Source of the DNA: Bacteroides zhangwenhongii
Lineage (GTDB): Bacteria > Bacteroidota > Bacteroidia > Bacteroidales > Bacteroidaceae
NCBI RefSeq assembly: GCF_009193325.2
Contig: NZ_CP059856.1
Coordinates: 5,084,001 to 5,148,000, forward strand
Direction of reading: 5' to 3'
DNA: 64,000 nucleotides
Under the pieces are notes generated by a model that saw nothing but the letters and a program-made list of their open reading frames with translations, did no database searches and had not been told where the DNA came from. The translations under genes and the position numbers were made by a program. How positions within the stretch are numbered: the stretch's first letter is position 1; every line of letters starts with the position of its first letter. This document shows positions 1-64,000 of the stretch, in pieces.

Positions 1-2
1 TT

Positions 3-2234
3 GCCACCCCTACCATTACCGTAGAGGAGATTCAGGACTTGGTGGAAAAAGCATTGATGAAGGTGCGCCCTGAAGTAGCGAAGAAGTACATTATCTATCG
101 CGAATGGCGGAACACGGAACGGGACAAGAAAACCCAGATGAAGCACGTGATGGACGGTATCGTCGCCATCGACAAGAACGATGTCAATCTGAGCAACGCC
201 AACATGAGCAGCCACACGCCTGCCGGGCAAATGATGACTTTCGCCTCCGAAGTGACCAAAGATTATACCTATAAATACCTGTTGCCGAAACGTTTTGCGG
301 AAGCACACCAATTGGGCGACATCCACATCCACGACTTGGATTACTATCCGACAAAGACGACGACCTGCATCCAGTATGACATGGACGACCTCTTTGAACG
401 CGGATTCCGTACCAAGAACGGAAGTATCCGCACGCCACAGAGCATTCAGAGCTACGCCACGCTGGCAACCATCATTTTCCAAACCAACCAGAACGAGCAA
501 CACGGAGGACAGGCAATCCCCGCCTTCGATTTCTTCATGGCGAAAGGAGTAGCGAAGTCGTTCCGCAAACATCTGGCTTCGTTCATCAACTTCTACGTGG
601 CGATGGAAAACGGAAGCCAGGCGGACGAAAAGGCTATCCGCACGTTGATCGAGGAGTATCTTCCCTCCATCAAGTCCACCGAAACCGAACGTGAGACATT
701 ACGCATCGCTCTGATAGCCTTGCAGATCATCATAGACAAGGAACACCTCGCAAGAATTGTGGAAAAGGCTTATCAGCAGACTCGCAAGGACACGCATCAG
801 GCGATGGAGGGATTTATCCACAACCTGAACACGATGCACTCTCGCGGAGGTAACCAGGTGGTATTCAGCTCGATAAACTACGGTACGGACACTTCCGCCG
901 AAGGCCGCATGGTAATTGAAGAGTTACTGAAAGCCACAATCGAGGGACTGGGCACACGAGGCGAAGTGCCCGTCTTCCCCATTCAGATTTTCAAGGTGAA
1001 GGACGGGGTGTCTTACTCGGAAAAGGATTTTGAAAAGGCTATGAAAGCGGAAAACATAGAAGAGGCCATGAACGACCGTTACGAAGCTCCCAACTTCGAT
1101 CTGCTGCTGAAAGCCTGCCAGACAACCGCAAAAGCGTTGTTCCCGAACTTCATGTTCCTCGACACGCCTTTCAACACGAACGAGAAATGGAAAGCGGATG
1201 ATCCGAAACGGTACATCTACGAGTTGGCAACGATGGGTTGCCGCACCCGTGTGTTTGAAAACGTGGTAGGAGAAAAGTCATCATTGGGACGAGGCAATCT
1301 GTCTTTCACCACGCTCAATATGCCGAGACTCGCCATCGAAGCCCGCATCAAGGCGGAGAATCTGATAGAGGACGAACGCAACACGGCTGCCATAGAACAG
1401 AAGGCGAAGGAGATTTTCATTGAATCCGTGCACTCTATGGCTGCTTTGGTGGCAGACCAGCTTTACGAACGTTATCAGTACCAACGTACAGCTCTTGCAC
1501 GCCAGTTCCCTTTCATGATGGGGAATAATGTATGGAAAGGCGGTGCGGACTTGAACCCGAACGAGCAGGTGGGCGACGTATTGCGCAGCGGAACGTTGGG
1601 AATCGGATTCATCGGCGGACACAACGCGATGATGGCACTCTACGGAGAGGGTCACGGACATAGCCGGAAGGCATGGGACACGTTGTACGAAGCGGTGATG
1701 GAAATGAATAAGGTAGTAGACGAATACAAAGCGAAATACAACTTGAATTACTCTGTTCTGGCTACTCCCGCTGAAGGACTCTCCGGACGTTTCACCAAAA
1801 TGGACAGACGGAAGTACGGGAAGATTCCCGGAGTGACGGATCGGGATTATTATGTCAACTCTTTCCACGTGGATGTAAAAGAGCAGATTAGCATTGTAGA
1901 GAAAATCAAGTGCGAAGCTCCTTTCCACGCCATCACACGCGGTGGGCATATCACGTATGTAGAACTGGACGGCGAAGCACAGAAAAATGTACGCGCCATC
2001 GCCAAAATCGTGAAAGTGATGCACGACGAGGGAATCGGCTACGGCTCGATCAATCATCCGGTGGATACGTGCCACAACTGCGGTTACAAAGGGGTGATTT
2101 TTGATAAATGCCCGGTTTGCCAAAGCGAAAGCATCCTCCGTATGCGTCGCATCACAGGCTATCTGACCGGTGATTTAAGCTCGTGGAACTCTGCCAAACG
2201 AGCAGAAGAAAAGGACCGGGTAAAGAACTTGTAG
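3..2234 (+). CDS. nrdD: Anaerobic ribonucleoside-triphosphate reductase (5' end cut off)
   Basis: Glycyl-radical enzyme that reduces ribonucleoside triphosphates to deoxyribonucleotides without oxygen. The frame is open from the first bases, and the residues before the first possible start (a TTG at 39) read as the end of an N-terminal ATP-cone, so the true start lies outside the window. The C-terminus has the family zinc site (CHNCG, then CPVC) followed by RITGYLTGD, whose glycine codon at 2157-2159 should carry the radical. Its activase NrdG follows. The stop codon lies inside one arm of a long inverted repeat. Identity is secure; only the N-terminal domain is missing, because of the window edge. 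Confidence 0.97.
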   Translation, partial: ATPTITVEEIQDLVEKALMKVRPEVAKKYIIYREWRNTERDKKTQMKHVMDGIVAIDKNDVNLSNANMSSHTPAGQMMTFASEVTKDYTYKYLLPKRFAEAHQLGDIHIHDLDYYPTKTTTCIQYDMDDLFERGFRTKNGSIRTPQSIQSYATLATIIFQTNQNEQHGGQAIPAFDFFMAKGVAKSFRKHLASFINFYVAMENGSQADEKAIRTLIEEYLPSIKSTETERETLRIALIALQIIIDKEHLARIVEKAYQQTRKDTHQAMEGFIHNLNTMHSRGGNQVVFSSINYGTDTSAEGRMVIEELLKATIEGLGTRGEVPVFPIQIFKVKDGVSYSEKDFEKAMKAENIEEAMNDRYEAPNFDLLLKACQTTAKALFPNFMFLDTPFNTNEKWKADDPKRYIYELATMGCRTRVFENVVGEKSSLGRGNLSFTTLNMPRLAIEARIKAENLIEDERNTAAIEQKAKEIFIESVHSMAALVADQLYERYQYQRTALARQFPFMMGNNVWKGGADLNPNEQVGDVLRSGTLGIGFIGGHNAMMALYGEGHGHSRKAWDTLYEAVMEMNKVVDEYKAKYNLNYSVLATPAEGLSGRFTKMDRRKYGKIPGVTDRDYYVNSFHVDVKEQISIVEKIKCEAPFHAITRGGHITYVELDGEAQKNVRAIAKIVKVMHDEGIGYGSINHPVDTCHNCGYKGVIFDKCPVCQSESILRMRRITGYLTGDLSSWNSAKRAEEKDRVKNL

Positions 2235-2343
2235 AAGGGGAGAGTTGAGAGGGGAGAGTTGAGAGTGAAGGGAGATGATGTTTTAACTCTTAATTCTTAA
2301 CTCTCAACTCTTAACTCTTAATTCTCAACTTCTACAAGTTCTT
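2223..2343. repeat. Long inverted repeat at the nrdD 3' end
   Basis: A perfect 15-base arm at 2223-2237, containing the nrdD stop codon, is repeated in reverse complement at 2329-2343. The interval is also partly self-complementary, with GAGAGTTGAG-type runs on the left and CTCAACTCTT-type runs on the right. RNA from here could fold into one long hairpin. It may end or stabilise the nrdD transcript. Confidence 0.75.
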
Positions 2344-2455
2344 AGCTCTTAACCCTTAGCTTTTAACTCTTATCTCCCACTTTTTTTTATTTAAATTACT
2401 TTATCTCAACCAATTATGAAAACTCTCAACTCTCAACTCTCCACTCTCAACTTAT
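2285..2455. repeat. Degenerate AACTCTTAA/AACTCTCAA tandem tract running into nrdG
   Basis: Many imperfect copies of a 7-14 base unit (AACTCTTAATTCTCAACTCT type) fill the nrdD-nrdG gap. They continue past the nrdG ATG at 2416 and encode its first dozen residues. A T-run lies at about 2381-2390. Similar low-complexity tracts sit in other gaps of this window. Confidence 0.7.
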
Positions 2456-2907
2456 TAACGGTCTATCCGGAGACGATAGTAGATGGTGAGGGGATCCGGT
2501 ATTCTATTTACCTTGCCGGATGTTCTCATCACTGTCCCGGCTGCCACAATCCGGAAAGCTGGAATCCGGAAGCGGGGGAACGGTTGACAGAGGAGAAGAT
2601 TCAAAGCATTATCAAGGAGATTAAAGCCAATCCGCTGCTGGATGGGGTGACATTCTCCGGTGGAGATCCGTTCTATGATCCGGAAGCATTCCTGTCGCTC
2701 GTCAGGCGGGTGAAGGAGGAAACCGGGATGAACGTATGGTGCTACACTGGTTATACGTACGAAGAGATTCAGGAACAACCCCGCTTGAAGGCAATACTAA
2801 CCTATATCGACGTACTGGTGGACGGACGTTTTGAGCAGTCGCTTTTCTCTCCCTATCTGGAGTTCAGAGGAAGCAGTAATCAAAGGATTCTGAAGCTGAA
2901 CCGTTAA
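2416..2907 (+). CDS. nrdG: Anaerobic ribonucleotide reductase activating protein
   Basis: Radical-SAM activase that installs the glycyl radical on NrdD. The Cx3Cx2C cluster motif is visible as CSHHCPGC at about residues 36-43, followed by HNPESW, and a glycine-rich SAM-binding stretch FSGGDP lies further on. Length of 163 residues fits the family (about 155-170). No other ATG lies before the conserved [14 protein letters not shown], so the start at 2416 is forced. The first dozen residues ([11 protein letters not shown]) are therefore translated from the repeat tract and are probably dispensable. It forms a pair with the upstream nrdD. Confidence 0.95.
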
Positions 2908-2956
2908 ATTTTAACATAGAGTCCGGCTTTTCGCAGGACAAGGCGGGAAGGGAAAT

Positions 2957-3052
2957 GGAGAAAGGGCGGTTCTTGGTAGAGAGAAAAGGCGGTTCCTTGA
3001 ATACAAAAAAGGCGTTTTAACACAGTGTTAAAACGCCTTTTTTGTATTCAAG
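2957..3052 (+). repeat. Dispersed 3'-end element, copy 1, ending in a 57-bp perfect palindrome
   Basis: Three degenerate units of about 22 bases follow nrdG, each with a run of A then GGCGGTT or GGCGTTTT (starting near 2959, 2981 and 3004). The last lies in a perfect inverted repeat, arms 2996-3023 and 3025-3052, whose second arm carries a T-run, so it can act as a strong terminator for nrdG. A second copy in reverse orientation lies at 58857-58943. Between 3053 and 3147 I see nothing else. Confidence 0.85.
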
Positions 3053-3147
3053 AGAACGGGTATGTTAGTTCACTGATTATAAGCTATTTGCTATACAAAT
3101 ACGCTCTTGATTCCCTGTAATCGGAAGGTATTTCCACTTTTATAAAG

Positions 3148-3182
3148 TTTCATGAAGTTGCTGAAATCGCAACTTCATGAAA
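3148..3182. terminator. 14-bp stem, 7-base loop hairpin after rseP
   Basis: Arms 3148-3161 and 3169-3182 (TTTCATGAAGTTGC) are perfectly complementary with loop TGAAATC. It lies 22 bases beyond the rseP stop, read on the minus strand. No long U-run follows, so it is either a weak terminator or an mRNA 3'-end stabiliser. Confidence 0.6.
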
Positions 3183-3203
3183 ACAGGATTTCCTTCAAGA
3201 GAT

Positions 3204-4559
3204 TCAGAAGAAGAACCTCAAAATATCATTGAAATTCGCCCATATAAGAAGACCGAAGAGCAGGACCATACCAGTCATCTGGGCATACTCCATAAACTTG
3301 TCACTCGGTTTGCGACGGGCTATCATCTCGTAGAAGAGGAAGAGCACATGACCACCGTCCAATGCGGGAATAGGCAGTATATTCATGAAAGCCAGAATAA
3401 TGGACAGGAAAGCTGTCATGTACCAGAACTGATGCCAATCCCACGTTGCGGGGAAAATACTGCCAATCGTTCCGAAGCCACCCAGTTGCTTGGCTCCTTC
3501 TTTAGAGAAGAGGTACTTCATATTTCCGACATAGCCTTCCAACGTCTTGACACCGAGTGAGATACCTGCGGGGAAAGATTCGAGGAAAGCATACTCCTTT
3601 TTCACCATCGGCAACAAACGATCGGTCAACACGCAAGCGGTCACACCCATCAGGTAAGCGGAATCCACACGCATACTCAGTGTGTCCTCCACGCCGCCAC
3701 GTACATAAGTGAGGGTGATCAAACGCGGGTCGATACTGTCATTGAGAAGCGCAGCCTCGTTTTTCTTACGTTCCGCCATCATTTCCTTGAAATCGGAGAA
3801 AGAGATAGGCGTTCCGTTCAGGGCAATGATACTATCGCCCGGCAAAATACCCGCTTGCGCGGCAGGAGAGTTGACCATGACGCTATCTACAACGTACGGA
3901 AAACGAAAGGAGGCAAAACGGACACTGTCCACCAGGAGGCGTTGCATAAAGTCTTCGGGAATGTAGACTGAAGCTTTCGCACCGTTGCGCAGTACGCTTA
4001 CTTCGCGGGCGTCGGCAATCTGGCTCAACATATCACCGTCGTATCGCTCGAAAGGAACACCATCGGCAGAAAGCAGTATGTCACCGTCTTTGAAGCCGAC
4101 AGACTTGGCGGTCTCGTTGAAGTCCATACCGAGAGGAGCTTCCTGTACCTTTATATACTGGTCGCCCCATGCAAAAAGAATCATCGAATAGATGAACAGC
4201 GCCAACAGGAAATTGAACAGCACCCCGCCAACCATAATGAGCAGGCGTTGCCAAGCGGGTTTGGAACGAAACTCCCACGGTTGCTCAGGCTGCTTCATCT
4301 GCTCGGTATCCATCGACTCGTCAATCATACCGGCAATCTTCACATAACCGCCCAACGGCAGCCAGCCTACGGCATATTCCGTTTCGCTTTTCTTGGGTTT
4401 GAACTTAAACAGAGTGAACCAGGGGTCGAAGAATAAGCAGAATTTTTCTACACGCACCTTAAACAGACGGGCAAAAAGGAAATGCCCGCCTTCATGAATG
4501 ATAACGAGCAAAGACAAGCTCATAATCAATTGGAGGGCACGAATCAAAAATGTTTCCAT
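3204..4559 (-). CDS. rseP: RseP-type site-2 protease, inner-membrane zinc metalloprotease
   Basis: Intramembrane protease of the S2P family, which cuts membrane-anchored regulators such as anti-sigma factors. The zinc motif HEGGH sits in the first membrane helix (residues 22-26) and the second metal-ligand motif LPIPALDGGH is near residue 400. A PDZ-like region lies between (substrate gating), and hydrophobic helices are present at both ends. Length of 451 is typical. It follows dxr in the same direction with an 83-base gap, a pairing seen in many bacteria. It is the last gene of the minus-strand envelope operon. Its substrates here cannot be told from sequence. Confidence 0.95.
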   Translation of the reverse strand: METFLIRALQLIMSLSLLVIIHEGGHFLFARLFKVRVEKFCLFFDPWFTLFKFKPKKSETEYAVGWLPLGGYVKIAGMIDESMDTEQMKQPEQPWEFRSKPAWQRLLIMVGGVLFNFLLALFIYSMILFAWGDQYIKVQEAPLGMDFNETAKSVGFKDGDILLSADGVPFERYDGDMLSQIADAREVSVLRNGAKASVYIPEDFMQRLLVDSVRFASFRFPYVVDSVMVNSPAAQAGILPGDSIIALNGTPISFSDFKEMMAERKKNEAALLNDSIDPRLITLTYVRGGVEDTLSMRVDSAYLMGVTACVLTDRLLPMVKKEYAFLESFPAGISLGVKTLEGYVGNMKYLFSKEGAKQLGGFGTIGSIFPATWDWHQFWYMTAFLSIILAFMNILPIPALDGGHVLFLFYEMIARRKPSDKFMEYAQMTGMVLLFGLLIWANFNDILRFFF

Positions 4560-4642
4560 GTTTATTATATTACAATTTATATTTTACGAATTACTATTTA
4601 CTTTTTACTATCCACACGAATGAATAGTTTTTCGGGGAGGAA

Positions 4643-5827
4643 CTAAAGACTTTGCCGACCCACCAGTCCGGAAGCGATTCGCCGCGCTTCCGCATCGGTC
4701 GCTACATAGTCATCGTACGTGGGGTTGGCTATAAACGTAGCCTGTTCCATCGTCTTCTCTATCACATCACTCATGCCGAGAAAGCTGATACCGTCTTTCA
4801 GGAAAGAAGCGACTACCACTTCGTTGGCCGCATTGACGATGCAAGGCATATTCCCTCCCCGATACATCGCTTCGTAAGCGAGAGCGAGGTTGCGGAACCG
4901 TTTCGTGTCGGGCTGTTCAAACGTCAGGTTCGTGCATTTGGAGAAATCGAGCCTGTCGAAAGAGGCACTGATACGGTCCGGATAGGAGAAGGCGTATTGG
5001 ATAGGCAGACGCATATCAGGCATACCGAGCTGCGCTTTCACCGCCCCGTCTTCAAACTGCACCATAGAGTGGATCACGGATTGCGGATGCACCACGACTT
5101 CAATCTGGCTGGGCTGAACGCCAAACAGCCACTTCGCCTCGATAACCTCAAAACCTTTGTTCATCATAGAAGCGGAGTCGATGGTAATCTTGGCCCCCAT
5201 CTCCCAGTTGGGGTGTTTCAAGGCTTGCGTCTTGGTCACGTACTTAAGCTGCTCCAGCGTGCAGGTACGGAAAGGTCCCCCCGAAGCGGTCAGTATGACT
5301 TTCTCTATCGGATTGCCGACTTCTCCTGCCAAACACTGAAAAACAGCGGAATGTTCGGAGTCCACCGGCAAAATCGGTGTACGGTATTGCTGTGCCAGTT
5401 CATTAATCAGTTCTCCCGCCACGACCAACGTCTCCTTATTCGCCAATGCAATGGCTTTCTTTGCCCGAATCGCATTCATGGTAGGTTTCAGTCCGGCATA
5501 GCCGACCATCGCCGTCAATACCATATCAATCGGACCGGCTTCCACTATCTGGCAGATGGCGTCAGTTCCCGCGTATACCTTTATAGGCAGGTCGCTCAAA
5601 GCTTCTTTCAGTTCGGTATATTTCTCTTCGTTGGCTATCACGACAACTTCCGGCTGAAACTTCCGCGCCTGAGCTATCAGCAGCTCCACACGATTGTTGG
5701 CCGTCAGCGCGTATGCCTCGTACAGATCGGGATGTTCCTCTATCACCTGCAATGCCTGTGTGCCGATAGACCCGGTAGAGCCTAAAATGGCTATTTGTTT
5801 CTTCTTTTTATTAGTTTCTATATTCAT
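4643..5827 (-). CDS. dxr: 1-deoxy-D-xylulose 5-phosphate reductoisomerase
   Basis: NADPH-dependent enzyme that makes 2-C-methyl-D-erythritol 4-phosphate, the committed step of the MEP isoprenoid pathway. The N-terminal nucleotide-binding loop GSTGSIG is at residues 16-22. The metal and substrate motifs PVDSEHSA and TASGGPFR are present in the middle, as is the NKGFEVIEA segment. At 394 residues it is full length. It lies 19 bases after the M23 peptidase gene and before rseP. ispH, a later step of the same pathway, is at 53.7 kb. The ATG at 5827 leads directly into a short basic stretch and then the Rossmann fold. Confidence 0.97.
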   Translation of the reverse strand: MNIETNKKKKQIAILGSTGSIGTQALQVIEEHPDLYEAYALTANNRVELLIAQARKFQPEVVVIANEEKYTELKEALSDLPIKVYAGTDAICQIVEAGPIDMVLTAMVGYAGLKPTMNAIRAKKAIALANKETLVVAGELINELAQQYRTPILPVDSEHSAVFQCLAGEVGNPIEKVILTASGGPFRTCTLEQLKYVTKTQALKHPNWEMGAKITIDSASMMNKGFEVIEAKWLFGVQPSQIEVVVHPQSVIHSMVQFEDGAVKAQLGMPDMRLPIQYAFSYPDRISASFDRLDFSKCTNLTFEQPDTKRFRNLALAYEAMYRGGNMPCIVNAANEVVVASFLKDGISFLGMSDVIEKTMEQATFIANPTYDDYVATDAEARRIASGLVGRQSL

Positions 5828-5846
5828 TTCTTATATATTCTCCTCA

Positions 5847-6707
5847 CTAAAAAACGATATACTTCTCAGGATTCACCGGATGGCCTTTGTACCAAAGCTC
5901 GAAATGCAGGTGCGGACCCGTGCTGAGAGTTCCACTGTTACCCACCAAAGCGATGGCTTCGCCCCCTTTCACACGGTCACCCTCTTTCTTGAGCAGAGAG
6001 CCGCAATGCTTATAAACCGATATCAAATCCTGACTATGTTGCACACCGATCAGGTAGCCTGTTTCGGCGGTGTAGGTACTCAGAATAACGGTTCCGTCCA
6101 TCGTTGCCAGCACACTTTCATTGGGATTGGCGGCAATATCCGTTCCGTAGTGTTTCTTTTCCGCATCGAAGCGGTCGGAAACCATTCCCCGCGTCGGGCG
6201 GTACAGGATAAGTCCCGTCACATCCGGCTGGGAGGTGATGGAAGTCAGGTTGTATTTCTCTGTTTCTTCGTATTGACGGCGGAATTCCTCTTCGCGCTTG
6301 GTGCGTTCCATCAAGGTGTCTTTGCGGACGGTAGTCAGCGAGTCGAGCGTCTGCACACTGTCGACGGGTATATTGCCGCTGAAAATGTCCTGAATGTTCA
6401 TGATATAGAGGTTCTGCCGGTTGAGCACCTGTTGCAGAGAGTCCACCCGCAAGGCGTTACCCACGATTTGGGAACGGACCTCACTGTTCATATAACCCGG
6501 AAGGTAGTTGCGCAAAGGGGTGAAAGCGATGATGCAGGCTGCGATCAGAAACAACACCGTCAGTACGCTGAGTAACACGGAAAGGCCATTGAGCTTGGAC
6601 ACACGAAGCCCGACAATCTCTTCAAGCGTGTTTTCATTGACAATCGTCAGTTTATACTTGAACTTGAAATTTTTCCAGAAAGCTTTGCTTCGTCTTCTCT
6701 TTGGCAT
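5847..6707 (-). CDS. Membrane-anchored M23 family peptidoglycan endopeptidase
   Basis: Probable murein hydrolase or divisome/elongasome activator. A basic N-terminus is followed by one membrane helix at about residues 44-67, then a coiled periplasmic region (about 85-165) and a C-terminal LytM/M23 domain. Both zinc motifs are intact: HYGTD (HxxxD) and HLHFELW (HxH), so it should be catalytically active, unlike EnvC or NlpD. It lies between rimM and dxr in one operon, with 84 bases to rimM and 19 bases to dxr. This neighbourhood of MurA and M23 genes points to cell-wall growth. The exact bond cleaved is unknown. Confidence 0.9.
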   Translation of the reverse strand: MPKRRRSKAFWKNFKFKYKLTIVNENTLEEIVGLRVSKLNGLSVLLSVLTVLFLIAACIIAFTPLRNYLPGYMNSEVRSQIVGNALRVDSLQQVLNRQNLYIMNIQDIFSGNIPVDSVQTLDSLTTVRKDTLMERTKREEEFRRQYEETEKYNLTSITSQPDVTGLILYRPTRGMVSDRFDAEKKHYGTDIAANPNESVLATMDGTVILSTYTAETGYLIGVQHSQDLISVYKHCGSLLKKEGDRVKGGEAIALVGNSGTLSTGPHLHFELWYKGHPVNPEKYIVF

Positions 6708-6714
6708 TTGAACA

Positions 6715-6756
6715 ATTAAAAATTAAAGATTAAAAATTAAAGATTAAAAATTAAAA
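6715..6756. repeat. Three tandem 14-bp AT-only units
   Basis: The unit ATTAAAAATTAAAG is repeated at 6715-6728, 6729-6742 and 6743-6756 (last base changed). It sits directly upstream of the M23 gene on the minus strand, in the rimM-M23 gap. Confidence 0.85.
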
Positions 6757-6791
6757 AGGAGGACCGATTTATGTTCCTCTTCAGATACGGA

Positions 6792-7346
6792 TTATATGGG
6801 ACAATCCGTATCATCCGCGTCCAAATCTTCCAAATTGAGCAACCCTTCGGGAAGCTCTACGGTGATGAGTTTCCGTCTCTGGTCTATGCCTACGATAAAT
6901 TCCTCTTGGGCGGGAACCAGCAGTTCCTCACCGTCTTTCTCGACTACGAAAAGGGTATTGACGGTAGCGGTATCCACCTCCACCACCTCACCCAAAAGTC
7001 CGTGACGAGTGTCCTCCATGCGGAAACCGACGAAGAAGTTCCAGGACAATTCACCGTCTCCGGCTTCTTCCGCATACTTCACAGGGAAATAGACTTCGAC
7101 ATTGGTAAACGTCCGGGCACGTTCGGCGGTATCGACCCCCTCCAGCTTCACCAAAGCGGTGGAGTCGGAACGGAAACGGTACTCTTCAATGAAAAAGGGT
7201 ACAAAAATTCCGTCGAGCAGGCAGACCAGATAGTCGCAGTCCACACGGTCAAAAATATCATCCGTAAAGGTAAACTGCAACTCACCGTGAATTCCGTGCG
7301 GCTTATTGAACAATCCTATTTTATATACTTCTTCTTTCTTTATCAT
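6792..7346 (-). CDS. rimM: Ribosome maturation factor RimM
   Basis: Assembly factor that binds ribosomal protein S19 and helps mature the 16S rRNA head domain. The N-terminal beta-barrel starts with [14 protein letters not shown], matching the family motif (G-x-x-x-x-x-H-G-x-x-G). A PRC-barrel follows, with the typical LVPAQEEFI...[17 protein letters not shown] pattern near the end. Length of 184 residues is normal. The ATG overlaps the murA stop by four bases (ATGA), so the two are translationally coupled. Confidence 0.95.
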
Positions 7347-8647
7347 ATTCGGGTGATTCTGGCTCCGATGGCGTTCAGACGCCCTTCGATGTTCTGATAA
7401 CCACGGTCTATCTGTTCGATGTTACTAATGGTACTAGTTCCTTCGGCGCTCATGGCGGCAATCAGCAGGGCGATACCGGCACGTATGTCCGGTGAAGTCA
7501 GGCGGGCGCCGCGCAGCTTGAAGCCGTGATTGTGGCCGATGACTACGGCACGGTGAGGGTCGCAGAGAATAATCTGAGCTCCCATATCAATCAGCTTGTC
7601 TACGAAGAACAGGCGGCTTTCAAACATTTTCTGATGAATCAGCACGCTGCCTTTGGCTTGTGTCGCCACAACGAGCATGACACTCAGCAAGTCCGGAGTG
7701 AGTCCCGGCCAGGTGGCGTCGGCTATCGTCATGATGGAGCCGTCGATAAAAGATTCTATCTCGTATGTTTCCTGTGCGGGAACGTAAATATCATCGCCTC
7801 TCTGTTCGAGCTTGATGCCCAAGCGGCGAAAGCTCTCGGGGATGATTCCCAGATTCTCGTAAGAAACATTCTTAATGGTGATTTCACTTTTCGTCATGGC
7901 TGCCATACCGATAAAGCTGCCGACCTCAATCATATCGGGCAGTACGGTGTGCTGTGTGCCATGCAGTTTGTCCACCCCTTCGATGGTAAGCAGATTGGAC
8001 GCGATACCGCTAATCTTCGCTCCCATCCGGTTGAGCAAGCGGCAAAGCTGCTGAACGTAAGGCTCGCAGGCTGCATTATAAATAGTGGTAGTGCCTTTGG
8101 CAAGCACGGCAGCCATCACGATATTGGCTGTTCCGGTGACGGAAGCCTCGTCCAGCAACATATAATTGCCCCGAAGTTGTTTGGCGGTAATCTCGTAGAT
8201 TCCACGCTCCTCATCGTAGCGGAAGTCTGCCCCTAAATTCTGAATCCCGACAAAGTGGGTATCCAGACGACGGCGACCAATCTTGTCCCCTCCCGGTTTG
8301 GAGATCAGCGCTTTGCCGAAACGGGCAACCATCGGACCTATCAGCATGACAGAACCCCGCAGGCTGGAACATTTCTTCAGGAACTCATCGCTTTCGAGAT
8401 AAGCCAAGTCTACATTTTCGGCCTTAAAGCTATAAGTATCAATGCCTTTCTTTGCAACCGTCACTCCCATCTCACGCAAGAGCTGAATCAAGTTGTTGAC
8501 ATCCAAAATGTCAGGTATATTGTTCACCGTCACTTCCTCTTCAGTCAGCAACGTAGCGCAGATGATCTGCAAAACTTCGTTTTTGGCACCTTGCGGATGA
8601 ATCTCGCCACAGAGCCGGTGTCCTCCTTCGATTACAAATGAAGCCAT
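7343..8647 (-). CDS. murA: UDP-N-acetylglucosamine 1-carboxyvinyltransferase, Asp-type
   Basis: Adds enolpyruvate from PEP to UDP-GlcNAc, the first committed step of peptidoglycan synthesis. The substrate-binding loop reads [16 protein letters not shown] where the common form reads LPGGCTIGARPVDLH. Residue 121 is therefore Asp (codon GAC at 8285-8287) in place of the catalytic Cys115 of E. coli that fosfomycin alkylates. Cys-to-Asp MurA enzymes are known to be active and fosfomycin-resistant in other bacteria. Full length at 434 residues. It overlaps rimM by four bases and lies 23 bases after the DUF4290 gene. Confidence 0.96.
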
Positions 8648-8670
8648 TGATGTTCGGGGTATTAAATTTT

Positions 8671-9282
8671 TTAATATCGTCTCTTGTTATTCTGACGATT
8701 GTTATTGTAGTTCATCTTCGGGCGGTAGTTCTGGCTCAAACGCTCAGCCATCAGGCGGATGATGTCATCGGTCATCTGGAGTTTGCCGTCGGACAGTTCA
8801 TAAAGGTCTTCGGCTATCTTCCGGTCGTCCACCGTGTCTTTGTTCCACGCCATGTAATCCTTCTTCATGTGGTTACAGATCAAGGCTATCAAGTTCCTCT
8901 TTTCATTTCCTTCGGGAAATTCGATGGCTTTCTTGATCAGTATCTCCAAAGTGTGACCGTAATGACGGTAACGCATACGGGTAGTAGAGTAAGGTATGTG
9001 TTCCGGACGGGTCACCAGATTGTCTTTGCGGATAATCTCGTAAGGGTAATCGATGTCCAGCTCGAAACCGGACATAATGGCCAAATGATCCCAAAGTTTA
9101 TGCTTGAAATCGGGCACGTCACGCAAATGAGGGAACATATTGCCCATGATATTTATAATCGTGTTGGCACAACGCTGACGTTCCGCACGGTCTTGTATAG
9201 TCAACGCATAGTCAACCATATTTTGTATGCTGCGCCCGTATTCGGGAAGCGGCATTCTTTTCTGTTGGGTATTATATTGCAT
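8671..9282 (-). CDS. DUF4290 family protein
   Basis: Soluble protein of 203 residues of unknown function, matching from memory the Bacteroidetes family DUF4290, which typically begins M-x-YNTQ and continues LPEYGR. I chose the ATG at 9282 rather than the longer frame (9312), because that places MQYNTQQKRMPLPEYGRSI at the N-terminus and leaves an A-rich leader. Helical throughout, with a basic Asn/Arg-rich tail (NYNNNRQNNKRRY) that could bind RNA or DNA. First gene of the murA-rimM-M23-dxr-rseP run, so a role in wall growth or translation is possible but not shown. Confidence 0.85.
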   Translation of the reverse strand: MQYNTQQKRMPLPEYGRSIQNMVDYALTIQDRAERQRCANTIINIMGNMFPHLRDVPDFKHKLWDHLAIMSGFELDIDYPYEIIRKDNLVTRPEHIPYSTTRMRYRHYGHTLEILIKKAIEFPEGNEKRNLIALICNHMKKDYMAWNKDTVDDRKIAEDLYELSDGKLQMTDDIIRLMAERLSQNYRPKMNYNNNRQNNKRRY

Positions 9283-9343
9283 AATCTTAAAAAGTTGAAA
9301 GTTGAAAATCACTTTCGTCCATTATTAATTGTTTATTGCTTAT

Positions 9344-9432
9344 CAAGTTATTGCTAATTGCCAATCAAGTTACTGCTAATTGCCAATCATTCATTAACTA
9401 ATCGTTCATTACCAATCGTTCATTAACTAATT
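9344..9432. repeat. Tandem AT-rich repeats between tsaB and the DUF4290 gene
   Basis: A 22-base unit (CAAGTTATTGCTAATTGCCA...) is repeated at 9344-9365 and 9366-9387. It is followed by overlapping copies of CGTTCATTA and CATTAACTAAT up to 9432. No ORF or hairpin is evident. Confidence 0.8.
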
Positions 9433-9452
9433 AATTGCTCATCACCAATTCA

Positions 9453-10142
9453 TCAAAGGAGTTTCTTCGGTGTGGAAGCAACGAATTCCTTCAGGTAGAA
9501 AGGTTCGAAGTAGGCCACGTCCTTATAATCCTCTTTCGCTATTGCCTTCTCTGCAAGCGGGAACATCATTTTGGCTAACGGATGCACCTTGTCGATAAAA
9601 TGCGCATTGGGATGCGTTATCTTCTCGCGGCATTTGGCAGCTCCGTTACCGAAGAAATAAACCGGTCGTTCGTTCAGGAACTCCAGATAGGAATTTTCGT
9701 CCACTATATCAGCTGCAACGGCACGCTTCACATCTAAGGCACGGTCGTAAACGGCTGCATAAACTTCCATACGGCGGGCGTCGATCATAGGACAGAGCAA
9801 AGCGTCTTCGGGAAGATTCTCATACAGCAAGACCGGAACACACAGCACCTCAAGCGTCGGAATCCCGATCAACGGAATGTTGCGTCCGTAACAAATTCCC
9901 TTCGCCATAGAAACCCCGATCCGGAGTCCGGTGTAAGATCCCGGCCCGCAACTGACCGCAACCGCATCCAACGGGATAGCATGACTGTCGATAAATGACA
10001 ATGCCTCATCGACAAAAACTCCTAAAGAAACGGCGTGTGAAGGGCCTTTCAGGTCTTCTTCCACAAACGGAACCATTCCGTCCTCACTGATTGCCACCGA
10101 GCAAACGGAGGTGGAGGTTTCAATATTCAGTATACACGACAT
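9453..10142 (-). CDS. tsaB: tRNA threonylcarbamoyladenosine biosynthesis protein TsaB
   Basis: Partner of TsaD in making the t6A37 modification of ANN-decoding tRNAs. It has the ASKHA-fold start ILNIETSTSVCSVAI, the motif AVSCGPGSYTGLRIGVSMAKG at about residues 67-87, and a normal length of 229 residues. The open frame extends to 10217, but the family start is MSCILNIET at 10142, so I set it there. A -7 box lies about 25 bases upstream. It may read on into the DUF4290-murA operon across a 170-base gap with tandem repeats. Confidence 0.94.
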   Translation of the reverse strand: MSCILNIETSTSVCSVAISEDGMVPFVEEDLKGPSHAVSLGVFVDEALSFIDSHAIPLDAVAVSCGPGSYTGLRIGVSMAKGICYGRNIPLIGIPTLEVLCVPVLLYENLPEDALLCPMIDARRMEVYAAVYDRALDVKRAVAADIVDENSYLEFLNERPVYFFGNGAAKCREKITHPNAHFIDKVHPLAKMMFPLAEKAIAKEDYKDVAYFEPFYLKEFVASTPKKLL

Positions 10143-10166
10143 AAAAATCAGCTTATTAAATTGTCG

Positions 10167-10174
10167 CAAATTTA
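10167..10174 (-). promoter_or_regulatory. Bacteroides -7 box for tsaB
   Basis: On the minus strand this reads TAAATTTG, an exact TAnnTTTG match, 25 bases before the tsaB ATG. It is divergent from the yicC promoter. Confidence 0.7.
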
Positions 10175-10206
10175 CATGATAATTTCCAATTCTTAAAATA
10201 ATCGTG

Positions 10207-10214
10207 TACTTTTG
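10207..10214 (+). promoter_or_regulatory. Bacteroides -7 box for yicC-gmk-nadD
   Basis: TACTTTTG matches TAnnTTTG and ends 18 bases before the yicC ATG at 10233. No clear TTTG -33 box is visible at the usual distance. Confidence 0.7.
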
Positions 10215-10232
10215 CACAAAACTTTAAGATTT

Positions 10233-11111
10233 ATGATACAATCGATGACAGGTTACGGCAAAGCTACAGCCGAACTCCCTGATAAAAAAATAAATGTAGA
10301 AATTAAGTCGCTCAACAGCAAGGCTATGGATCTTTCCACTCGCATCGCTCCGGCTTATCGTGAAAAAGAGATCGAAATCCGTAACGAGATTTCCAAAGTG
10401 CTGGAACGCGGCAAGGTGGATTTCAGCCTGTGGATCGAGAAGAAAGAGGGGGCGGAAAGCGCTACTCCTATCAATCAGGCTCTTGTAGAGGGCTACTACA
10501 AACAGATTCTGGCTATCTCGGAAAATCTTAATATTCCTCTTCCTGCCGACTGGTTTCAGACATTGCTCCGCATGCCGGACGTGATGACGAAGACTGAAAT
10601 TCAGGAACTTACGGAGGAAGAATGGAAAGCGGTGCACGCTGCCGTAGCGGAAGCGATCGGACATCTGGTGGATTTCCGCAAACAGGAGGGGGCTGCACTG
10701 GAAAAGAAGTTCCGCGAGAAGATTGCCAACATCACAAGCCTGCTCGAAAAGATTACTCCTTACGAGAAAGAACGTGTGGAAAAGGTGAAAGAACGTATCA
10801 CAGACGCTCTCGAAAAGACGCTGAGTGTGGACTACGACAAAAACCGTCTGGAGCAGGAGTTGATTTACTATATCGAAAAGCTGGATGTCAACGAGGAGAA
10901 ACAACGCCTCAGCAACCATCTGAAATATTTTATCAGTACGCTGGAAAGCGGCAACGGACAAGGCAAGAAATTGGGATTTATCGCTCAGGAAATGGGACGT
11001 GAAATCAATACGCTGGGCAGCAAGTCCAATCATGCCGAAATGCAGAAAATCGTGGTTCAGATGAAAGATGAACTGGAACAGATTAAAGAACAGGTACTGA
11101 ACGTGATGTAG
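10233..11111 (+). CDS. yicC: YicC family endoribonuclease-like protein
   Basis: Member of the YicC family; the E. coli protein has been described as an endoribonuclease affecting small-RNA stability. The N-terminal motif MIQSMTGYGKA and the C-terminal DUF1732 segment with QEMGREINTLGSKSNH are both typical. Length of 292 residues is normal. The start at 10233 is chosen over the frame start at 10212 because MTGYG always follows the initiator closely, and the promoter box lies just upstream. The middle is a long charged helical region. It is followed 63 bases later by gmk, a common yicC-gmk arrangement. Confidence 0.93.
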   Translation: MIQSMTGYGKATAELPDKKINVEIKSLNSKAMDLSTRIAPAYREKEIEIRNEISKVLERGKVDFSLWIEKKEGAESATPINQALVEGYYKQILAISENLNIPLPADWFQTLLRMPDVMTKTEIQELTEEEWKAVHAAVAEAIGHLVDFRKQEGAALEKKFREKIANITSLLEKITPYEKERVEKVKERITDALEKTLSVDYDKNRLEQELIYYIEKLDVNEEKQRLSNHLKYFISTLESGNGQGKKLGFIAQEMGREINTLGSKSNHAEMQKIVVQMKDELEQIKEQVLNVM

Positions 11112-11174
11112 ACGAACGTCTCTCATCTCTCATCCTTCATCCTTAATTCTTAATTATTCATTCTTAATTTAACT

Positions 11175-11741
11175 ATGACTGGCAAATTAATTATATTCTC
11201 CGCTCCGTCGGGTTCGGGGAAATCTACAATCATCAATTATCTGCTGACGCAGAATTTGAATCTTGCGTTTTCTATCTCCGCCACCAGCCGTCCTCCACGC
11301 GGAACGGAACAGCATGGGGTGGAATATTTCTTCCTTACTCCGGAAGAGTTTCGTAGCCGCATCGAGAACAACGAATTTTTGGAATACGAGGAAGTGTATA
11401 AAGACCGTTACTACGGGACGCTGAAAGAGCAGGTGGAAAAGCAATTGGAAGCCGGACAGAATGTTGTGTTCGACGTTGATGTGGTAGGCGGATGCAATAT
11501 CAAGAAGTTTTACGGTGAGCGTGCGTTGTCGGTATTTATCCAGCCGCCTTCGGTGGAGGAATTGCGTTGCCGGTTGGAAGGACGAGGTACGGACACTCCC
11601 GAAGTGATAGAAAGCCGCATCGCCAAAGCGGAATATGAATTGAGCTTCGCTCCGCAATTTGACTGCATCATCGTGAATGATAACCTAGAAACGGCCAAAG
11701 CCGAAACGCTGAAAGTGATTAAGGAGTTTCTGGAGAAATAA
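11175..11741 (+). CDS. gmk: Guanylate kinase
   Basis: Phosphorylates GMP to GDP with ATP. The P-loop APSGSGKST is at residues 10-18, followed by the GMP-binding segment [18 protein letters not shown] and the later [17 protein letters not shown] region. Length of 188 residues is typical. It sits between yicC and nadD on the same strand. The 63-base gap before it is again an AT-rich TTAATTCTTAATTATTCATT-like tract. No anomalies. Confidence 0.97.
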
Positions 11742-11847
11742 ACTAAAGTTGGAAAAGGGAGTTCCAGTTACCAATCCAATGGAAAAAGTAGTTTATAACA
11801 AGGAAGGAACCCAACGAAAGGAAGGAACTGATGAAAGGAAGCAACCA

Positions 11848-12450
11848 ATGAAAAAAAGCCATCGACTGAAAACCGGAATATTCAGCGGGTCTTTCAACCC
11901 GATTCATATCGGACACCTCGCATTGGCCAATTACCTTTGCGAGTACGAAGGCTTGGATGAAATCTGGTTCATGGTTACTCCTCAAAACCCTCTGAAAACG
12001 CAGGATGAACTGTGGAGTGACGAACTGCGTCTCCGGCTTGTAGAACTGTGTATCAGCGATTACCCCCATTTCCGTGCTTCGGATTTTGAATTTCATCTTC
12101 CCCGTCCTTCTTACAGTGTATATACGCTCGAAAAATTGCGCGAAGCCTATCCCGACCGTGAGTTTCACCTCATCATCGGTTCGGACAATTGGGCGCGTTT
12201 CGACCGCTGGTTTCAGTCGGAGCGCATCATTAAAGAGAACCACATCATTATTTACCCCCGTCCCGGCTTTCCCGTAGCAGCGGAAGAATTGCCGGAAACT
12301 GTCCGCCTCGTCCATTCCCCAGTGTTTGAAATCAGCTCCACATTCATTCGTGAGGCGCTGAAGGCGGGAAAGGATGTCCGGTATTTCCTGCATCCGAAGG
12401 TGTGGGAGCAAATAGAAAGTGTACTTACTCCTTCAACCGATGCAGAGTAA
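11848..12450 (+). CDS. nadD: Nicotinate-nucleotide adenylyltransferase
   Basis: Adenylates nicotinate mononucleotide in NAD synthesis. Nucleotidyltransferase motifs are [10 protein letters not shown] near the N-terminus and ISSTFIRE near the C-terminus. The open frame runs back to a TTG at 11749, but residues before [14 protein letters not shown] look like translated repeat (GAAAGGAAG/GAAGGAAC units). The ATG at 11848 also has a purine-rich site, so I use it, giving 200 residues. Its last 26 bases overlap the 3' end of the convergent phosphoesterase gene. Confidence 0.93.
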
Positions 12451-13483
12451 TCATTATAACCTCCGCCGGAGCACCGATACGGATCGGTAATTGGGAGGTT
12501 CCGATCCCGTTGGTTACAATCAAAGGAATTTTAGCCGAATTATAAGCCAGGCCGGTGAGGAAACGTGTGCCGTAATTCGAGTTTAACACCGGAGCAATCC
12601 CGAACACACGTACTTGTCCGCCATGCGTATGCCCTGCCAAAGCGAGATCTGTATTGGCTACAGAAACATCTTCCACATAGTCCGGAGTATGCACCAGCAT
12701 GATAACGAAATCTCTGGGAGAAAGGGCTAACGTGGGGGACTTTCCGTTCTGCCCCAAGTCAAAAGGATTGCGCACACCGGCAATGATAATTTGCTGACCG
12801 TCCTTGCGGAGTGTGTCCACTTCGTGTTCCAACGGATGCATTCCATAATGCTTCATCGTGCGGATAATCTCGTCATGACAACGCTCGTAATCGTTATTCC
12901 CCATCACCCCGTAGGTCCCCATCGGTGTCTTCACCCGTGCAAGCGCCGAAAACAAAGGATCTACATACTCACAACCTTCCTGATAATCGCCGCCCATCAA
13001 GAGTACATCCGCTTTTTGGGCAATCAGCAGACGAACCAAATCATTCAGCCCTTTCTCTTTCAACAAACTCTTATAATGCAAATCGGAGATAAAAGCGATG
13101 CGAAAACCCTCGAAGGCTTCGGGAACGTCCCGGTGGGTAAAGTCATATTTCACGACACGATCCACCCCTGAATAGACGGAGGAAACGTCCACTTCGGAAG
13201 AAGTTATTTTCGTACCGCGAAGTACCCAATCCTCCGATTTATATGCATCAGCAGAAGATTTATCTTTCTTGGCTCTGCGTTTCCTGCCTTTCGAAACGTT
13301 CAGATCTTTGAGTTGCGAGTGGTCCGGAGCAAACAGTCCGGCTATGACGTTGGACGTATCCGCAACAATGGAGTCTGTGTTCAAAACAGGACGCGGCAAG
13401 GTTGCTACCATCCTCTTTTTCGACTTGCAGGAAACAAGTAAAAGCAGCGTCAGCAGTAGAAACGGATAAATAGATTTCTTCAT
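12425..13483 (-). CDS. Lipoprotein metallophosphoesterase
   Basis: Calcineurin-type phosphoesterase anchored by lipid: the signal peptide ends in LLVSC with Cys19. Metal-binding motifs in order are SDLHYKS, GGDYQEG, GNNDYE, VHTPD and GHTHGGQ, all intact, closest in style to YkuE/YaeI-type enzymes that can act on lipid-linked phosphates. Residues about 60-105 form a basic linker ([12 protein letters not shown]). The residues after Cys (KSKKR) are not acidic, so surface export by the Bacteroides lipoprotein signal is unlikely. The substrate is unknown. It shares a short divergent promoter region with menA. Confidence 0.88.
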
Positions 13484-13512
13484 CTTCTCTTAGTTTGAAG
13501 TTTTTAGGGGTG

Positions 13513-13520
13513 CAAAGATA
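13513..13520 (-). promoter_or_regulatory. -7 box for the lipoprotein phosphoesterase
   Basis: It reads TATCTTTG on the minus strand, about 30 bases before the ATG at 13483. It is divergent and only 12 bases from the menA box, so the two promoters probably compete or overlap. Confidence 0.7.
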
Positions 13521-13532
13521 CGAAAAATCATG

Positions 13533-13540
13533 TATCTTTG
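13533..13540 (+). promoter_or_regulatory. -7 box for menA
   Basis: TATCTTTG, an exact TAnnTTTG match, lies 31 bases before the menA ATG. Confidence 0.7.
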
Positions 13541-13571
13541 TCCGTCAAAACTCTTTATAAAATATTAAAGC

Positions 13572-14462
13572 ATGGAAGAAGTAAAGCGTAATTCACTGAA
13601 AGCATGGTTATTAGCCGCACGGCCTAAGACTCTCACAGGAGCTATCACTCCGGTTTTAATCGGTACAGCCCTGGCGGCAATGGACGGACGTTTCCATTGG
13701 TTGCCTGCCCTTGTCTGCTGCCTGTTTGCCGGTCTGATGCAAATAGCCGCGAATTTCATCAACGATCTTTTCGACTTCCTCAAAGGAACCGACCGTGAAG
13801 ACCGGTTGGGTCCCGAACGTGCTTGCGCACAAGGATGGATCTCACCGCAGGCAATGAAAACCGGAATTGCCGTTACCGTCACACTTGCCTGCCTGATCGG
13901 CTGCACGCTATTACTTTTTGCCGGATGGGAGTTGATCATCATAGGAGCGCTTTGTGTATTATTCGCCTTCCTTTACACTACCGGACCTTATCCCCTCTCC
14001 TACAACGGTTGGGGAGACGTGTTAGTCATCATTTTCTTCGGATTTGTTCCCGTAGGCGGAACTTACTACGTGCAGGCACTGACGTGGACACCGGATGTCA
14101 CCATCGCCTCCATCATTTGCGGACTATTAATCGACACACTGTTAGTTGTCAATAATTATCGAGACCGCGAAGCGGATGCACGTAGCGGAAAACGGACCGT
14201 CATCGTCCGTTTCGGTGAGAAGTTCGGACGCTATTTCTATCTGCTGCTAGGCATTTCGGCTTCCCTACTCTGCCTATATTTCTTACGCGAAGGACATATT
14301 TACGCTGCCCTTCTTCCACAACTTTACCTGGTTCCCCACGTCCTCACCTGGAGGCGAATGGTAAAAATACACAGCGGTAAAAAATTAAACAGCATATTAG
14401 GCGAGACCTCACGTAATATGCTGTTTATGGGAATTCTTTTAGCTATCGGGATGATTCTTTGA
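13572..14462 (+). CDS. menA: 1,4-dihydroxy-2-naphthoate polyprenyltransferase
   Basis: UbiA-family membrane enzyme that attaches a polyprenyl chain to DHNA, giving demethylmenaquinone. The two Asp-rich motifs are NFINDLFDFLKGTDREDR (residues about 57-74) and NNYRDREADARSGKRT. The rest is eight to nine hydrophobic helices, and length of 296 is normal. Menaquinone is the quinone of Bacteroides anaerobic respiration with fumarate. The prenyl donor probably comes from the synthase at 51.0-52.0 kb. It is a single gene, convergent with rmlB. Confidence 0.94.
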   Translation: MEEVKRNSLKAWLLAARPKTLTGAITPVLIGTALAAMDGRFHWLPALVCCLFAGLMQIAANFINDLFDFLKGTDREDRLGPERACAQGWISPQAMKTGIAVTVTLACLIGCTLLLFAGWELIIIGALCVLFAFLYTTGPYPLSYNGWGDVLVIIFFGFVPVGGTYYVQALTWTPDVTIASIICGLLIDTLLVVNNYRDREADARSGKRTVIVRFGEKFGRYFYLLLGISASLLCLYFLREGHIYAALLPQLYLVPHVLTWRRMVKIHSGKKLNSILGETSRNMLFMGILLAIGMIL

Positions 14463-14499
14463 AAACGAGATCATTCCCCATTTAATCAGTTCTTTTAAT

Positions 14500-15636
14500 C
14501 TACTTTCCGTACATCTTTTCGTAATATCCCTGATAATCTCCGCTGGTCACTTCTTCCACCCAAGTTTGGTTGTTCAGATACCACTCGATGGTTTTCACGA
14601 TGCCGACTTCAAATTTCGTTTCGGGATACCAGCCCAGTGCGTTTGTTATCTTTGTAGGGTCAATGGCGTAACGTTGGTCATGTCCCAAACGGTCTTTGAC
14701 GAAGGTAATCAGTTCTTCGTTGATCCAATCGATGGAAATCTCCCCGTTCTCATCTTTCACCCGTTTCTTGAGCACCTGGCGATATTCCGGATGTTCCGTC
14801 ATCAGCCGATGAATAGTAGAAATTGTCAACTTCACGATTTCGAGGTTTGTCTTCTCGTTATGCCCACCCACGTTGTACACCTCGCCTTCCTGTCCTTCAC
14901 GCACAACAAGGTCGATAGCTTTACAGTGGTCTTCCACATAAAGCCAGTCGCGCACATTACTTCCATCGCCATAAACAGGCAGATGTTTTCCTTCAAGTAT
15001 ATTCTTGATAATCAACGGAATCAGTTTTTCCGGGAAATGATACGGACCGTAATTGTTGGAGCAACGGGTAATCGTTACCGGCATTTTATAAGTGTCGTGA
15101 TAAGCCATCACAAACAGATCCGCACTCGTCTTGGATGCGCTGTACGGGCTATGAGGGCAGAGCGGAGTTGTCTCCGTAAAATACCCTTCGGCTCCCAGCG
15201 AGCCATACACCTCGTCGGTAGACACTTGATGATAACGCACTCCTTTTCTCCAAGTGGGGTATCCTTGTTCATCCTTACCCATCACCCATGCGCGGCGTGC
15301 GCAATCCAGCAAGTTCTGTGTTCCTAAAATATTGGTTATCAGGAACAGTTGCGGATTCTCAATACTACGGTCAACATGACTTTCGGCAGCGAAATTCACC
15401 ACATAATCAAAGCGATATTCAGCAAATAGGCTGTCTACCACGTCGCGGCTCCCGATATCACCTTTGATAAAGACACAACGTTCATTGTCAATGTCTTTCG
15501 CAATTGTCCCTAAGTTACCTGCATACGTCAATGCATCCAATATCACGACTTTTATATCGCTATGCTTCGCTAAGATGTATTTGATGTAATTTGCACCGAT
15601 AAAACCTGCGGCACCGGTCACTAGATAAGTTTTCAT
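14500..15636 (-). CDS. rfbB: dTDP-glucose 4,6-dehydratase
   Basis: NAD-dependent SDR enzyme that makes dTDP-4-keto-6-deoxyglucose, precursor of rhamnose and other deoxysugars. It has the Rossmann loop TGAAGFIGANY, the catalytic STDEVYG and the YSASK tyrosine-lysine pair. At 378 residues it is slightly longer than the usual 340-360, with an insert around residues 270-305 that is common in Bacteroides homologues. It lies 21 bases after rfbA. No rmlC or rmlD gene is next to the pair in this window, so later steps must be encoded elsewhere. Confidence 0.95.
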   Translation of the reverse strand: MKTYLVTGAAGFIGANYIKYILAKHSDIKVVILDALTYAGNLGTIAKDIDNERCVFIKGDIGSRDVVDSLFAEYRFDYVVNFAAESHVDRSIENPQLFLITNILGTQNLLDCARRAWVMGKDEQGYPTWRKGVRYHQVSTDEVYGSLGAEGYFTETTPLCPHSPYSASKTSADLFVMAYHDTYKMPVTITRCSNNYGPYHFPEKLIPLIIKNILEGKHLPVYGDGSNVRDWLYVEDHCKAIDLVVREGQEGEVYNVGGHNEKTNLEIVKLTISTIHRLMTEHPEYRQVLKKRVKDENGEISIDWINEELITFVKDRLGHDQRYAIDPTKITNALGWYPETKFEVGIVKTIEWYLNNQTWVEEVTSGDYQGYYEKMYGK

Positions 15637-15657
15637 ATTTTACTTTTTATGTTGATT

Positions 15658-16527
15658 TTAGGATTGTTTCGCCAGTTCTATCAAATATTTGCCGTACTCG
15701 GTCTTTTCGAGGCGTTGTCCCAGCAGCAGCAGTTGTTCGGTCGGAATCCACCCCTGACGCCAGGCTATCTCTTCAATACAACTGACATAGAAACCTTGTC
15801 GGTTTTGGATGGTGGCAACAAAGTTGGACGCCTCCAGCAGACTGTCACAGTTTCCCGTATCCAACCACGCGAATCCGCGTCCGAAAAGTTCCACTTTCAA
15901 AGTGCCTTCTTCCAGATACAGGCGGTTGAGGTCTGTTATTTCGTATTCTCCACGTGCTGAGGGTCGAAGAGCCGCCGCTTTTTCCGTCACGGTGGCATCA
16001 TAGAAATACAATCCGGGAACGGCGTAATTGCTTTTCGGCACTGCCGGTTTCTCTTCCAGCGAAATAACCTTTCCCTGTTCGTCAAATTCCACCACGCCGT
16101 ACGCGCGAGGGTCTTTCACATAATAGCCGAATATACAAGCTCCCTTCTCTATATTGGCAGCCCGGCGAAGCATGGCGGAGAAACCTTGCCCGTAAAACAT
16201 ATTATCTCCAAGAATCAAGCAGCCCGGTTCTCCATTCAGGAAATCGGCTCCCAACACGAAAGCCTGCGCCAACCCGTTAGGCTGCTCCTGCACTTTGTAA
16301 GAGAAAGACATACCCAATTCCTCACCCGTCCCCAGCAAATCGCGGAACATCGGCAAGTCACGCGGAGTTGAGATGATCAAAATCTCACGAATCCCCGCCA
16401 ACATCAGTGTAGACAGCGGATAGTAAATCATCGGCTTGTCGTAGACAGGCATTATCTGTTTGGAGATCGCTTTAGAAAGCGGATAGAGGCGAGTGGCACT
16501 ACCACCGGCAAGAATAATTCCCTTCAT
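15658..16527 (-). CDS. rfbA: Glucose-1-phosphate thymidylyltransferase
   Basis: Makes dTDP-glucose from glucose 1-phosphate and dTTP. The nucleotide loop reads [19 protein letters not shown] (usual form GGSGTRLYP; the Gly-to-Ala change is seen in other Bacteroides RmlA as I recall). [19 protein letters not shown] and the PNGLAQAF motif are also present. Full length at 289 residues. It is the first of the rfbA-rfbB pair. The gap upstream (16528-16601) contains CAAAGGTC, a near-match to a minus-strand -7 box. Confidence 0.95.
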
Positions 16528-16601
16528 GTTCGTCTTCGTTATTCATAAACTGAGTGCAAAGGTCGGAAAGAAATCCGAGATGACAAAAATAATATGAAAA
16601 A

Positions 16602-17096
16602 TTATTTATCCGCCAACTCGATAACTTCCAAGTCCTTAAACGTCCCCCGCTCGATGACAAAGCGCACCAATGTACGCACTTTATGAAATCCTGACATCCC
16701 CGCAGCTCCGGGATTGATGTGCAACATATCCAACGTCTTGTCGTACTTCACCTTTAATATATGAGAATGCCCGCTAATGAACAACTTAGGCGGGCGTGTC
16801 ATCAGACTTCCAATTATCGAAGGATCATACTTTCCCGGATAACCTCCTATGTGTTTTATCAGCACTTCGGTGTCATCCACCGTAAAACGGTTCACCTGCG
16901 GATACAGCTTCCTGATAGCCTGTCCGTCAATATTTCCGTAGACTGCCCGGAAAGGACGGAACGCCGCCAACCTCTCCGCCACTTCCACCGAACCGATATC
17001 GCCGGCATGCCAAATCTCGTCGCACGGCTCAAAATACTCCAGGTATTTCTCATCCCAATAAGCATGGGTATCGGATAATAATCCAATTCTTATCAT
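16602..17096 (-). CDS. YfcE/MJ0936-type phosphodiesterase
   Basis: Small calcineurin-like phosphoesterase of 164 residues. Metal motifs are LLSDTHAYWD, HAGDIGS, VYGNID, IKHIGGYPG and ISGHSHILKV, in the usual order for the YfcE/Vps29-like group, which hydrolyse phosphodiesters in vitro. In place of the common HG motif it has KHIGG. It is cytosolic, with no signal peptide. It starts 6 bases after the broken DUF6169 gene, so it is probably transcribed with it and read into rfbA. The physiological substrate is unknown. Confidence 0.85.
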   Translation of the reverse strand: MIRIGLLSDTHAYWDEKYLEYFEPCDEIWHAGDIGSVEVAERLAAFRPFRAVYGNIDGQAIRKLYPQVNRFTVDDTEVLIKHIGGYPGKYDPSIIGSLMTRPPKLFISGHSHILKVKYDKTLDMLHINPGAAGMSGFHKVRTLVRFVIERGTFKDLEVIELADK

Positions 17097-17102
17097 ATCT
17101 CC

Positions 17103-17604
17103 TTAAGAAAGTTTATCTTTCATATCCTCCGTAAAAACGTCAAAAGCCTCTTTTATCTCATCCAAATGAGGATGAGTTATTTTTAATATCACAGAAGCAA
17201 AATAATAAATCGAATCCGATTCCACTTTGGCAGTCAAATGTATATATTCCTCCTGTTTTTCATATTCATAAAACCAAATATCAAACAATCGGTCACGACT
17301 AGCCTGCCTACCATCCGATGTATCACAAACATAGAGCAAAACATTACTGTTCTCCCGAAAGAACACCTCAATAATAGCCCATACAGTTTCTTTCACCAGT
17401 GGATCTTTGAGAAAACGACTTCCATTCTTCTCTACAATAAAAAACTGATAAGTATTTTTATCAAAGAAAGTATAATCCTCCACAAACCCCACCTCATACA
17501 CCAATCCATATCGGGGTATGGAATAGCAGTGAGTTACCATCGCTTGCAATTTCTACTTTGTAAGGTGAGATTCGGTTAATCTGTTCTATGGAAAGGCAAT
17601 ACAT
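17103..17604 (-). pseudogene. DUF6169-like gene broken by a one-base frameshift
   Basis: The distal frame encodes RYGLVYEVGFVEDYTFF and onward to DRLFDIWFYEYEKQEEY. This matches, from memory, the Bacteroidetes family DUF6169, but the frame has no good start and a TAG lies just upstream. A second frame starts at an ATG at 17604, reads MYCLSIEQINRISPYKVEIA, SDGNSLLFHT, and then runs to a stop after IWIGV. Removing one base from the four-base G run at 17513-17516 (C run in the message) joins them as LLFHT-RYGLVYEV, giving a protein of about 166 residues. It is either a real mutation, a slippage switch or a sequencing error. Function unknown. Confidence 0.75.
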
Positions 17605-17756
17605 CAGCAGAACTTAACCAACTTGAAATCCTTGTCCTTCAATTCAGACACAGAGCGTCCGCTTTGAACCTGTTCAGTCCAAATACGTTTGCGTGTAGCA
17701 GCCTCTTTAATAGCTTTTACCGCTTCCTCTTTCGATTTAAATTTCTTAATTGTCAT
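17604..17756 (-). CDS. Small basic protein of 50 residues, coupled to the DUF6169 gene
   Basis: Starts MTIKKFKSKEEAVKAIKEAA, goes on with two more helical charged segments, and ends LVKFC. I do not recognise the family. Evidence for reality: an exact TATTTTTG promoter box lies 25 bases upstream with a TTG 19 bases before it. Its TGA overlaps the ATG of the next frame (TGATG), which is typical translational coupling, and it is the only open frame in the interval. It is too short for most gene callers. With DUF6169 it forms a two-gene unit of unknown job, possibly a regulator or partner protein. Confidence 0.65.
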   Translation of the reverse strand: MTIKKFKSKEEAVKAIKEAATRKRIWTEQVQSGRSVSELKDKDFKLVKFC

Positions 17757-17780
17757 CGTTTTAACGGCTTCATTTTTATG

Positions 17781-17788
17781 CAAAAATA
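17781..17788 (-). promoter_or_regulatory. -7 box for the small ORF / DUF6169 unit
   Basis: TATTTTTG on the minus strand, preceded by TTG after a 19-base spacer, 25 bases before the ATG at 17756. Confidence 0.65.
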
Positions 17789-17890
17789 CGAATTAATCCT
17801 CAATAAACAATTTATTTCATCAATTTATCCTTCATCCTGCTATATTCATACAAACAAAAGAATAGGATTCTTGTTTTTCATCTTTATTTT

Positions 17891-17921
17891 TTTGTTTAAT
17901 CCTATAAAGGTGTTATATTTG
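17891..17921 (+). promoter_or_regulatory. Consensus promoter of ppk
   Basis: TTTG at 17891-17894, then 19 bases, then TATATTTG at 17914-17921. This is a complete Bacteroides -33/-7 promoter ending 17 bases before the ppk ATG. Confidence 0.8.
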
Positions 17922-17938
17922 GAAAAATCTTAAAGCAC

Positions 17939-20203
17939 ATGGAAAACAAATATAAATATTTCAAGCGAGATATCAGCTGGCTATCGTTCAACTACCGCGT
18001 GTTGCTGGAGGCTTTGGACGAGCGTCTCCCCCTTTACGAACGCATCAACTTTATTTCCATCTACTCTTCCAACCTCGAAGAATTTTATAAAATCCGTGTA
18101 GCAGACCACAAAGCTGTTGCTTCCGGCGCAACGGAAAGTGATGAAGAAAGCGTACAATCCGCCCGCGAACTTGTAGAGGAAATCAACAGGGAAGTCAACC
18201 GGCAACTAGATGACCGTGTGCGCATCTACGAACAAAAAATATTGCCTGCCCTACAAAAGAACCACATCATCTTTTATCAAGACAGCCATGTAGAACCGTT
18301 CCATCAGCAGTTTATCAAAGACTTCTTCAAAGAAGAAATCTTCCCCTACCTGCAACCCGTACCCGTTTCCAAAGACAAAATCGTCTCTTTCTTACGAGAT
18401 AACCGACTCTATCTCGCTATCCGACTCTATCCGAAAGAAGAAAGAAAAGAAGGAGAAGAAGGAAAAGAAAGAGAAAGAATAGAAGCAAAAGAAGGAATAG
18501 AAAAAAAAGGATTCCCCATCCTCGAATCCTCCCGTCCTCCTCTTTACTTCGTGATGAAGCAGCCCTACGCAAAAGTCCCCCGTTTCATCGAGTTGCCGTG
18601 TCATGAAAAAAATCATTACCTGATGTTTGTCGAAGACATCATCAAGGCGAACCTCAATCTAATTTTTCCCGGTTATGATGTCGAGTCGTGTTACAGTATA
18701 AAAATCTCCCGTGACGCCGACATATTAATTGACGACACCGCCAGCAGTGCCGACCTCGTAGCCCAGCTCAAGAAGAAAGTAAAGAAGCGTAAAATAGGAG
18801 ACGTCTGCCGCTTCGTCTACGACCGTGCCATGCCGCACGACTTTCTGGATTTTCTCGTAGACGCGTTTCACATTCACCGCGACGAACTCGTTCCCGGCGA
18901 CAAACACCTGAACCTGGAAGACCTGCGTCATCTCCCCAGCCCCAACAAGTCACTTCCCAACACCGGCAAACCACTTCCTAGTACAGGCAAATCACTTCCT
19001 AGCAATGATAAATCGTCCCCTAATTCCGGCGGCAAGTCACTCCACAGCCCCGAAAAGCCGAAGCCGATGAAACTCACCATCCTCGACGAAAAAGAATCCA
19101 TCTTCAACTACGTCGCCCGGAAAGACCTGCTGCTCTATTACCCCTATCACTCCTTCGAGCACTTCATCCACTTCCTTTACGAAGCCGTGCACAATCCGGA
19201 AACCCGTGAAATCATGGTGACGCAATACCGTGTGGCGGAGAACTCCGCCGTCATCAACACCCTGATAGCCGCAGCCCAGAACGGCAAGAAAGTCACAGTA
19301 TTTGTAGAGTTGAAAGCTCGTTTCGACGAAGAGAACAACCTAGCCACGGCCGAAATGATGCAAGCTGTCGGCATAAAAATCATATACAGCATTCCCGGTC
19401 TGAAAGTGCACGCCAAAGTAGCCCTTATCCGCCGTCATGGACTGAACGGTGAGAAAATCCCCAGCTACGCCTACATCAGCACCGGCAACTTCAACGAGAA
19501 AACCGCCACACTTTATGCCGACTGCGGACTATTCACCTGTCGCAAAGAAATAGTGAACGACCTTTACAACCTCTTCCGCACCCTTCAAGGCAAAGAAGCC
19601 CCGAAGTTCACCACCCTCCTTGTCGCCCGTTTCAACCTCATCCCAGAGTTGAACCGCCTCATCGACCGTGAGATTGCCCTAGCCGATCAAGGCAAACCCG
19701 CCCGCATCATCCTAAAAATGAACGCCCTTCAAGACCCCACCATGATAGACCGCCTCTACGAAGCCTCCGAACACGGTGTGCAGATAGACCTTATCATTCG
19801 CGGAATCTGCTGCCTCATCCCCGACCAGCCGTACAGCCGCAACATCCGCATCACCCGCATCGTAGACAGCTTTCTGGAACACGCCCGCATCTGGTACTTC
19901 GGCAACGGCGGCAATCCCAAAGTCTTCATGGGCTCACCCGACTGGATGCGTCGCAACCTCTACCGCCGCATCGAGGCCATCACCCCCGTCCTCGACCCCG
20001 ACCTGCGCAACAGCCTGATCGAAATGCTTACCATCCAACTCGCCGACAACCAAAAAGCCTGCCGAGTAGACGCAAAGCTACAAAACATATTCAAAAAAAG
20101 AACACCCGGAACACCCGCCATCCGAGCGCAATACACCCTATATAACTGGCTTTGTTCAAATAACACCCAGCAACCCAAAGACCAACCAGCCATGCCCCAA
20201 TAA
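17939..20203 (+). CDS. ppk1: Polyphosphate kinase with two low-complexity insertions
   Basis: Polymerises the gamma-phosphate of ATP into polyphosphate, reversibly. Family landmarks are the N-terminal RDISWLSFNYRVL, the catalytic-histidine segment GLKVHAKVALI, STGNFNEKTATLYAD and the later IIRGICCL region. At 754 residues it is longer than the usual 690 or so, because of two inserts. One is a Lys/Glu-rich run at about 165-190. The other, at about 338-378, consists of imperfect 7-8 residue units like KSLPNTG, KPLPSTG, KSLPSND. Both are in frame and look like repeat expansions in surface loops. The last residues (NTQQPKDQPAMPQ) come from the repeat that continues downstream. Confidence 0.95.
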   Translation: MENKYKYFKRDISWLSFNYRVLLEALDERLPLYERINFISIYSSNLEEFYKIRVADHKAVASGATESDEESVQSARELVEEINREVNRQLDDRVRIYEQKILPALQKNHIIFYQDSHVEPFHQQFIKDFFKEEIFPYLQPVPVSKDKIVSFLRDNRLYLAIRLYPKEERKEGEEGKERERIEAKEGIEKKGFPILESSRPPLYFVMKQPYAKVPRFIELPCHEKNHYLMFVEDIIKANLNLIFPGYDVESCYSIKISRDADILIDDTASSADLVAQLKKKVKKRKIGDVCRFVYDRAMPHDFLDFLVDAFHIHRDELVPGDKHLNLEDLRHLPSPNKSLPNTGKPLPSTGKSLPSNDKSSPNSGGKSLHSPEKPKPMKLTILDEKESIFNYVARKDLLLYYPYHSFEHFIHFLYEAVHNPETREIMVTQYRVAENSAVINTLIAAAQNGKKVTVFVELKARFDEENNLATAEMMQAVGIKIIYSIPGLKVHAKVALIRRHGLNGEKIPSYAYISTGNFNEKTATLYADCGLFTCRKEIVNDLYNLFRTLQGKEAPKFTTLLVARFNLIPELNRLIDREIALADQGKPARIILKMNALQDPTMIDRLYEASEHGVQIDLIIRGICCLIPDQPYSRNIRITRIVDSFLEHARIWYFGNGGNPKVFMGSPDWMRRNLYRRIEAITPVLDPDLRNSLIEMLTIQLADNQKACRVDAKLQNIFKKRTPGTPAIRAQYTLYNWLCSNNTQQPKDQPAMPQ

Positions 20204-20280
20204 CACCCAGTCCCCCCCCAAAAAAACCACCCCAGCCATGCCCAACAACACCCAGCAACCCCAAAGACCAGCACCATGCC
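20161..20280. repeat. Three imperfect copies of a 40-bp C-rich unit over the ppk stop
   Basis: Copies at 20161-20200, 20201-20243 and 20244-20280 share AACACCCAG, then CAACCCAAAGACCA and GCCATGCCC. The first is coding and supplies the ppk C-terminus; the stop codon is at the start of the second. This suggests that repeat spread set the present end of the protein. Confidence 0.75.
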
Positions 20281-20316
20281 CCGTCTCCTCCCCACCCCAT
20301 CCGCATGGTTTCCCCC

Positions 20317-20491
20317 GGCCTACTTTTTTCTCCGTCAAGCGAGCTCCCGTAACGGAGCGTAAAGAAGGGCAGACTGTTTGAGCGAAGCGAGTTTCTGCCC
20401 TTCAGCGGAGTGCAGGAAGCGAGTAGGAGAAAAAAGTAAGCCTTGAATTTTTCTTTGCTTCTTTCTTTTGTTTCAAGACAAAAGAAAGAAG
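20317..20491. repeat. Composite inverted-repeat element
   Basis: Outer arms 20317-20333 and 20426-20442 match 16 of 17 (GGCCTACTTTTTTCTCC). Inside are a hairpin GCTCC/GGAGC at 20343-20358 and a perfect 10-base pair GAAGGGCAGA/TCTGCCCTTC at 20364-20373 and 20394-20403. A second perfect 13-base hairpin with an 8-base loop follows at 20458-20491. It resembles repeat sequences I associate with Bacteroides genomes (recalled, not checked) and may end ppk transcripts. Confidence 0.7.
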
Positions 20492-20493
20492 AT

Positions 20494-20522
20494 TGTAACA
20501 CAAATGTAACATCTATGACATT
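20494..20522 (+). promoter_or_regulatory. Pho-box-like direct repeat upstream of the phosphate transporter
   Basis: TGTAACA at 20494-20500, CAAA spacer, TGTAACA at 20505-20511, TCTA spacer, TGACATT at 20516-20522. Seven-base units with four-base spacers (11-base period) are the layout of PhoB sites in other bacteria. It lies 56 bases before the PiT ATG, upstream of GTCCTTTG (20543-20550), an imperfect -7 box that would fit an activator-dependent promoter. Confidence 0.6.
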
Positions 20523-20578
20523 TCCCTGCAACCTCGAATTCCGTCCTTTGCGGTCGAAATTACATACTACATACATTT

Positions 20579-22822
20579 ATGGAGACAATTTACTTATGCA
20601 TCCTCATTTTCCTGTTCGTCCTTGCCGTGTTCGACCTCATTGTCGGCGTGAGCAATGACGCGGTCAATTTCCTGAACTCCGCGGTAGGCGCCAAAGCCGC
20701 ATCGTTCAAGACCATCCTGTTCATAGCCGGTGTCGGCATTTTCATCGGCGCCTCCCTGTCCAACGGGATGATGGACATAGCCCGTCACGGCATCTACCAG
20801 CCCGAGCACTTCTACTTTGCCGAAATCATGTGCATCCTGCTTGCCGTCATGCTGACCGACGTAGTGCTTCTCGACGTCTTCAACTCAATGGGCATGCCCA
20901 CCTCCACCACCGTTTCACTAGTCTTCGAGCTACTTGGAGGAACCTTCGCCCTCGCGCTCATCAAAGTGCACAACAGCGACACCCTCGCGCTGGGCGACCT
21001 CATCAACACCGACAAAGCCCTTTCCGTCATCATGGCAATCTTCGTATCCGTAGCCATCGCCTTCTTCTTCGGAATGCTTGTGCAGTGGATTGCCCGTGTG
21101 ATATTCACCTTCAACTACACTAAAAAGATGAAGTACAGCATAGCCCTCTTCGGAGGCATCGCCGCCACCTCCATCATCTACTTCATGCTCATCAAAGGGC
21201 TGAAAGACAGCTCCTTCATGACACCCGAAAACAAACACTGGATACAAGACAACACCCTGCCGCTCATCACCGTGTTCTTCGTATTCTTCACCCTGCTGAT
21301 GCAAGTCCTCCACTGGCTGAAAGTCAACGTCTTCAAAGTAGTCGTGCTGATGGGCACCTTCGCCCTCGCCCTCGCTTTCGCCGGCAACGACCTCGTCAAC
21401 TTCATCGGCGTTCCCCTCGCCGGTTTCTCCTCCTTCATAGACTACACCGCCAACGGATCGGGCAACCCGGACAACTTCCTGATGACCTCCCTGCTAGGAC
21501 CCGCCAAAACCCCGTGGTACTTCCTGATCGGAGCCGGAGCAATCATGGTCTACGCACTCTGCACCTCCAAAAAGGCGCACGCCGTTATCAAGACCTCCGT
21601 CGACCTCTCCCGCCAAGACGAAGGCGAAGAAACCTTCGGAAGCACCCCGATAGCCCGTACAATCGTCCGTTTCAGCATGGCGCTCGCCAACGGAATCTCA
21701 CGAATCACTCCGAACAGCACCAAGAAATGGCTCGACACCCGCTTCCGCAAAGACGAAGCCATCATAGCCGACGGTGCAGCGTTCGACCTTGTCCGTGCCT
21801 CCGTCAACCTCGTGCTGGCAGGCCTGCTCATCGCTTTAGGAACATCACTGAAACTTCCCCTTTCCACCACCTACGTCACCTTCATGGTAGCTATGGGAAC
21901 CTCACTGGCCGACCGTGCCTGGGGACGTGACTCCGCCGTTTACCGTATCACAGGCGTACTGAGCGTCATCGGCGGCTGGTTCATCACCGCCGGAGCCGCC
22001 TTCACCATCTGCTTCTTCGTCGCCCTCGTACTTCACTACGGAGGAAACATTTCCATCATCGCCCTCATCGGCATCGCCGTGTTCATCCTGATACGCAGCC
22101 AAGTGATGTACAAGAAACGCAAAGCGAAAGAGCAAGGCAACGAGACCCTGAAACAACTGATGCAGACCACCGACAGCGAAGAAGCTCTGCAACTGATGCG
22201 CAAGCACACCCGCGAAGAGCTCGGCAAAGTGTTGGAATACGCGGAAACGAACTTCGAACTCACCGTCACCTCCTTCCTCCACGAAAACCTGCGAGGATTG
22301 CGTCGCGCGATGGGCTCCACCAAATTCGAGAAGCAGCTCGTCAAGCAGATGAAGCGTACCGGAACCGTCGCCATGTGCCGTCTCGACAACAACACCGTGC
22401 TCGAAAAAGGGCTTTACTACTACCAGGGCAACGACTTCGCCAGCGAACTGGTGTACAGCATTTCCCGTCTCTGCGAACCGTGTCTGGAGCACATCGACAA
22501 CAACTTCAACCCATTGGACGCTATCCAAAAAGGCGAATTCAGCGACACGGCCGAAGACATCACTTACCTGATCCAGCAATGTCGCAGAAAACTGGAAAAC
22601 AACGATTACAATAACATGGAAGAAGAAATCCGCCGCGCCAACGACCTTAACGGACAACTCTCGCTGCTGAAACGTAAAGAACTGCAGCGCATCCAAAGCC
22701 AGTCGGGAAGTATCCGCGTCAGCATGGTATACCTGACGATGGTTCAGGAAGCCCAAAACGTGGTGACTTACACCATCAATCTAATGAAAGTAAGCCGTAA
22801 GTTCCAGATCGAGACCGACTGA
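20579..22822 (+). CDS. PiT-family phosphate transporter with C-terminal PhoU-like domain
   Basis: Cation-coupled inorganic phosphate uptake across the inner membrane. The two PiT signatures are GVSNDAVNFLNSAVG near the N-terminus and AGNDLVNFIGVPLAG in the middle (about residue 265). About ten to twelve membrane helices span residues 1-505. A hydrophilic helical tail of about 230 residues (LMRKHTREELGKVLEYAE onward) looks like a PhoU-type domain. This two-part form of 747 residues is usual in Bacteroidetes. It follows ppk, which fits a phosphate storage/uptake locus, and the Pho-box-like repeat upstream suggests induction when phosphate is scarce. Confidence 0.92.
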   Translation: METIYLCILIFLFVLAVFDLIVGVSNDAVNFLNSAVGAKAASFKTILFIAGVGIFIGASLSNGMMDIARHGIYQPEHFYFAEIMCILLAVMLTDVVLLDVFNSMGMPTSTTVSLVFELLGGTFALALIKVHNSDTLALGDLINTDKALSVIMAIFVSVAIAFFFGMLVQWIARVIFTFNYTKKMKYSIALFGGIAATSIIYFMLIKGLKDSSFMTPENKHWIQDNTLPLITVFFVFFTLLMQVLHWLKVNVFKVVVLMGTFALALAFAGNDLVNFIGVPLAGFSSFIDYTANGSGNPDNFLMTSLLGPAKTPWYFLIGAGAIMVYALCTSKKAHAVIKTSVDLSRQDEGEETFGSTPIARTIVRFSMALANGISRITPNSTKKWLDTRFRKDEAIIADGAAFDLVRASVNLVLAGLLIALGTSLKLPLSTTYVTFMVAMGTSLADRAWGRDSAVYRITGVLSVIGGWFITAGAAFTICFFVALVLHYGGNISIIALIGIAVFILIRSQVMYKKRKAKEQGNETLKQLMQTTDSEEALQLMRKHTREELGKVLEYAETNFELTVTSFLHENLRGLRRAMGSTKFEKQLVKQMKRTGTVAMCRLDNNTVLEKGLYYYQGNDFASELVYSISRLCEPCLEHIDNNFNPLDAIQKGEFSDTAEDITYLIQQCRRKLENNDYNNMEEEIRRANDLNGQLSLLKRKELQRIQSQSGSIRVSMVYLTMVQEAQNVVTYTINLMKVSRKFQIETD

Positions 22823-22836
22823 TCTGATTTCTCCAC

Positions 22837-22905
22837 AAAAAAATCCCCCCTTACCATTCCTTAATATCACAACGGATTAAGGTAATAGTAAGGGGGATTT
22901 TTTCA
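22837..22905 (+). terminator. Terminator after the phosphate transporter
   Basis: AAAAAATCCCCCC-TTAC pairs with GTAAGGGGGATTTTTT across a second nested stem (CCTTAAT/ATTAAGG). A T-run follows on the plus strand. Confidence 0.8.
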
Positions 22906-23278
22906 TCTCTTCACTTACAAATACTAAGCGAGCCAGCTTCATTTTTCCACAAACAATAATCTACTCTTTACGGCGTCTGCATGTAAATGGTGAGGGGAAG
23001 GAGCTAAAATAATAAAAAGCCACCCATTTTGCGGGATCAATGATATTTTATTATCAAAACAAACGTTCGCAGCGCTTTCTTTATGACACGTCAAATAATC
23101 TAAAAGCAAGCAAATAATCTATACAACATTTCAAACTCCTACATCAAATCCAAAATTCACTTTCAATATGACAGCATTTAGTTAAAAACGCATTACTTTT
23201 CTTAGATTATTATAATTTGTATTATCTTTGCATCCTGTTAGAGAGAATGTGTTTTTAGTTTAACTTAAGAGAGAATTT
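22906..23278. other. 373-base leader region of the susC operon
   Basis: AT-rich, with no supported ORF and no hairpin of note. The only clear signal is the TATCTTTG box at 23223-23230. I see no anti-sigma or ECF sigma gene next to susC, so regulation is from elsewhere or by this promoter alone. Confidence 0.6.
23223..23230 (+). promoter_or_regulatory. -7 box of the susC-susD operon
   Basis: TATCTTTG, 48 bases before the susC ATG. The -33 region is AT-rich without TTTG at the proper distance. Confidence 0.7.
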
Positions 23279-26200
23279 ATGAAAAGAAAATTGATGTTCT
23301 TCATGACCTTCCTATTTATAGGCATAGGTCTGGCGACAGCGCAGACATCCAAAGTGACCGGATTGGTAACATCCGAAGAAGATGGACAGCCTGTCGTAGG
23401 TGCTTCAGTATTAGTCAATGGCACCACTCTTGGTACAATCACCGATATTGACGGTAAATTTACAATCAGCAACGTACCAAGTTCCTCCAAAACCTTACGT
23501 GTTTCTTATGTGGGAATGATCCCCCAGGAAGTGACAATCAAAGAAGGAATTTTAAACATCGTGCTGCGTTCGGACGCGAAGGCGCTGGACGAGGTGGTCG
23601 TTACCGCTTTAGGTATCAAAAGAAGCGAGAAAATACTGGGTTATGCCGCTTCTACAGTGAAAAATGACGATTTGGTCGCAGCCAAGTCAGGTTCCGTGAT
23701 GTCCGGACTTTCCGGAAAAATAGCCGGTGTAAACATTTCCAGCTCCGGAACGGCCGGTAGCTCACAGAAAGTAATCGTGCGCGGTTACTCCTCTTTCTCC
23801 AGCAACCAGCCGCTATACGTCATCGACGGCGTGCCGATGTCCAACAACACCAGCCTCTCCAACGACCAGGGCAACGGTGTCATTGCGGCCGGCGACGCTA
23901 TCGACTTCGGTAACGGGGCAAACGACATCAACCCCGACGACGTGGAATCCGTCACCGTACTGAAAGGCGCCTCAGCCACCGCTCTCTACGGCTCGCGTGC
24001 CGCCAACGGTGTAGTGATGATCACCACCAAACGCGCCAAACAAGAGAAACTGACCGTTTCGTACGACGGCTCTTTCATGGCTTCCAACGTGCTCCGCGTG
24101 CCGCAGGAACAGGACAAGTTCGGACAAGGCTGGGGAACGTGGGACAGAAGCGAGAACGGATCGTGGGGACCTGCATTGGACGGCCGGCTCAACGAATGGG
24201 GCTCCAGCAAACTGACTACCCCGATGAAAAAGCACTACTCGTTCGTGAAAGACAATCTCCGCAACTTCTACACCACCGGATTCGAGATGAACAACAACAT
24301 CAGCGTCCGCACCGGCAACGAAAAGATGGGCTTGATGCTTTCTTACGGCAACACCTCCTCTAACGGCGTGCTGCCCAACAATGCCGACAAATATGAACGT
24401 AACACCCTGTCATTCCGCGGCAACATGAAATTCGGCAAGTTCGCCGCCGACGCCAGCATCACGTATATCCGCAAAGACATGACGAAAGCCGCCGCCGGAC
24501 AAGGAAACGCGGGAGCCACCATGCAGCAGGAACTGATACAGCACCCGGTGGACATCGACTATTCCGTCATGAAGGATTTCAACGACGAACGGTTCAACGG
24601 AGACAACTATTACACGTGGTACGCGCAGAACCCTTACTGGGTACTCGCCAACAATAAGAACAACTATCAGGACGACCGCATCTACGGTAAGCTGGAATTG
24701 TCTTACGAGGTCATTCCCGGTCTGAAGGCCGTAGGACGTCTCGGAGGTGACTTCACCAACTCCCGCCAGAAGCTGCGCACGGCGAAACTGACGTACGCCG
24801 ACAATTCGTACAGCAGCATCGGAGGCAAATCCGAAGAAAAGGGTACTTATACCGAACGTACCGACAATTACGACCAGATCGACGCGACCCTCTTTCTGAG
24901 CGCCAACTACAATATCGGCACGGACATCACTCTCGGAGGTACGGCGGGATGGAACCTCAACCAACGGAAATCGTCTTATCTGAAGTCGTTTCTCGAAGGG
25001 CTGTTCATGGAAGGATGGTACAATCTGCAGAACGGGACCGACAAGCCCGTCAGCACCAATTACAGCGATTTGCGCAGAACAATCGGAGCCTTCGCACAGG
25101 TGGAATTCGGGTACAAGAATTTCTGGTTTGTCAACCTTTCCGGACGCAACGACTGGTCGTCTACACTGCCTATCCACCACAACAGTTTCTTCTACGGAGG
25201 AATCAACACGTCCGTCATCCTGACCGATATGTTCCCCTCGCTGAAAAACAACGTGATAGACTTCCTGAAAGTGCGCGCCGCATGGGGACAGACGGGTAAC
25301 GACGCCGACGTGTACAGAACGCTGGCATACTACATCCCCGATCATATTTCATCCGGCTACGGCTATCTGGACACTCCGCTGAACGGGGCGCTGGGACTGA
25401 CCGAATACAACCGCCAGCCCAACAACAACCTGAAACCGGAGAAGACTTCCGAATGGGAATTGGGCTTGACCGCCAACTTCCTCAGCAACCGCATCGGCAT
25501 TGACTTCGCCTACTACGACAAGCTGACCAAAAACCAGATCATCGCGGCAGACGTCGCCCCGGAAACACGCTACACCAGTGCCGTGCGCAACGTTGGCGAA
25601 ATTTCCAACAAAGGTATCGAAATCGCCCTCAACCTGACTCCGATCCGCACCAAAGAGGTGGAATGGGACTTGGGAGTCACCTTCAGCAAGAACTGGAGCA
25701 AGGTGAACAAGTTGTGGAACGAGGGGGACAAGCCTGTGACCGAATACGTATTGAAAACGGCTTACAGCGCTAACTTCGTTGCCAAAGTCGGCGAACCGCT
25801 CGGAATCTTCCAAGTGCCCGCCCTCGCTACCGTACAGGACGAGAACAGCCCTTACTACGGCAAAGTGATTGTCGATGCCAACGGTATCCCGACTACCAGC
25901 AACAGCGAAATGAAGACGATCGGTTCGTCCGCTCCCGACTTCAATATGGGCTTCAACACCCGCGTGAGCTACAAAGGATTCACCCTTTCCGCTGTGGCCG
26001 ACTGGCGTAAAGGCGGTTATATGTACTCCTACACCGCACAGCTGATGCACTTCGTCGGCAACACTACCCGCTCGCTGTTCAACAACCGCGAACCGTTCGT
26101 CGTGCCCAACTCCGTAATCGCCCTCAAGGACGGAGGCTACGCCGAAAACAACCGTCCCGTGACCAGCGACAACATGAGCAGTTATTACAGCGACTCTTAC

Positions 26201-26485
26201 TCGGACAGCCAGTTCGAGAACTTCATCATCCCGAAAGGTTATGTGAAACTGAGGGAACTGGTCTTGTCTTACTCATTCCCGAAAGCATGGATTTCCAAAC
26301 TGGGTATCCAGCAGCTAGACCTGAGCCTGATCGGACGCAACCTCTTTATGTGGACTCCGAAAGCTAACAATTACGTAGACCCGGAAACCACAACTTTCGG
26401 TAACGATATCGCTTCCGAACTGGGAGAATTTGCCGCCTTGCCTTCTACGCGCAATATAGGTGGAGGTATTAAAGTTGTATTCTAA
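23279..26485 (+). CDS. SusC/RagA-family TonB-dependent outer-membrane transporter
   Basis: Imports an oligomeric nutrient through the outer membrane, driven by TonB. Signal peptide residues 1-22; a carboxypeptidase-regulatory-like domain at about 25-100; the conserved DEVVVTALG (residues 104-112); the plug with PLYVIDGVPM and GSRAANGVVMITTKR; then the beta barrel to residue 1068, ending in an aromatic-type last strand (GGGIKVVF). The partner SusD gene follows 14 bases after the stop. No glycosidase, lyase, peptidase or sensor gene adjoins it, so the substrate cannot be inferred from neighbours. Codon use is markedly C/G-ending compared with susD's second half. Confidence 0.95.
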   Translation: MKRKLMFFMTFLFIGIGLATAQTSKVTGLVTSEEDGQPVVGASVLVNGTTLGTITDIDGKFTISNVPSSSKTLRVSYVGMIPQEVTIKEGILNIVLRSDAKALDEVVVTALGIKRSEKILGYAASTVKNDDLVAAKSGSVMSGLSGKIAGVNISSSGTAGSSQKVIVRGYSSFSSNQPLYVIDGVPMSNNTSLSNDQGNGVIAAGDAIDFGNGANDINPDDVESVTVLKGASATALYGSRAANGVVMITTKRAKQEKLTVSYDGSFMASNVLRVPQEQDKFGQGWGTWDRSENGSWGPALDGRLNEWGSSKLTTPMKKHYSFVKDNLRNFYTTGFEMNNNISVRTGNEKMGLMLSYGNTSSNGVLPNNADKYERNTLSFRGNMKFGKFAADASITYIRKDMTKAAAGQGNAGATMQQELIQHPVDIDYSVMKDFNDERFNGDNYYTWYAQNPYWVLANNKNNYQDDRIYGKLELSYEVIPGLKAVGRLGGDFTNSRQKLRTAKLTYADNSYSSIGGKSEEKGTYTERTDNYDQIDATLFLSANYNIGTDITLGGTAGWNLNQRKSSYLKSFLEGLFMEGWYNLQNGTDKPVSTNYSDLRRTIGAFAQVEFGYKNFWFVNLSGRNDWSSTLPIHHNSFFYGGINTSVILTDMFPSLKNNVIDFLKVRAAWGQTGNDADVYRTLAYYIPDHISSGYGYLDTPLNGALGLTEYNRQPNNNLKPEKTSEWELGLTANFLSNRIGIDFAYYDKLTKNQIIAADVAPETRYTSAVRNVGEISNKGIEIALNLTPIRTKEVEWDLGVTFSKNWSKVNKLWNEGDKPVTEYVLKTAYSANFVAKVGEPLGIFQVPALATVQDENSPYYGKVIVDANGIPTTSNSEMKTIGSSAPDFNMGFNTRVSYKGFTLSAVADWRKGGYMYSYTAQLMHFVGNTTRSLFNNREPFVVPNSVIALKDGGYAENNRPVTSDNMSSYYSDSYSDSQFENFIIPKGYVKLRELVLSYSFPKAWISKLGIQQLDLSLIGRNLFMWTPKANNYVDPETTTFGNDIASELGEFAALPSTRNIGGGIKVVF

Positions 26486-26499
26486 AAAAACGATCGAAG

Positions 26500-27990
26500 A
26501 TGAAAAAATTCAAGTATTTATATATAGGTGTATTAAGCGCCATCCTGTCCGGCACGTTCACCTCTTGCGAGGACTATCTGGACGTCAACAAGAATCCGAA
26601 TTATCCGGACGAATCACAAGTGACGGTAACGACGTTACTGCCGTCCGCATTCACCGGCTCGGCTGCCGTAATGGGGTATTTGTACCAACTCTACGGTTCT
26701 ATGTGGTCACAGCACTACACGCAGAATCCGTCATCCAGCCAATATATCACGCTGGTCAACTATGCAATGACTTCTTCCAGCGACCTCCGTCTGTGGAGAA
26801 TTCCGTACGCGGACGTTTTGCCTGATCTCGATCTCGTTATCAAGAAATCAGAAGAGGAAGGTGCGTGGAACTATTGGGTGGTCGGAAAAATCATGACCGC
26901 GTTTACTTATCACGTGCTCACCGACGCTTATGGAGATATTCCTTTCACCGAAGCTCTGAAAGGTCAGAACTGCAAATACGATGATAGTAAAACGGTGGTT
27001 TATCCCGGCATTATCAAAATGCTGAACGACGCTATCGACAAGGAAGCGGAAGCCTCTGCCAAAGGTCTGAAAACCATGAACGTGGAAGATTATATTTATG
27101 ACGGGGATATCGCGAAATGGATCAGATTTGCCAAAACTTTAAAGTTGAAGTTGCTCATGAGAGACTTTGACACGAATAAGGCGGAGATAGAAACCCTGCT
27201 CGCTGCCGATGATTTCTTGAAAGACGACGCAACGGTACACTGCTTCGAGGACGTCGTAAATAAGTCCAATCCGTTCTATGAAAATGACCGCCGACAGTTG
27301 AATACGACAAATAATGTACGCGCTTGTACGACGCTGTATAATTTTTTAAACGAATATGACGATCCGCGCATTGGAGATTTTTACGAGAAGACTGCCGCAA
27401 CTGATAGAACCAAATACCAAGCGATTCCTTATGGGAACAGAACTTCCAGTACATATAGCATTTCAGCAACTTCGCGTGCCGTAATCGGTGCTACCGATCC
27501 TGTTTATTATATGTCAGCGGCTGAAGCCGAATACCTGTTGGCGGAATGCTATGCACGGTTGGGAGACAAAGATAATGCAAAGACTCACTATGACGATGCT
27601 GTTGAACTCTCTTTCGCTAGATGGAACCATGACAATGAAATCGATGAATTTATTGCAGTTGGAAAACCTTACGAATTCCAAGACGCCGACGAAGAAAGTA
27701 TGCTGAAATGTATCCTTACCCAAAAATGGATTGCCAGCACCCGTTGCCAGGCTTGGGATGCATGGTTCGATATCAACCGCACCGGTATTCCGGAAGTCAG
27801 CGAGTACACAACAGACGGTGATCCGGATGATTACGTTTTGGGTACACTGGCATATAACCCCAACAGTTCGTTAGCTAAGGGTCAGTTTGCTCACCGCTTC
27901 ATCTACTCAAAAGAGTCATTGGACTATAATACGAATGCGCCTACGAAAGTTCCGGCAATTACCGAACCGCTGTGGTGGCATAAAAAATAA
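26500..27990 (+). CDS. SusD/RagB-family surface lipoprotein
   Basis: Surface lid that binds substrate on top of the SusC barrel. The signal ends SGTFTSC with lipid Cys23, followed by acidic EDYLD, which fits the lipoprotein export signal of Bacteroides. The TPR-like helical fold includes AEAEYLLAECYARLGDKDNAKTHYDDAV (about residues 340-367), and the C-terminal AWDAWFDINRTGIP and ITEPLWW motifs place it with the SusD-like group 2 proteins. Length of 496 is normal. It is the second gene of the operon and is followed 36 bases later by a third lipoprotein gene. Confidence 0.93.
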   Translation: MKKFKYLYIGVLSAILSGTFTSCEDYLDVNKNPNYPDESQVTVTTLLPSAFTGSAAVMGYLYQLYGSMWSQHYTQNPSSSQYITLVNYAMTSSSDLRLWRIPYADVLPDLDLVIKKSEEEGAWNYWVVGKIMTAFTYHVLTDAYGDIPFTEALKGQNCKYDDSKTVVYPGIIKMLNDAIDKEAEASAKGLKTMNVEDYIYDGDIAKWIRFAKTLKLKLLMRDFDTNKAEIETLLAADDFLKDDATVHCFEDVVNKSNPFYENDRRQLNTTNNVRACTTLYNFLNEYDDPRIGDFYEKTAATDRTKYQAIPYGNRTSSTYSISATSRAVIGATDPVYYMSAAEAEYLLAECYARLGDKDNAKTHYDDAVELSFARWNHDNEIDEFIAVGKPYEFQDADEESMLKCILTQKWIASTRCQAWDAWFDINRTGIPEVSEYTTDGDPDDYVLGTLAYNPNSSLAKGQFAHRFIYSKESLDYNTNAPTKVPAITEPLWWHKK

Positions 27991-28026
27991 TAAGGATATT
28001 GAACAATAGAAAGAAAGGATATATAC

Positions 28027-28611
28027 ATGAAACCTATTAATTATTTATTAGTCCTGATGTTCGCAATGGTCACTTTCGTGTCATGCGACACTTATGGAGA
28101 CTACGAGCAGGAGTTTGCCCCTATATACCCGCTGAGCGGACAATATTACGTCAAAGTGCTGGACGAGAACAATGAGGAACTGGTTATGAGCACAATAGAG
28201 GACGATGACGAATCATACAACGTCTACGGAATTTATATGTATCTGTACAATACAGCGGATAATGATAAGGACAAGTTGTGGATCAAGTTGCCGAATACAA
28301 GCCTTTTCAAACAAGGTATTCTAGGCAAAATCAGTTGTAATGTGGAAGAACTCACCTTTAACGGGACAGCAGGCAATATGGTTGCCGACGGAACGACTCC
28401 CGTAGGGGAATTTACAGTCACTTCCGGAAAAGTCACTTTAGAAAGCGTTACGACTCCGACAAACGGAAAAGCGGACGGCATCGAAGTGAAATATACGCTG
28501 GAAGGCAAAACGTACACCATCAAAGGCTTCCGCCGCACCGGATGGGATGACGATGAAACGTGGGTTGAACCTATTACTACTGACGATGATGCATCCGGCT
28601 CTCAACCATAA
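28027..28611 (+). CDS. Third lipoprotein of the SusCD operon
   Basis: Lipoprotein of 194 residues, signal ending VTFVSC (Cys20) and followed by acidic residues (DTYGDYEQE), so probably surface exposed. The remainder is beta-rich: repeated strands such as YYVKVLDENNEEL, TVTSGKVTLESV and VKYTLEGKTYTIKGFRRT, suggesting a lipocalin-like or Ig-like barrel, and the C-terminus is acidic (TTDDDASGSQ). I recall similar small lipoproteins downstream of SusCD pairs without enzymes, where they co-purify with the transporter. Substrate unknown. The SusCD-like partners and the terminator after it make this a three-gene unit. Confidence 0.8.
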   Translation: MKPINYLLVLMFAMVTFVSCDTYGDYEQEFAPIYPLSGQYYVKVLDENNEELVMSTIEDDDESYNVYGIYMYLYNTADNDKDKLWIKLPNTSLFKQGILGKISCNVEELTFNGTAGNMVADGTTPVGEFTVTSGKVTLESVTTPTNGKADGIEVKYTLEGKTYTIKGFRRTGWDDDETWVEPITTDDDASGSQP

Positions 28612-28621
28612 GAACTGATTT

Positions 28622-28646
28622 CTCCCCCCTCAAAAAAAGGGGGGGA
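28622..28646 (+). terminator. C6/G7 hairpin ending the susC operon
   Basis: CCCCCC at 28624-28629 pairs with GGGGGGG at 28639-28645 around TCAAAAAAA, 13 bases after the stop codon. No U-run follows. Confidence 0.55.
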
Positions 28647-28652
28647 TATATC

Positions 28653-28808
28653 AAAACGCAGATTAACGCAAGTTAGCATAGATTATTTAAACAGACTCCA
28701 AGTCTTGACTAATTCATTTCAATTAATATGTCAATTGATATTCAATTGACATATTAATCAATGACTTATAGAATCTTTTCTATGATAATTTGCGTTAATC
28801 TGCGTTTT
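28653..28808. repeat. Paired inverted repeat with inner palindrome
   Basis: Perfect 19-base arms at 28653-28671 and 28790-28808 (AAAACGCAGATTAACGCAA) enclose a perfect 17-base palindrome with 3-base loop, arms 28722-28738 and 28742-28758. It lies between the convergent susC operon and receiver gene. A related degenerate pair is at 55674-55747. Confidence 0.85.
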
Positions 28809-28817
28809 ATTATTCAT

Positions 28818-29240
28818 TTACCACTGCAAATCGGGCAGATATTTACTCAGTGTACCGCGAAGAACCCCTAGCGTAATCGGCTTCACCAGCACTTCCGTAG
28901 CTCCCGCCTTCATCGCATTTTCCTTATCCGAACTGAAAGCGTAGGCAGTTTGCATGATAATGGGAATCGTAGTGTTGGACTCACGAATAATTTTCGTCGC
29001 TTCCAGCCCATTCATCAGCGGCATTTTAATGTCCATCAACATCGCTTTGGCATCTTCCCCGTGTGTTTGAAATAAATTTACCATTTCTTCTCCGTTCCGT
29101 GCCCACATGATATCACATTTTTTACCTATGATCGCTTTAATCAGTTTAAAGTTACTGTCGTCGTCTTCAGCCACAAGTATAAGCGGTCTGAATTCATATG
29201 TTTGCGTACCTTCCATATTGTTTAGTATATTATTTTCCAT
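28818..29240 (-). CDS. Stand-alone receiver-domain protein
   Basis: Single CheY-like domain of 140 residues. Acidic pocket EDD at 25-27, phospho-acceptor Asp70 in MLMDIKMPLMNG, Thr98 in MQTAY and Lys120 in VLVKP are all present, so it should be phosphorylated. There is no output domain, and no histidine kinase gene is nearby. Its sequence resembles the receiver part of hybrid two-component proteins of Bacteroides. It probably relays or sinks phosphate for a kinase elsewhere. It is transcribed away from the ABC-F gene. Confidence 0.88.
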   Translation of the reverse strand: MENNILNNMEGTQTYEFRPLILVAEDDDSNFKLIKAIIGKKCDIMWARNGEEMVNLFQTHGEDAKAMLMDIKMPLMNGLEATKIIRESNTTIPIIMQTAYAFSSDKENAMKAGATEVLVKPITLGVLRGTLSKYLPDLQW

Positions 29241-29260
29241 CTATATCTTTTTAAGCCAAC

Positions 29261-29322
29261 ATCCTATTTCAACAAGCTTATATCCTGTCTCAACAAGTTA
29301 ATATCCTATTTCAGCCCGCAAG
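29261..29322. repeat. Three tandem 21-bp units between the receiver and ABC-F genes
   Basis: Units at 29261-29281, 29282-29302 and 29303-29322 share ATCCTATTTCAACAAG with a few changes. They lie in the divergent promoter region and could be operator sites or a simple repeat. Confidence 0.75.
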
Positions 29323-29348
29323 ATATAAAAAATATTCATATATTTCGC

Positions 29349-29356
29349 TATCTTTG
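29349..29356 (+). promoter_or_regulatory. -7 box of the ABC-F gene
   Basis: TATCTTTG, 22 bases before the ATG at 29379. Confidence 0.7.
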
Positions 29357-29378
29357 CGCCTCAATTTAAAAGAATAAT

Positions 29379-31016
29379 ATGATTTCTGTAGACGGACTGG
29401 CCGTAGAATTTGGCGGCACGACTTTATTTAGTGATATCTCTTTCGTTATTAATGAAAAAGACCGCATCGCCCTGATGGGGAAAAACGGAGCGGGAAAAAG
29501 TACACTGCTCAAGATTCTGGCAGGCGTGAGGCAACCTACACGCGGCAAGGTCTCTGCACCGAAAGAGTGCGTGGTGGCCTATCTGCCCCAACACTTGATG
29601 ACGGAGGACGGACGCACGGTGTTCGACGAAACGGCACAGGCTTTCGCGCATCTGCACGAGATGGAAGCGCAAATCGAGAAACTGAACAAGGAGTTGGAAA
29701 CACGGACGGACTACGAAAGCGACAGTTATATGGCTCTGATCGAGGAAGTGTCCTCCCTAAGCGAGAAGTATTATTCAATCGACGCCACGAACTACGAGGA
29801 GGATGTAGAGAAAGCGTTGCTCGGACTCGGTTTCCGCCGGGAAGACTTCGGACGTCAGACGAGTGATTTCAGTGGCGGATGGCGGATGCGCATCGAGTTG
29901 GCGAAGTTGCTGTTGCAGAAACCGGACGTGCTGCTGCTCGACGAGCCGACGAACCATCTTGACATCGAGTCTATCCAATGGCTGGAAGATTTCCTGATCA
30001 ATAACGGCAAGGCGGTAATTGTCATCAGCCACGACCGCAAGTTTGTCGACAACATCACGACCCGCACCATCGAAGTGACGATGGGGCGCATCTACGACTA
30101 CAAAGTAAACTACTCACAATATCTCCAACTGCGCAAGGAACGCCGCGAACAGCAACAGAAGGCGTACGATGAGCAGCAGAAGTTCATCGCCGAGACGAAG
30201 GAGTTCATCGAACGTTTCAAGGGGACGTACTCGAAGACCTTGCAGGTACAGAGCCGTGTGAAAATGCTGGAGAAACTGGAATTGCTGGAGGTGGACGAAG
30301 AGGACACTTCCGCTTTGCGTCTGAAATTTCCGCCTTCCCCCCGTTCGGGCAGTTATCCGGTCATCATGGAGAATGTTGGGAAAACGTATGGAGAGAAGGT
30401 GGTGTTCAAGGGCGCCAATCTGACGATTGAGCGCGGAGACAAGGTGGCGTTCGTCGGCAAGAACGGCGAGGGTAAGTCTACGCTTGTCAAATGTATCATG
30501 CGGGAAATAGAGCACGATGGCACGCTGACGCTGGGACATAATGTACAAATCGGGTATTTTGCACAGAATCAGGCTTCACTGATGGACGAGAATCTGACTG
30601 TGTTCCAGACGATTGACGACGTAGCGAAAGGGGAAATCCGAAACAAGATCCGCGACTTGCTGGGTGCTTTCATGTTTGGCGGTCCGGAAGAGTCGATGAA
30701 GAAAGTGAAAGTGCTTTCGGGTGGAGAGCGTACCCGCCTGGCAATGATCAAGCTATTGCTGGAGCCGGTCAACCTTCTCATTCTGGACGAGCCGACGAAT
30801 CACCTCGACATGAAAACAAAGGACATCCTGAAACAGGCGTTGCTCGATTTTGACGGCACGCTGATTGTCGTTTCGCACGACCGTGATTTCCTCGACGGAC
30901 TGGTATCAAAGGTTTATGAGTTTGGCAATCAGAAGGTGACGGAACACCTCTGCGGTATCTATGAATTCCTCGAAAAGAAAAAGATGGATTCGTTGCAAGA
31001 GCTGGAAAAGAAATAA
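29379..31016 (+). CDS. ABC-F family ATPase
   Basis: Soluble protein with two ABC ATPase domains and no membrane part, of the group that acts on the ribosome. First domain: GKNGAGKST, FSGGWRMRIELAKLLL, LLLDEPTNHLD. Linker with coiled coil KERREQQQKAYDEQQKFIAETKE (about 250-275). Second domain: GKNGEGKST, LSGGERTRLAMIKLLL, LILDEPTNHLD. Length of 545 fits housekeeping members such as Uup, YbiT or YheS. Antibiotic-resistance members usually have longer linkers, so a resistance role is not suggested. Single-gene unit with its own promoter. Confidence 0.92.
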   Translation: MISVDGLAVEFGGTTLFSDISFVINEKDRIALMGKNGAGKSTLLKILAGVRQPTRGKVSAPKECVVAYLPQHLMTEDGRTVFDETAQAFAHLHEMEAQIEKLNKELETRTDYESDSYMALIEEVSSLSEKYYSIDATNYEEDVEKALLGLGFRREDFGRQTSDFSGGWRMRIELAKLLLQKPDVLLLDEPTNHLDIESIQWLEDFLINNGKAVIVISHDRKFVDNITTRTIEVTMGRIYDYKVNYSQYLQLRKERREQQQKAYDEQQKFIAETKEFIERFKGTYSKTLQVQSRVKMLEKLELLEVDEEDTSALRLKFPPSPRSGSYPVIMENVGKTYGEKVVFKGANLTIERGDKVAFVGKNGEGKSTLVKCIMREIEHDGTLTLGHNVQIGYFAQNQASLMDENLTVFQTIDDVAKGEIRNKIRDLLGAFMFGGPEESMKKVKVLSGGERTRLAMIKLLLEPVNLLILDEPTNHLDMKTKDILKQALLDFDGTLIVVSHDRDFLDGLVSKVYEFGNQKVTEHLCGIYEFLEKKKMDSLQELEKK

Positions 31017-31065
31017 TAAATAATAAAAAGAAGGGGTCGGCTTCCGGGAGAAGATAAAGAATTTG

Positions 31066-31073
31066 TATCTTTG
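31066..31073 (+). promoter_or_regulatory. -7 box lying only 6 bases before the DUF6769 start codon
   Basis: TATCTTTG ends at 31073 and the ATG is at 31080, so transcription should begin at or next to the start codon and the message would have almost no leader. Confidence 0.65.
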
Positions 31074-31079
31074 CGCAGG

Positions 31080-31490
31080 ATGAAAGGGAAAAAAAGAATC
31101 ATAGTAACTCTGCTGTTTTTTATCAACATTATCATGTTGGTGGCAGCCGTTATTCCCCATCATCACCACCCTAACGGAATGATTTGCATGAAGCAGGACT
31201 TGCCCGTAGAGCAACAATGCCCCAAGCATCATCATCATCCGGGAAGCGACACCTGTTGCAACAGCGAGTGTCTGACACGCTTTCAGTCGTCCATCCCATC
31301 CATACACAGCTATAGCAGTCCGGATTATGTATTTATCGCTACGCTGTTCACCGATGTCATTATCGAACATTTACTACGCCCGCAGGAGAAACGGGTAAAG
31401 AACTATTACGTCTTCCGAGACTCTCTGCATGGCACGGATTTCTACCGTGCCACCTCGCTTCGCGCACCTCCCTACTCTGTTTTCGCTTAA
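31080..31490 (+). CDS. His/Cys-rich membrane-anchored small protein (DUF6769-like)
   Basis: Protein of 136 residues: an N-terminal membrane helix (IIVTLLFFINIIMLVAAVI), then PHHHHP, a cysteine, CPKHHHHPG and CCNSEC. The His and Cys clusters point to metal binding in the periplasm. The remaining part has no recognised domain; I recall the family as DUF6769, seen in Bacteroides beside CzcA-type efflux genes. I use the ATG at 31080, giving MKGKKRII; the frame could begin three codons earlier at a TTG. It precedes the efflux operon on the same strand and probably works with it as metal sensor, chaperone or scavenger. Confidence 0.75.
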   Translation: MKGKKRIIVTLLFFINIIMLVAAVIPHHHHPNGMICMKQDLPVEQQCPKHHHHPGSDTCCNSECLTRFQSSIPSIHSYSSPDYVFIATLFTDVIIEHLLRPQEKRVKNYYVFRDSLHGTDFYRATSLRAPPYSVFA

Positions 31491-31497
31491 AAACGCT

Positions 31498-31580
31498 CTT
31501 GCAAGTCAGTTGCAAAGGCGTTGTAGCTAATCTTTGCAAGTCAGTTGGAACGTCAATTCATCTTTGCAAGTCAGTTGCAA
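31498..31580 (+). promoter_or_regulatory. Three 18-bp direct repeats, probable operators of the efflux operon
   Basis: Copies of TTGCAAGTCAGTTGCAA lie at 31498-31515, 31533-31550 (one changed base) and 31563-31580, with start-to-start distances of 35 and 30 bases. The third ends 11 bases before a TATTTTTG box at 31592-31599, so it covers the -33 region. Each copy carries TTGCAA at both ends, as expected for a dimeric regulator. Confidence 0.7.
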
Positions 31581-31591
31581 GAACCTTGCCG

Positions 31592-31599
31592 TATTTTTG
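31592..31599 (+). promoter_or_regulatory. -7 box of the heavy-metal efflux operon
   Basis: TATTTTTG, 58 bases before the adaptor gene ATG and directly after the third operator-like repeat. Confidence 0.7.
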
Positions 31600-31657
31600 C
31601 AGTATGAATCTGCAACAACAAAAAGAAAACAAAAAACTTAAGTAGGAAATATCATTT

Positions 31658-32893
31658 ATGAAGAAACTTATTTTTTTCGGAGTGCTGGGTTTATTTATCC
31701 TTGCCTCTTGTAATAGTACCGTCACACATACACACAACGAGCATGATCATGAGGCGGAAGGACATAATCATGCCACAGAAGATCACGACCACAGCGCCCA
31801 CGGGAATGAATCCGGTGAAGGGCACAGTCACGAAACAGCAGACAGCCACCTCGAAACGGCCGAAGCGCATAGTGACGAGATCATCCTTCCGAAAGTGAAA
31901 GCCGAAGCAGCCGGAGTAAAGGCTAGTATCATCGAGCCCGCTCCTTTCCAACAGGTCATTAAAACCAGCGGACAAGTACTTGCTGCTCAGGGGGACGAAT
32001 CGGTTGCCGTAGCTACCGTAGCCGGCGTTGTTTCTTTTCGTGGAAAAGTGACGGAAGGAATGAGCGTCGGCAGCGGCACACCGTTGGTCACCATTTCTTC
32101 AAACAATATAGCCGACGGTGACCCGGTGCAACGTGCCCGCATCGCCTACGAAGTGTCGAAGAAAGAGTACGAACGGATGAAAGCCCTTGTCAAAAACAAA
32201 ATCGTATCCGACAAGGAATTTGCACAGGCGGAGCAGAATTACGAGAACGCCCGCATCAGCTACGAGGCCCTTTCGAAGAACCATTCGGCTATCGGACAAA
32301 ATATCACAGCTCCCATCGCAGGCTATGTGAAAAGTATACTGGTGAAAGAGGGGGACTACGTGACCATCGGACAACCACTGGTTAGCGTGACGCAGAACCG
32401 CCGTCTGTTCCTCCGCGCCGAAGTGTCGGAAAAGTACTACCCGTACCTCCACACAATCAGCTCCGCCAATTTCCAGACTCCTTATAATAATAAGGTATAT
32501 GAACTGCAAGCGCTCAACGGCAAACTCCTGTCTTTCGGGAAAACTGCCGGAGACAATTCTTTCTACGTGCCTGTCACCTTCGAGTTCGATAACAAAGGTG
32601 AAGTGATTCCCGGCTCATTCGTAGAGGTTTTCCTGCTCTCGTCGCCAATGGAAAACGTAATTTCCCTTCCACGCACCGCATTGACGGAGGAACAAGGGAT
32701 CTACTTTGTATATCTGCAACTGGATGAGGAAGGGTACAAGAAACAGGAAGTGACCGTAGGAGCCGACAACGGAAAAAATGTCCAGATCCTATCCGGCGTG
32801 AAAGCGGGCGACCGCGTTGTGACCGAAGGAGCGTACCAGGTAAGACTGGCCAGTGCAAGCAATGCCATCCCCGCACACAGCCACGAACACTGA
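31658..32893 (+). CDS. Periplasmic adaptor of a CzcB/CusB-type RND efflux pump, His-rich
   Basis: Membrane-fusion lipoprotein linking the RND pump to the outer-membrane channel. Signal ends LFILASC (Cys18). Residues about 24-75 are very rich in His, Asp and Glu (THNEHDHEAEGHNH and similar), a likely metal-binding tail. The lipoyl/barrel-sandwich parts flank a helical hairpin at about 165-215, and APIAGYVKSILVKEGDYV is the typical second lipoyl half. The C-terminus is again His-containing (PAHSHEH). Length of 411 is normal. First gene of the adaptor-pump-channel operon. Likely ions are Cu, Ag, Zn, Co or Cd; sequence alone does not decide. Confidence 0.92.
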   Translation: MKKLIFFGVLGLFILASCNSTVTHTHNEHDHEAEGHNHATEDHDHSAHGNESGEGHSHETADSHLETAEAHSDEIILPKVKAEAAGVKASIIEPAPFQQVIKTSGQVLAAQGDESVAVATVAGVVSFRGKVTEGMSVGSGTPLVTISSNNIADGDPVQRARIAYEVSKKEYERMKALVKNKIVSDKEFAQAEQNYENARISYEALSKNHSAIGQNITAPIAGYVKSILVKEGDYVTIGQPLVSVTQNRRLFLRAEVSEKYYPYLHTISSANFQTPYNNKVYELQALNGKLLSFGKTAGDNSFYVPVTFEFDNKGEVIPGSFVEVFLLSSPMENVISLPRTALTEEQGIYFVYLQLDEEGYKKQEVTVGADNGKNVQILSGVKAGDRVVTEGAYQVRLASASNAIPAHSHEH

Positions 32894-32952
32894 TTAAATG
32901 AAGAATGAATCTTCATCCTTAATTCCTCATTCATAATTCTTAATTTAAAAAG

Positions 32953-35900
32953 ATGCTTAATAAAATCATACATTATTCCCTGCACAACCGATTGCTGGTG
33001 CTCTGCACCTCCATTCTTCTGCTCATTGCGGGGAGCTACACTGCCATGCACACGGAAGTAGACGTGTTTCCCGACCTCAACGCGCCTACGGTTGTCATCA
33101 TGACCGAAGCCAATGGTATGGCCGCCGAAGAGGTTGAACAACTCGTGACCTTCCCTGTGGAAACCGCCGTAAACGGAGCTACCGGTGTACGCCGTGTCCG
33201 TTCTTCTTCCACCAATGGTTTTTCTGTTGTCTGGGTGGAATTCGACTGGGGAACAGATATTTATCTTGCCCGACAGATTGTGAGTGAAAAGCTCGCTGTA
33301 GTCAGTGAATCGCTTCCGGTCAACGTTGGAAAACCGACACTCGGCCCGCAATCTTCTATTCTAGGCGAAATGCTCATTGTCGGGCTGACGGCCGACTCTA
33401 CCTCCATGCTCGACCTCCGTACGATTGCCGACTGGACTATCCGTCCGCGTCTGCTGTCTACCGGAGGAGTGGCGCAAGTAGCGGTGCTCGGAGGAGACAT
33501 CAAAGAGTACCAGATTCAGCTTGATCCCGAGCGGATGCGCCACTACGGTGTTTCGATGGGTGAGGTGATGGCGGTGACGCAAGACATGAACCTGAACGCC
33601 AACGGCGGAGTGCTTTACGAGTTCGGAAATGAATATATAGTGCGAGGCGTGCTTTCCACCACTCAGACGGAACAGCTCGGCAAGGCGGTGGTAAAGACGG
33701 TGAACAACTTTCCGGTCACTCTGGAAGATATAGCAGACGTGGCGATAGGCCCCAAAGCGCCGAAATTGGGTACGGCTTCGGAACGGGGAAAACCTGCCGT
33801 CCTGCTGACTGTGACCAAGCAGCCCGCCACCAGTACACTGGAACTGACGGACAAGCTGGAGGCTTCGCTAAAAGACCTTCAGAAGAACCTGCCACCGGAT
33901 GTAAAGGTTTCTACGGACATTTTCCGCCAAAGCCGCTTCATCGAAAGTTCTATCGGCAACGTGAAGAAATCGCTCTTTGAAGGAGGTATCTTTGTCGTTA
34001 TCGTTCTGTTCTTGTTTCTGGCAAATGTGCGCACTACGCTTATTTCGCTGGTGACACTGCCTCTCTCACTGCTCGTATCGATCCTGACACTGCATTATAT
34101 GGGACTGACTATCAACACTATGAGTCTCGGAGGTATGGCAATCGCCATCGGTTCGCTGGTGGACGACGCCATCGTTGACGTGGAGAACGTATACAAGCGC
34201 TTGCGTGAAAACCGGCTGAAAGCGGAAGCGGAAAGATTGAGCACGCTCGAAGTGGTGTTCAACGCCTCGAAGGAGGTTCGTATGCCGATTTTGAACTCAA
34301 CTTTAATTATTGTAGTCAGTTTCGTTCCCCTATTTTTCCTGAGTGGCATGGAAGGCCGAATGCTGGTCCCGCTGGGCATTGCTTTCATCGTGGCGTTATT
34401 CGCCTCGACGGTGGTAGCATTGACACTGACTCCGGTGCTCTGCTCTTATCTGTTGGGAAGCAACAAGACGAACAAGGAACTGAAAGAATCTTTCGTAGCC
34501 CGCTGGATGAAAGGGATTTATGAAAAGGCACTGTCTTGGGTGCTGGCGCACAAACGGGTGACACTGGGTGGAACTATCGCTCTCTTCGTCGTGGCGCTCG
34601 GTGTGTTCTTCACGCTGGGACGTAGCTTCCTCCCTTCTTTCAACGAAGGTTCGTTCACAATCAATATCAGTTCTCTGCCGGGTATATCGCTGGAAGAGAG
34701 CAACAAAATGGGACAGCGCGCGGAAGAGTTGCTGTTGACCATTCCGGAGATACAAACCGTTGCCCGCAAAACGGGACGTGCCGAACTGGATGAGCACGCA
34801 TTGGGTGTGAACGTGTCCGAAATTGAGGCTCCGTTTGAACTGGGCGAGCGCTCGCGCAGCGAACTGGTGGCGGATGTACGTGAAAAGCTGGGCACAATTA
34901 CAGGAGCAAACATTGAAATCGGACAGCCGATCAGCCACCGGATTGACGCCATGTTGTCCGGTACGAAAGCAAATATTGCCATCAAGCTATTCGGCGACGA
35001 CCTGAACAAGATGTTTTCCATCGGCAATCAGATCAAAGAGGCGATCGGCGCAATTCCCGGCATTGCCGACCTGAATGTGGAACAGCAGATCGAACGTCCG
35101 CAGTTAAAAATACAGCCCAAACGCGAAATGCTGGCCAAGTTCGGAATCACACTGCCGGAGTTTTCCGAGTACGTGAATGTCGCTCTGGCGGGAAAAGTGA
35201 TCTCGCAGGTGTACGAACAAGGCAAGAGTTTCGACCTGATTGTGAAGGTGAAGAACGACGCCCGTGACGAGATGGAGAAAATCCGCAACTTGATGGTGGA
35301 CACGAACGACGGACGCAAAGTCCCCCTAAGCTATGTGGCGGAAGTGACATCGGCTATGGGGCCTAACACCATCAACCGTGAGAACGTGAAACGGAAAATC
35401 GTGATTTCCGCCAACGTTGCCGACCGCGACTTGCGCAGTGTGGTAAACGACATCCAGAAGCAGATCGACGCATCCGTGCAATTGCCCGAAGGCTACCACA
35501 TCGAATACGGCGGGCAGTTTGAGAGCGAACAGGCGGCGAGCAGAACATTAGCGCTGACTTCATTTATCAGCATCGTTGTGATTTTTCTATTGCTTTACCA
35601 TGAGTTCCGCAGCGTCAAGGAGTCGGGAGTCATCCTGCTGAATCTGCCGCTCGCGTTGATCGGTGGCGTTTTCGCATTGGTACTTACAACGGGGGAAGTT
35701 AGTATACCCGCTATCATCGGGTTCATCTCTCTGTTCGGAATTGCTACCCGTAACGGTATGCTGCTCATCAGCCATTACAATCATCTCCAGCAAGTGGAGG
35801 GGTTGAACGTGTACGACAGCGTGATGCAAGGCTCGCTCGACCGTCTGAACCCGATCCTGATGACGGCTTTGTCTTCTGCTCTGGCATTGATTCCGCTGGC

Positions 35901-36051
35901 TCTGGGAGGTGATCTTCCGGGCAACGAGATTCAGAGTCCGATGGCAAAAGTGATTCTGGGAGGCTTGTTAACTTCTACTTTCCTGAACGGATTCATCGTC
36001 CCGATTGTTTATCTGATGATGCACCGCAAGAAGGCTTCAGCAAGTCTGTAA
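32953..36051 (+). CDS. CzcA/CusA-family heavy-metal RND efflux pump
   Basis: Proton-driven inner-membrane exporter of 1032 residues with the two-times-six-helix RND layout. Helix-4 type motif [20 protein letters not shown] (about residues 393-412) carries the acidic pair of the metal-RND group. The N-terminal periplasmic part includes [39 protein letters not shown], characteristic of CzcA/CusA rather than drug pumps. It lies 59 bases after the adaptor gene; that gap holds another TTAATTCCTCATTCATAATT tract. The ion is not decided by visible residues. Confidence 0.93.
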   Translation: [1032 protein letters not shown]

Positions 36052-36076
36052 TTGCAATTTACAACCAATAAAGAAG

Positions 36077-37267
36077 ATGAAAATGAAACAAATCATAACT
36101 ATCGGCGCGGCACTTCTGCTCCTGACCGCAGGCAGTGCGCAAGCCCAAAACAGCATTGAGCAGGTTTTGAGAAATATCGAAACGAACAACAAGGAGTTGC
36201 AGGCTAACAAGCAGCTGATTCAGTCGCAAAAGCTGGAGGCTAGAACGGACAACAATCTGCCCGATCCCACGCTTTCCTATGCACACCTCTGGGGTTCGAA
36301 AGATAAAAGTGAAACAATCGGTGAGTTGGTGGTTTCGCAGAGCTTCGACTTCCCCAGCTTATATGCCACGCGCAACAAGCTGAACCGTCTGAAAATCGGA
36401 GCTTACGACAGCCAGGCGGATGTTTTTCGGCAGGAGAAGTTATTGCAGGCAAAGGAGCTTTGCCTGGACATCATCATGCTTCGCCAGCAGAAGCAGATTT
36501 TAGAAGAACGCCTGCGCAATGCGGAAGAACTTGCTAAAATGTACGCCAAACGCCTGCAGACAGGAGATGCCAATGCGCTCGAAACGAACAAGATCAATCT
36601 GGAGTTGCTGAATGTCAAGACAGAAGTGTCTCTGAACGAAACGGCGCTGCGCAATAAATTGCAGGAACTGAGTACGTTGAACGGAAATCTTCCGGTTGTT
36701 TTCGAGGAGAGCCAATACCCGGCCGTGCCTTTCCCGACTGATTATCAGATACTGAAATCGGAGGTGTTATCGGCAGACCGCACGTTGATGGCGCTTGGCA
36801 ACGAGAGCCTCGTCGCCCGCAAACAAATTGCTGTCAACAAGTCGCAATGGTTGCCGAAACTGGAGCTGGGCTACCGCCGGAACACGGAATCGGGTACTCC
36901 TTTCAACGGCCTAGTGGTGGGATTCTCTTTCCCTCTTTTTGAAAACCGGAACAAGGTGAAGATTGCCAAAGCACAGGCTCTGAACATAGATCTGCAAAGG
37001 GATAATGCCGCCTTGCAGGTAGAATCCGAACTGGCACAGCTTTACCGGGAAGCCAAAACGCTTCATGCTTCTATGGAGGAGTACACGAGGACTTTCCGGT
37101 CGCAACAAGATCTTGCCTTGCTCAAACAGGCCTTGACCGGAGGACAAATCAGCATGATTGAGTACTTTGTGGAGGTGTCCGTGCTCTATCAGAGCCACCA
37201 GAATTATCTGCAACTGGAGAATCAATACCAGAAGGCAATGGCGCGGATCTACAAGAGCAAATTATAA
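36077..37267 (+). CDS. TolC/CzcC-family outer-membrane channel protein
   Basis: Outer-membrane exit duct for the pump. Signal peptide MKMKQIITIGAALLLLTAGSAQA (1-23) without lipobox, then two outer-membrane-efflux repeats with long coiled helices (for example RNAEELAKMYAKRLQTGDANALETNKINLELL, which I give only in part: about residues 148-180). GLVVGFSFPLFENRNKVKIAKA is the usual strand-helix turn of the second repeat. Length of 396 is normal for CzcC-type proteins. Third and last gene of the operon, 25 bases after the pump and followed by a terminator. Confidence 0.9.
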   Translation: MKMKQIITIGAALLLLTAGSAQAQNSIEQVLRNIETNNKELQANKQLIQSQKLEARTDNNLPDPTLSYAHLWGSKDKSETIGELVVSQSFDFPSLYATRNKLNRLKIGAYDSQADVFRQEKLLQAKELCLDIIMLRQQKQILEERLRNAEELAKMYAKRLQTGDANALETNKINLELLNVKTEVSLNETALRNKLQELSTLNGNLPVVFEESQYPAVPFPTDYQILKSEVLSADRTLMALGNESLVARKQIAVNKSQWLPKLELGYRRNTESGTPFNGLVVGFSFPLFENRNKVKIAKAQALNIDLQRDNAALQVESELAQLYREAKTLHASMEEYTRTFRSQQDLALLKQALTGGQISMIEYFVEVSVLYQSHQNYLQLENQYQKAMARIYKSKL

Positions 37268-37298
37268 ATATAAGAGGTATTTATCTACTTATGAAAGT

Positions 37299-37340
37299 AA
37301 ACAGGATAAGATTTATCGAACTGATCTTATCCTGTTTTTT
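37299..37340 (+). terminator. Terminator of the efflux operon
   Basis: Perfect 14-base stem AAACAGGATAAGAT / ATCTTATCCTGTTT (37299-37312, 37324-37337) with 11-base loop and a T-run. Confidence 0.9.
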
Positions 37341-37351
37341 AATTATTTCCC

Positions 37352-37359
37352 TATATTTG
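37352..37359 (+). promoter_or_regulatory. -7 box of the lipoprotein gene at 37385
   Basis: TATATTTG, 25 bases before the ATG. Confidence 0.65.
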
Positions 37360-37384
37360 CACCTAATACACAACCTAAATTGCC

Positions 37385-38197
37385 ATGAAAAGAAAACTCT
37401 ACTACTTAGCTACATTATTTTGTCTTTTAGCCTCATTGAATGCTTGTAAAGACGAGGACAACCAGCCACTCGAATTTTATGACAGTTACTACGAAGTACC
37501 TATGGGCGGTATACGGTATATTGGTCCGAAAAGCGGAAACGGTGATTACAATCTGGAGATGGAGCACACACAAATTGCCGCCGCGGGAATTGAAAAAGGT
37601 TGGAGCGGAGTGCCAAACGGCACGAATATATATGTGCGCGGCTACCTCACCGGGAAAACTCGCCTGCGGGTGACGGACTATGCGACTTCGGAGAGTTGTG
37701 TGCTCAATATCAAAGTGGTGGACAATTACGAAGCGTTGCAGTTGCTTCCTGCCGATTATTTAGGCGAGGAAGGTATCACAACGCCCCAACCGTTGCAGGG
37801 GGTAGATTTTATCTTTCTGATCAACACTCCGAGCCGTGAAGCTTACTTCTTTGAACGGGGTGAACAGACGGCTTTTTCTTCCGGATTGAAACTCCTCGTT
37901 AAAGGTACTTACGAACTAGCACAGGAGGCAGATGAGAAAGTTTCACTCGCTTTTGTCCTGCCGGAAGAAGAAGGGAATGCCGCCACCAAACGCTATACAT
38001 ACACCCTGCGATGCAATGCATACGGCCTTCACCGACTCGACAAAAATCTGGCACTGAATTGGGGGACACCACCGCTAAACAGTACACGCACTTCTCCTGT
38101 CACTCCTCCCGCTTCCAACAGCATTGAAGAAAGCGAAACGAGCAAGGTCATCTTTGCATTTTCCGAAATTGAAATGCCGGTAGGGATTTTGCCTTAG
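37385..38197 (+). CDS. Lipoprotein of unknown function
   Basis: Protein of 270 residues with signal ending LLASLNAC (Cys21), followed by KDEDNQ, a good match to the acidic surface-export signal of Bacteroides lipoproteins. The rest looks beta-rich: PMGGIRYIGP, TNIYVRGYLTGKTRLRVTDY and SCVLNIKVVDNYE resemble an Ig-like or Big-type domain in residues 35-115. Then a second region ends in a Ser/Thr/Pro-rich stretch (PPLNSTRTSPVTPPASNS). I do not recognise a named family. Monocistronic: own promoter and terminator. Confidence 0.75.
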   Translation: MKRKLYYLATLFCLLASLNACKDEDNQPLEFYDSYYEVPMGGIRYIGPKSGNGDYNLEMEHTQIAAAGIEKGWSGVPNGTNIYVRGYLTGKTRLRVTDYATSESCVLNIKVVDNYEALQLLPADYLGEEGITTPQPLQGVDFIFLINTPSREAYFFERGEQTAFSSGLKLLVKGTYELAQEADEKVSLAFVLPEEEGNAATKRYTYTLRCNAYGLHRLDKNLALNWGTPPLNSTRTSPVTPPASNSIEESETSKVIFAFSEIEMPVGILP

Positions 38198-38225
38198 GCG
38201 AATAAATACAACGTACCTAAACAAG

Positions 38226-38278
38226 AGCCTGTTTTAATTGGGAAGAAACTTAATAAGGAAAATTAAAACAGGCTTTTG
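38226..38278. terminator. Bidirectional hairpin between the lipoprotein gene and rsmF
   Basis: Perfect 14-base arms AGCCTGTTTTAATT (38226-38239) and AATTAAAACAGGCT (38261-38274), followed by TTTG. It can serve both convergent genes. Confidence 0.8.
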
Positions 38279-38298
38279 CTTTAATTGTGCCGAAAAAT

Positions 38299-39816
38299 TT
38301 ACAGTATCCGAAGTTCCTCCGGCAGATAGCCGCTACGAATGCGCCATTCCTGCGGATAAAGATTGTTAGCCCGGTTACCGATATTTTTCACGAAGCCCAA
38401 CGGAACGCCTCTATAAGTAAGCAACACGAACCCGCGAGCCACCGTAGCAGGAAGTACAATAGCTTCTTTGCGCAAATAAGCTATCGCCTGCTCATAGCTA
38501 ATGTCCTCAACGACAAAAGCGCCGTCACGCAACAGCACAGGGCACAGTGCCAGCGCATGAGCGGGAACCAAATCTCTCCCTTTCACTTCACCCACCGACA
38601 CACCGGACTGGATCACTTTCAAATTCTGTCGAAGTGCTTCCAACTCTTCCAGACGAGCATTGGGAAAGGCGTAAACGGTTTCTGCATCGGTCAGAAGAGA
38701 ATAGTTGCCGATGTCCCTCACCCAGCTCCGGGCTACATCCATCAACTCTTTAGCGACAGACGGGACTCCTTTCCCAGCGTGTTTCCCTTTTTTCTTTGCA
38801 GCTCGCGCTATCGTAGATTTTGAGATTGCAGACTTCTCTGAATTGATGGTTTCCCATACCTTCTTCGTTTCGTTTTCATCTGTTTCTATGCACGGTTTCC
38901 GAAGAACAGCCAGAAAGAATCCCTCTCCTTTCGTTTTATGAGGAAAGAAGTGATAGACGGGAATGTCCTCCCAATGAACGGTCCCGGTCGATTCATCTTT
39001 CAACAGATTTCCTGTTATATTCCATTCTTCCCGAACTTCCAACGGCAACAGTTCCGCCCCGAACTCTTGCTGAATCCAGCGTACGTTTTCTTCATCTTCT
39101 TTTGTATTAAATGTACAGGTACTATATATAAGAATGCCTCCGGGCTTCAGACAAGGCCAAATATCTGCAATAATTCTCCGCTGTCTCTGCCAGCAAATCT
39201 CTACATTCTCCGGAGTCCATTCTTCTATTGCCACAGGGTCTTTGCGAAACATTCCTTCACCGGAACAGGGAACGTCGGTAAGAATGACATCAAAAAAAGA
39301 CGGTAAAGCCGCGAAATCCGCCGGATCATTATTGGTAACCACCACATCCGGATGTCCCCACTTCGCAAGATTTTCCGCCAAAACCTGTGAACGGTTTCGT
39401 ATGACTTCATTAGCCACCAGCAGGCTTCCTTCGGGCAGCACGCTACGGGCATGGGTAGACTTTCCACCGGGAGCGGCGCAAAGATCCAACATTATTGCCG
39501 GTTCTTTGATGTATTGGCGTAATGCCTGCTCTACAAACATCGAGGAGGCCTCCTGAACATAGAAACAACCGGCATGAAACAACGGATCGAATGTAAAAGT
39601 CAGGCGTTCGTCCAGATAAACCCCTTCGGACGACCAAGGAACTCGGCCGAAGGGAGAATGGACAGCAGATAACCCTTCATCCTGCATTTTCCATTTTTCA
39701 TTGTTAAAGCGGATACTGACAGGTGGTTCTTGCTGCAGGGCAACGGCCAGTTTTTCATATTCTTCTTCACCTAATAAAGAGCGGGTATAGTCTACAAAAG
39801 AAGCGGGTAATTCCAT
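38299..39816 (-). CDS. rsmF: rRNA cytosine-C5 methyltransferase, RsmF/NOL1-NOP2-Sun family
   Basis: SAM-dependent m5C methyltransferase, probably for 16S rRNA C1407. The SAM site is LDLCAAPGGKSTH at about residues 110-122. The two catalytic cysteines are in DVPCSGEGMFRKD and YSTCTFN. The C-terminal part (about 340-505) has the RsmF-type FAU/PUA-like extension ending GYLPEELRIL. A Lys-rich linker (AAKKKGKHAGKG) separates the domains. Length of 505 fits RsmF better than RsmB (about 430). A minus-strand TATTTTTG box lies at 39844-39851. Confidence 0.9.
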   Translation of the reverse strand: MELPASFVDYTRSLLGEEEYEKLAVALQQEPPVSIRFNNEKWKMQDEGLSAVHSPFGRVPWSSEGVYLDERLTFTFDPLFHAGCFYVQEASSMFVEQALRQYIKEPAIMLDLCAAPGGKSTHARSVLPEGSLLVANEVIRNRSQVLAENLAKWGHPDVVVTNNDPADFAALPSFFDVILTDVPCSGEGMFRKDPVAIEEWTPENVEICWQRQRRIIADIWPCLKPGGILIYSTCTFNTKEDEENVRWIQQEFGAELLPLEVREEWNITGNLLKDESTGTVHWEDIPVYHFFPHKTKGEGFFLAVLRKPCIETDENETKKVWETINSEKSAISKSTIARAAKKKGKHAGKGVPSVAKELMDVARSWVRDIGNYSLLTDAETVYAFPNARLEELEALRQNLKVIQSGVSVGEVKGRDLVPAHALALCPVLLRDGAFVVEDISYEQAIAYLRKEAIVLPATVARGFVLLTYRGVPLGFVKNIGNRANNLYPQEWRIRSGYLPEELRIL

Positions 39817-39843
39817 TTTTCATTTATTAATTTCCGCAAATAT

Positions 39844-39851
39844 CAAAAATA
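39844..39851 (-). promoter_or_regulatory. -7 box of rsmF
   Basis: TATTTTTG on the minus strand, 27 bases before the ATG at 39816. On the plus strand TCTCTTTG at 39857-39864 is a weaker candidate for the next gene. Confidence 0.6.
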
Positions 39852-39925
39852 TTTCGTCTCTTTGCAACTTTCTAAGTCATTAACTACGTCTAACAAACAA
39901 AGAAACAAATTAAAAAACGATCTAT

Positions 39926-40501
39926 ATGAAAAATTTTCTACTTGCTTTGATGGTTGTATTGACCACTTGCACACTGGCTGTCGCTCAAAATCAGAATCCT
40001 GTTGCCCACGACTCCATCAGTCAGGCGGAACCGACTCTGGTAGTTGACACAGACACAACCGACTCTATCGCCAAAGAGAATGTTACTGCTACGGACACAA
40101 GTAATCATAGTGTTCTGTACAGCCTATCCAATGCGATGGAGGATGTTCTGATTCCTATCATCGCAATCATTGCAGTCTTCGGTTTTCCGGTGTTTATCCT
40201 ATTCATCATTTTCTTCTTCCGCTACAAGAACCGGAAAGCACGCTATCGCCTTGTCGAACAGGCTCTTGCTGCCGGACAGCCGCTTCCGGAAGATTTTCTC
40301 AAAGAGGACAAGCCGAATGATCCGCGTACGCAAGGCATCAAAAACATCTTTACAGGAATCGGACTTTTCATCTTCCTCTGGGCTATTACCGGTGAATTTT
40401 CAATCGGCACTATCGGTCTGCTAATCACTTTCATGGGAATCGGGCAGTGGATCATCGGTAGAAAGAAAGATGAAAATCAAGAGAATGACAGTCAAAGATG
40501 A
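39926..40501 (+). CDS. DUF6249-like membrane protein upstream of an ECF sigma factor
   Basis: Protein of 191 residues: signal peptide (1-20, ending AVAQ), a Ser/Thr/Asp-rich periplasmic stretch (21-72), one membrane helix (IIAIIAVFGFPVFILFIIFF), a cytosolic segment FRYKNRKARYRLVEQALAAGQPLPEDF, and two more hydrophobic helices near 135-175. I recall this as Bacteroidetes family DUF6249. Its stop overlaps the sigma-factor ATG by four bases, so it is made together with the sigma factor. It could sense or hold the sigma factor at the membrane, but no such activity is shown. Confidence 0.75.
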   Translation: MKNFLLALMVVLTTCTLAVAQNQNPVAHDSISQAEPTLVVDTDTTDSIAKENVTATDTSNHSVLYSLSNAMEDVLIPIIAIIAVFGFPVFILFIIFFFRYKNRKARYRLVEQALAAGQPLPEDFLKEDKPNDPRTQGIKNIFTGIGLFIFLWAITGEFSIGTIGLLITFMGIGQWIIGRKKDENQENDSQR

Positions 40502-41043
40502 ATCAACTCAATGATATATCGCTAGTCGCGCAGGTCGTGGTGTTCAGAAACACTAAGGCCTTCGACCAGTTGGTGAAGAAGTACCAATCACCGGTCCGGC
40601 GGTTCTTCCTGAATCTGACTTGCGGAGACAGCGAATTGAGTGACGACCTGGCACAAGACACATTTATCAAAGCGTATACAAATATTGCTTCTTTCAGAAA
40701 TTTGTCCAGTTTCTCCACGTGGCTGTATCGAATTGCGTACAATATATTTTATGATTATATTCGCAGTCGCAAAGAAACGGCAGACCTTGACGCCAGAGAA
40801 ATAGATGCCGTCAACAGTGCCGAACAGGAAAACGTCGGTCAAAAGATGGATATCTACCGATCGCTTAAGACGCTTAAAGAAATAGAAAGAACCTGCATCA
40901 CGCTTTTTTATATGGAAGATTTAAGCATCGAAAAGATTGCGGGAATTACAGGAATACCGACAGGAACGGTGAAAAGCCATCTGTCGCGTGGAAAAGAAAA
41001 GTTGGCAACGTATTTAAAACAAAACGGTTATGACAAAAATTGA
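40498..41043 (+). CDS. ECF-type RNA polymerase sigma factor
   Basis: Sigma-70 family protein of 181 residues with only regions 2 and 4. Region 2: DLAQDTFIKAYTNIASFRNLSSFSTWLYRIAYN (about 53-85), followed by DYIRSRK. Region 4: LSIEKIAGITGIPTGTVKSHLSRGKEKL (about 143-170), a clear helix-turn-helix. No region 1 or 3. It overlaps the DUF6249 gene by 4 bases and the following DUF5056 gene by 14, so the three are one unit. The third protein is the probable anti-sigma factor. The promoters it recognises are unknown. Confidence 0.93.
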   Translation: MNQLNDISLVAQVVVFRNTKAFDQLVKKYQSPVRRFFLNLTCGDSELSDDLAQDTFIKAYTNIASFRNLSSFSTWLYRIAYNIFYDYIRSRKETADLDAREIDAVNSAEQENVGQKMDIYRSLKTLKEIERTCITLFYMEDLSIEKIAGITGIPTGTVKSHLSRGKEKLATYLKQNGYDKN

Positions 41044-41362
41044 AAATGACGAGAAGCTTTTGAAGGATTTCTTCACGGCTAACAAACAGGAAATAGCTGA
41101 TAATGGCTTCAGCCGCCGTGTCATGCATCGCTTACCCAATTGTAGTCATCGGTTGGCACGCATCTGGAACGCTGCTGTGGTGGTTGCGGGAGCTGTGCTT
41201 TTCATTTGGATGGGCGGCTTGGAAGCTGCTTGGGGAACAATCAAAGAAGTGTTCATAAGCATGATTAATCAAGGCACTGCGGAGCTAGATCCGAAATCGA
41301 TTATTATCGCCTCTGTCGTCCTGGCATTTATGGCGACACGAAAAGTTGCATCGATGGCATAA
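41030..41362 (+). CDS. Small membrane protein (DUF5056-like), candidate anti-sigma factor
   Basis: Protein of 110 residues. The cytosolic N-terminal 40 residues (KLLKDFFTANKQEIADNGFSRRVMHRLP) are helical and resemble short anti-sigma segments. Two membrane helices follow (AAVVVAGAVLFIWMGGLEAAW and IIIASVVLAFMATRKVASMA). I recall the family as DUF5056, found after sigma-70 genes in Bacteroides. It starts 14 bases inside the sigma gene, which points to fixed stoichiometry. There is no zinc-binding HxxxCxxC motif, so it would be a non-ZAS anti-sigma factor. Its 3' end is part of a tandem repeat. Confidence 0.75.
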   Translation: MTKIENDEKLLKDFFTANKQEIADNGFSRRVMHRLPNCSHRLARIWNAAVVVAGAVLFIWMGGLEAAWGTIKEVFISMINQGTAELDPKSIIIASVVLAFMATRKVASMA

Positions 41363-41427
41363 AAGTTATCGATGGCATAAGAATTATTAAAGGCATAAAA
41401 GTTATCAGCAGCATAAGAGTTATAAAA
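41356..41427. repeat. Four tandem 18-bp units copied from the end of the DUF5056 gene
   Basis: Units at 41356, 41374, 41392 and 41410 (GGCATAAAAGTTATCGAT type, exact 18-base period). A diverged unit precedes them inside the coding sequence (AAAAGTTGCATCGAT at 41341-41355). Each copy contains GCATAA, and the first supplies the stop codon. Confidence 0.85.
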
Positions 41428-41493
41428 GCACCTCGTCTGTTAAACAATAATAAATATACCCTTTCTCCCAAGCAAGCCCAAACATAGATGTCG

Positions 41494-41501
41494 TATCTTT
41501 G
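41494..41501 (+). promoter_or_regulatory. -7 box of the phospholipase D-type gene
   Basis: TATCTTTG, 32 bases before the TTG start at 41534. Confidence 0.65.
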
Positions 41502-41533
41502 TTGAACTGTAAACTAAAACAGAGAGAAAAGTT

Positions 41534-42805
41534 TTGAAATTACGTATATTTATTTTATTCCTGTTCCTGTCTTTATTACACGCTCAGGCAGACATCATAG
41601 ACAGTCTAAAGACACAACCCAGAGACTCGATCGGACTTACAAGTGACTCACTTGTATTGCGTTTTCTGGAAGAGTCCGGCATACCCATTTCCGACAACAA
41701 TAAAGTAAAGTTACTGAAAAGCGGACGGGAAAAGTTTATCGATTTATTCGAAGCTATCCGGGAAGCCAAACATCATATTCATCTGGAATACTTTAACTTC
41801 CGCAACGATTCCATCGCCAATGCCCTATTCGACTTGCTGGCTCAGAAAGTGAAAGAGGGAGTTGAAGTACGTGCTATGTTCGATGCTTTTGGCAACTGGT
41901 CTAACAACAAACCTCTAAAAAAGAAACATCTCAAGAAAATACGTGAGCAGGGCATTGAAATTGTAAAGTTCGATCCGTTCACATTCCCTTATATCAACCA
42001 CGCTGCCCACCGCGACCATCGGAAAATAGCTGTCATCGACGGGAAAATAGCTTATACGGGAGGCATGAATATAGCAGATTACTATATCAACGGTCTGCCT
42101 AAAATAGGGACCTGGCGTGATATGCATATGCGCATAGAGGGAAGCGCGGTCAATGACTTACAGGAAATCTTCCTGACAATCTGGAACAAAGAGACCAAAC
42201 AAAATGTAGGAGGAGCTGCCTACTTTCCACTCCACGAGAGCAAGACGGATAGTACCGACATCATTGTCGCAATCGTCGACCGTACTCCGAAAAAGAACAG
42301 CCGAATGCTGAGCCATGCGTATGCGATGAGTATTTATTCGGCACAAAAAAACGTTCACATCGTAAATCCTTACTTCGTGCCGACCTCTTCAATCAAAAAG
42401 GCGCTTTACCGAACCATTGATCGGGGGGTGGATGTGACAATCATGGTTTCCTCCGCTTCCGATATTCCATTTACCCCAGACGCTGCACTCTACAAACTTC
42501 ACAAACTGATGAAAAGAGGGGCAACGGTCTATATGTACAACGGCGGGTTCCATCACTCTAAAATCATGATGGTCGATGATCTGTTTTGCACAGTGGGGAC
42601 TGCCAATCTGAATAGCCGCAGCCTGCGGTATGACTACGAAACCAATGCTTTTATTTTTGACAAACGGATAACGGGCGAACTGAACACGATGTTTCACGAA
42701 GACATCCGGGATTGCACCCAGCTGACTCCCGAATTCTGGAAAAAGCGTTCGCCCTGGAAGAAGTTCGTAGGATGGTTTGCTAATTTATTCACTCCATTTT
42801 TGTAA
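41534..42805 (+). CDS. Phospholipase D-family enzyme, cardiolipin synthase-like, TTG start
   Basis: Two HKD motifs (HRKIAVID and HSKIMMVD) with the GGMN and GTANLNSRS sequences mark a cardiolipin-synthase-like phospholipase D. The frame has a stop at 41510, and the only start before the hydrophobic N-terminus is TTG at 41534, preceded by a purine-rich AGAGAGAAAA. This N-terminus (KLRIFILFLFLSLLHAQA) is a signal peptide rather than the two membrane helices of ClsA, so the enzyme may face the periplasm. The C-terminus (WFANLFTPFL) is amphipathic. 423 residues. Substrate (phosphatidylglycerol or other) is not proven. Confidence 0.85.
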   Translation: MKLRIFILFLFLSLLHAQADIIDSLKTQPRDSIGLTSDSLVLRFLEESGIPISDNNKVKLLKSGREKFIDLFEAIREAKHHIHLEYFNFRNDSIANALFDLLAQKVKEGVEVRAMFDAFGNWSNNKPLKKKHLKKIREQGIEIVKFDPFTFPYINHAAHRDHRKIAVIDGKIAYTGGMNIADYYINGLPKIGTWRDMHMRIEGSAVNDLQEIFLTIWNKETKQNVGGAAYFPLHESKTDSTDIIVAIVDRTPKKNSRMLSHAYAMSIYSAQKNVHIVNPYFVPTSSIKKALYRTIDRGVDVTIMVSSASDIPFTPDAALYKLHKLMKRGATVYMYNGGFHHSKIMMVDDLFCTVGTANLNSRSLRYDYETNAFIFDKRITGELNTMFHEDIRDCTQLTPEFWKKRSPWKKFVGWFANLFTPFL

Positions 42806-42870
42806 TTTTGCGCAAGCGTATATAGTCTTGAGCGAACGTATATATAATTTTGCGCAAGCGTACGTATAGT
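42803..42870 (+). promoter_or_regulatory. Duplicated promoter repeat upstream of thyA
   Basis: TAATTTTGCGCAAGCGTA occurs at 42803-42820 and 42845-42862, with a diverged copy (GTCTTGAGCGAACGTA) between them. Each full copy starts with TAATTTTG, an exact -7 box, at 42803-42810 and 42845-42852. The second is 36 bases before the thyA ATG. Confidence 0.65.
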
Positions 42871-42888
42871 ATTTGAAATTTATTCATT

Positions 42889-43683
42889 ATGAAACAATAT
42901 TTGGATTTATTAAATCGTGTATTAACCGAAGGCACAGAGAAAAGTGACCGTACCGGAACCGGAACCATCAGCGTCTTCGGTCATCAAATGCGTTTTAACC
43001 TTGAGGACGGTTTCCCTTGCCTGACGACCAAGAAATTGCATTTAAAATCAATTATATATGAATTACTCTGGTTCTTGCAAGGAGATACCAATGTGAAGTA
43101 TCTGCAAGAGCATGGAGTGCGCATCTGGAACGAATGGGCGGATGCAAACGGTGATTTAGGGCATATTTATGGGTATCAGTGGCGTTCGTGGCCTGACTAC
43201 AACGGGGGATTTATCGACCAAATCAGTGAAACGGTGGAAACGATCAAACACAATCCGGACTCACGTCGTATCATTGTTAGCGCCTGGAATGTAGCGGACT
43301 TAGACAACATGAACTTGCCGCCTTGCCACGCCTTTTTCCAATTTTATGTGGCGAACGGCCGATTGAGCCTGCAACTTTATCAACGCAGCGCCGATATTTT
43401 TCTAGGTGTTCCTTTCAATATCGCGTCGTATGCATTATTGTTGCAGATGATGGCGCAAGTGACGGGACTGAAAGCGGGAGATTTTATCCATACTTTGGGG
43501 GACGCTCATATATACCTGAATCATCTGGAACAAGTGAAACTACAACTTACACGCGAACCTCGTCCGTTACCGCAAATGAACATCAATCCAGATGTAAAAA
43601 GCATTTTCGATTTCAAATTCGAGGACTTTGAGTTAGTAAATTATGACCCGCATCCTCACATAGCGGGTGCAGTAGCTGTATGA
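42889..43683 (+). CDS. thyA: Thymidylate synthase
   Basis: Folate-dependent conversion of dUMP to dTMP. The catalytic cysteine is in [12 protein letters not shown], the dUMP phosphate-binding arginines in [16 protein letters not shown] and [11 protein letters not shown], and the C-terminal AGAVAV tail is intact. At 264 residues it equals E. coli ThyA. It overlaps nothing and is followed 4 bases later by folA, which recycles the dihydrofolate this enzyme produces. Repeated promoter boxes precede it. Confidence 0.97.
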
Positions 43684-43687
43684 CAAT

Positions 43688-44182
43688 ATGAGTAAAATAT
43701 CAATAATTGCTGCCGTAGACCGCCGTAGAGCAATAGGTTTCCAAAATAAACTCTTGTTCTGGCTGCCCAACGACTTGAAACGTTTTAAGGCATTGACTAC
43801 CGGAAACACCATAGTTATGGGACGGAAAACTTTTGAGTCACTTCCGAAAGGTGCATTACCGAATCGCAGAAATGTAGTTATCTCTTCCAATCCGGCAATG
43901 CAATGTCCCGGTGCGGAAGTGTTTCCTTCGCTCACCGCCGCTTTGCAGAGTTGCAAAGAAGATGAACACGTATATATCATAGGAGGAGCAAGTATCTATC
44001 AACAAGCGTTACCATTCGCCGACGAACTTTGTCTGACGGAAATAGACAGTACGGCTCCCGAAGCGGATGTGTACTTCCCGGAGGTCTCTCCGGCCGTGTG
44101 GCAAGAAAAAAGCAGAGAGACTCACCCTGCGGACGAGAAACATCTCTGCTCGTATGCTTTTGTCGATTACACAAGGAAATAA
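43688..44182 (+). CDS. folA: Dihydrofolate reductase
   Basis: Reduces dihydrofolate to tetrahydrofolate with NADPH; the trimethoprim target. It begins SKISIIAAVDRRRAIGFQNKLLFWLPNDLKRF, with the usual proton-relay acidic residue replaced in context by LPNDLKRF (Asp retained). MGRKTFESLP and the glycine pair VYIIGGASIYQQ bind NADPH. 164 residues, normal. Tightly coupled to thyA (4-base gap). A two-way hairpin follows. Confidence 0.95.
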   Translation: MSKISIIAAVDRRRAIGFQNKLLFWLPNDLKRFKALTTGNTIVMGRKTFESLPKGALPNRRNVVISSNPAMQCPGAEVFPSLTAALQSCKEDEHVYIIGGASIYQQALPFADELCLTEIDSTAPEADVYFPEVSPAVWQEKSRETHPADEKHLCSYAFVDYTRK

Positions 44183-44206
44183 CTGACTTCCGCTTAGCGC
44201 AATCTT

Positions 44207-44242
44207 ATCATCTCATCTGTCACTATCGGTTGATGAGATGAT
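44207..44242. terminator. Hairpin between folA and the Lrp-family gene
   Basis: Perfect 11-base arms ATCATCTCATC (44207-44217) and GATGAGATGAT (44232-44242) between convergent genes. It can act in both directions. Confidence 0.75.
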
Positions 44243-44246
44243 TTGA

Positions 44247-44732
44247 CTAATCTTCATCATCAAAGTCTATATCTATCGGCATCTGTCGCTTGATGGCTTC
44301 ATGGAAAGATATTAATGTTTCAGTACGAGCCAGACCAAGCGGCTGTAATTTATCATGAATAATGCTCAACAGGTGATGATTGTTTTTAGCGTAAATCTTG
44401 ATAAACATATCATATTTTCCGGTAGTGAAATGACATTCGACTACTTCGGGTATAGCTTCCAAAGCCTTCGTCACCGAATCAAAAGATTCGGGATCTTTCA
44501 GATATATACCGATGTAGGCGCAAGTCTCATACCCTACTTTCTCAGGATCAATAATATATTCTGAACCTTTCAGGATTCCAAGATTTGTCAACTTCTGAAT
44601 ACGTTGATGAATGGCAGCACCGGAAACATTACACGCTCTTGCTACTTCAAGAAAAGGAATACGCGCATTTCCTGCAATCAGTTTCAGGATTTGCTCATCC
44701 AAAATATCTATTTGATGATGTCCCATTTTCAA
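44247..44732 (-). CDS. Lrp/AsnC-family transcriptional regulator
   Basis: Protein of 161 residues: N-terminal winged helix-turn-helix (LDEQILKLIAGNARIPFLEVARACNVSGAAIHQRIQKL, about residues 11-48) and C-terminal RAM effector-binding domain (TCAYIGIYL, ECHFTTGKYDMFIKI). The acidic tail DIDFDDED is common in Bacteroides homologues. It is a single-gene unit transcribed away from the M64 peptidase gene, and the divergent region of 145 bases could hold its own operator. Effector amino acid unknown. Confidence 0.92.
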   Translation of the reverse strand: MKMGHHQIDILDEQILKLIAGNARIPFLEVARACNVSGAAIHQRIQKLTNLGILKGSEYIIDPEKVGYETCAYIGIYLKDPESFDSVTKALEAIPEVVECHFTTGKYDMFIKIYAKNNHHLLSIIHDKLQPLGLARTETLISFHEAIKRQMPIDIDFDDED

Positions 44733-44764
44733 ATCAAATTGTTTAAAACGATGAATCTTTTGTG

Positions 44765-44772
44765 CAAAGTTA
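44765..44772 (-). promoter_or_regulatory. -7 box of the Lrp-family gene
   Basis: TAACTTTG on the minus strand, 32 bases before the ATG at 44732. Confidence 0.65.
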
Positions 44773-44845
44773 GCGATTTTTCGGCAACAAATACTATAAA
44801 CTATTACTTTTATTTATAGGAGGCGGATAAGTCGCCAATAGTTTG

Positions 44846-44853
44846 TACCTTTG
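44846..44853 (+). promoter_or_regulatory. -7 box of the M64 peptidase gene
   Basis: TACCTTTG, 24 bases before the ATG at 44878. Confidence 0.65.
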
Positions 44854-44877
44854 TAAAAACATAAATATACTATTTAT

Positions 44878-46155
44878 ATGAAACAAATTTGCTGTACCAT
44901 CCTACTATTCTTCGCTTTTGCAGGAAGCCATGCGCAAGATTTTGCGGATTACTTTCAGAACAAAACTTTACGAGTAGATTATATCTTTACCGGAAATGCG
45001 GAAAGACAAAATATTTACCTGGATGAATTATCGCAACTTCCGTCTTGGGCAGGACGGCAACACCACCTTTCGGAACTTCCATTGGAGGGCAACGGACAAA
45101 TCATCGTTAAGGATCTCGCTACCCAACAAACTATTTATAAGACTTCTTTCTCTTCACTGTTCCATGAATGGCTGAGCACAGACGAAGCAAAAGAGACTGC
45201 TAAGGGCTTCGAAAATACATTTCTCCTGCCATTTCCCAAACAGCCTGCTGAAGTGGAGATTACTTTGTATTCTCCCCGCAAAGAGGTTATGGCACGCTAC
45301 AAACACCTTGTCCGTCCGGATGATATACTGATTCATCAACGAGGCGTGTCCCACGTCACTCCGCACCGGTATCTGCTCCGGAACGGAAACGAGAAAGACT
45401 GCATTGACGTTGCCATACTTGCTGAAGGCTATACGGATAAAGAGATGGATCTGTTTTACCAAGATGCCGAAAGTGCCCGCGAAAGCCTGTTTTCGCATGA
45501 GCCGTTCCGCTCAATGAAGGATAAATTCAATATTGTTGCCGTAGCCAGCCCGTCCACTGATAGCGGTGTAAGTGTTCCTCGCGAGAATGAATGGAAACAG
45601 ACGGCTGTCCACTCACACTTCGACACGTTCTATTCAGACCGCTATCTGACTACCAGCCGGGTAAAGTCTATCCATAACACTTTGGCGGGTATCCCCTACG
45701 AGCACATTATTATCCTTGCCAACACGGACGTCTACGGCGGAGGAGGAATCTATAACTCCTACACACTGACCACCGCCCACCATCCCATGTTTAAACCGGT
45801 GGTAGTCCATGAGTTCGGCCACAGTTTTGCCGGGTTGGCTGATGAATATTTTTACGAAAACGATACCATGACGGATACTTATCCACTGGATGTCGAACCG
45901 TGGGAGCAAAATATATCAACACGGGTGAATTTTTCCTCCAAATGGGAAGATTTGCTTCCGGCAGGCACTCCGATACCTACTCCTGCCAACAAATGGGAGA
46001 AGTTCCCTATCGGGGTATACGAAGGTGGAGGTTACTCTGCCAAAGGTATTTATCGCCCTGCCCATAATTGCCGCATGAAAACAAACGAATACAAGGAATT
46101 TTGTCCGGTTTGCCAACGTGCCATCCGGCGTATAATCGAATTCTACGTTCCTTGA
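44878..46155 (+). CDS. Secreted M64-family metallopeptidase (IgA-peptidase-like)
   Basis: Exported zinc peptidase of 425 residues. Signal peptide MKQICCTILLFFAFAGSHAQ (1-20), not a lipoprotein. A beta-rich N-terminal domain (about 21-150) precedes the catalytic domain, whose zinc motif is HEFGHSFAGLADEY, with the third ligand expected further on. Four C-terminal cysteines (NCRMKTNEYKEFCPVCQR) may form a disulfide or metal site. The family is named after Clostridium ramosum IgA peptidase, but Bacteroides members have not, as far as I recall, been shown to cut IgA. Adjacent divergent Lrp-type regulator. Confidence 0.88.
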   Translation: MKQICCTILLFFAFAGSHAQDFADYFQNKTLRVDYIFTGNAERQNIYLDELSQLPSWAGRQHHLSELPLEGNGQIIVKDLATQQTIYKTSFSSLFHEWLSTDEAKETAKGFENTFLLPFPKQPAEVEITLYSPRKEVMARYKHLVRPDDILIHQRGVSHVTPHRYLLRNGNEKDCIDVAILAEGYTDKEMDLFYQDAESARESLFSHEPFRSMKDKFNIVAVASPSTDSGVSVPRENEWKQTAVHSHFDTFYSDRYLTTSRVKSIHNTLAGIPYEHIIILANTDVYGGGGIYNSYTLTTAHHPMFKPVVVHEFGHSFAGLADEYFYENDTMTDTYPLDVEPWEQNISTRVNFSSKWEDLLPAGTPIPTPANKWEKFPIGVYEGGGYSAKGIYRPAHNCRMKTNEYKEFCPVCQRAIRRIIEFYVP

Positions 46156-46216
46156 TGCAAGAATAAGAATGAAATTGTAAAACAGAAATATTATCTAATT
46201 TTAAAACCCGAACCTC

Positions 46217-46753
46217 ATGATCAGACTTCAACCAATCAGTACATCTGACCTGCAACATTACAAATTTATGGAAGAACTGCTGGTAGATTCTTTTCCACCG
46301 GAAGAGTACCGACAATTGGAACAGTTACGTGAATTCACCGACCGGACAGGCAATTTCCATAACAACATTATTTTTGATGACGACTTGCCGATAGGCTTCA
46401 TCACCTATTGGGACTTCGGTAACTTCTATTACGTAGAGCACTTTGCAACCAATCCTGCTTTGCGCAACGGAGGGTACGGCAAACGTACGCTGGAATATCT
46501 ATGCGACTACTTAAAACTCCCCATTGTACTCGAAGTGGAGCGTCCGGTAGAAGAAATGGCAAAGAGACGTATCGGCTTCTACCAACGTCAAGGATTTGTC
46601 TTATGGAAGAAAGACTACCACCAGCCTCCTTACAAGCCCGGTGATCACTTCCTCCCAATGTATCTAATGGTACACGGCAACCTTGATCCGGAAAAAGACT
46701 ACGAAGATATAAAGCATAAACTGCACACGATCGTCTACGGAGTAAAAGAGTGA
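46217..46753 (+). CDS. GNAT-family N-acetyltransferase
   Basis: Protein of 178 residues with the acetyl-CoA loop RNGGYGKRTLEYL (the R/Q-x-x-G-x-G/A motif) preceded by a beta strand YYVEHFATNPAL and followed by the C-terminal GFYQRQGFVLW. The substrate cannot be told. It lies 61 bases after the peptidase gene in the same direction and may be co-transcribed with it. A strong bidirectional hairpin follows. Confidence 0.88.
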   Translation: MIRLQPISTSDLQHYKFMEELLVDSFPPEEYRQLEQLREFTDRTGNFHNNIIFDDDLPIGFITYWDFGNFYYVEHFATNPALRNGGYGKRTLEYLCDYLKLPIVLEVERPVEEMAKRRIGFYQRQGFVLWKKDYHQPPYKPGDHFLPMYLMVHGNLDPEKDYEDIKHKLHTIVYGVKE

Positions 46754-46778
46754 AGTAGAAAGAATAACAGAACAAAGA

Positions 46779-46812
46779 AAAGGCTTCCAAAATGATTTGG
46801 AAGCCTTTTCTT
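46779..46812. terminator. Bidirectional terminator between the acetyltransferase gene and exbD
   Basis: AAGGCTTCCAAA pairs with TTTGGAAGCCTT around ATGA. T-runs follow on both strands (TTTTCTTT on each side). Confidence 0.9.
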
Positions 46813-46832
46813 TATATAATAGGATTAACTAA

Positions 46833-47303
46833 TTATTTCTCACCACGTTTAGTAGCAGAATAGTTAATCTTCAAAGCATAAGATTTTCTGAGGGCATTCT
46901 TTACGTCAGTAACGATACCCATCTTTGTCTTTTGGTCTACTTTCAGAGACACAGTCATCTTCGCGGCGTCACCTTCACTCATACTAGCACGTTCCTGGAA
47001 AATGAAGTCCTGCACCTCGCCCACTTCAGCATAGCTGTCGTTGAGCTGAATACGACTTTCAGTACCCATTTTCGCACGGTATTCTTGTGTAGGTTCACCT
47101 ACATAAATGAATGTCACCAATGATTTCTTCTCCAGTTTTTCGAGTTCAGTACCTTGCGGAAGCGTAAACTGCACCTTTAATGTTACCTCACGCATTGTTG
47201 TTACAATCATAAAGAAGAACAACAAGGTAAAGATAAGGTCAGGCAACGAAGAAGTATTCAATGCCGGCATTTCACGTTTACCAGTCTTATTAAATTTTCC
47301 CAT
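46833..47303 (-). CDS. exbD: ExbD/TolR-type transport protein, copy 2
   Basis: Proton-channel partner of ExbB. One N-terminal membrane helix with the conserved aspartate (SSLPDLIFTLLFFFMIVTTM, Asp22), then a periplasmic domain to residue 156. The second ExbD gene lies 3 bases upstream, so two different ExbD subunits are made from one message. This one ends in a basic tail (ATKRGEK). Last gene of the exbB-containing operon. Confidence 0.9.
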   Translation of the reverse strand: MGKFNKTGKREMPALNTSSLPDLIFTLLFFFMIVTTMREVTLKVQFTLPQGTELEKLEKKSLVTFIYVGEPTQEYRAKMGTESRIQLNDSYAEVGEVQDFIFQERASMSEGDAAKMTVSLKVDQKTKMGIVTDVKNALRKSYALKINYSATKRGEK

Positions 47304-47306
47304 TAC

Positions 47307-47900
47307 TTACTTCTTTTTTTCTCCGTATTTTTTAGGTTCTGCCTCAGAAATACGTTGCGGATAAATCTCACGAACTGCTTTCTGTTGTAAATCGTTCAGT
47401 TCCGAATAAGTAACCCCAAATTTTTCTTTAGCCAACTCATCTCTCAATTCATTGTATGCAGCAACCAATTCATTCTGCACACTGATATATGCCTGATAAG
47501 AAGATCCACGGTCATTCTGCAAAGAAATTACGTGCTTGTCGTTAACCATGCATGTGCCGAAGAATTCTACATTCTTCTGTGTTTTCTCAGGCATATTTTC
47601 TGCATTAGCAACGTTAGCGATAAATTCTTTGGCCTTTTGTCTCAACTGATCAACACCGATATAATCATTTCCGCACATCAAAGCATCATCCTTATTCAGA
47701 TACACCTGCAAGATGTTACGTTCTTTGATTTTATCCGTATTCTCGTTCTTTTCATCTTCGGGAGGTGGAGGCAAAAGTCTTGCCAAACCACGGTCCGTAT
47801 CCATTGATGTTGTAATCAAGAAGAAGATCAGCAACAAGAAAGCGATATCCGCCGTAGAACTTGAGTTAATATCAGGAACTTTTCTTTTTCCTTTTGCCAT
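47307..47900 (-). CDS. exbD: ExbD/TolR-type transport protein, copy 1
   Basis: Helix motif with the essential aspartate: STADIAFLLLIFFLITTSM (Asp18). A Pro-rich segment (LLPPPPEDEKNENTD) follows, then a longer periplasmic domain with two cysteines (ALMCGNDY and GTCMVNDK) that may pair. 197 residues, larger than ordinary ExbD (about 140), with an extra C-terminal helix (ELRDELAKEKFGVTYSELND). It lies 34 bases after the four-helix membrane protein and 3 bases before the second ExbD. Confidence 0.9.
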   Translation of the reverse strand: MAKGKRKVPDINSSSTADIAFLLLIFFLITTSMDTDRGLARLLPPPPEDEKNENTDKIKERNILQVYLNKDDALMCGNDYIGVDQLRQKAKEFIANVANAENMPEKTQKNVEFFGTCMVNDKHVISLQNDRGSSYQAYISVQNELVAAYNELRDELAKEKFGVTYSELNDLQQKAVREIYPQRISEAEPKKYGEKKK

Positions 47901-47934
47901 TGTAATTACTTTTTAATTGAGTACTCTCAATTGA

Positions 47935-48420
47935 TTATGATAATTTTTTCTTTATACCACTTGCAATGATTGCAACAATTGTTACAAACAACAGGATGTA
48001 AATAGAATAAAGGAACATATCAGTCAGCTTCAACCAGAAAGGAACGTTGTCAGTACCATCATAACCCGGAATCTGCATAGGTGTACCGTCACCCATAGCC
48101 CAAGCTACAACTAAAACAACAACCAAAAGAACCAGACCAAGCAAAGACTTAATAGCGGCTGCCGGGCTGTCTTTCAAAGCTGCACCAAATTGGAATACTG
48201 CGGCAACTAAAGTAGCGGCAATAGCAATACCAAACAAAGCATACATCAAATAGAGTAAGGCATCTGTCTGGGCCGGTTGCCACATTTCGGGATCTACTCC
48301 CGGGATCACTGCCGCTCCAGTAGCGTCTCCTCCGAAGAAGAAGAGCCCCATCACGATCAGGATAATAGCAAACATCGCATACAATGCGTAATACGATATT
48401 CTATATGTTAACTTACTCAT
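47935..48420 (-). CDS. Four-helix membrane protein of the ExbB-ExbD operon
   Basis: Protein of 161 residues with four predicted membrane helices (about 8-30, 55-80, 88-108 and 130-155) and one polar loop DGTPMQIPGYDGTDNVPFW. It is basic at the C-terminus (ASGIKKKLS). I do not recognise a named family. Its fixed place between exbB (6 bases upstream) and the two exbD genes suggests that it is an extra subunit of the proton channel complex. An alternative is an assembly factor. Known in this position in Bacteroides, as I recall, but without an assigned function. Confidence 0.8.
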   Translation of the reverse strand: MSKLTYRISYYALYAMFAIILIVMGLFFFGGDATGAAVIPGVDPEMWQPAQTDALLYLMYALFGIAIAATLVAAVFQFGAALKDSPAAAIKSLLGLVLLVVVLVVAWAMGDGTPMQIPGYDGTDNVPFWLKLTDMFLYSIYILLFVTIVAIIASGIKKKLS

Positions 48421-48426
48421 TTCGAA

Positions 48427-49230
48427 TTATTTTTTATATTTCAGGTTATATTTGATCACCATGTCAAGCAAAGAGATAGAAGAATCTTCCATTTCACTTG
48501 TAAGAGCTTCAATCTTAGAAAGTACGTAGTTGTAGAATACCTGAAGGATCAATGCTACGATCAAACCGAAGATTGTTGTAATCAAGGCCACTTTCATACC
48601 ACCTGCAACAACTGTCGGAGAGATATCACCTACCTGCTGGATTTTATCAAATGCCTGCACCATACCGATTACAGTACCCAAGAATCCGAGTGACGGAGCC
48701 ATTGCGATAAACAGTGTGATCCAAGAACATCCTTTTTCAAGGTAACCAGCCTGTACACCACCGTAAGATACAACTGACTTCTCAACTACGTCGATACCTT
48801 GATCGATTCTCATCAAACCTTGGTAGTAGATAGAAGCAACAGGACCTCTAGTGTTACGAGCAATGTCTTTTGCAGCTTCAACGTCACCTTTTTCCAAAGC
48901 AGCTTCGATAGATGCCATGAATTTTTTTGTGTTGATTTCAGCCAAGCTCAAATAGATGATACGTTCGATACAGAAAGCCAAACCAATCACCAAAGCGATA
49001 GCTACCAAACTCATGAAAGATGCAGTACCTTCGATGAATTTAACTTTGATTTCCTTGTGAATACCACCTTCTTCTGCAGCAGGAGCAGCAGCAGTTGTAG
49101 CTTCAGCAGCAGGAGCAACAGCTTGTTGTTCAGTTTGTTCTGCTGCAGGAGCGTCTTGAGCCTGAGCAAGTTGAGTTGAGCCAAATGTTAAGGCCCCAAT
49201 CACAGCAACAATTGCGAATAACTTTTTCAT
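48427..49230 (-). CDS. exbB: ExbB/MotA/TolQ-type proton channel protein with signal peptide
   Basis: Protein of 267 residues. Signal peptide 1-24 (ending AQAQ) and an Ala/Glu/Gln-rich periplasmic linker (about 25-55) precede the three-helix ExbB core. The core segments GTASFMSLVAIALVIGLAFCIERI, WITLFIAMAPSLGFLGTVIGMVQAF and ALITTIFGLIVALILQVFYNYVLSKI include the family GTVxGM motif. First gene of the operon. It provides energy from the proton gradient to TonB-dependent receptors; TonB lies at 52.1-52.7 kb on the same strand. Confidence 0.92.
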   Translation of the reverse strand: MKKLFAIVAVIGALTFGSTQLAQAQDAPAAEQTEQQAVAPAAEATTAAAPAAEEGGIHKEIKVKFIEGTASFMSLVAIALVIGLAFCIERIIYLSLAEINTKKFMASIEAALEKGDVEAAKDIARNTRGPVASIYYQGLMRIDQGIDVVEKSVVSYGGVQAGYLEKGCSWITLFIAMAPSLGFLGTVIGMVQAFDKIQQVGDISPTVVAGGMKVALITTIFGLIVALILQVFYNYVLSKIEALTSEMEDSSISLLDMVIKYNLKYKK

Positions 49231-49305
49231 TGTGTGTCTAATTTTTAAGATTAATTAATTGATTATTATTATTGTTTTTACTTCTCGTTTCACATTCAAT
49301 TTCTG

Positions 49306-49393
49306 CGGAGAGACGGGGATTCGAACCCCGGATACACTTTTGGTGTATACACGCTTTCCAGGCGTGCCTCTTCAACCACTCGAGCACCTCTCC
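49306..49393 (-). tRNA. tRNA-Ser (anticodon GGA)
   Basis: Class II tRNA of 88 bases without encoded CCA. Acceptor arms GGAGAGG and TCTCTCC; anticodon stem CACGC-GCGTG with loop CTGGAAA, anticodon GGA; long variable arm ATACACC-AAAA-GTGTAT; T arm CGGGGTTCGAATCCCCG. Discriminator base G, as required for serine tRNAs. A -7 box lies 27 bases upstream. Confidence 0.95.
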
Positions 49394-49419
49394 CTATGGG
49401 TTTTCTGTATTTTCAGCTA

Positions 49420-49427
49420 CAAATGTA
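49420..49427 (-). promoter_or_regulatory. -7 box of tRNA-Ser
   Basis: TACATTTG on the minus strand, 27 bases before the tRNA 5' end. Confidence 0.6.
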
Positions 49428-49513
49428 TCCTTTTTTTTCTTTTCTTGAAGCATTATCCCTTTTTTATCTCGAATAAATACTGCAAATTAATATAATTTAA
49501 AACCTTTCGTGCC

Positions 49514-50290
49514 TTATTTGCGGAATCCGAACACTTTTAGCGCATTTTCAGAAGTGACCTGAGCCACGTATTCAAGGCTCTTCTGATAAATTTCCGCTAC
49601 TTTGGCAAGGGTATCTTTCACGTTGGCGCTTTCATTTCTCTTCCCGCGATTCGGAACGGGGGTCAAATAAGGAGAGTCGGTTTCGAGCACAATACGCTCC
49701 AAAGGAACGGTCAACAGGGTTTCCGGCAACGTCGACTTTTTGAAAGTGACCACTCCGTTAATGCCCAGCATGAAACCATCGAACTCCAGCAGTCTAGCCG
49801 CTTCTTCCGGCGTTCCGGTAAAGCTATGGAAAATCCCTTTTAATGCGGTTTTCTTATAGGGTTCCATTACCTTATATATATAATCAAATGCTTCTCTCGT
49901 ATGAATAACAACCGGCAATTCATATTCAAGCGCCCATTCGATCTGTCTTTCAAAGACCAAAAGCTGCTCTTTCAGAAAAGTCCGGTCCCAATAGAGGTCC
50001 AGACCGATCTCACCGATAGCCACAAAATGATTGGGAGCCGACAAACGTTCACGTACAATTGCCAATTCCTGCTCATACGTCTCATTCACCGAAGTAGGGT
50101 GCAATCCAATCATCGGATAACAAAGATCCGGATATTTCGCACAAACGGATAATAAAGCGTCAATCGTCGTACTGTCAATATTGGGCATAAAAATAGACGA
50201 GACACCGGCATGGCGCGCACGCTCCATAACTTGCGGCAAGTCTTCGGCAAATTCTTCTAAGAAAAGGTGTGAATGGGTGTCTATCAACAT
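49514..50290 (-). CDS. tatD: TatD-family metal-dependent deoxyribonuclease
   Basis: TIM-barrel hydrolase of 258 residues. Metal ligands appear in order as DTHSHLF (His6, His8), GEIGLDLYWD, VIHTREAF, FHSFTG and ETDSPYLTP. Family members cut DNA 3'-5' in repair or during DNA degradation. It starts 6 bases after the following hypothetical gene and shares the operon with the prenyl synthase. No anomalies. Confidence 0.93.
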   Translation of the reverse strand: MLIDTHSHLFLEEFAEDLPQVMERARHAGVSSIFMPNIDSTTIDALLSVCAKYPDLCYPMIGLHPTSVNETYEQELAIVRERLSAPNHFVAIGEIGLDLYWDRTFLKEQLLVFERQIEWALEYELPVVIHTREAFDYIYKVMEPYKKTALKGIFHSFTGTPEEAARLLEFDGFMLGINGVVTFKKSTLPETLLTVPLERIVLETDSPYLTPVPNRGKRNESANVKDTLAKVAEIYQKSLEYVAQVTSENALKVFGFRK

Positions 50291-50295
50291 GATAA

Positions 50296-51000
50296 CTAAT
50301 TTTCTTCTTTTACTTTCTCGCTGGAACGGTAATAATATATCAGTCCATAATCACGGCACTTATCCAAACGATCCTCGTTTGGAGTAACGTCTTGATATTT
50401 CGCTTCTACCTGATTCCAGATATCCAAAATCAGTTCATCGGCACGCTCACGCATAGAGGCCAGCTCATCAAGACTACGGTTGGTCAATGCCTGATAATTC
50501 TTTTGCCGTTCATAACTGTCCAGAAAAATATCGTAATGCACTTTTACACGTGCAATGGTCGGGTTATAAATAGGTATACCGCCCTGTCCTGTCCGGCGTT
50601 GCTCGCCTTCAATGATTTTCTTCCCCCACTCCACCAACGAAGCCTCACTCAACAGATCGGGCACGACATTGGCATCGGGCAGATCGTACAGTTTTTTGTG
50701 TACCGCTTTTATCTCGTCACGAAGCACAGCCAAATTGAGCACTTGGATAAAATGAGAAATATACAACCGGGCGGTTTTCACATTTGCCTGGTGCTTGCGA
50801 CTAGCCCGAGACTGATTCTCGTAACATTGCGTATAGTAAATTTGCGCAGCCTCGAACCTCTGCAGGAAGTTACGTGCCTCGAACAGCGTCTTTAATGAAA
50901 TAGCCAAATCGCGTACATTATATACATCCCCTTTTTCGACCGCCGCTTTCAGCGCCCGAACTCTCGCTTGATCTGTATTTGGTAATCGTCTATAAGGCAT
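50296..51000 (-). CDS. Conserved hypothetical protein
   Basis: Protein of 234 residues, helical and soluble, with no signal or membrane segment. It begins MPYRRLPNTDQARVRALKAAVEKG and contains FLQRFEAAQIYYTQCYENQSR and a C-terminal acidic/basic stretch ending KVKEEN. I do not recognise a domain, though the pattern repeats every 60-70 residues and looks like an all-helical bundle. It lies between the prenyl synthase (15 bases upstream) and tatD (5 bases downstream), so it is co-transcribed. Function unknown. Confidence 0.8.
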   Translation of the reverse strand: MPYRRLPNTDQARVRALKAAVEKGDVYNVRDLAISLKTLFEARNFLQRFEAAQIYYTQCYENQSRASRKHQANVKTARLYISHFIQVLNLAVLRDEIKAVHKKLYDLPDANVVPDLLSEASLVEWGKKIIEGEQRRTGQGGIPIYNPTIARVKVHYDIFLDSYERQKNYQALTNRSLDELASMRERADELILDIWNQVEAKYQDVTPNEDRLDKCRDYGLIYYYRSSEKVKEEN

Positions 51001-51015
51001 GCTTCAAGGACTTAG

Positions 51016-51990
51016 CTACATTTCACGGTACATTAACAATTTCACCAGGTTCTTCAGTTCTTTTTTTCTTTCCTCAGCCACTCCCACTGCGGCAAGGCTT
51101 TCCATAGCAAGCGTGTAATAGCCGCGCATTTTGTTTTCGCAGACACTACGAATGTCCAGTTGGTTATACAATTCAGTAACCGCTTTTATTTTCTCGGCCG
51201 GCTGACAAGCTTCCGCATTCAGCCAACGGTTCAGTTCCTCCCTCTGTTTCGCATCCGCACGATCCAATGCCTTGATGAGCATATATGTTTTTTTGTTGCA
51301 CAGGATGTCTCCGCCTATTTTCTTTCCGAACACTTCCGGATCTCCATAAACGTCCAACAAGTCATCTTGCAACTGGAATGCAACGCCTATCTGCATTCCG
51401 AATTTATATAGATTTTCCGCATCTTCGGCAGTCGCCCCCGCCAAGATAGCGCCAATCTTAAGACTGCCCGCAAGCAGCACCGCTGTTTTCAGGCGGATCA
51501 TTTCAATATACTCGTCTTCCGTCACATCACCGCGGGATTCAAATTCCATGTCCAGCTGCTGTCCCTCGCAAATCTCAAGCATAGTCAGGCTAAACAGATC
51601 CATCACCTCTTTCAAGTGTTCCGCCGGGCAAGCCGTCATATAGCGGAATGCCAGAATCAGCATAGCGTCTCCCGACAGCACAGCCGTGTTATCATTCCAG
51701 ACTTTGTGCACGGTCGGTTTTCCCCTACGCATATCCGAACGGTCCATCAAATCATCATGCAACAACGTGTGGTTGTGGTACACCTCGATAGCAGTAGCCG
51801 ACTCATAGATAGAAGCAACATCCTCCCGATACAAATTGTACGCCATCAACATTAATACGGGGCGTATCCGCTTCCCACCCAGAGAAAGAGTATATTCGAT
51901 CGGTTCATAAAGTCCTTTCGGTGTCCGGGTAAATTGGATATCTGCAATATATTTATTTATTTTATCAAGTAGTTGAGAAGCTGTATACAT
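51016..51990 (-). CDS. Polyprenyl diphosphate synthase family protein
   Basis: Trans-prenyltransferase that condenses isopentenyl diphosphate onto an allylic primer. First Asp-rich motif LLHDDLMDRSDMRRG (DDLMD) and second QLQDDLLDVYG; GGKRIRPVL near the N-terminus binds the primer. Length of 324 residues. The residue five before the first motif is His rather than the Tyr or Phe of short-chain farnesyl synthases, so a longer product is possible. It is the likely source of the prenyl tail for MenA or of geranylgeranyl units. It lies apart from cmk/ispH, so the chain length is not fixed by neighbours. Confidence 0.88.
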   Translation of the reverse strand: MYTASQLLDKINKYIADIQFTRTPKGLYEPIEYTLSLGGKRIRPVLMLMAYNLYREDVASIYESATAIEVYHNHTLLHDDLMDRSDMRRGKPTVHKVWNDNTAVLSGDAMLILAFRYMTACPAEHLKEVMDLFSLTMLEICEGQQLDMEFESRGDVTEDEYIEMIRLKTAVLLAGSLKIGAILAGATAEDAENLYKFGMQIGVAFQLQDDLLDVYGDPEVFGKKIGGDILCNKKTYMLIKALDRADAKQREELNRWLNAEACQPAEKIKAVTELYNQLDIRSVCENKMRGYYTLAMESLAAVGVAEERKKELKNLVKLLMYREM

Positions 51991-52016
51991 GAGGATGGAG
52001 AAAATATTTAATGAAT

Positions 52017-52042
52017 GAAAAGAGGCTGCTTTCGGCAGCCTC
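52017..52042 (-). terminator. Terminator of tonB
   Basis: Perfect 8-base stem GAGGCTGC / GCAGCCTC with loop TTTCG (52022-52042); a T-run follows on the minus strand. It separates tonB from the prenyl synthase. Confidence 0.9.
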
Positions 52043-52062
52043 CCAAATTATTGTGTTACAAA

Positions 52063-52746
52063 TTACTGCAATCTGAACATTACAGGAACTGTAAATTTAA
52101 CACGTACCGGTTTTCCGCGCTGCATACCTGGTTTCCACTTCGGCATGGTGTTAATCACACGGAGGGCTTCCTTGTCCAAGTACGGGTCAACGCTACGTAC
52201 TACTTTTGCGTCTACAATACTACCGTCCTTGTTGACAACGAACTGTACGATAACACGTCCTTGAGTTCCGTTTTCCTGAGCGATAGTCGGATATTTGATG
52301 TTTTTAGCCAGATATTGCATCAAAGCTGCCTGACCGCCGGGGAAATCCGGCATGTTTTCTACAACTTCAAAGATAGTCTGTTCTTCCGGCTCTTCTTCAA
52401 CTACTTGCACCGGAACATATTTTACTTCTACCGGAGCCACATTATCTTCGTTGATAATGGTAGTTGTTTCATCAATTTCTGCTTTATCGTCGACAATTTC
52501 CAGCAATTCAGCCACCTTCGGAGCTTCGGGTGGTGGTGGAGCTTGTTGTTCAGGGGTCTCGGTGATAGGAATGATTTCCTCTTCAAACACAACGTCAGCT
52601 ACTGCCTGGCTTGTATCAATTTTCACGTCACGCTGGGTCCATTCGAACGCCACGAACATGAAAGCCAACACTACCACGTAACCAACGAGCAGCCATGTAG
52701 ACTTCTTGCCTTCCAGGTCTGCTTTGGGTGATTTTTTAACTTCCAT
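52063..52746 (-). CDS. tonB: TonB-type energy transducer
   Basis: Links inner-membrane ExbBD to outer-membrane SusC-type receptors. A cytosolic basic start (MEVKKSPKADLEGKKST) is followed by one membrane helix at about 17-35 (TWLLVGYVVVLAFMFVAFEW). Then comes a Pro/Glu/Val-rich spacer (PEQQAPPPPEAPKVAELL and later) and the TonB C-terminal domain with YPTIAQENGTQGRVIVQFVVNKDG and VRVKFTVPVMFRLQ. 227 residues. It lies 3.5 kb from the exb genes but on the same strand. It has its own promoter and terminator. Confidence 0.93.
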   Translation of the reverse strand: MEVKKSPKADLEGKKSTWLLVGYVVVLAFMFVAFEWTQRDVKIDTSQAVADVVFEEEIIPITETPEQQAPPPPEAPKVAELLEIVDDKAEIDETTTIINEDNVAPVEVKYVPVQVVEEEPEEQTIFEVVENMPDFPGGQAALMQYLAKNIKYPTIAQENGTQGRVIVQFVVNKDGSIVDAKVVRSVDPYLDKEALRVINTMPKWKPGMQRGKPVRVKFTVPVMFRLQ

Positions 52747-52800
52747 AAAATAATTAATATAATGATTAATAAAAAAAGTGTCTTCCTATGTGTCTCTGGG

Positions 52801-52808
52801 CAAATATA
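52801..52808 (-). promoter_or_regulatory. -7 box of tonB
   Basis: TATATTTG on the minus strand, 54 bases before the ATG at 52746. Confidence 0.6.
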
Positions 52809-52933
52809 GTACATTTTCAGATAACCGTCCACCTCTTCCCTTCTTTTTATCCGGCTTTTTAACTTTTTTAATTCTTTCGGACTTATCCGGCTCCTTTTAA
52901 CGGCAAATGCATGGTTGATTTTCAAAATAAATG

Positions 52934-52941
52934 TATCTTTG
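52934..52941 (+). promoter_or_regulatory. -7 box of cmk-ispH
   Basis: TATCTTTG, 24 bases before the cmk ATG at 52966. Confidence 0.7.
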
Positions 52942-52965
52942 GCGGACAAATCAGAAGAACTGAAT

Positions 52966-53658
52966 ATGAAAAAGATAACAATAGCAATCGACGGTTTCTC
53001 TTCTTGCGGAAAAAGTACAATGGCCAAAGACCTTGCCCGCGAAGTAGGATACATTTACATTGACAGCGGAGCTATGTATCGCGCGGTCACCTTATATAGT
53101 ATAGAAAACGGCATTTTCGACGGGAACGACATCGACACGGAAAAGCTGAGAAAAGAAATCAGAAACATCCGTATTTCATTCCGCCTGAATCCGGCGACCG
53201 GACGGCCGGACACGTACCTCAACGGTGTAAATGTGGAGAACAGAATCCGGACGATGGAGGTGTCGTCTAAAGTCAGTCCCATCAGCGCACTCGATTTCGT
53301 ACGCACAGAAATGGTAGCGCAGCAACAGGCAATGGGAAAGGAAAAAGGCATTGTGATGGACGGACGTGACATCGGAACGACCGTTTTCCCGGAAGCCGAG
53401 TTGAAAATTTTCGTAACCGCCACACCCGAGATCCGTGCCCAACGCCGTTACGACGAGTTGAAGGCGAAAGGCCAGGAAGCCAGCTTCGACGAGATTCTGG
53501 AGAACGTGAAACAACGGGATTATATCGACCAGCATCGGGACGTCAGCCCATTGCGGAAAGCAGAGGACGCTCTGCTGCTGGATAATACGAACCTGACAAT
53601 CGAGCAGCAGAAAGAATGGCTGTTTGAACAGTTCAACAAAGTAAGTGGCATTCAATAA
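52966..53658 (+). CDS. cmk: Cytidylate kinase
   Basis: Phosphorylates CMP and dCMP. The P-loop is [17 protein letters not shown] (about residues 6-22) followed by the CMP-binding [31 protein letters not shown] is the other family signature. The open frame runs from 52915, but [10 protein letters not shown] at 52966 is the standard start, giving 230 residues. ispH follows after 22 bases; cmk-ispH adjacency recurs in many bacteria. Confidence 0.95.
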
Positions 53659-53680
53659 CCGCAGATAACGACCGCAAATT

Positions 53681-54559
53681 ATGATTAAGGTAGAGATTGA
53701 CGAAGGTTCCGGCTTCTGCTTCGGTGTGGTGACGGCCATCAACAAGGCAGAGGAGGAATTGGCAAAAGGAGAAACACTTTATTGTCTCGGAGACATCGTT
53801 CACAATAGCCGAGAGGTGGAAAGACTTAAAACGATGGGATTAATCACCATCAACAGGGAGGAATTCAAGCAGTTGCGGAATGCAAAAGTACTGCTCCGCG
53901 CGCACGGAGAACCGCCTGAAACTTATATGATCGCCCGCGAGAATAATATAGAAATCATCGACGCGACTTGCCCGGTGGTGTTACGCTTGCAAAAACGTAT
54001 CAAACAGGAGTTTCTGCAAGACGCCGCCAACGATGAAAAACAGATTGTGATTTATGGCAAAAACGGTCATGCGGAGGTGCTGGGACTAGTGGGACAGACC
54101 GACGGGAAAGCGATTGTCATCGAGAAGGCAGAGGAAGTAAAGAAGCTGGACTTGAATAAAAGTATCCGTCTCTTCTCGCAGACCACCAAGTCGCTGGATG
54201 AGTTTCAGGAAATTGTAGCGTATATCAAACAGAATATTTCATCGGAAGCGACATTCGAATACTACGATACGATTTGTCGCCAGGTGGCAAACCGTATGCC
54301 CAAGTTAAGGGAGTTTGCGGCTACACACGATCTGATATTTTTCGTCAGCGGGAAGAAAAGTTCAAATGGAAAGATGTTGTTTGAAGAGTGCCTGAAAGTG
54401 AACGCCAATTCACATTTAATTGACAATGAAAAGGAAATAGACCCTTCCCTACTCCAAAATGTACAGTCAATCGGTGTTTGCGGAGCTACCTCCACCCCCA
54501 AATGGCTGATGGAAAAAATATATAACCACATTCAGTCGCTTATAGAAGAAAGCAAATAG
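53681..54559 (+). CDS. ispH: 4-hydroxy-3-methylbut-2-enyl diphosphate reductase
   Basis: Last enzyme of the MEP pathway, releasing IPP and DMAPP. The three iron-sulfur cysteines are Cys13 (GFCFGV), Cys97 (DATCPVV) and Cys199 (YDTICRQVANR). Substrate histidines are in LGDIVHN (His41), RAHGEPP (His75) and NGHAEV, whose Glu is the proton donor. 292 residues, normal. dxr, the second enzyme of the same pathway, is at 4.6-5.8 kb, so the two are unlinked. Confidence 0.96.
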   Translation: MIKVEIDEGSGFCFGVVTAINKAEEELAKGETLYCLGDIVHNSREVERLKTMGLITINREEFKQLRNAKVLLRAHGEPPETYMIARENNIEIIDATCPVVLRLQKRIKQEFLQDAANDEKQIVIYGKNGHAEVLGLVGQTDGKAIVIEKAEEVKKLDLNKSIRLFSQTTKSLDEFQEIVAYIKQNISSEATFEYYDTICRQVANRMPKLREFAATHDLIFFVSGKKSSNGKMLFEECLKVNANSHLIDNEKEIDPSLLQNVQSIGVCGATSTPKWLMEKIYNHIQSLIEESK

Positions 54560-54569
54560 CTGCAATTTG

Positions 54570-54588
54570 AACATTTTTAATGTTTTCT
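54570..54588 (+). terminator. Weak terminator after ispH
   Basis: AACATT-TTT-AATGTT six-base stem followed by TTCTT. Short and AT-only, so uncertain. Confidence 0.4.
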
Positions 54589-54634
54589 TCATACGAAAAG
54601 AAACTTCATAACCATTGCTTTCAACTTTTTATTG

Positions 54635-54642
54635 TACATTTG
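54635..54642 (+). promoter_or_regulatory. -7 box of pfkA
   Basis: TACATTTG with TTG 17 bases upstream, 33 bases before the ATG at 54676. Confidence 0.65.
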
Positions 54643-54675
54643 CCACGTCAAACTAATTAATGAAAAGATTGTGTT

Positions 54676-55656
54676 ATGGGAACAGTTAAGTGTATCGGAA
54701 TCTTGACTTCCGGAGGTGACGCCCCCGGAATGAACGCAGCTATACGTGCGGTGACACGTGCGGCTATCTATAACGGATTGCAAGTTAAAGGTATATATAG
54801 AGGGTACAAGGGCCTTGTGACAGGCGAAATCAAAGAGTTCAAAAGTCAGAACGTAAGTAATATCATCCAACTGGGCGGTACTATCCTGAAAACAGCGCGC
54901 TGCAAGGAGTTTACCACTCCGGAAGGACGTCAACTAGCCTACGATAACATGAAAAAAGAAGGTATTGACGCTTTGGTAGTCATCGGTGGAGACGGCTCGT
55001 TGACGGGGGCACGCATTTTTGCACAGGAGTTTGATATTCCTTGTATCGGACTTCCGGGAACAATCGACAACGACCTTTATGGCACGGATACCACTATCGG
55101 ATATGACACGGCATTGAATACGATTCTGGACGCTGTGGATAAAATTCGCGACACGGCAACCTCGCACGAACGTTTGTTCTTCGTCGAAGTAATGGGACGC
55201 GACGCAGGTTTCCTTGCGCTGAACGGAGCAATCGCTTCGGGAGCCGAAGCCGCCATCATTCCGGAGTTCAGTACGGAAGTCGACCAATTGGAAGAGTTTA
55301 TCAAGAACGGATTCCGCAAATCGAAGAATAGTAGTATCGTACTAGTGGCGGAAAGCGAACTGACCGGAGGAGCGATGCACTATGCCGAACGTGTAAAGAA
55401 CGAATACCCGCAATACGACGTACGTGTAACGATTTTGGGACACTTGCAACGCGGAGGTAGCCCGACTGCTCACGACCGTATTTTGGCAAGCCGACTTGGG
55501 GCTGCCGCTATCGACGCTATCATGGAAGACCAACGTAACGTAATGATCGGTATCGAACATGACGAAATTGTTTACGTACCGTTCAGCAAAGCGATTAAAA
55601 ATGACAAGCCGATAAAAAGAGATCTTGTGAATGTATTGAAAGAGCTTTCTATCTAA
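54676..55656 (+). CDS. pfkA: 6-phosphofructokinase (ATP-type)
   Basis: Commits fructose 6-phosphate to glycolysis. The first glycine loop is [20 protein letters not shown] (about residues 103-107) is the ATP signature, since the pyrophosphate enzyme has Asp where the last Gly is, so this is an ATP-type. [12 protein letters not shown] contains the catalytic aspartate, and [10 protein letters not shown] binds fructose 6-phosphate. 326 residues, normal. Single-gene unit with its own promoter, convergent with the steroid operon. Confidence 0.95.
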
Positions 55657-55673
55657 GGCTCGGAATAATAAAT

Positions 55674-55747
55674 AAAACGCAGATTAACACGGATAACGCA
55701 AATAAAATTTAATCTTTCTTTGCGCAAATCCGCGTTAATCCGCATTT
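55674..55747. repeat. Degenerate inverted repeat of the CGCAGATTAACGC type
   Basis: Arms 55674-55702 and 55719-55747 (AAAACGCAGATTAACAC on the left, GCGTTAATCCGCATTT on the right) are about 80% complementary over 29 bases. It belongs to the family seen at 28653-28808 and lies between two convergent genes, so it may also end transcription. Confidence 0.65.
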
Positions 55748-55760
55748 CCTTTTTTTCCTC

Positions 55761-56615
55761 TTAGGAAGAAATCCATCGTGCCAACGAACGTTCCGTGACT
55801 TCCCACAGTAGCTCCCTCTGCACGTGATGAACGTATTTATCCGATAATTTTTTCCGACGATTGCTAGCATACAGTTGCCCCGTCACTCCGGCTTCTTTCT
55901 CATCCAACAACAAACCGATAGCGGTGGAAGCCCCTTGTGCGGGCTTGCGAATAAAAGGCCGGAAGAAAATATCCGTCAGCGGGTCAAACCACTTATGCAT
56001 AGTAATAATATTAGTAGAGACAATGCCCGGATCGGCAGCATTGACGGTAATTCCTTTATCACGGAGTAGCTTGGACAGTTCAATGGTAAACAACAATAAA
56101 GCCAGTTTCGTATTGCTGTAAACGGGAATTCTCCAAAATTCTCCGACCTTGCCTCTGTGAAAGAAATCGGGAAGTTCAATACGCCCGATCGCATAAGTGC
56201 AAGACACCATGTTTACAATTCGCGCACCGCGCACCATCGCAGGAATCAGTTTCCGGGTAAGCAGATAAGGTCCTACATAATTCACGCTAACCGTTCGCTC
56301 AAACCCATCTACGGTAATATGAAGTCCCGTTTCCATCGTTCCCGCATTATTCATCAGCAGAGAAACAGGAAGGTTACGTTCTAATATCCGGTCGGCAAAA
56401 GAAGCTACGGATTGCATGGAAGCCAAATCAAGAGCCATAACTTCCAGATTCGGGTTCCCGGTTTCTTCAATCAAACAAGCGCGGACAGTCTCCGCCTTTT
56501 GGGGGTTGTAACAAGCCATTATTACCTGATAACCAGCTTTGGCAACGGCACGTGTGATTTCCGTTCCCATCCCTCCGTCCGCACCGGTAATGATAGCCCA
56601 TTTTATATCATTCAT
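55761..56615 (-). CDS. Short-chain dehydrogenase, candidate 3-beta-hydroxysteroid dehydrogenase
   Basis: SDR-family enzyme of 284 residues. The cofactor loop is TGADGGMG (TGxxxGxG type), then NNAGTM, and the catalytic Tyr-Lys pair is in YSNTK, with the Ser before it in NMVSCTYAI. Sequence after the loop (ACYNPQKAETV, no Asp after strand 2) leaves NADH or NADPH open. It is the last gene of the steroid operon and its ATG overlaps the OYE-type gene by four bases. By context it would reduce 3-oxo-5-alpha-steroids to 3-beta-hydroxy products such as isoallolithocholate. Activity is inferred, not shown. Confidence 0.82.
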   Translation of the reverse strand: MNDIKWAIITGADGGMGTEITRAVAKAGYQVIMACYNPQKAETVRACLIEETGNPNLEVMALDLASMQSVASFADRILERNLPVSLLMNNAGTMETGLHITVDGFERTVSVNYVGPYLLTRKLIPAMVRGARIVNMVSCTYAIGRIELPDFFHRGKVGEFWRIPVYSNTKLALLLFTIELSKLLRDKGITVNAADPGIVSTNIITMHKWFDPLTDIFFRPFIRKPAQGASTAIGLLLDEKEAGVTGQLYASNRRKKLSDKYVHHVQRELLWEVTERSLARWISS

Positions 56616-57835
56616 TTCTTTTCCAATTTTTCAATCTCCTTTTGCAGACAAGGAGGTAACGTTTCTTTTAAATGTTGATGGCAAGCCATTTCTATCGAAT
56701 ACATACGGCCTATGCAGTAATTACTGTGTCCACAGCTGCAACGGGCCTGCTCCTCCTGCTTCATCCGGTTCACAAATCCAGGTTCGTTGAGTAAGGCACG
56801 TCCCATCTGCACAGCTTCAAAGCCCGCATCGAGCACTTCATCTATCTTCTGACGGGCAACGAGTCCGCCAACATAAATCAAGGGAGCTTCCGGAAGAGCT
56901 TCCCGGAACTTTAAGGCGTCTTTCAGGAAATAAGCCTCTTCAAAAGGTACGGACGGAATCATCCATTTTCCGAACATCCGGACGCCGTATTTCAGCCACC
57001 AACAGTCCATGTAGTGCGCCATCGAGCGAATCGGCATCGCTCCCCGCATCACATACATCGGGGCTTTGCTGACAAAGCCTCCACTCAGCACCAGTCCGTG
57101 AGCACCCAGCTCCAGAAGCCGCTTCGCCACCTGAATGGATTCGTCTATTTCCATTCCGCCTTTGAAACCGTCGCGCATATTCATTTTGACAATCACCGCC
57201 ATGTCATTGCCCGCCGCTTTCATCACCTCTTCCATCACCAGATCCATAAAACGCATCCGGTTCTCCAGCGAGCCTCCGAACTCGTCTTTGCGATGGTTGG
57301 TGTAAGGTGAGAGGAATTGGCTGATTAAATAACCGTGTCCGGCATGCACTTCCACCGCATCAAACCCCGCTTCTCGTGCCAAGTTGACAGCGTTTCCGTA
57401 AGCCTGTGCCATTTCCGGAAGTTCTTCCTGTTCCATTCCACGCACAAACGTAGGCGAATAGAGGTTAAAACCAGAAGAAGCGGATATAGGCGTGACACCG
57501 CAAATCTTTTTGTGGGACATATTTCCGCAATGCCCTATCTGGATACCTACCGCAGCACCCTCGTCGTGCACGGCTTTTGTCAATTCATTCAAACGGGAAA
57601 TTATGGACGGACGCATCCATAACTGACGATCGAAAGAGAGCCCGCTTTGCGTCACGGCGGCATAAGCTACGGTCGTCATCCCCACTCCTCCCGCAGCAAC
57701 CGAGCGGTGGTAATCCAATAGCATCTGCGAGGGAGTATTGCCCGGACACATACTTTCAAACGCTGCCGAACGTATCGTCCTGTTCCGCAGCGTCAAAGGG
57801 CCGAAAGTGACCGGAGTGAAAAGTTTAGATTCCAT
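56612..57835 (-). CDS. Old Yellow Enzyme-family flavin oxidoreductase, candidate steroid 5-beta-reductase
   Basis: NADH:flavin-oxidoreductase TIM barrel of 407 residues with FMN-binding features: TPVTFGPLTLRNRTIRSA at the N-terminus, the substrate pair in IQIGHCGNMS, and AGHGYLISQFLSPYTNHRKDEFGGSLENRMRF in the middle. The C-terminus has four cysteines (Cys366, 368, 374, 385) of a modified iron-sulfur pattern. It lacks the extra NADPH domain of full 2,4-dienoyl-CoA reductases. By context it interconverts 5-beta and delta-4 3-oxosteroids or bile acids. It couples by ATGA overlap to the SDR gene and lies 63 bases after the 5-alpha-reductase gene. Confidence 0.82.
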   Translation of the reverse strand: MESKLFTPVTFGPLTLRNRTIRSAAFESMCPGNTPSQMLLDYHRSVAAGGVGMTTVAYAAVTQSGLSFDRQLWMRPSIISRLNELTKAVHDEGAAVGIQIGHCGNMSHKKICGVTPISASSGFNLYSPTFVRGMEQEELPEMAQAYGNAVNLAREAGFDAVEVHAGHGYLISQFLSPYTNHRKDEFGGSLENRMRFMDLVMEEVMKAAGNDMAVIVKMNMRDGFKGGMEIDESIQVAKRLLELGAHGLVLSGGFVSKAPMYVMRGAMPIRSMAHYMDCWWLKYGVRMFGKWMIPSVPFEEAYFLKDALKFREALPEAPLIYVGGLVARQKIDEVLDAGFEAVQMGRALLNEPGFVNRMKQEEQARCSCGHSNYCIGRMYSIEMACHQHLKETLPPCLQKEIEKLEKK

Positions 57836-57898
57836 AGTAGTTTATATTTATTCAAGTCTTAATTCTAGTCTTAATTCAATTCGTGATAAAAAAATCTC

Positions 57899-58660
57899 CT
57901 AGTAGAGAAAAGGAAACACCCGCTTCCGTGTGCCTACCGCGTCGCCGAATTCCTCGCGATAACGTTTCCAAATGGCGTCGGCTCGCGGAACGAGGTTTGC
58001 AATCGTCCACCAAAGGAAAACAAGTCCGGAAAGCGAACAGGTAAGAATTGCCCAGCCTGCCCATTCTACGATTTCACCGAAATAATTGGCGGAAGTCACA
58101 TAGCGGTACATGCCTTTCTGTGGCAGATAATGCCGTGTGTCTCCCGGTTTACGCAAATGGCGGATGATATAATCGGACGACCAGTTCACCAGCATACCCG
58201 TGAAAAACAGCAAAGTACCTATTATAAAGTACGGGGAGGTGAACCAATCGGACTGGTACATCGTTGCGGGGGCAAGGTAGAAAATCCATTCTCCTTGCAT
58301 ATATCCATTCAACAGATTGAAAAGGATTCCCATTGACATGATGGCCAACGGCATTTTACTTTTTCCTTTCAATAACAAAGGGAAAATGAAAGCCCGTTGA
58401 AAATAATGCAGTTGGAAGAATAAAAAGAAGGTCAATATCACCGGCTCAAAGCGGCGTTCCGAATACATCCACATCACGCACATCACGAGGAAGACCGGAG
58501 CTTCCATCAGTATCCAAGCCAGTTTGTTTGAAATAGCCGCTCCCCACGAAGACGTGCGGAAGATTCCGTATCCTGCTTTCACGAAGTAGAGAGCGACAAA
58601 AACAATCAGGGCAATCAAGCTCATTACACCCAAAAACAGATTAAAAGCTGCTAAATTCAT
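57899..58660 (-). CDS. Steroid 5-alpha-reductase homologue (3-oxo-5-alpha-steroid 4-dehydrogenase family)
   Basis: Membrane enzyme of 253 residues, the size of human SRD5A1. It has about seven hydrophobic helices. The C-terminal half carries the family block: LRKPGDTRHYLPQKGMYRYV then NYFGEIVEWAGWA, and ends RKRVFPFLY. SRD5A enzymes share PGxTxxxxPxxGxxxYVTxANYFGE and a terminal PFLF/Y. I start at MNLAAFNLF (58660) instead of the frame start at 58717, giving a signal-like membrane helix at once. First gene of the three-gene minus operon. Predicted to reduce the delta-4 bond to the 5-alpha configuration with NADPH. Confidence 0.9.
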   Translation of the reverse strand: MNLAAFNLFLGVMSLIALIVFVALYFVKAGYGIFRTSSWGAAISNKLAWILMEAPVFLVMCVMWMYSERRFEPVILTFFLFFQLHYFQRAFIFPLLLKGKSKMPLAIMSMGILFNLLNGYMQGEWIFYLAPATMYQSDWFTSPYFIIGTLLFFTGMLVNWSSDYIIRHLRKPGDTRHYLPQKGMYRYVTSANYFGEIVEWAGWAILTCSLSGLVFLWWTIANLVPRADAIWKRYREEFGDAVGTRKRVFPFLY

Positions 58661-58682
58661 ATTGAAGTTCTTTTGTAATGCA

Positions 58683-58690
58683 CAAAAATA
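58683..58690 (-). promoter_or_regulatory. -7 box of the steroid operon
   Basis: TATTTTTG on the minus strand, 22 bases before the start at 58660. No regulator gene adjoins. Confidence 0.65.
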
Positions 58691-58856
58691 GCAAAAATGA
58701 AAATAATAGCCACACAAAATGTCTTTTAAATATTAAACTTACCAAAATAACAACTACACTTTGGATTCAAGAATTTACCATCGAAGGACTCGCGGGCAAC
58801 GATTGCACATAATTCACTGATTTACACCAGTATACAAAGGGCAAGTTATCAAATAG

Positions 58857-58943
58857 AGAAAAGGCGTTTTAACACGATGTTAAAACGCCTTTCTTGGTAG
58901 GCAGAAACCGCCTTTCCTTGACACCAAGAACGCTCTTTTCTCC
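58857..58943 (-). repeat. Dispersed 3'-end element, copy 2
   Basis: Read on the minus strand it repeats the order of copy 1: GGAGAAA-(A/G)-GCG-GTTCTTGG, then AAAGGCGGTT, then the palindrome. Here the palindrome is 15 bases with a 3-base loop (arms 58860-58874 and 58878-58892). It lies just past the end of the AAA/PD-(D/E)XK gene, as copy 1 lies past nrdG. No gene is seen in the rest of 58718-58998. Confidence 0.85.
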
Positions 58944-58998
58944 ATAAGAGGAGACGAGGGAGCTATTCGAAATGTTAATTATGTTATTATTTCCAATT

Positions 58999-60732
58999 TT
59001 ATATTTCCTCGCATCTCAGCATCTCCCATCCCCGGAATTGAAGAAGTAAACGATGAAGAGTTGTGCCTTTCGCCAATTGGCGAGCTATTTTATCTTCACT
59101 ATATTGATGCAACTGCCTGCGCCCTTCCTCTGCTTGTGCCGCAAGTTCCGCATCGGTAGCAGTACGTGCCGCGTATTTCAACTCCAGAATATAGCTGTGC
59201 TCTATATCTGGATAACGCTGCTTGTCAGGCAGAAGGAAAAAGTCACAGTAACCATAATTCATCTCCAGCTCAGGCTCTACCAGATAATAGGAAGCGAGTG
59301 CCAGATAGGCCTTGAGGAAACCTTGCAGGTTTCTTTCCCCTTCCATTCCGTCACGTATAGAGGAATTCTCATGATAAGCACCGGCTATGGACTCAAAGAA
59401 CGGTTTCCAATGACCGTCGTAAACCAAATCGTCTATCTGGTCTTTCAAATGAGAAAGATTTAACGGATGAATCTGTTGATAATAATCACGCAGGAAACCG
59501 AAATATTGCTCGCGTACACAATGATTGGGGATGCACATCCGCAGCCGGTCACCACGTGTGCCGCAAATTGTAAGCAATCCGTAATAATAGAGCAGGCTAC
59601 GAAAATTATCAATATCCACTATCCTCTCCGCCGGAAATGAAGTGTGAAGGTTCACCAGAATCTCTCCTTTTGCAGCAATCTCCTCAATCGTGCTCATACG
59701 ACTTCCTTCACGGCTACTGTCATGATCGATACGGGCAAGCATCTTCAGTTTACTGTAATCGGTACGAATATTTTTATCTACCATGTCTTCGGGAGAACGA
59801 TGAAAGTCAATCTGGCTACGCAAATAGTATAACGTCATGTCGCAATTAAAAACTCTATCATCATTCAAGCTCATCCGTGCAAAGCAATAATTATCATACC
59901 ACGGCTTCATCTCCGATATCATCGCTTCCACCTCACCGGTCAACAAACCATTTGATTTATAATAAGTAAACATCTCACGCACTTCCGTTTCACTGAATCC
60001 CATCATTGCATTGAAGCGAGAATCAGTCGATATATTCCAATCTATATTATATCCACTAGACAAGTCGTCCAGTGTGACCGGACTAACTCCCATCAGGAAA
60101 ATGCGGTTGAACATTCCCTTATATTGCTTGAAATATTCCCGATAAAATCCACTGGCGTGTGCCAGACCATGAAACATTTTCTGACCGTGTTCGCTCAATA
60201 TGACATTCGTGAAGTTATCATATTCGTCAATTATCAGATACAAAGGATATCCCTTTTCCTTTGCTTCCAATTCAATATAAGCCAGTTTAGCTTTCGGATT
60301 CTCAATGCTCAATACTCTCGATTCAAAATCATCATTGTAGAATGAGGCATATTGCTGGGCAAACTTATCAATGACCAAACCGCAATACTCATTAAAACTC
60401 GTCATCAACCCGTCGCCTACGCCTGAACAACCGGCTTTGGAAAAATCGAAATAAAGAACCTGAAAACGATTGCGTTCTTCAGTGGGATGCGTGCCAATCC
60501 ATAAATCGCCAAAATACTTGTCAAAGTTGTCCCGCTGCAATATATCGTAATAAGTACGCATCATGCTTAAGAAAAGACTTTTCCCGAATCGTCTCGGACG
60601 AATAAGAAACAAATAATTGGGCATTTGCTCAATCAGCGGCAGATACCTGGTCTTATCTACCAAATAACAATTATCACTTCTCAATTGGTTAAAATCCGAT
60701 ATTCCATAAGGTATTCTTTTCACTTGACTCAT
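58999..60732 (-). CDS. AAA-ATPase-like protein with PD-(D/E)XK nuclease-type domain
   Basis: Protein of 577 residues. N-terminal AAA-ATPase-like domain: it starts with PYGISDFNQLR and YLVDKTRYLPLIE, then a P-loop variant FLIRPRRFGKSLFLSMM (about residues 41-57) and the Walker-B-like LIIDEYDNF. The C-terminal half ends with a PD-(D/E)XK-type core, MNYGYCDFFLLPDKQ...ILELKYA, with the Asp, Glu and Lys present. The family (AAA-ATPase-like plus DUF1703) is large and expanded in Bacteroidetes, without a settled role; defence or mobile-element links have been suggested. Single-gene unit with its own promoter. Confidence 0.85.
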   Translation of the reverse strand: MSQVKRIPYGISDFNQLRSDNCYLVDKTRYLPLIEQMPNYLFLIRPRRFGKSLFLSMMRTYYDILQRDNFDKYFGDLWIGTHPTEERNRFQVLYFDFSKAGCSGVGDGLMTSFNEYCGLVIDKFAQQYASFYNDDFESRVLSIENPKAKLAYIELEAKEKGYPLYLIIDEYDNFTNVILSEHGQKMFHGLAHASGFYREYFKQYKGMFNRIFLMGVSPVTLDDLSSGYNIDWNISTDSRFNAMMGFSETEVREMFTYYKSNGLLTGEVEAMISEMKPWYDNYCFARMSLNDDRVFNCDMTLYYLRSQIDFHRSPEDMVDKNIRTDYSKLKMLARIDHDSSREGSRMSTIEEIAAKGEILVNLHTSFPAERIVDIDNFRSLLYYYGLLTICGTRGDRLRMCIPNHCVREQYFGFLRDYYQQIHPLNLSHLKDQIDDLVYDGHWKPFFESIAGAYHENSSIRDGMEGERNLQGFLKAYLALASYYLVEPELEMNYGYCDFFLLPDKQRYPDIEHSYILELKYAARTATDAELAAQAEEGRRQLHQYSEDKIARQLAKGTTLHRLLLQFRGWEMLRCEEI

Positions 60733-60761
60733 AATCCAACTGACTTTTATAGATGTATTGG

Positions 60762-60769
60762 CAAAGTTA
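60762..60769 (-). promoter_or_regulatory. -7 box of the AAA/PD-(D/E)XK gene
   Basis: TAACTTTG on the minus strand, 29 bases before the ATG at 60732. Confidence 0.65.
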
Positions 60770-60823
60770 ATCTATTCTACCGAATAAAAAAACGTTAGCG
60801 GAAGTATTGTTTTCATTCACACC

Positions 60824-60865
60824 GTTCCCCGGACAGAATCGAGACTCAATATCTATTCGGGGAAC
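60824..60865 (-). terminator. 8-bp hairpin after gltA
   Basis: GTTCCCCG (60824-60831) and CGGGGAAC (60858-60865) flank a 26-base loop downstream of gltA. There is no U-run on the minus strand, so it is a weak candidate. Confidence 0.4.
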
Positions 60866-60899
60866 ATTTTACATTATATAGAAAAAGGATCGATGCGGA

Positions 60900-62243
60900 T
60901 CAGCGTTTCTTGATCGGAACATAGGCCAGTTCCTCAAGAACGTTCTTATAAGCAGGACGAATAATACGTTTTCCGTCAAAGGTCAGCTCCTCATTACGGT
61001 GTGCACACCAGCCGACAATACGAGCCATTGCGAACAAAGGAGTGAAAATTTCCTGCGGCAGTCCGATCATTTCGTACACAAAACCGGAATAGAAATCAAT
61101 ATTGCTGGATACCGTCTTTCCATTGTTCTTCACACGTCCGAAAGTAGCGATAGCACGTTCTTCCAGCAGTTCGAGGAAAGCAAACTCACTCTCTCTGCCC
61201 TTCTCACGGGCAAGGTCACGGGCAAGTTCCTTCAGCAGAAGTGCACGTGGATCGGAAATGGTGTAGACAGCATGACCGATACCATAGATAAGTCCGGTTT
61301 TATTGTACACTTCCTTGTTCAACATACGAGTGAAATAAGTATCTATTTCATCCACATTCGTCCAATCTTTGATATTTTCTTTCAAGTGGTGGAACATATC
61401 CGCCACTTGGATATTCGCTCCTCCATGAAGCGGACCTTTCAACGAACCGATACCGGCAGCGATGGCCGAGTAGGTATCCGTTCCGGTAGAGGAAGTGACA
61501 CGGACCGTAAAGGTAGAGTTGTTACCTCCACCGTGCTCTGCCTGAAGAATCAATAACAAGTCGAGTGTGCGAGCATCCAATTCGGTATAGTCCTTCTTCA
61601 GCATATATAAGAAATTTTCGGCAATAGAAAGCTTTTCCTGCGGATGGCGGATATGCAGAGAACGCCCGAAAGTAGCATGACGAAGCATATTATAAGCGTA
61701 TGCAATGATAGTGGGAAACTTCGAAATCAGCTCAATACTTTGGCGCATCAGGTTGTCTCTGGAGGTATCGTCCGCATTCGCATCAAAACGGTACATCTCG
61801 AGCACGCTGCGCGACAAAATATTCATAATATTGCTTCCCTCCAACTCAATAATATTCATTTTCGTCTTCTGCTCCAACGGCATGTTGTCGTTGATCAGTT
61901 CACGGAAAGAAAGCAGTTCTTCCTTGTCCGGCAAGCGTCCCGAAAGCAGCAGGTAGGCCACTTCCTCAAAGCCGAAACGTTTCTCCTTGATAATGGCATG
62001 AGAAATATCTTCCACGTCATAACCGCGATAGAACAATTTTCCCGGTATAGGCTTCAATCCGCCTCCCGGAACACGTTCGTAACCGACCACGTTACCGATT
62101 TTAGTCAGACCTACCAGAACTCCTGTGCCGTCTTCGTTACGCAGTCCGCGCTTCACGTCAAATTTGGGGAACAATTCATTGTCAATCCGGGTAGCTTCCT
62201 TCATCTCTTCGGAAAGCTTGTAAATCAAGTACTCTTTCTTCAT
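60900..62243 (-). CDS. gltA: Citrate synthase
   Basis: Condenses acetyl-CoA and oxaloacetate. Catalytic histidines are in GPLHGGAN and YGIGHAVYTISDPRA, the aspartate in NIDFYSGFVYE, and AEHGGGNNSTFTVRV matches the family His-containing block. 447 residues with a longer N-terminal region (about 50 residues before KLFYRGYD) than E. coli GltA. It lies 24 bases after icd on the same strand. With icd and aconitase it makes 2-oxoglutarate for glutamate synthesis. Confidence 0.95.
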   Translation of the reverse strand: MKKEYLIYKLSEEMKEATRIDNELFPKFDVKRGLRNEDGTGVLVGLTKIGNVVGYERVPGGGLKPIPGKLFYRGYDVEDISHAIIKEKRFGFEEVAYLLLSGRLPDKEELLSFRELINDNMPLEQKTKMNIIELEGSNIMNILSRSVLEMYRFDANADDTSRDNLMRQSIELISKFPTIIAYAYNMLRHATFGRSLHIRHPQEKLSIAENFLYMLKKDYTELDARTLDLLLILQAEHGGGNNSTFTVRVTSSTGTDTYSAIAAGIGSLKGPLHGGANIQVADMFHHLKENIKDWTNVDEIDTYFTRMLNKEVYNKTGLIYGIGHAVYTISDPRALLLKELARDLAREKGRESEFAFLELLEERAIATFGRVKNNGKTVSSNIDFYSGFVYEMIGLPQEIFTPLFAMARIVGWCAHRNEELTFDGKRIIRPAYKNVLEELAYVPIKKR

Positions 62244-62267
62244 TTTCTTTGTCTTTATTCGTTACTT

Positions 62268-63458
62268 CTATTTTTCTATTCTTTCCACGATTTCACGGGT
62301 GAAAGCGGAAGTGGAGAGGGAGACTCCATTCGGCATGAAACGAGCGAGGTCATGGGTGGCACGCGCATCCAAGAAACTCTGTTCCAAAGCTTTCTCGATA
62401 AGAGCTGCCGCTTCTTTCCAACCCAAATACTCAAGCATCATGACTGCCGAAAGTATGATAGAGCAAGGATTCACCACATCTTTGCCCACAATAGCAGGCG
62501 CTGTTCCATGCGTGGCTTCAAAGATGGCATGCCCCGTTTTATAATTGATGTTGGCTCCGGGAGCAATCCCGATACCACCCACCATTGCCGCCAATTGGTC
62601 GGAAACGTAGTCTCCATTAAGGTTCAGAGTGGCTATGACCGAGTAATCTTCAGGGCTCAGAAGCATATTTTGCAGGAAAGCGTCGGCAATGCAATCCTTA
62701 ATTACCAATCGTCCGTCTGCCAACGCGTCGGCAAATTCACGCTGCGCCAATTCGTAGCCCCATTTCTTGAAACCGCCTTCGGTGAACTTCATTATATTTC
62801 CCTTGTGAACCAACGTTACGGAGGGCAGATGATGGTCTAACGCGTATTGGCAAGCAGCACGCACGAGACGTTCCGTACCTTCCCGCGAAACCGGTTTCAC
62901 ACCGAAAGAGGAGCTCTCCGGGAAACGTACCTTTGTCACACCCATCTCGTCTTTCAGGAATTTATAAAACTTTTCCGCTTCCGGAGTGCCTGCTTCCCAT
63001 TCAATACCTGCATAAATGTCTTCCGTATTTTCACGGAACACGCACATATTTACTTTTTCGGGTGCTTTCACCGGCGACTGTACTCCCGGATACCAACGGA
63101 CGGGACGAAGACAGACGTATAAATCAAGCGTCTGGCGTAACGCCACATTCAACGAACGGATACCGCCTCCGACAGGCGTCGTCAACGGACCTTTAATACC
63201 AATCAGATACTCCTGAAATGCCTTCATCGTCTCCTCCGGTAGCCAAGAACCTGTCGCATTAAAGGCACGTTCTCCCGCCAACACTTCTTTCCACTCGATA
63301 CGGCGTTTGCCACCGTACGCTTTCTGAACAGCTGCATTGACTACGGCTTGCATGGAGGGAGTAACTTCCGCTCCCACTCCATCACCGGTAATATAAGGTA
63401 CGGTAGGCACATCGGGCACTGACAGCGTACCATCTGCTTGCATAATTATTTTGCTCAT
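62268..63458 (-). CDS. icd: NADP-dependent isocitrate dehydrogenase
   Basis: Oxidises isocitrate to 2-oxoglutarate. Substrate residues appear in [19 protein letters not shown] and [31 protein letters not shown], and the cofactor end [14 protein letters not shown] start at [12 protein letters not shown] (63458), 396 residues, since the longer frame overlaps the aconitase gene and an A-rich leader precedes this ATG. The phosphorylation-site serine region of E. coli Icd is not assessed. Preceded by aconitase, followed by gltA. Confidence 0.94.
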
Positions 63459-63486
63459 GATTTTTATTTTTCTTGTCTTTTTTAAA

Positions 63487-64000
63487 TTATCTGGCATTCA
63501 AGGCAGAACCGGCACGGAACCAAGCTATCTGCTGTTCATTATAAGTGTGTTGCACTTCAAAGCTCTCTTTCGTCCCGTCTTCGTGATGGAGAACGACAGT
63601 CAGGTTGCGTCCCGGAGCGAAGTCCACCAAACCAAGCACGGACAGAAGGTCGTGTTCACGAATTTTATCATAATCGGCTTTGTCTACAAAAGTGAGGGCA
63701 AGCATACCCTGTTTCTTCAGATTCGTTTCATGAATACGGGCAAAACTCTTGGCGAGAATGACACGTACATTCAGAAAACGCGGTTCCATAGCCGCATGCT
63801 CACGACTGGAGCCTTCACCGTAATTTTCTTCGGCCACGACAATAGACGGCACTCCTTCGGACTTATACATTTTTGCCGTACCGGAAACAGTTCCGTAAGT
63901 GTTGGTAGAACGGTTCCAAACCTTGTTCGTCTCACCGTTGAAGGCATTGACAGCTCCCATCAATATGTTATCCGAAATATTTTCCAGATGTCCCCGGAAA
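63487..64000 (-). CDS. Aconitate hydratase, C-terminal part (5' end cut off)
   Basis: The visible part is the swivelling C-terminal domain: [21 protein letters not shown] at the window edge, then [26 protein letters not shown] with the substrate-binding Ser-Arg, ending in [18 protein letters not shown]. The frame is open to the edge, so the catalytic iron-sulfur domain lies outside. First visible gene of the acn-icd-gltA run. The iron-sulfur cluster makes it oxygen-sensitive. Confidence 0.93.

Follow-up and report, generated by a model that had tools for sequence, protein, structure and literature searches.

The window, by which we mean the whole 64,000-nucleotide stretch of DNA analyzed here, comes from Bacteroides zhangwenhongii, a common human gut bacterium. 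It contains a three-gene operon on the minus strand (58660-55761), in the order 5AR, OYE, SDR, with the following features:

58683..58718, minus strand: candidate Bacteroides-type promoter, TTTG-N24-TATTTTTG; an exact match that ends 22 nt upstream of the start codon of 5AR.
57899..58660, minus strand: 5AR, predicted steroid 5-alpha-reductase (SRD5A family); complete ORF, 253 aa, helical membrane protein.
56612..57835, minus strand: OYE, single-domain Old Yellow Enzyme-type flavin ene-reductase; complete ORF, 407 aa; candidate 5-beta-reductase / delta4-dehydrogenase (5BR).
55761..56615, minus strand: SDR, classical short-chain dehydrogenase; complete ORF, 284 aa; candidate 3-beta-HSDH.

The original prediction described three minus-strand genes in tight order, the last two coupled by ATGA, behind one promoter box. 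This layout holds: the three ORFs are complete, 5AR and OYE are separated by 63 nt, and OYE and SDR share a 4-nt ATGA overlap. The box corresponds to a single match upstream of 5AR to the Bacteroides-type promoter consensus; since chance alone predicts 2.49 occurrences of the pattern in the window and six are found, this candidate is weak taken alone. Pfam profile scores (136.9 bits for 5AR to PF02544, 190.2 bits for OYE to Oxidored_FMN, and 110.7 bits for SDR to adh_short) exclude chance for the three family assignments, and the clustering of these genes on one strand is that of the isoalloLCA cluster of the Bacteroidota. The neighboring gene at 58999-60732, checked as a possible defense gene, has no PADLOC match.

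Profile, fold and a catalytic Glu-Tyr pair support 5AR as a steroid 5-alpha-reductase of PF02544 (Steroid_dh; cut-off, 22.6 bits), with 5-alpha-reduction of a delta4-3-ketosteroid as its predicted reaction. The sequence matches PbSRD5A with an E value of 1e-52, and the motifs remarked on in the original prediction are present (KPGDT...YRYVTSANYFGEIVEW and a terminal FPFLY). An AlphaFold2 model (pLDDT 88.4) has the multi-helix membrane fold of the SRD5A enzymes, with TM scores of 0.91 to PbSRD5A (PDB 7c83) and 0.85-0.87 to human SRD5A2 (7bw1). The Glu-Tyr pair (E57 and Y91 in human SRD5A2) is E53 and Y86 in the window 5AR; both residues show no variation across 152 of 152 aligned rows, nor do R170, E196, N222 and R226, and three further columns are nearly fixed in these rows (N159 in 150, D163 in 151, N192 in 147).

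Where the human and proteobacterial enzymes (human SRD5A2, PbSRD5A) have a QEY motif, the window 5AR has M52 (58505-58507), E53 (58502-58504) and Y86 (58403-58405), with Met in place of Gln. The same Met is found in all 141 distinct 5AR sequences, one of them from Nocardia and the others from Bacteroidota or uncultured organisms; outside the Bacteroidota, this column covers two PDB enzymes (Gln) and the one Nocardia sequence (Met). Accordingly, 5AR is placed in PF02544, yet not as a QEY-type enzyme. The Gln is essential in human SRD5A2, which is inactivated by Q56A/L (PMC7815742, excerpt), and a targeted search of an incomplete literature collection found no report of Met-for-Gln in Bacteroidota 5ARs. 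We tentatively propose that the Bacteroidota 5ARs could form a catalytically distinct MEY class; with Met taking the place of the Gln that keeps the catalytic Glu in position, such enzymes would differ from the host enzyme in proton-relay geometry, substrate range (3-oxo-delta4 bile acids, charged side chain) and sensitivity to finasteride and dutasteride. In the same proposal, the gut operon would have arisen by replacement of an ancestral 3Beta_HSD-like partner with OYE and a classical SDR. The change would offer a simple way to find out whether the QEY mechanism holds universally, and also whether human 5-alpha-reductase drugs affect gut bacteria.

OYE, assigned to Oxidored_FMN, resembles structures of the OYE and 2,4-dienoyl-CoA-reductase types. 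H164, H167 and Y169 are conserved; of the four cysteines compared with the Fe-S four-Cys motif, C368, C374 and C385 are invariant (66/66 rows) and C366 is present in 50 of 66, in a region of lower model confidence. The Cys spacing differs from that of the known Fe-S 2,4-dienoyl-CoA reductase type. Against the NCBIfam equivalog for BaiCD (NF041087), OYE scores 171.2 bits, far below the cut-off of 825. It also has neither of the residue pairs assigned to the steroid-hormone clade (Asn, Ser) and the bile-acid clade (Tyr or Ser, Glu; PMC12238238, excerpt), with G168 and Q173 at the positions matched via the conserved Tyr. It is from synteny, not from sequence, that we infer OYE to be a 5-beta-reductase.

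The catalytic residues of SDR (Asn112-Ser138-Tyr166-Lys170) are kept in 62 of 62 rows. In a midpoint-rooted tree with some long branches and unsettled bootstrap, the window SDR clusters with the second SDR of Odoribacter laneus, apart from the first (100/100 support). The Odoribacter and Alistipes clusters mostly have an extra SDR, and the window SDR sides with their second one; it is thus orthologous to a cluster SDR of a producing species, O. laneus. Synteny, again rather than sequence, suggests that SDR is the 3-beta-HSDH. Twenty other Bacteroidota strains are reported to have yielded 3-oxo-alloLCA (PMC10382948, excerpt), suggesting that SDR may not serve as 3-beta-HSDH in every species.

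Related loci numbered 80, of which 74 had enough flanking sequence to be uncut. OYE lies close downstream of 5AR in 64 of these 74, and the order is conserved across genera; the exceptions are four loci without OYE and six without both OYE and SDR. A spacer separates OYE from the shared SDR in 16 of the 74, with a further SDR inside it in 14 of the 16. The spacer-bearing loci include those of O. laneus and other Odoribacter, Butyricimonas, and Alistipes, while the window has one SDR only. Across 295 Bacteroidales genomes, 5AR is present in 64, OYE in 53, and both in 47 (odds ratio 104, p 2e-33, uncorrected for relatedness). A close 5AR is found in 35 of the 295; OYE is also present in 34 of these 35, and in 29 it lies at most 504 nt from 5AR and on its strand. 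Presence varies within the genus: among three sampled genomes (the window's own, G230 and G238), only the window's has 5AR. A phylum-wide search of 395 genomes with PF02544 gave matches in 70, eight of them above 120 bits; matches at or below 120 bits are weak and mostly partial and were not counted as 5ARs. Many distant 5ARs adjoin a 3Beta_HSD-like gene, not the window-type set, a hint of an earlier role on sterols.

Several observations on these loci were followed up and set aside. B. finegoldii DSM 17565, in which a second 5AR cluster (L074, 62%) was considered as a paralog, has the window cluster at 98.9% identity to the copy in the window's genome. In the latter genome, a search with 7.5 kb of L074 gave no match above 70%; given this result and the near identity of the window cluster, L074 is probably a contamination of the DSM 17565 draft. 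The 'plasmid' matches in Phocaeicola massiliensis and Parabacteroides distasonis raised the question of mobile carriage. Housekeeping genes are present in the P. distasonis record, which is annotated, whereas just one feature is annotated in that of P. massiliensis. The two strains share the label TSDC17.2-1.1 and both records are typed non-mobilizable; they are therefore probably misnamed chromosome contigs. In a post hoc comparison of habitats, based on the idea that OYE is absent where bile is absent, OYE was found in one of four rumen or termite loci (L012, L064, L077 and L081, with L076 left out as cut), compared with 64 of the 71 other loci (p 0.0066). Family is a confounder of this signal, and L038 and L039, from cecal Paludibacteraceae, lack OYE as well; the comparison is therefore given no weight.

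Gene families, catalytic residues, predicted fold, layout, co-occurrence and conserved order are the basis on which we consider the window very probably to hold a steroid A/B-ring remodeling operon of the Bacteroidota 5AR/5BR/3-beta-HSDH kind. This reading also draws on the activity of relatives: a Bacteroidetes cluster of these three enzymes is reported to convert 3-oxoLCA to isoalloLCA (PMC12697870, excerpt), isoalloLCA to be formed from 3-oxo-delta4-LCA by Parabacteroides merdae, O. laneus and B. dorei, and alloLCA derivatives to be absent when P. merdae lacks 5AR (both PMC10382948, excerpt). The primary papers on the isoalloLCA cluster of this phylum are Sato 2021 and Li 2021, represented here by these excerpts. 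The original assignment as a 5AR, OYE-like 5-beta-reductase and 3-beta-HSDH cluster is well supported by the matches to PbSRD5A and human SRD5A2 and by the same gene set in the isoalloLCA producer O. laneus, but, given its fit with the reported cluster, the operon type is not new. In such a pathway, OYE would take hydrogen from (or restore it to) a 5-beta 3-oxo steroid, for example converting 3-oxo-lithocholate to the delta4-3-one. Using NADPH, the membrane-bound 5AR would act from the alpha face to reduce the double bond between C4 and C5, E53 and Y86 polarizing the C3 carbonyl as hydride passes to C5, leaving a flat (trans) A/B junction. SDR would then reduce the 3-ketone to a 3-beta-alcohol, yielding the isoallo product. 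We infer the substrate in the bacterium itself, the direction of OYE and the 3-beta stereochemistry of SDR.

A non-steroid role for the PF02544 protein, as an enzyme like isoprenylcysteine methyltransferase or enoyl-CoA reductase, is highly improbable. A weak DUF1295 overlap (26.3 bits) and weak matches to TECR (1.5e-5 in sequence) and ICMT (TM 0.35 in fold) point that way, yet steroid 5-alpha-reductases score far above them and are the top two matches in both sequence and fold (the outcome named as refuting in the original prediction, best hits to methyltransferases or fatty-acid enzymes, did not arise), and the Glu-Tyr pair and NADPH residues are kept. It is also unlikely that OYE is a general ene-reductase carried along with a steroid pair of 5AR and SDR, taking no part in 5-beta ring flipping. 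The 4 of 74 uncut loci with 5AR and SDR and the 6 of 74 with 5AR alone would fit such a passenger, as would a P. distasonis record with OYE and another SDR but no adjoining 5AR, and no sequence test links OYE to BaiCD function; OYE and 5AR nevertheless co-occur and adjoin tightly, and the active-site residues are invariant across the 66 OYE rows.

Plausible, if short of probable, is that the same enzymes act mainly on delta4-3-ketosteroids from the host or its diet (testosterone, progesterone, corticoids, sterol ketones), with bile acids as a side activity; steroid hormones and sterols were also allowed for in the original prediction. PbSRD5A acts on progesterone (PMC7815742, excerpt). In women, the DHT/T ratio of the blood is reported to be associated with microbial 5-alpha-reductase genes, for which O. 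splanchnicus, B. uniformis and P. distasonis are given as possible sources (PMC12589954, excerpt). 5ARs also occur in Bacteroidales MAGs titled rumen (yak, water buffalo; L064, L076, L077, L081), upstream of bile entry, and the 3Beta_HSD-like neighbor of many distant 5ARs would suit a sterol substrate. Against this, the OYE-bearing, window-type set is the one reported for bile acids in the excerpted literature, and a delta4-forming OYE would be required if the substrates are 5-beta bile acids but superfluous for hormones, which already have delta4. The presence of the operon in B. finegoldii and relatives adds candidate producers of isoalloLCA. For this compound, inhibition of Gram-positive pathogens, C. 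difficile among them (PMC10382948, excerpt), and promotion of regulatory T cells (PMC12697870, excerpt) are reported.

Compared with known systems, the window 5AR shares the fold, Glu-Tyr pair and NADPH residues of the SRD5A family (7c83, 7bw1), but the TM7 His (H230 in Pb, H231 in human) is Ile, at a position variable in its clade. BaiP and BaiJ of the Firmicutes are likewise bile acid 5-alpha-reductases; the excerpt of PMC9645264 gives a 60.5 kDa recombinant protein and sets them against the membrane-associated Bacteroidetes enzymes. OYE has in common with BaiCD, the clostridial delta4-3-ketosteroid 5-beta-reductase, the OYE barrel and the proposed C4-C5 double-bond chemistry, whereas the BaiCD model spans 642 positions and OYE is a single domain. 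The operon resembles the isoalloLCA cluster of P. merdae, O. laneus and B. dorei, with the same three enzyme kinds (the P. merdae cluster being matched by its description in excerpt). The O. laneus locus (L033) has the same gene set (5AR 69%, OYE 72%, second SDR 43%), with OYE directly after 5AR as in the window; spacer-bearing loci such as that of O. laneus mostly differ in having an extra SDR between OYE and the shared SDR, where the window has a single SDR.

Three genes lie in tight order on the minus strand of the window, with the following open reading frames.

58660-57899, minus strand: 5AR, predicted steroid 5-alpha-reductase (SRD5A family), 253 aa
57835-56612, minus strand: OYE, Old Yellow Enzyme, 407 aa
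56615-55761, minus strand: SDR, short-chain dehydrogenase, 284 aa

This layout confirms the original prediction of three minus-strand genes, the last two coupled by ATGA: 5AR and OYE are separated by a 63-nt gap, and OYE and SDR overlap by the 4 nt ATGA. G+C content is 46.6% (5AR), 51.1% (OYE) and 47.0% (SDR) versus 46.9% for the window, and 5AR and OYE are each single-copy in the window's 5.32-Mb, two-contig genome. A candidate promoter ahead of the 5AR gene is the one match there to TTTG-N24-TATTTTTG, which we take to be the Bacteroides promoter consensus (6 matches window-wide, 2.49 expected). Downstream, on the opposite strand, is presumably a phosphofructokinase-like gene; upstream of 5AR lies a gene for an AAA-ATPase-like/PDDEXK_9 protein (58999-60732), for which PADLOC gave no match, followed by what we assume to be a citrate synthase-like gene.

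At the DNA level the cluster region shares 98.9% identity with that of Bacteroides finegoldii DSM 17565 (L002), which places the window in this species or one very close to it. Positions 59004-60824, with the AAA-ATPase-like/PDDEXK_9 gene, are missing from that genome, where the flanks join at 7658/7652, so that ~1.8 kb lying ~0.3 kb ahead of the start of 5AR is strain-specific. Another 5AR-OYE-SDR cluster is found on a scaffold filed under B. finegoldii DSM 17565 (L074, NZ_GG688318.1 77178-93948). We rejected it as a second cluster of this species: nothing in the window's B. finegoldii-like genome matched the 7.5 kb searched at more than 70%, and the scaffold is probably draft-assembly contamination.

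By sequence and modelled fold, the product of the first gene is a predicted steroid 5-alpha-reductase. It scores 136.9 bits against PF02544 in a profile search and matches PbSRD5A (1.2e-52) and human SRD5A2 (6.9e-39); its AlphaFold2 model (pLDDT 88.4, built on 36 aligned sequences) matches 7c83 at TM 0.91 and 7bw1 at TM 0.85, with ICMT following as the next fold match (E 0.018). The best matches in sequence and in fold are therefore steroid 5-alpha-reductases and not non-steroid enzymes, which upholds the 5-alpha-reductase originally proposed.

The catalytic Gln-Glu-Tyr motif (QEY) of human SRD5A2 and PbSRD5A is altered in this enzyme: in an alignment ungapped at the motif residues, M52-E53 corresponds to human Q56-E57 and Y86 to Y91, giving MEY. 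Met occupies this position in 82/82 rows of one alignment and 152/152 of another, the latter comprising 141 distinct sequences after removal of copies (106 of them 50% or more identical to the window 5AR, 35 less than that), all from Bacteroidota or uncultured relatives with the sole exception of Nocardia farcinica (L149). Residues E53, Y86, R170, E196, N222 and R226 are invariant in all 152 rows, and N159 (150/152), D163 (151/152) and N192 (147/152) nearly so. According to PMC7815742, Q56A/L, E57L and Y91F abolish human SRD5A2 activity, the Gln is said to hold the Glu in place, and H231A leaves the enzyme active; where that TM7 His (Pb H230) would stand, the window 5AR has Ile, and the residue varies among the rows. 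It is most economical to suppose that enzymes with MEY would be active rather than dead, because the Odoribacter laneus 5AR (L033) also has the Met and that species is reported to make isoallolithocholate (isoalloLCA). A literature search aimed at the motif, with most subscription journals outside its coverage, found no paper on a Gln-to-Met change, which may already be on record elsewhere; the supplement of PMC7815742 contains an alignment of over 150 SRD5As.

The second gene encodes a single-domain OYE (Oxidored_FMN, 190.2 bits). By sequence its nearest structures are OYEs, among them 3krz and YqjM (1z41); by fold they are 2-naphthoyl-CoA reductase (22% identity) and these OYEs again (model pLDDT 88.8). 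H164, H167 and Y169 are conserved in 66/66 rows, one of which duplicates the window gene, as are cysteines 368, 374 and 385 near the C-terminus, with C366 in 50/66; these cysteines make a candidate site for a possible iron-sulphur cluster. The enzyme is not an equivalog of BaiCD, the clostridial bile acid 5-beta-reductase of the OYE family (171 bits, cut-off 825). With G168 and Q173, it also fits neither class of the two-position code in PMC12238238, which assigns Asn and Ser to hormone reductases and Tyr or Ser, then Glu, to bile acid reductases.

The third gene encodes a classical SDR (adh_short, 110.7 bits) whose N112, S138, Y166 and K170 are kept in 62/62 rows. In a tree of 82 rows, with some long branches and unsettled bootstrap, its group includes the SDR that comes second in the clusters of Odoribacter, Butyricimonas and Alistipes; the SDR that comes first there falls in a separate group, which also includes the OYE-adjacent SDR of a Parabacteroides distasonis record (L083, NZ_OY725754.1). 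At 7126-9140 this record has OYE and a different SDR, with no 5AR within the stretch fetched; next to the pair are a TetR regulator and genes for an RND efflux pump, and the record is labelled a plasmid yet has pth and ribosomal L25 genes.

Among the best 80 of 244 related loci, classed by distance and identity thresholds that we set (OYE up to 2.5 kb downstream), 43 have the order 5AR-OYE-SDR and 16 have 5AR-OYE with a spacer of about one gene between OYE and the SDR, filled by a further SDR in 14 of them; the rest are 5AR-OYE only (5), 5AR-SDR (4), 5AR alone (6) or cut by contig ends (6). In L012 (B. reticulotermitis), L024, L025 and L048 the SDR follows 5AR with no OYE between, and there would then be no cluster-encoded 5-beta-reductase. 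In B. bouchesdurhonensis (L011, 8760-10170), ~1.4 kb separates 5AR and OYE versus ~0.1 kb in B. faecalis and B. faecichinchillae, possibly an insertion.

A survey of 295 Bacteroidales genomes (5AR at E 1e-10, OYE at E 1e-60) found 5AR in 64 and OYE in 53, with both in 47, 5AR only in 17 and OYE only in 6 (odds ratio 104, p 2e-33, relatedness ignored). Where 5AR identity is at least 51% (35 genomes), OYE is present in 34, on the same contig and strand in 30 and within 504 nt in 29. Of 31 genomes with a 5AR below 50% identity, two of them with a close 5AR as well, 14 have OYE; in these 14 the distant 5AR is never adjacent to it, lying ~9 kb off in 3. Only 1/3 same-genus genomes in the sample has 5AR; thus, not every member of the genus carries the operon.

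More divergent 5ARs occur in 33 further loci (L155-L187; 5AR frame called in 29). Of the 33 loci, 16 carry an extended SDR belonging to a single family, and in 14/14 of those that also have a called 5AR it lies directly upstream of 5AR on the same strand; three representatives score 63.6-87 bits against PF01073 3Beta_HSD (cut-off 22) and higher, 106-119 bits, against Epimerase. This tentatively suggests a pairing of 3-beta-hydroxysteroid oxidation/isomerisation with 5-alpha-reduction for which sterols would be the substrates. The gut set, with its OYE and classical SDR, may be a later arrangement, the order of events being a guess. One distant locus (L181) also encodes, on the opposite strand at a distance of ~4 kb, an MMPL protein that matches a sterol-sensing domain.

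According to PMC10382948, which cites Sato et al., strains of P. merdae, O. laneus and B. dorei convert 3-oxo-delta4-LCA to isoalloLCA, twenty other Bacteroidota strains yield 3-oxo-alloLCA, and disrupting the P. merdae 5AR blocks alloLCA derivatives. It also reports from Sato et al. that the 5AR gene is clustered with a predicted 3-beta-hydroxysteroid dehydrogenase (3-beta-HSDH) and an NADH:flavin oxidoreductase, for which the role of 5-beta-reductase (5BR) is hypothesised. PMC12697870 cites a Bacteroidetes 5AR/5BR/3-beta-HSDH cluster that takes 3-oxoLCA to isoalloLCA, and PMC10672800 gives the same order of steps. The window operon matches this already known kind of Bacteroidota cluster and is therefore counted as another member, the addition being its occurrence in B. 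finegoldii.
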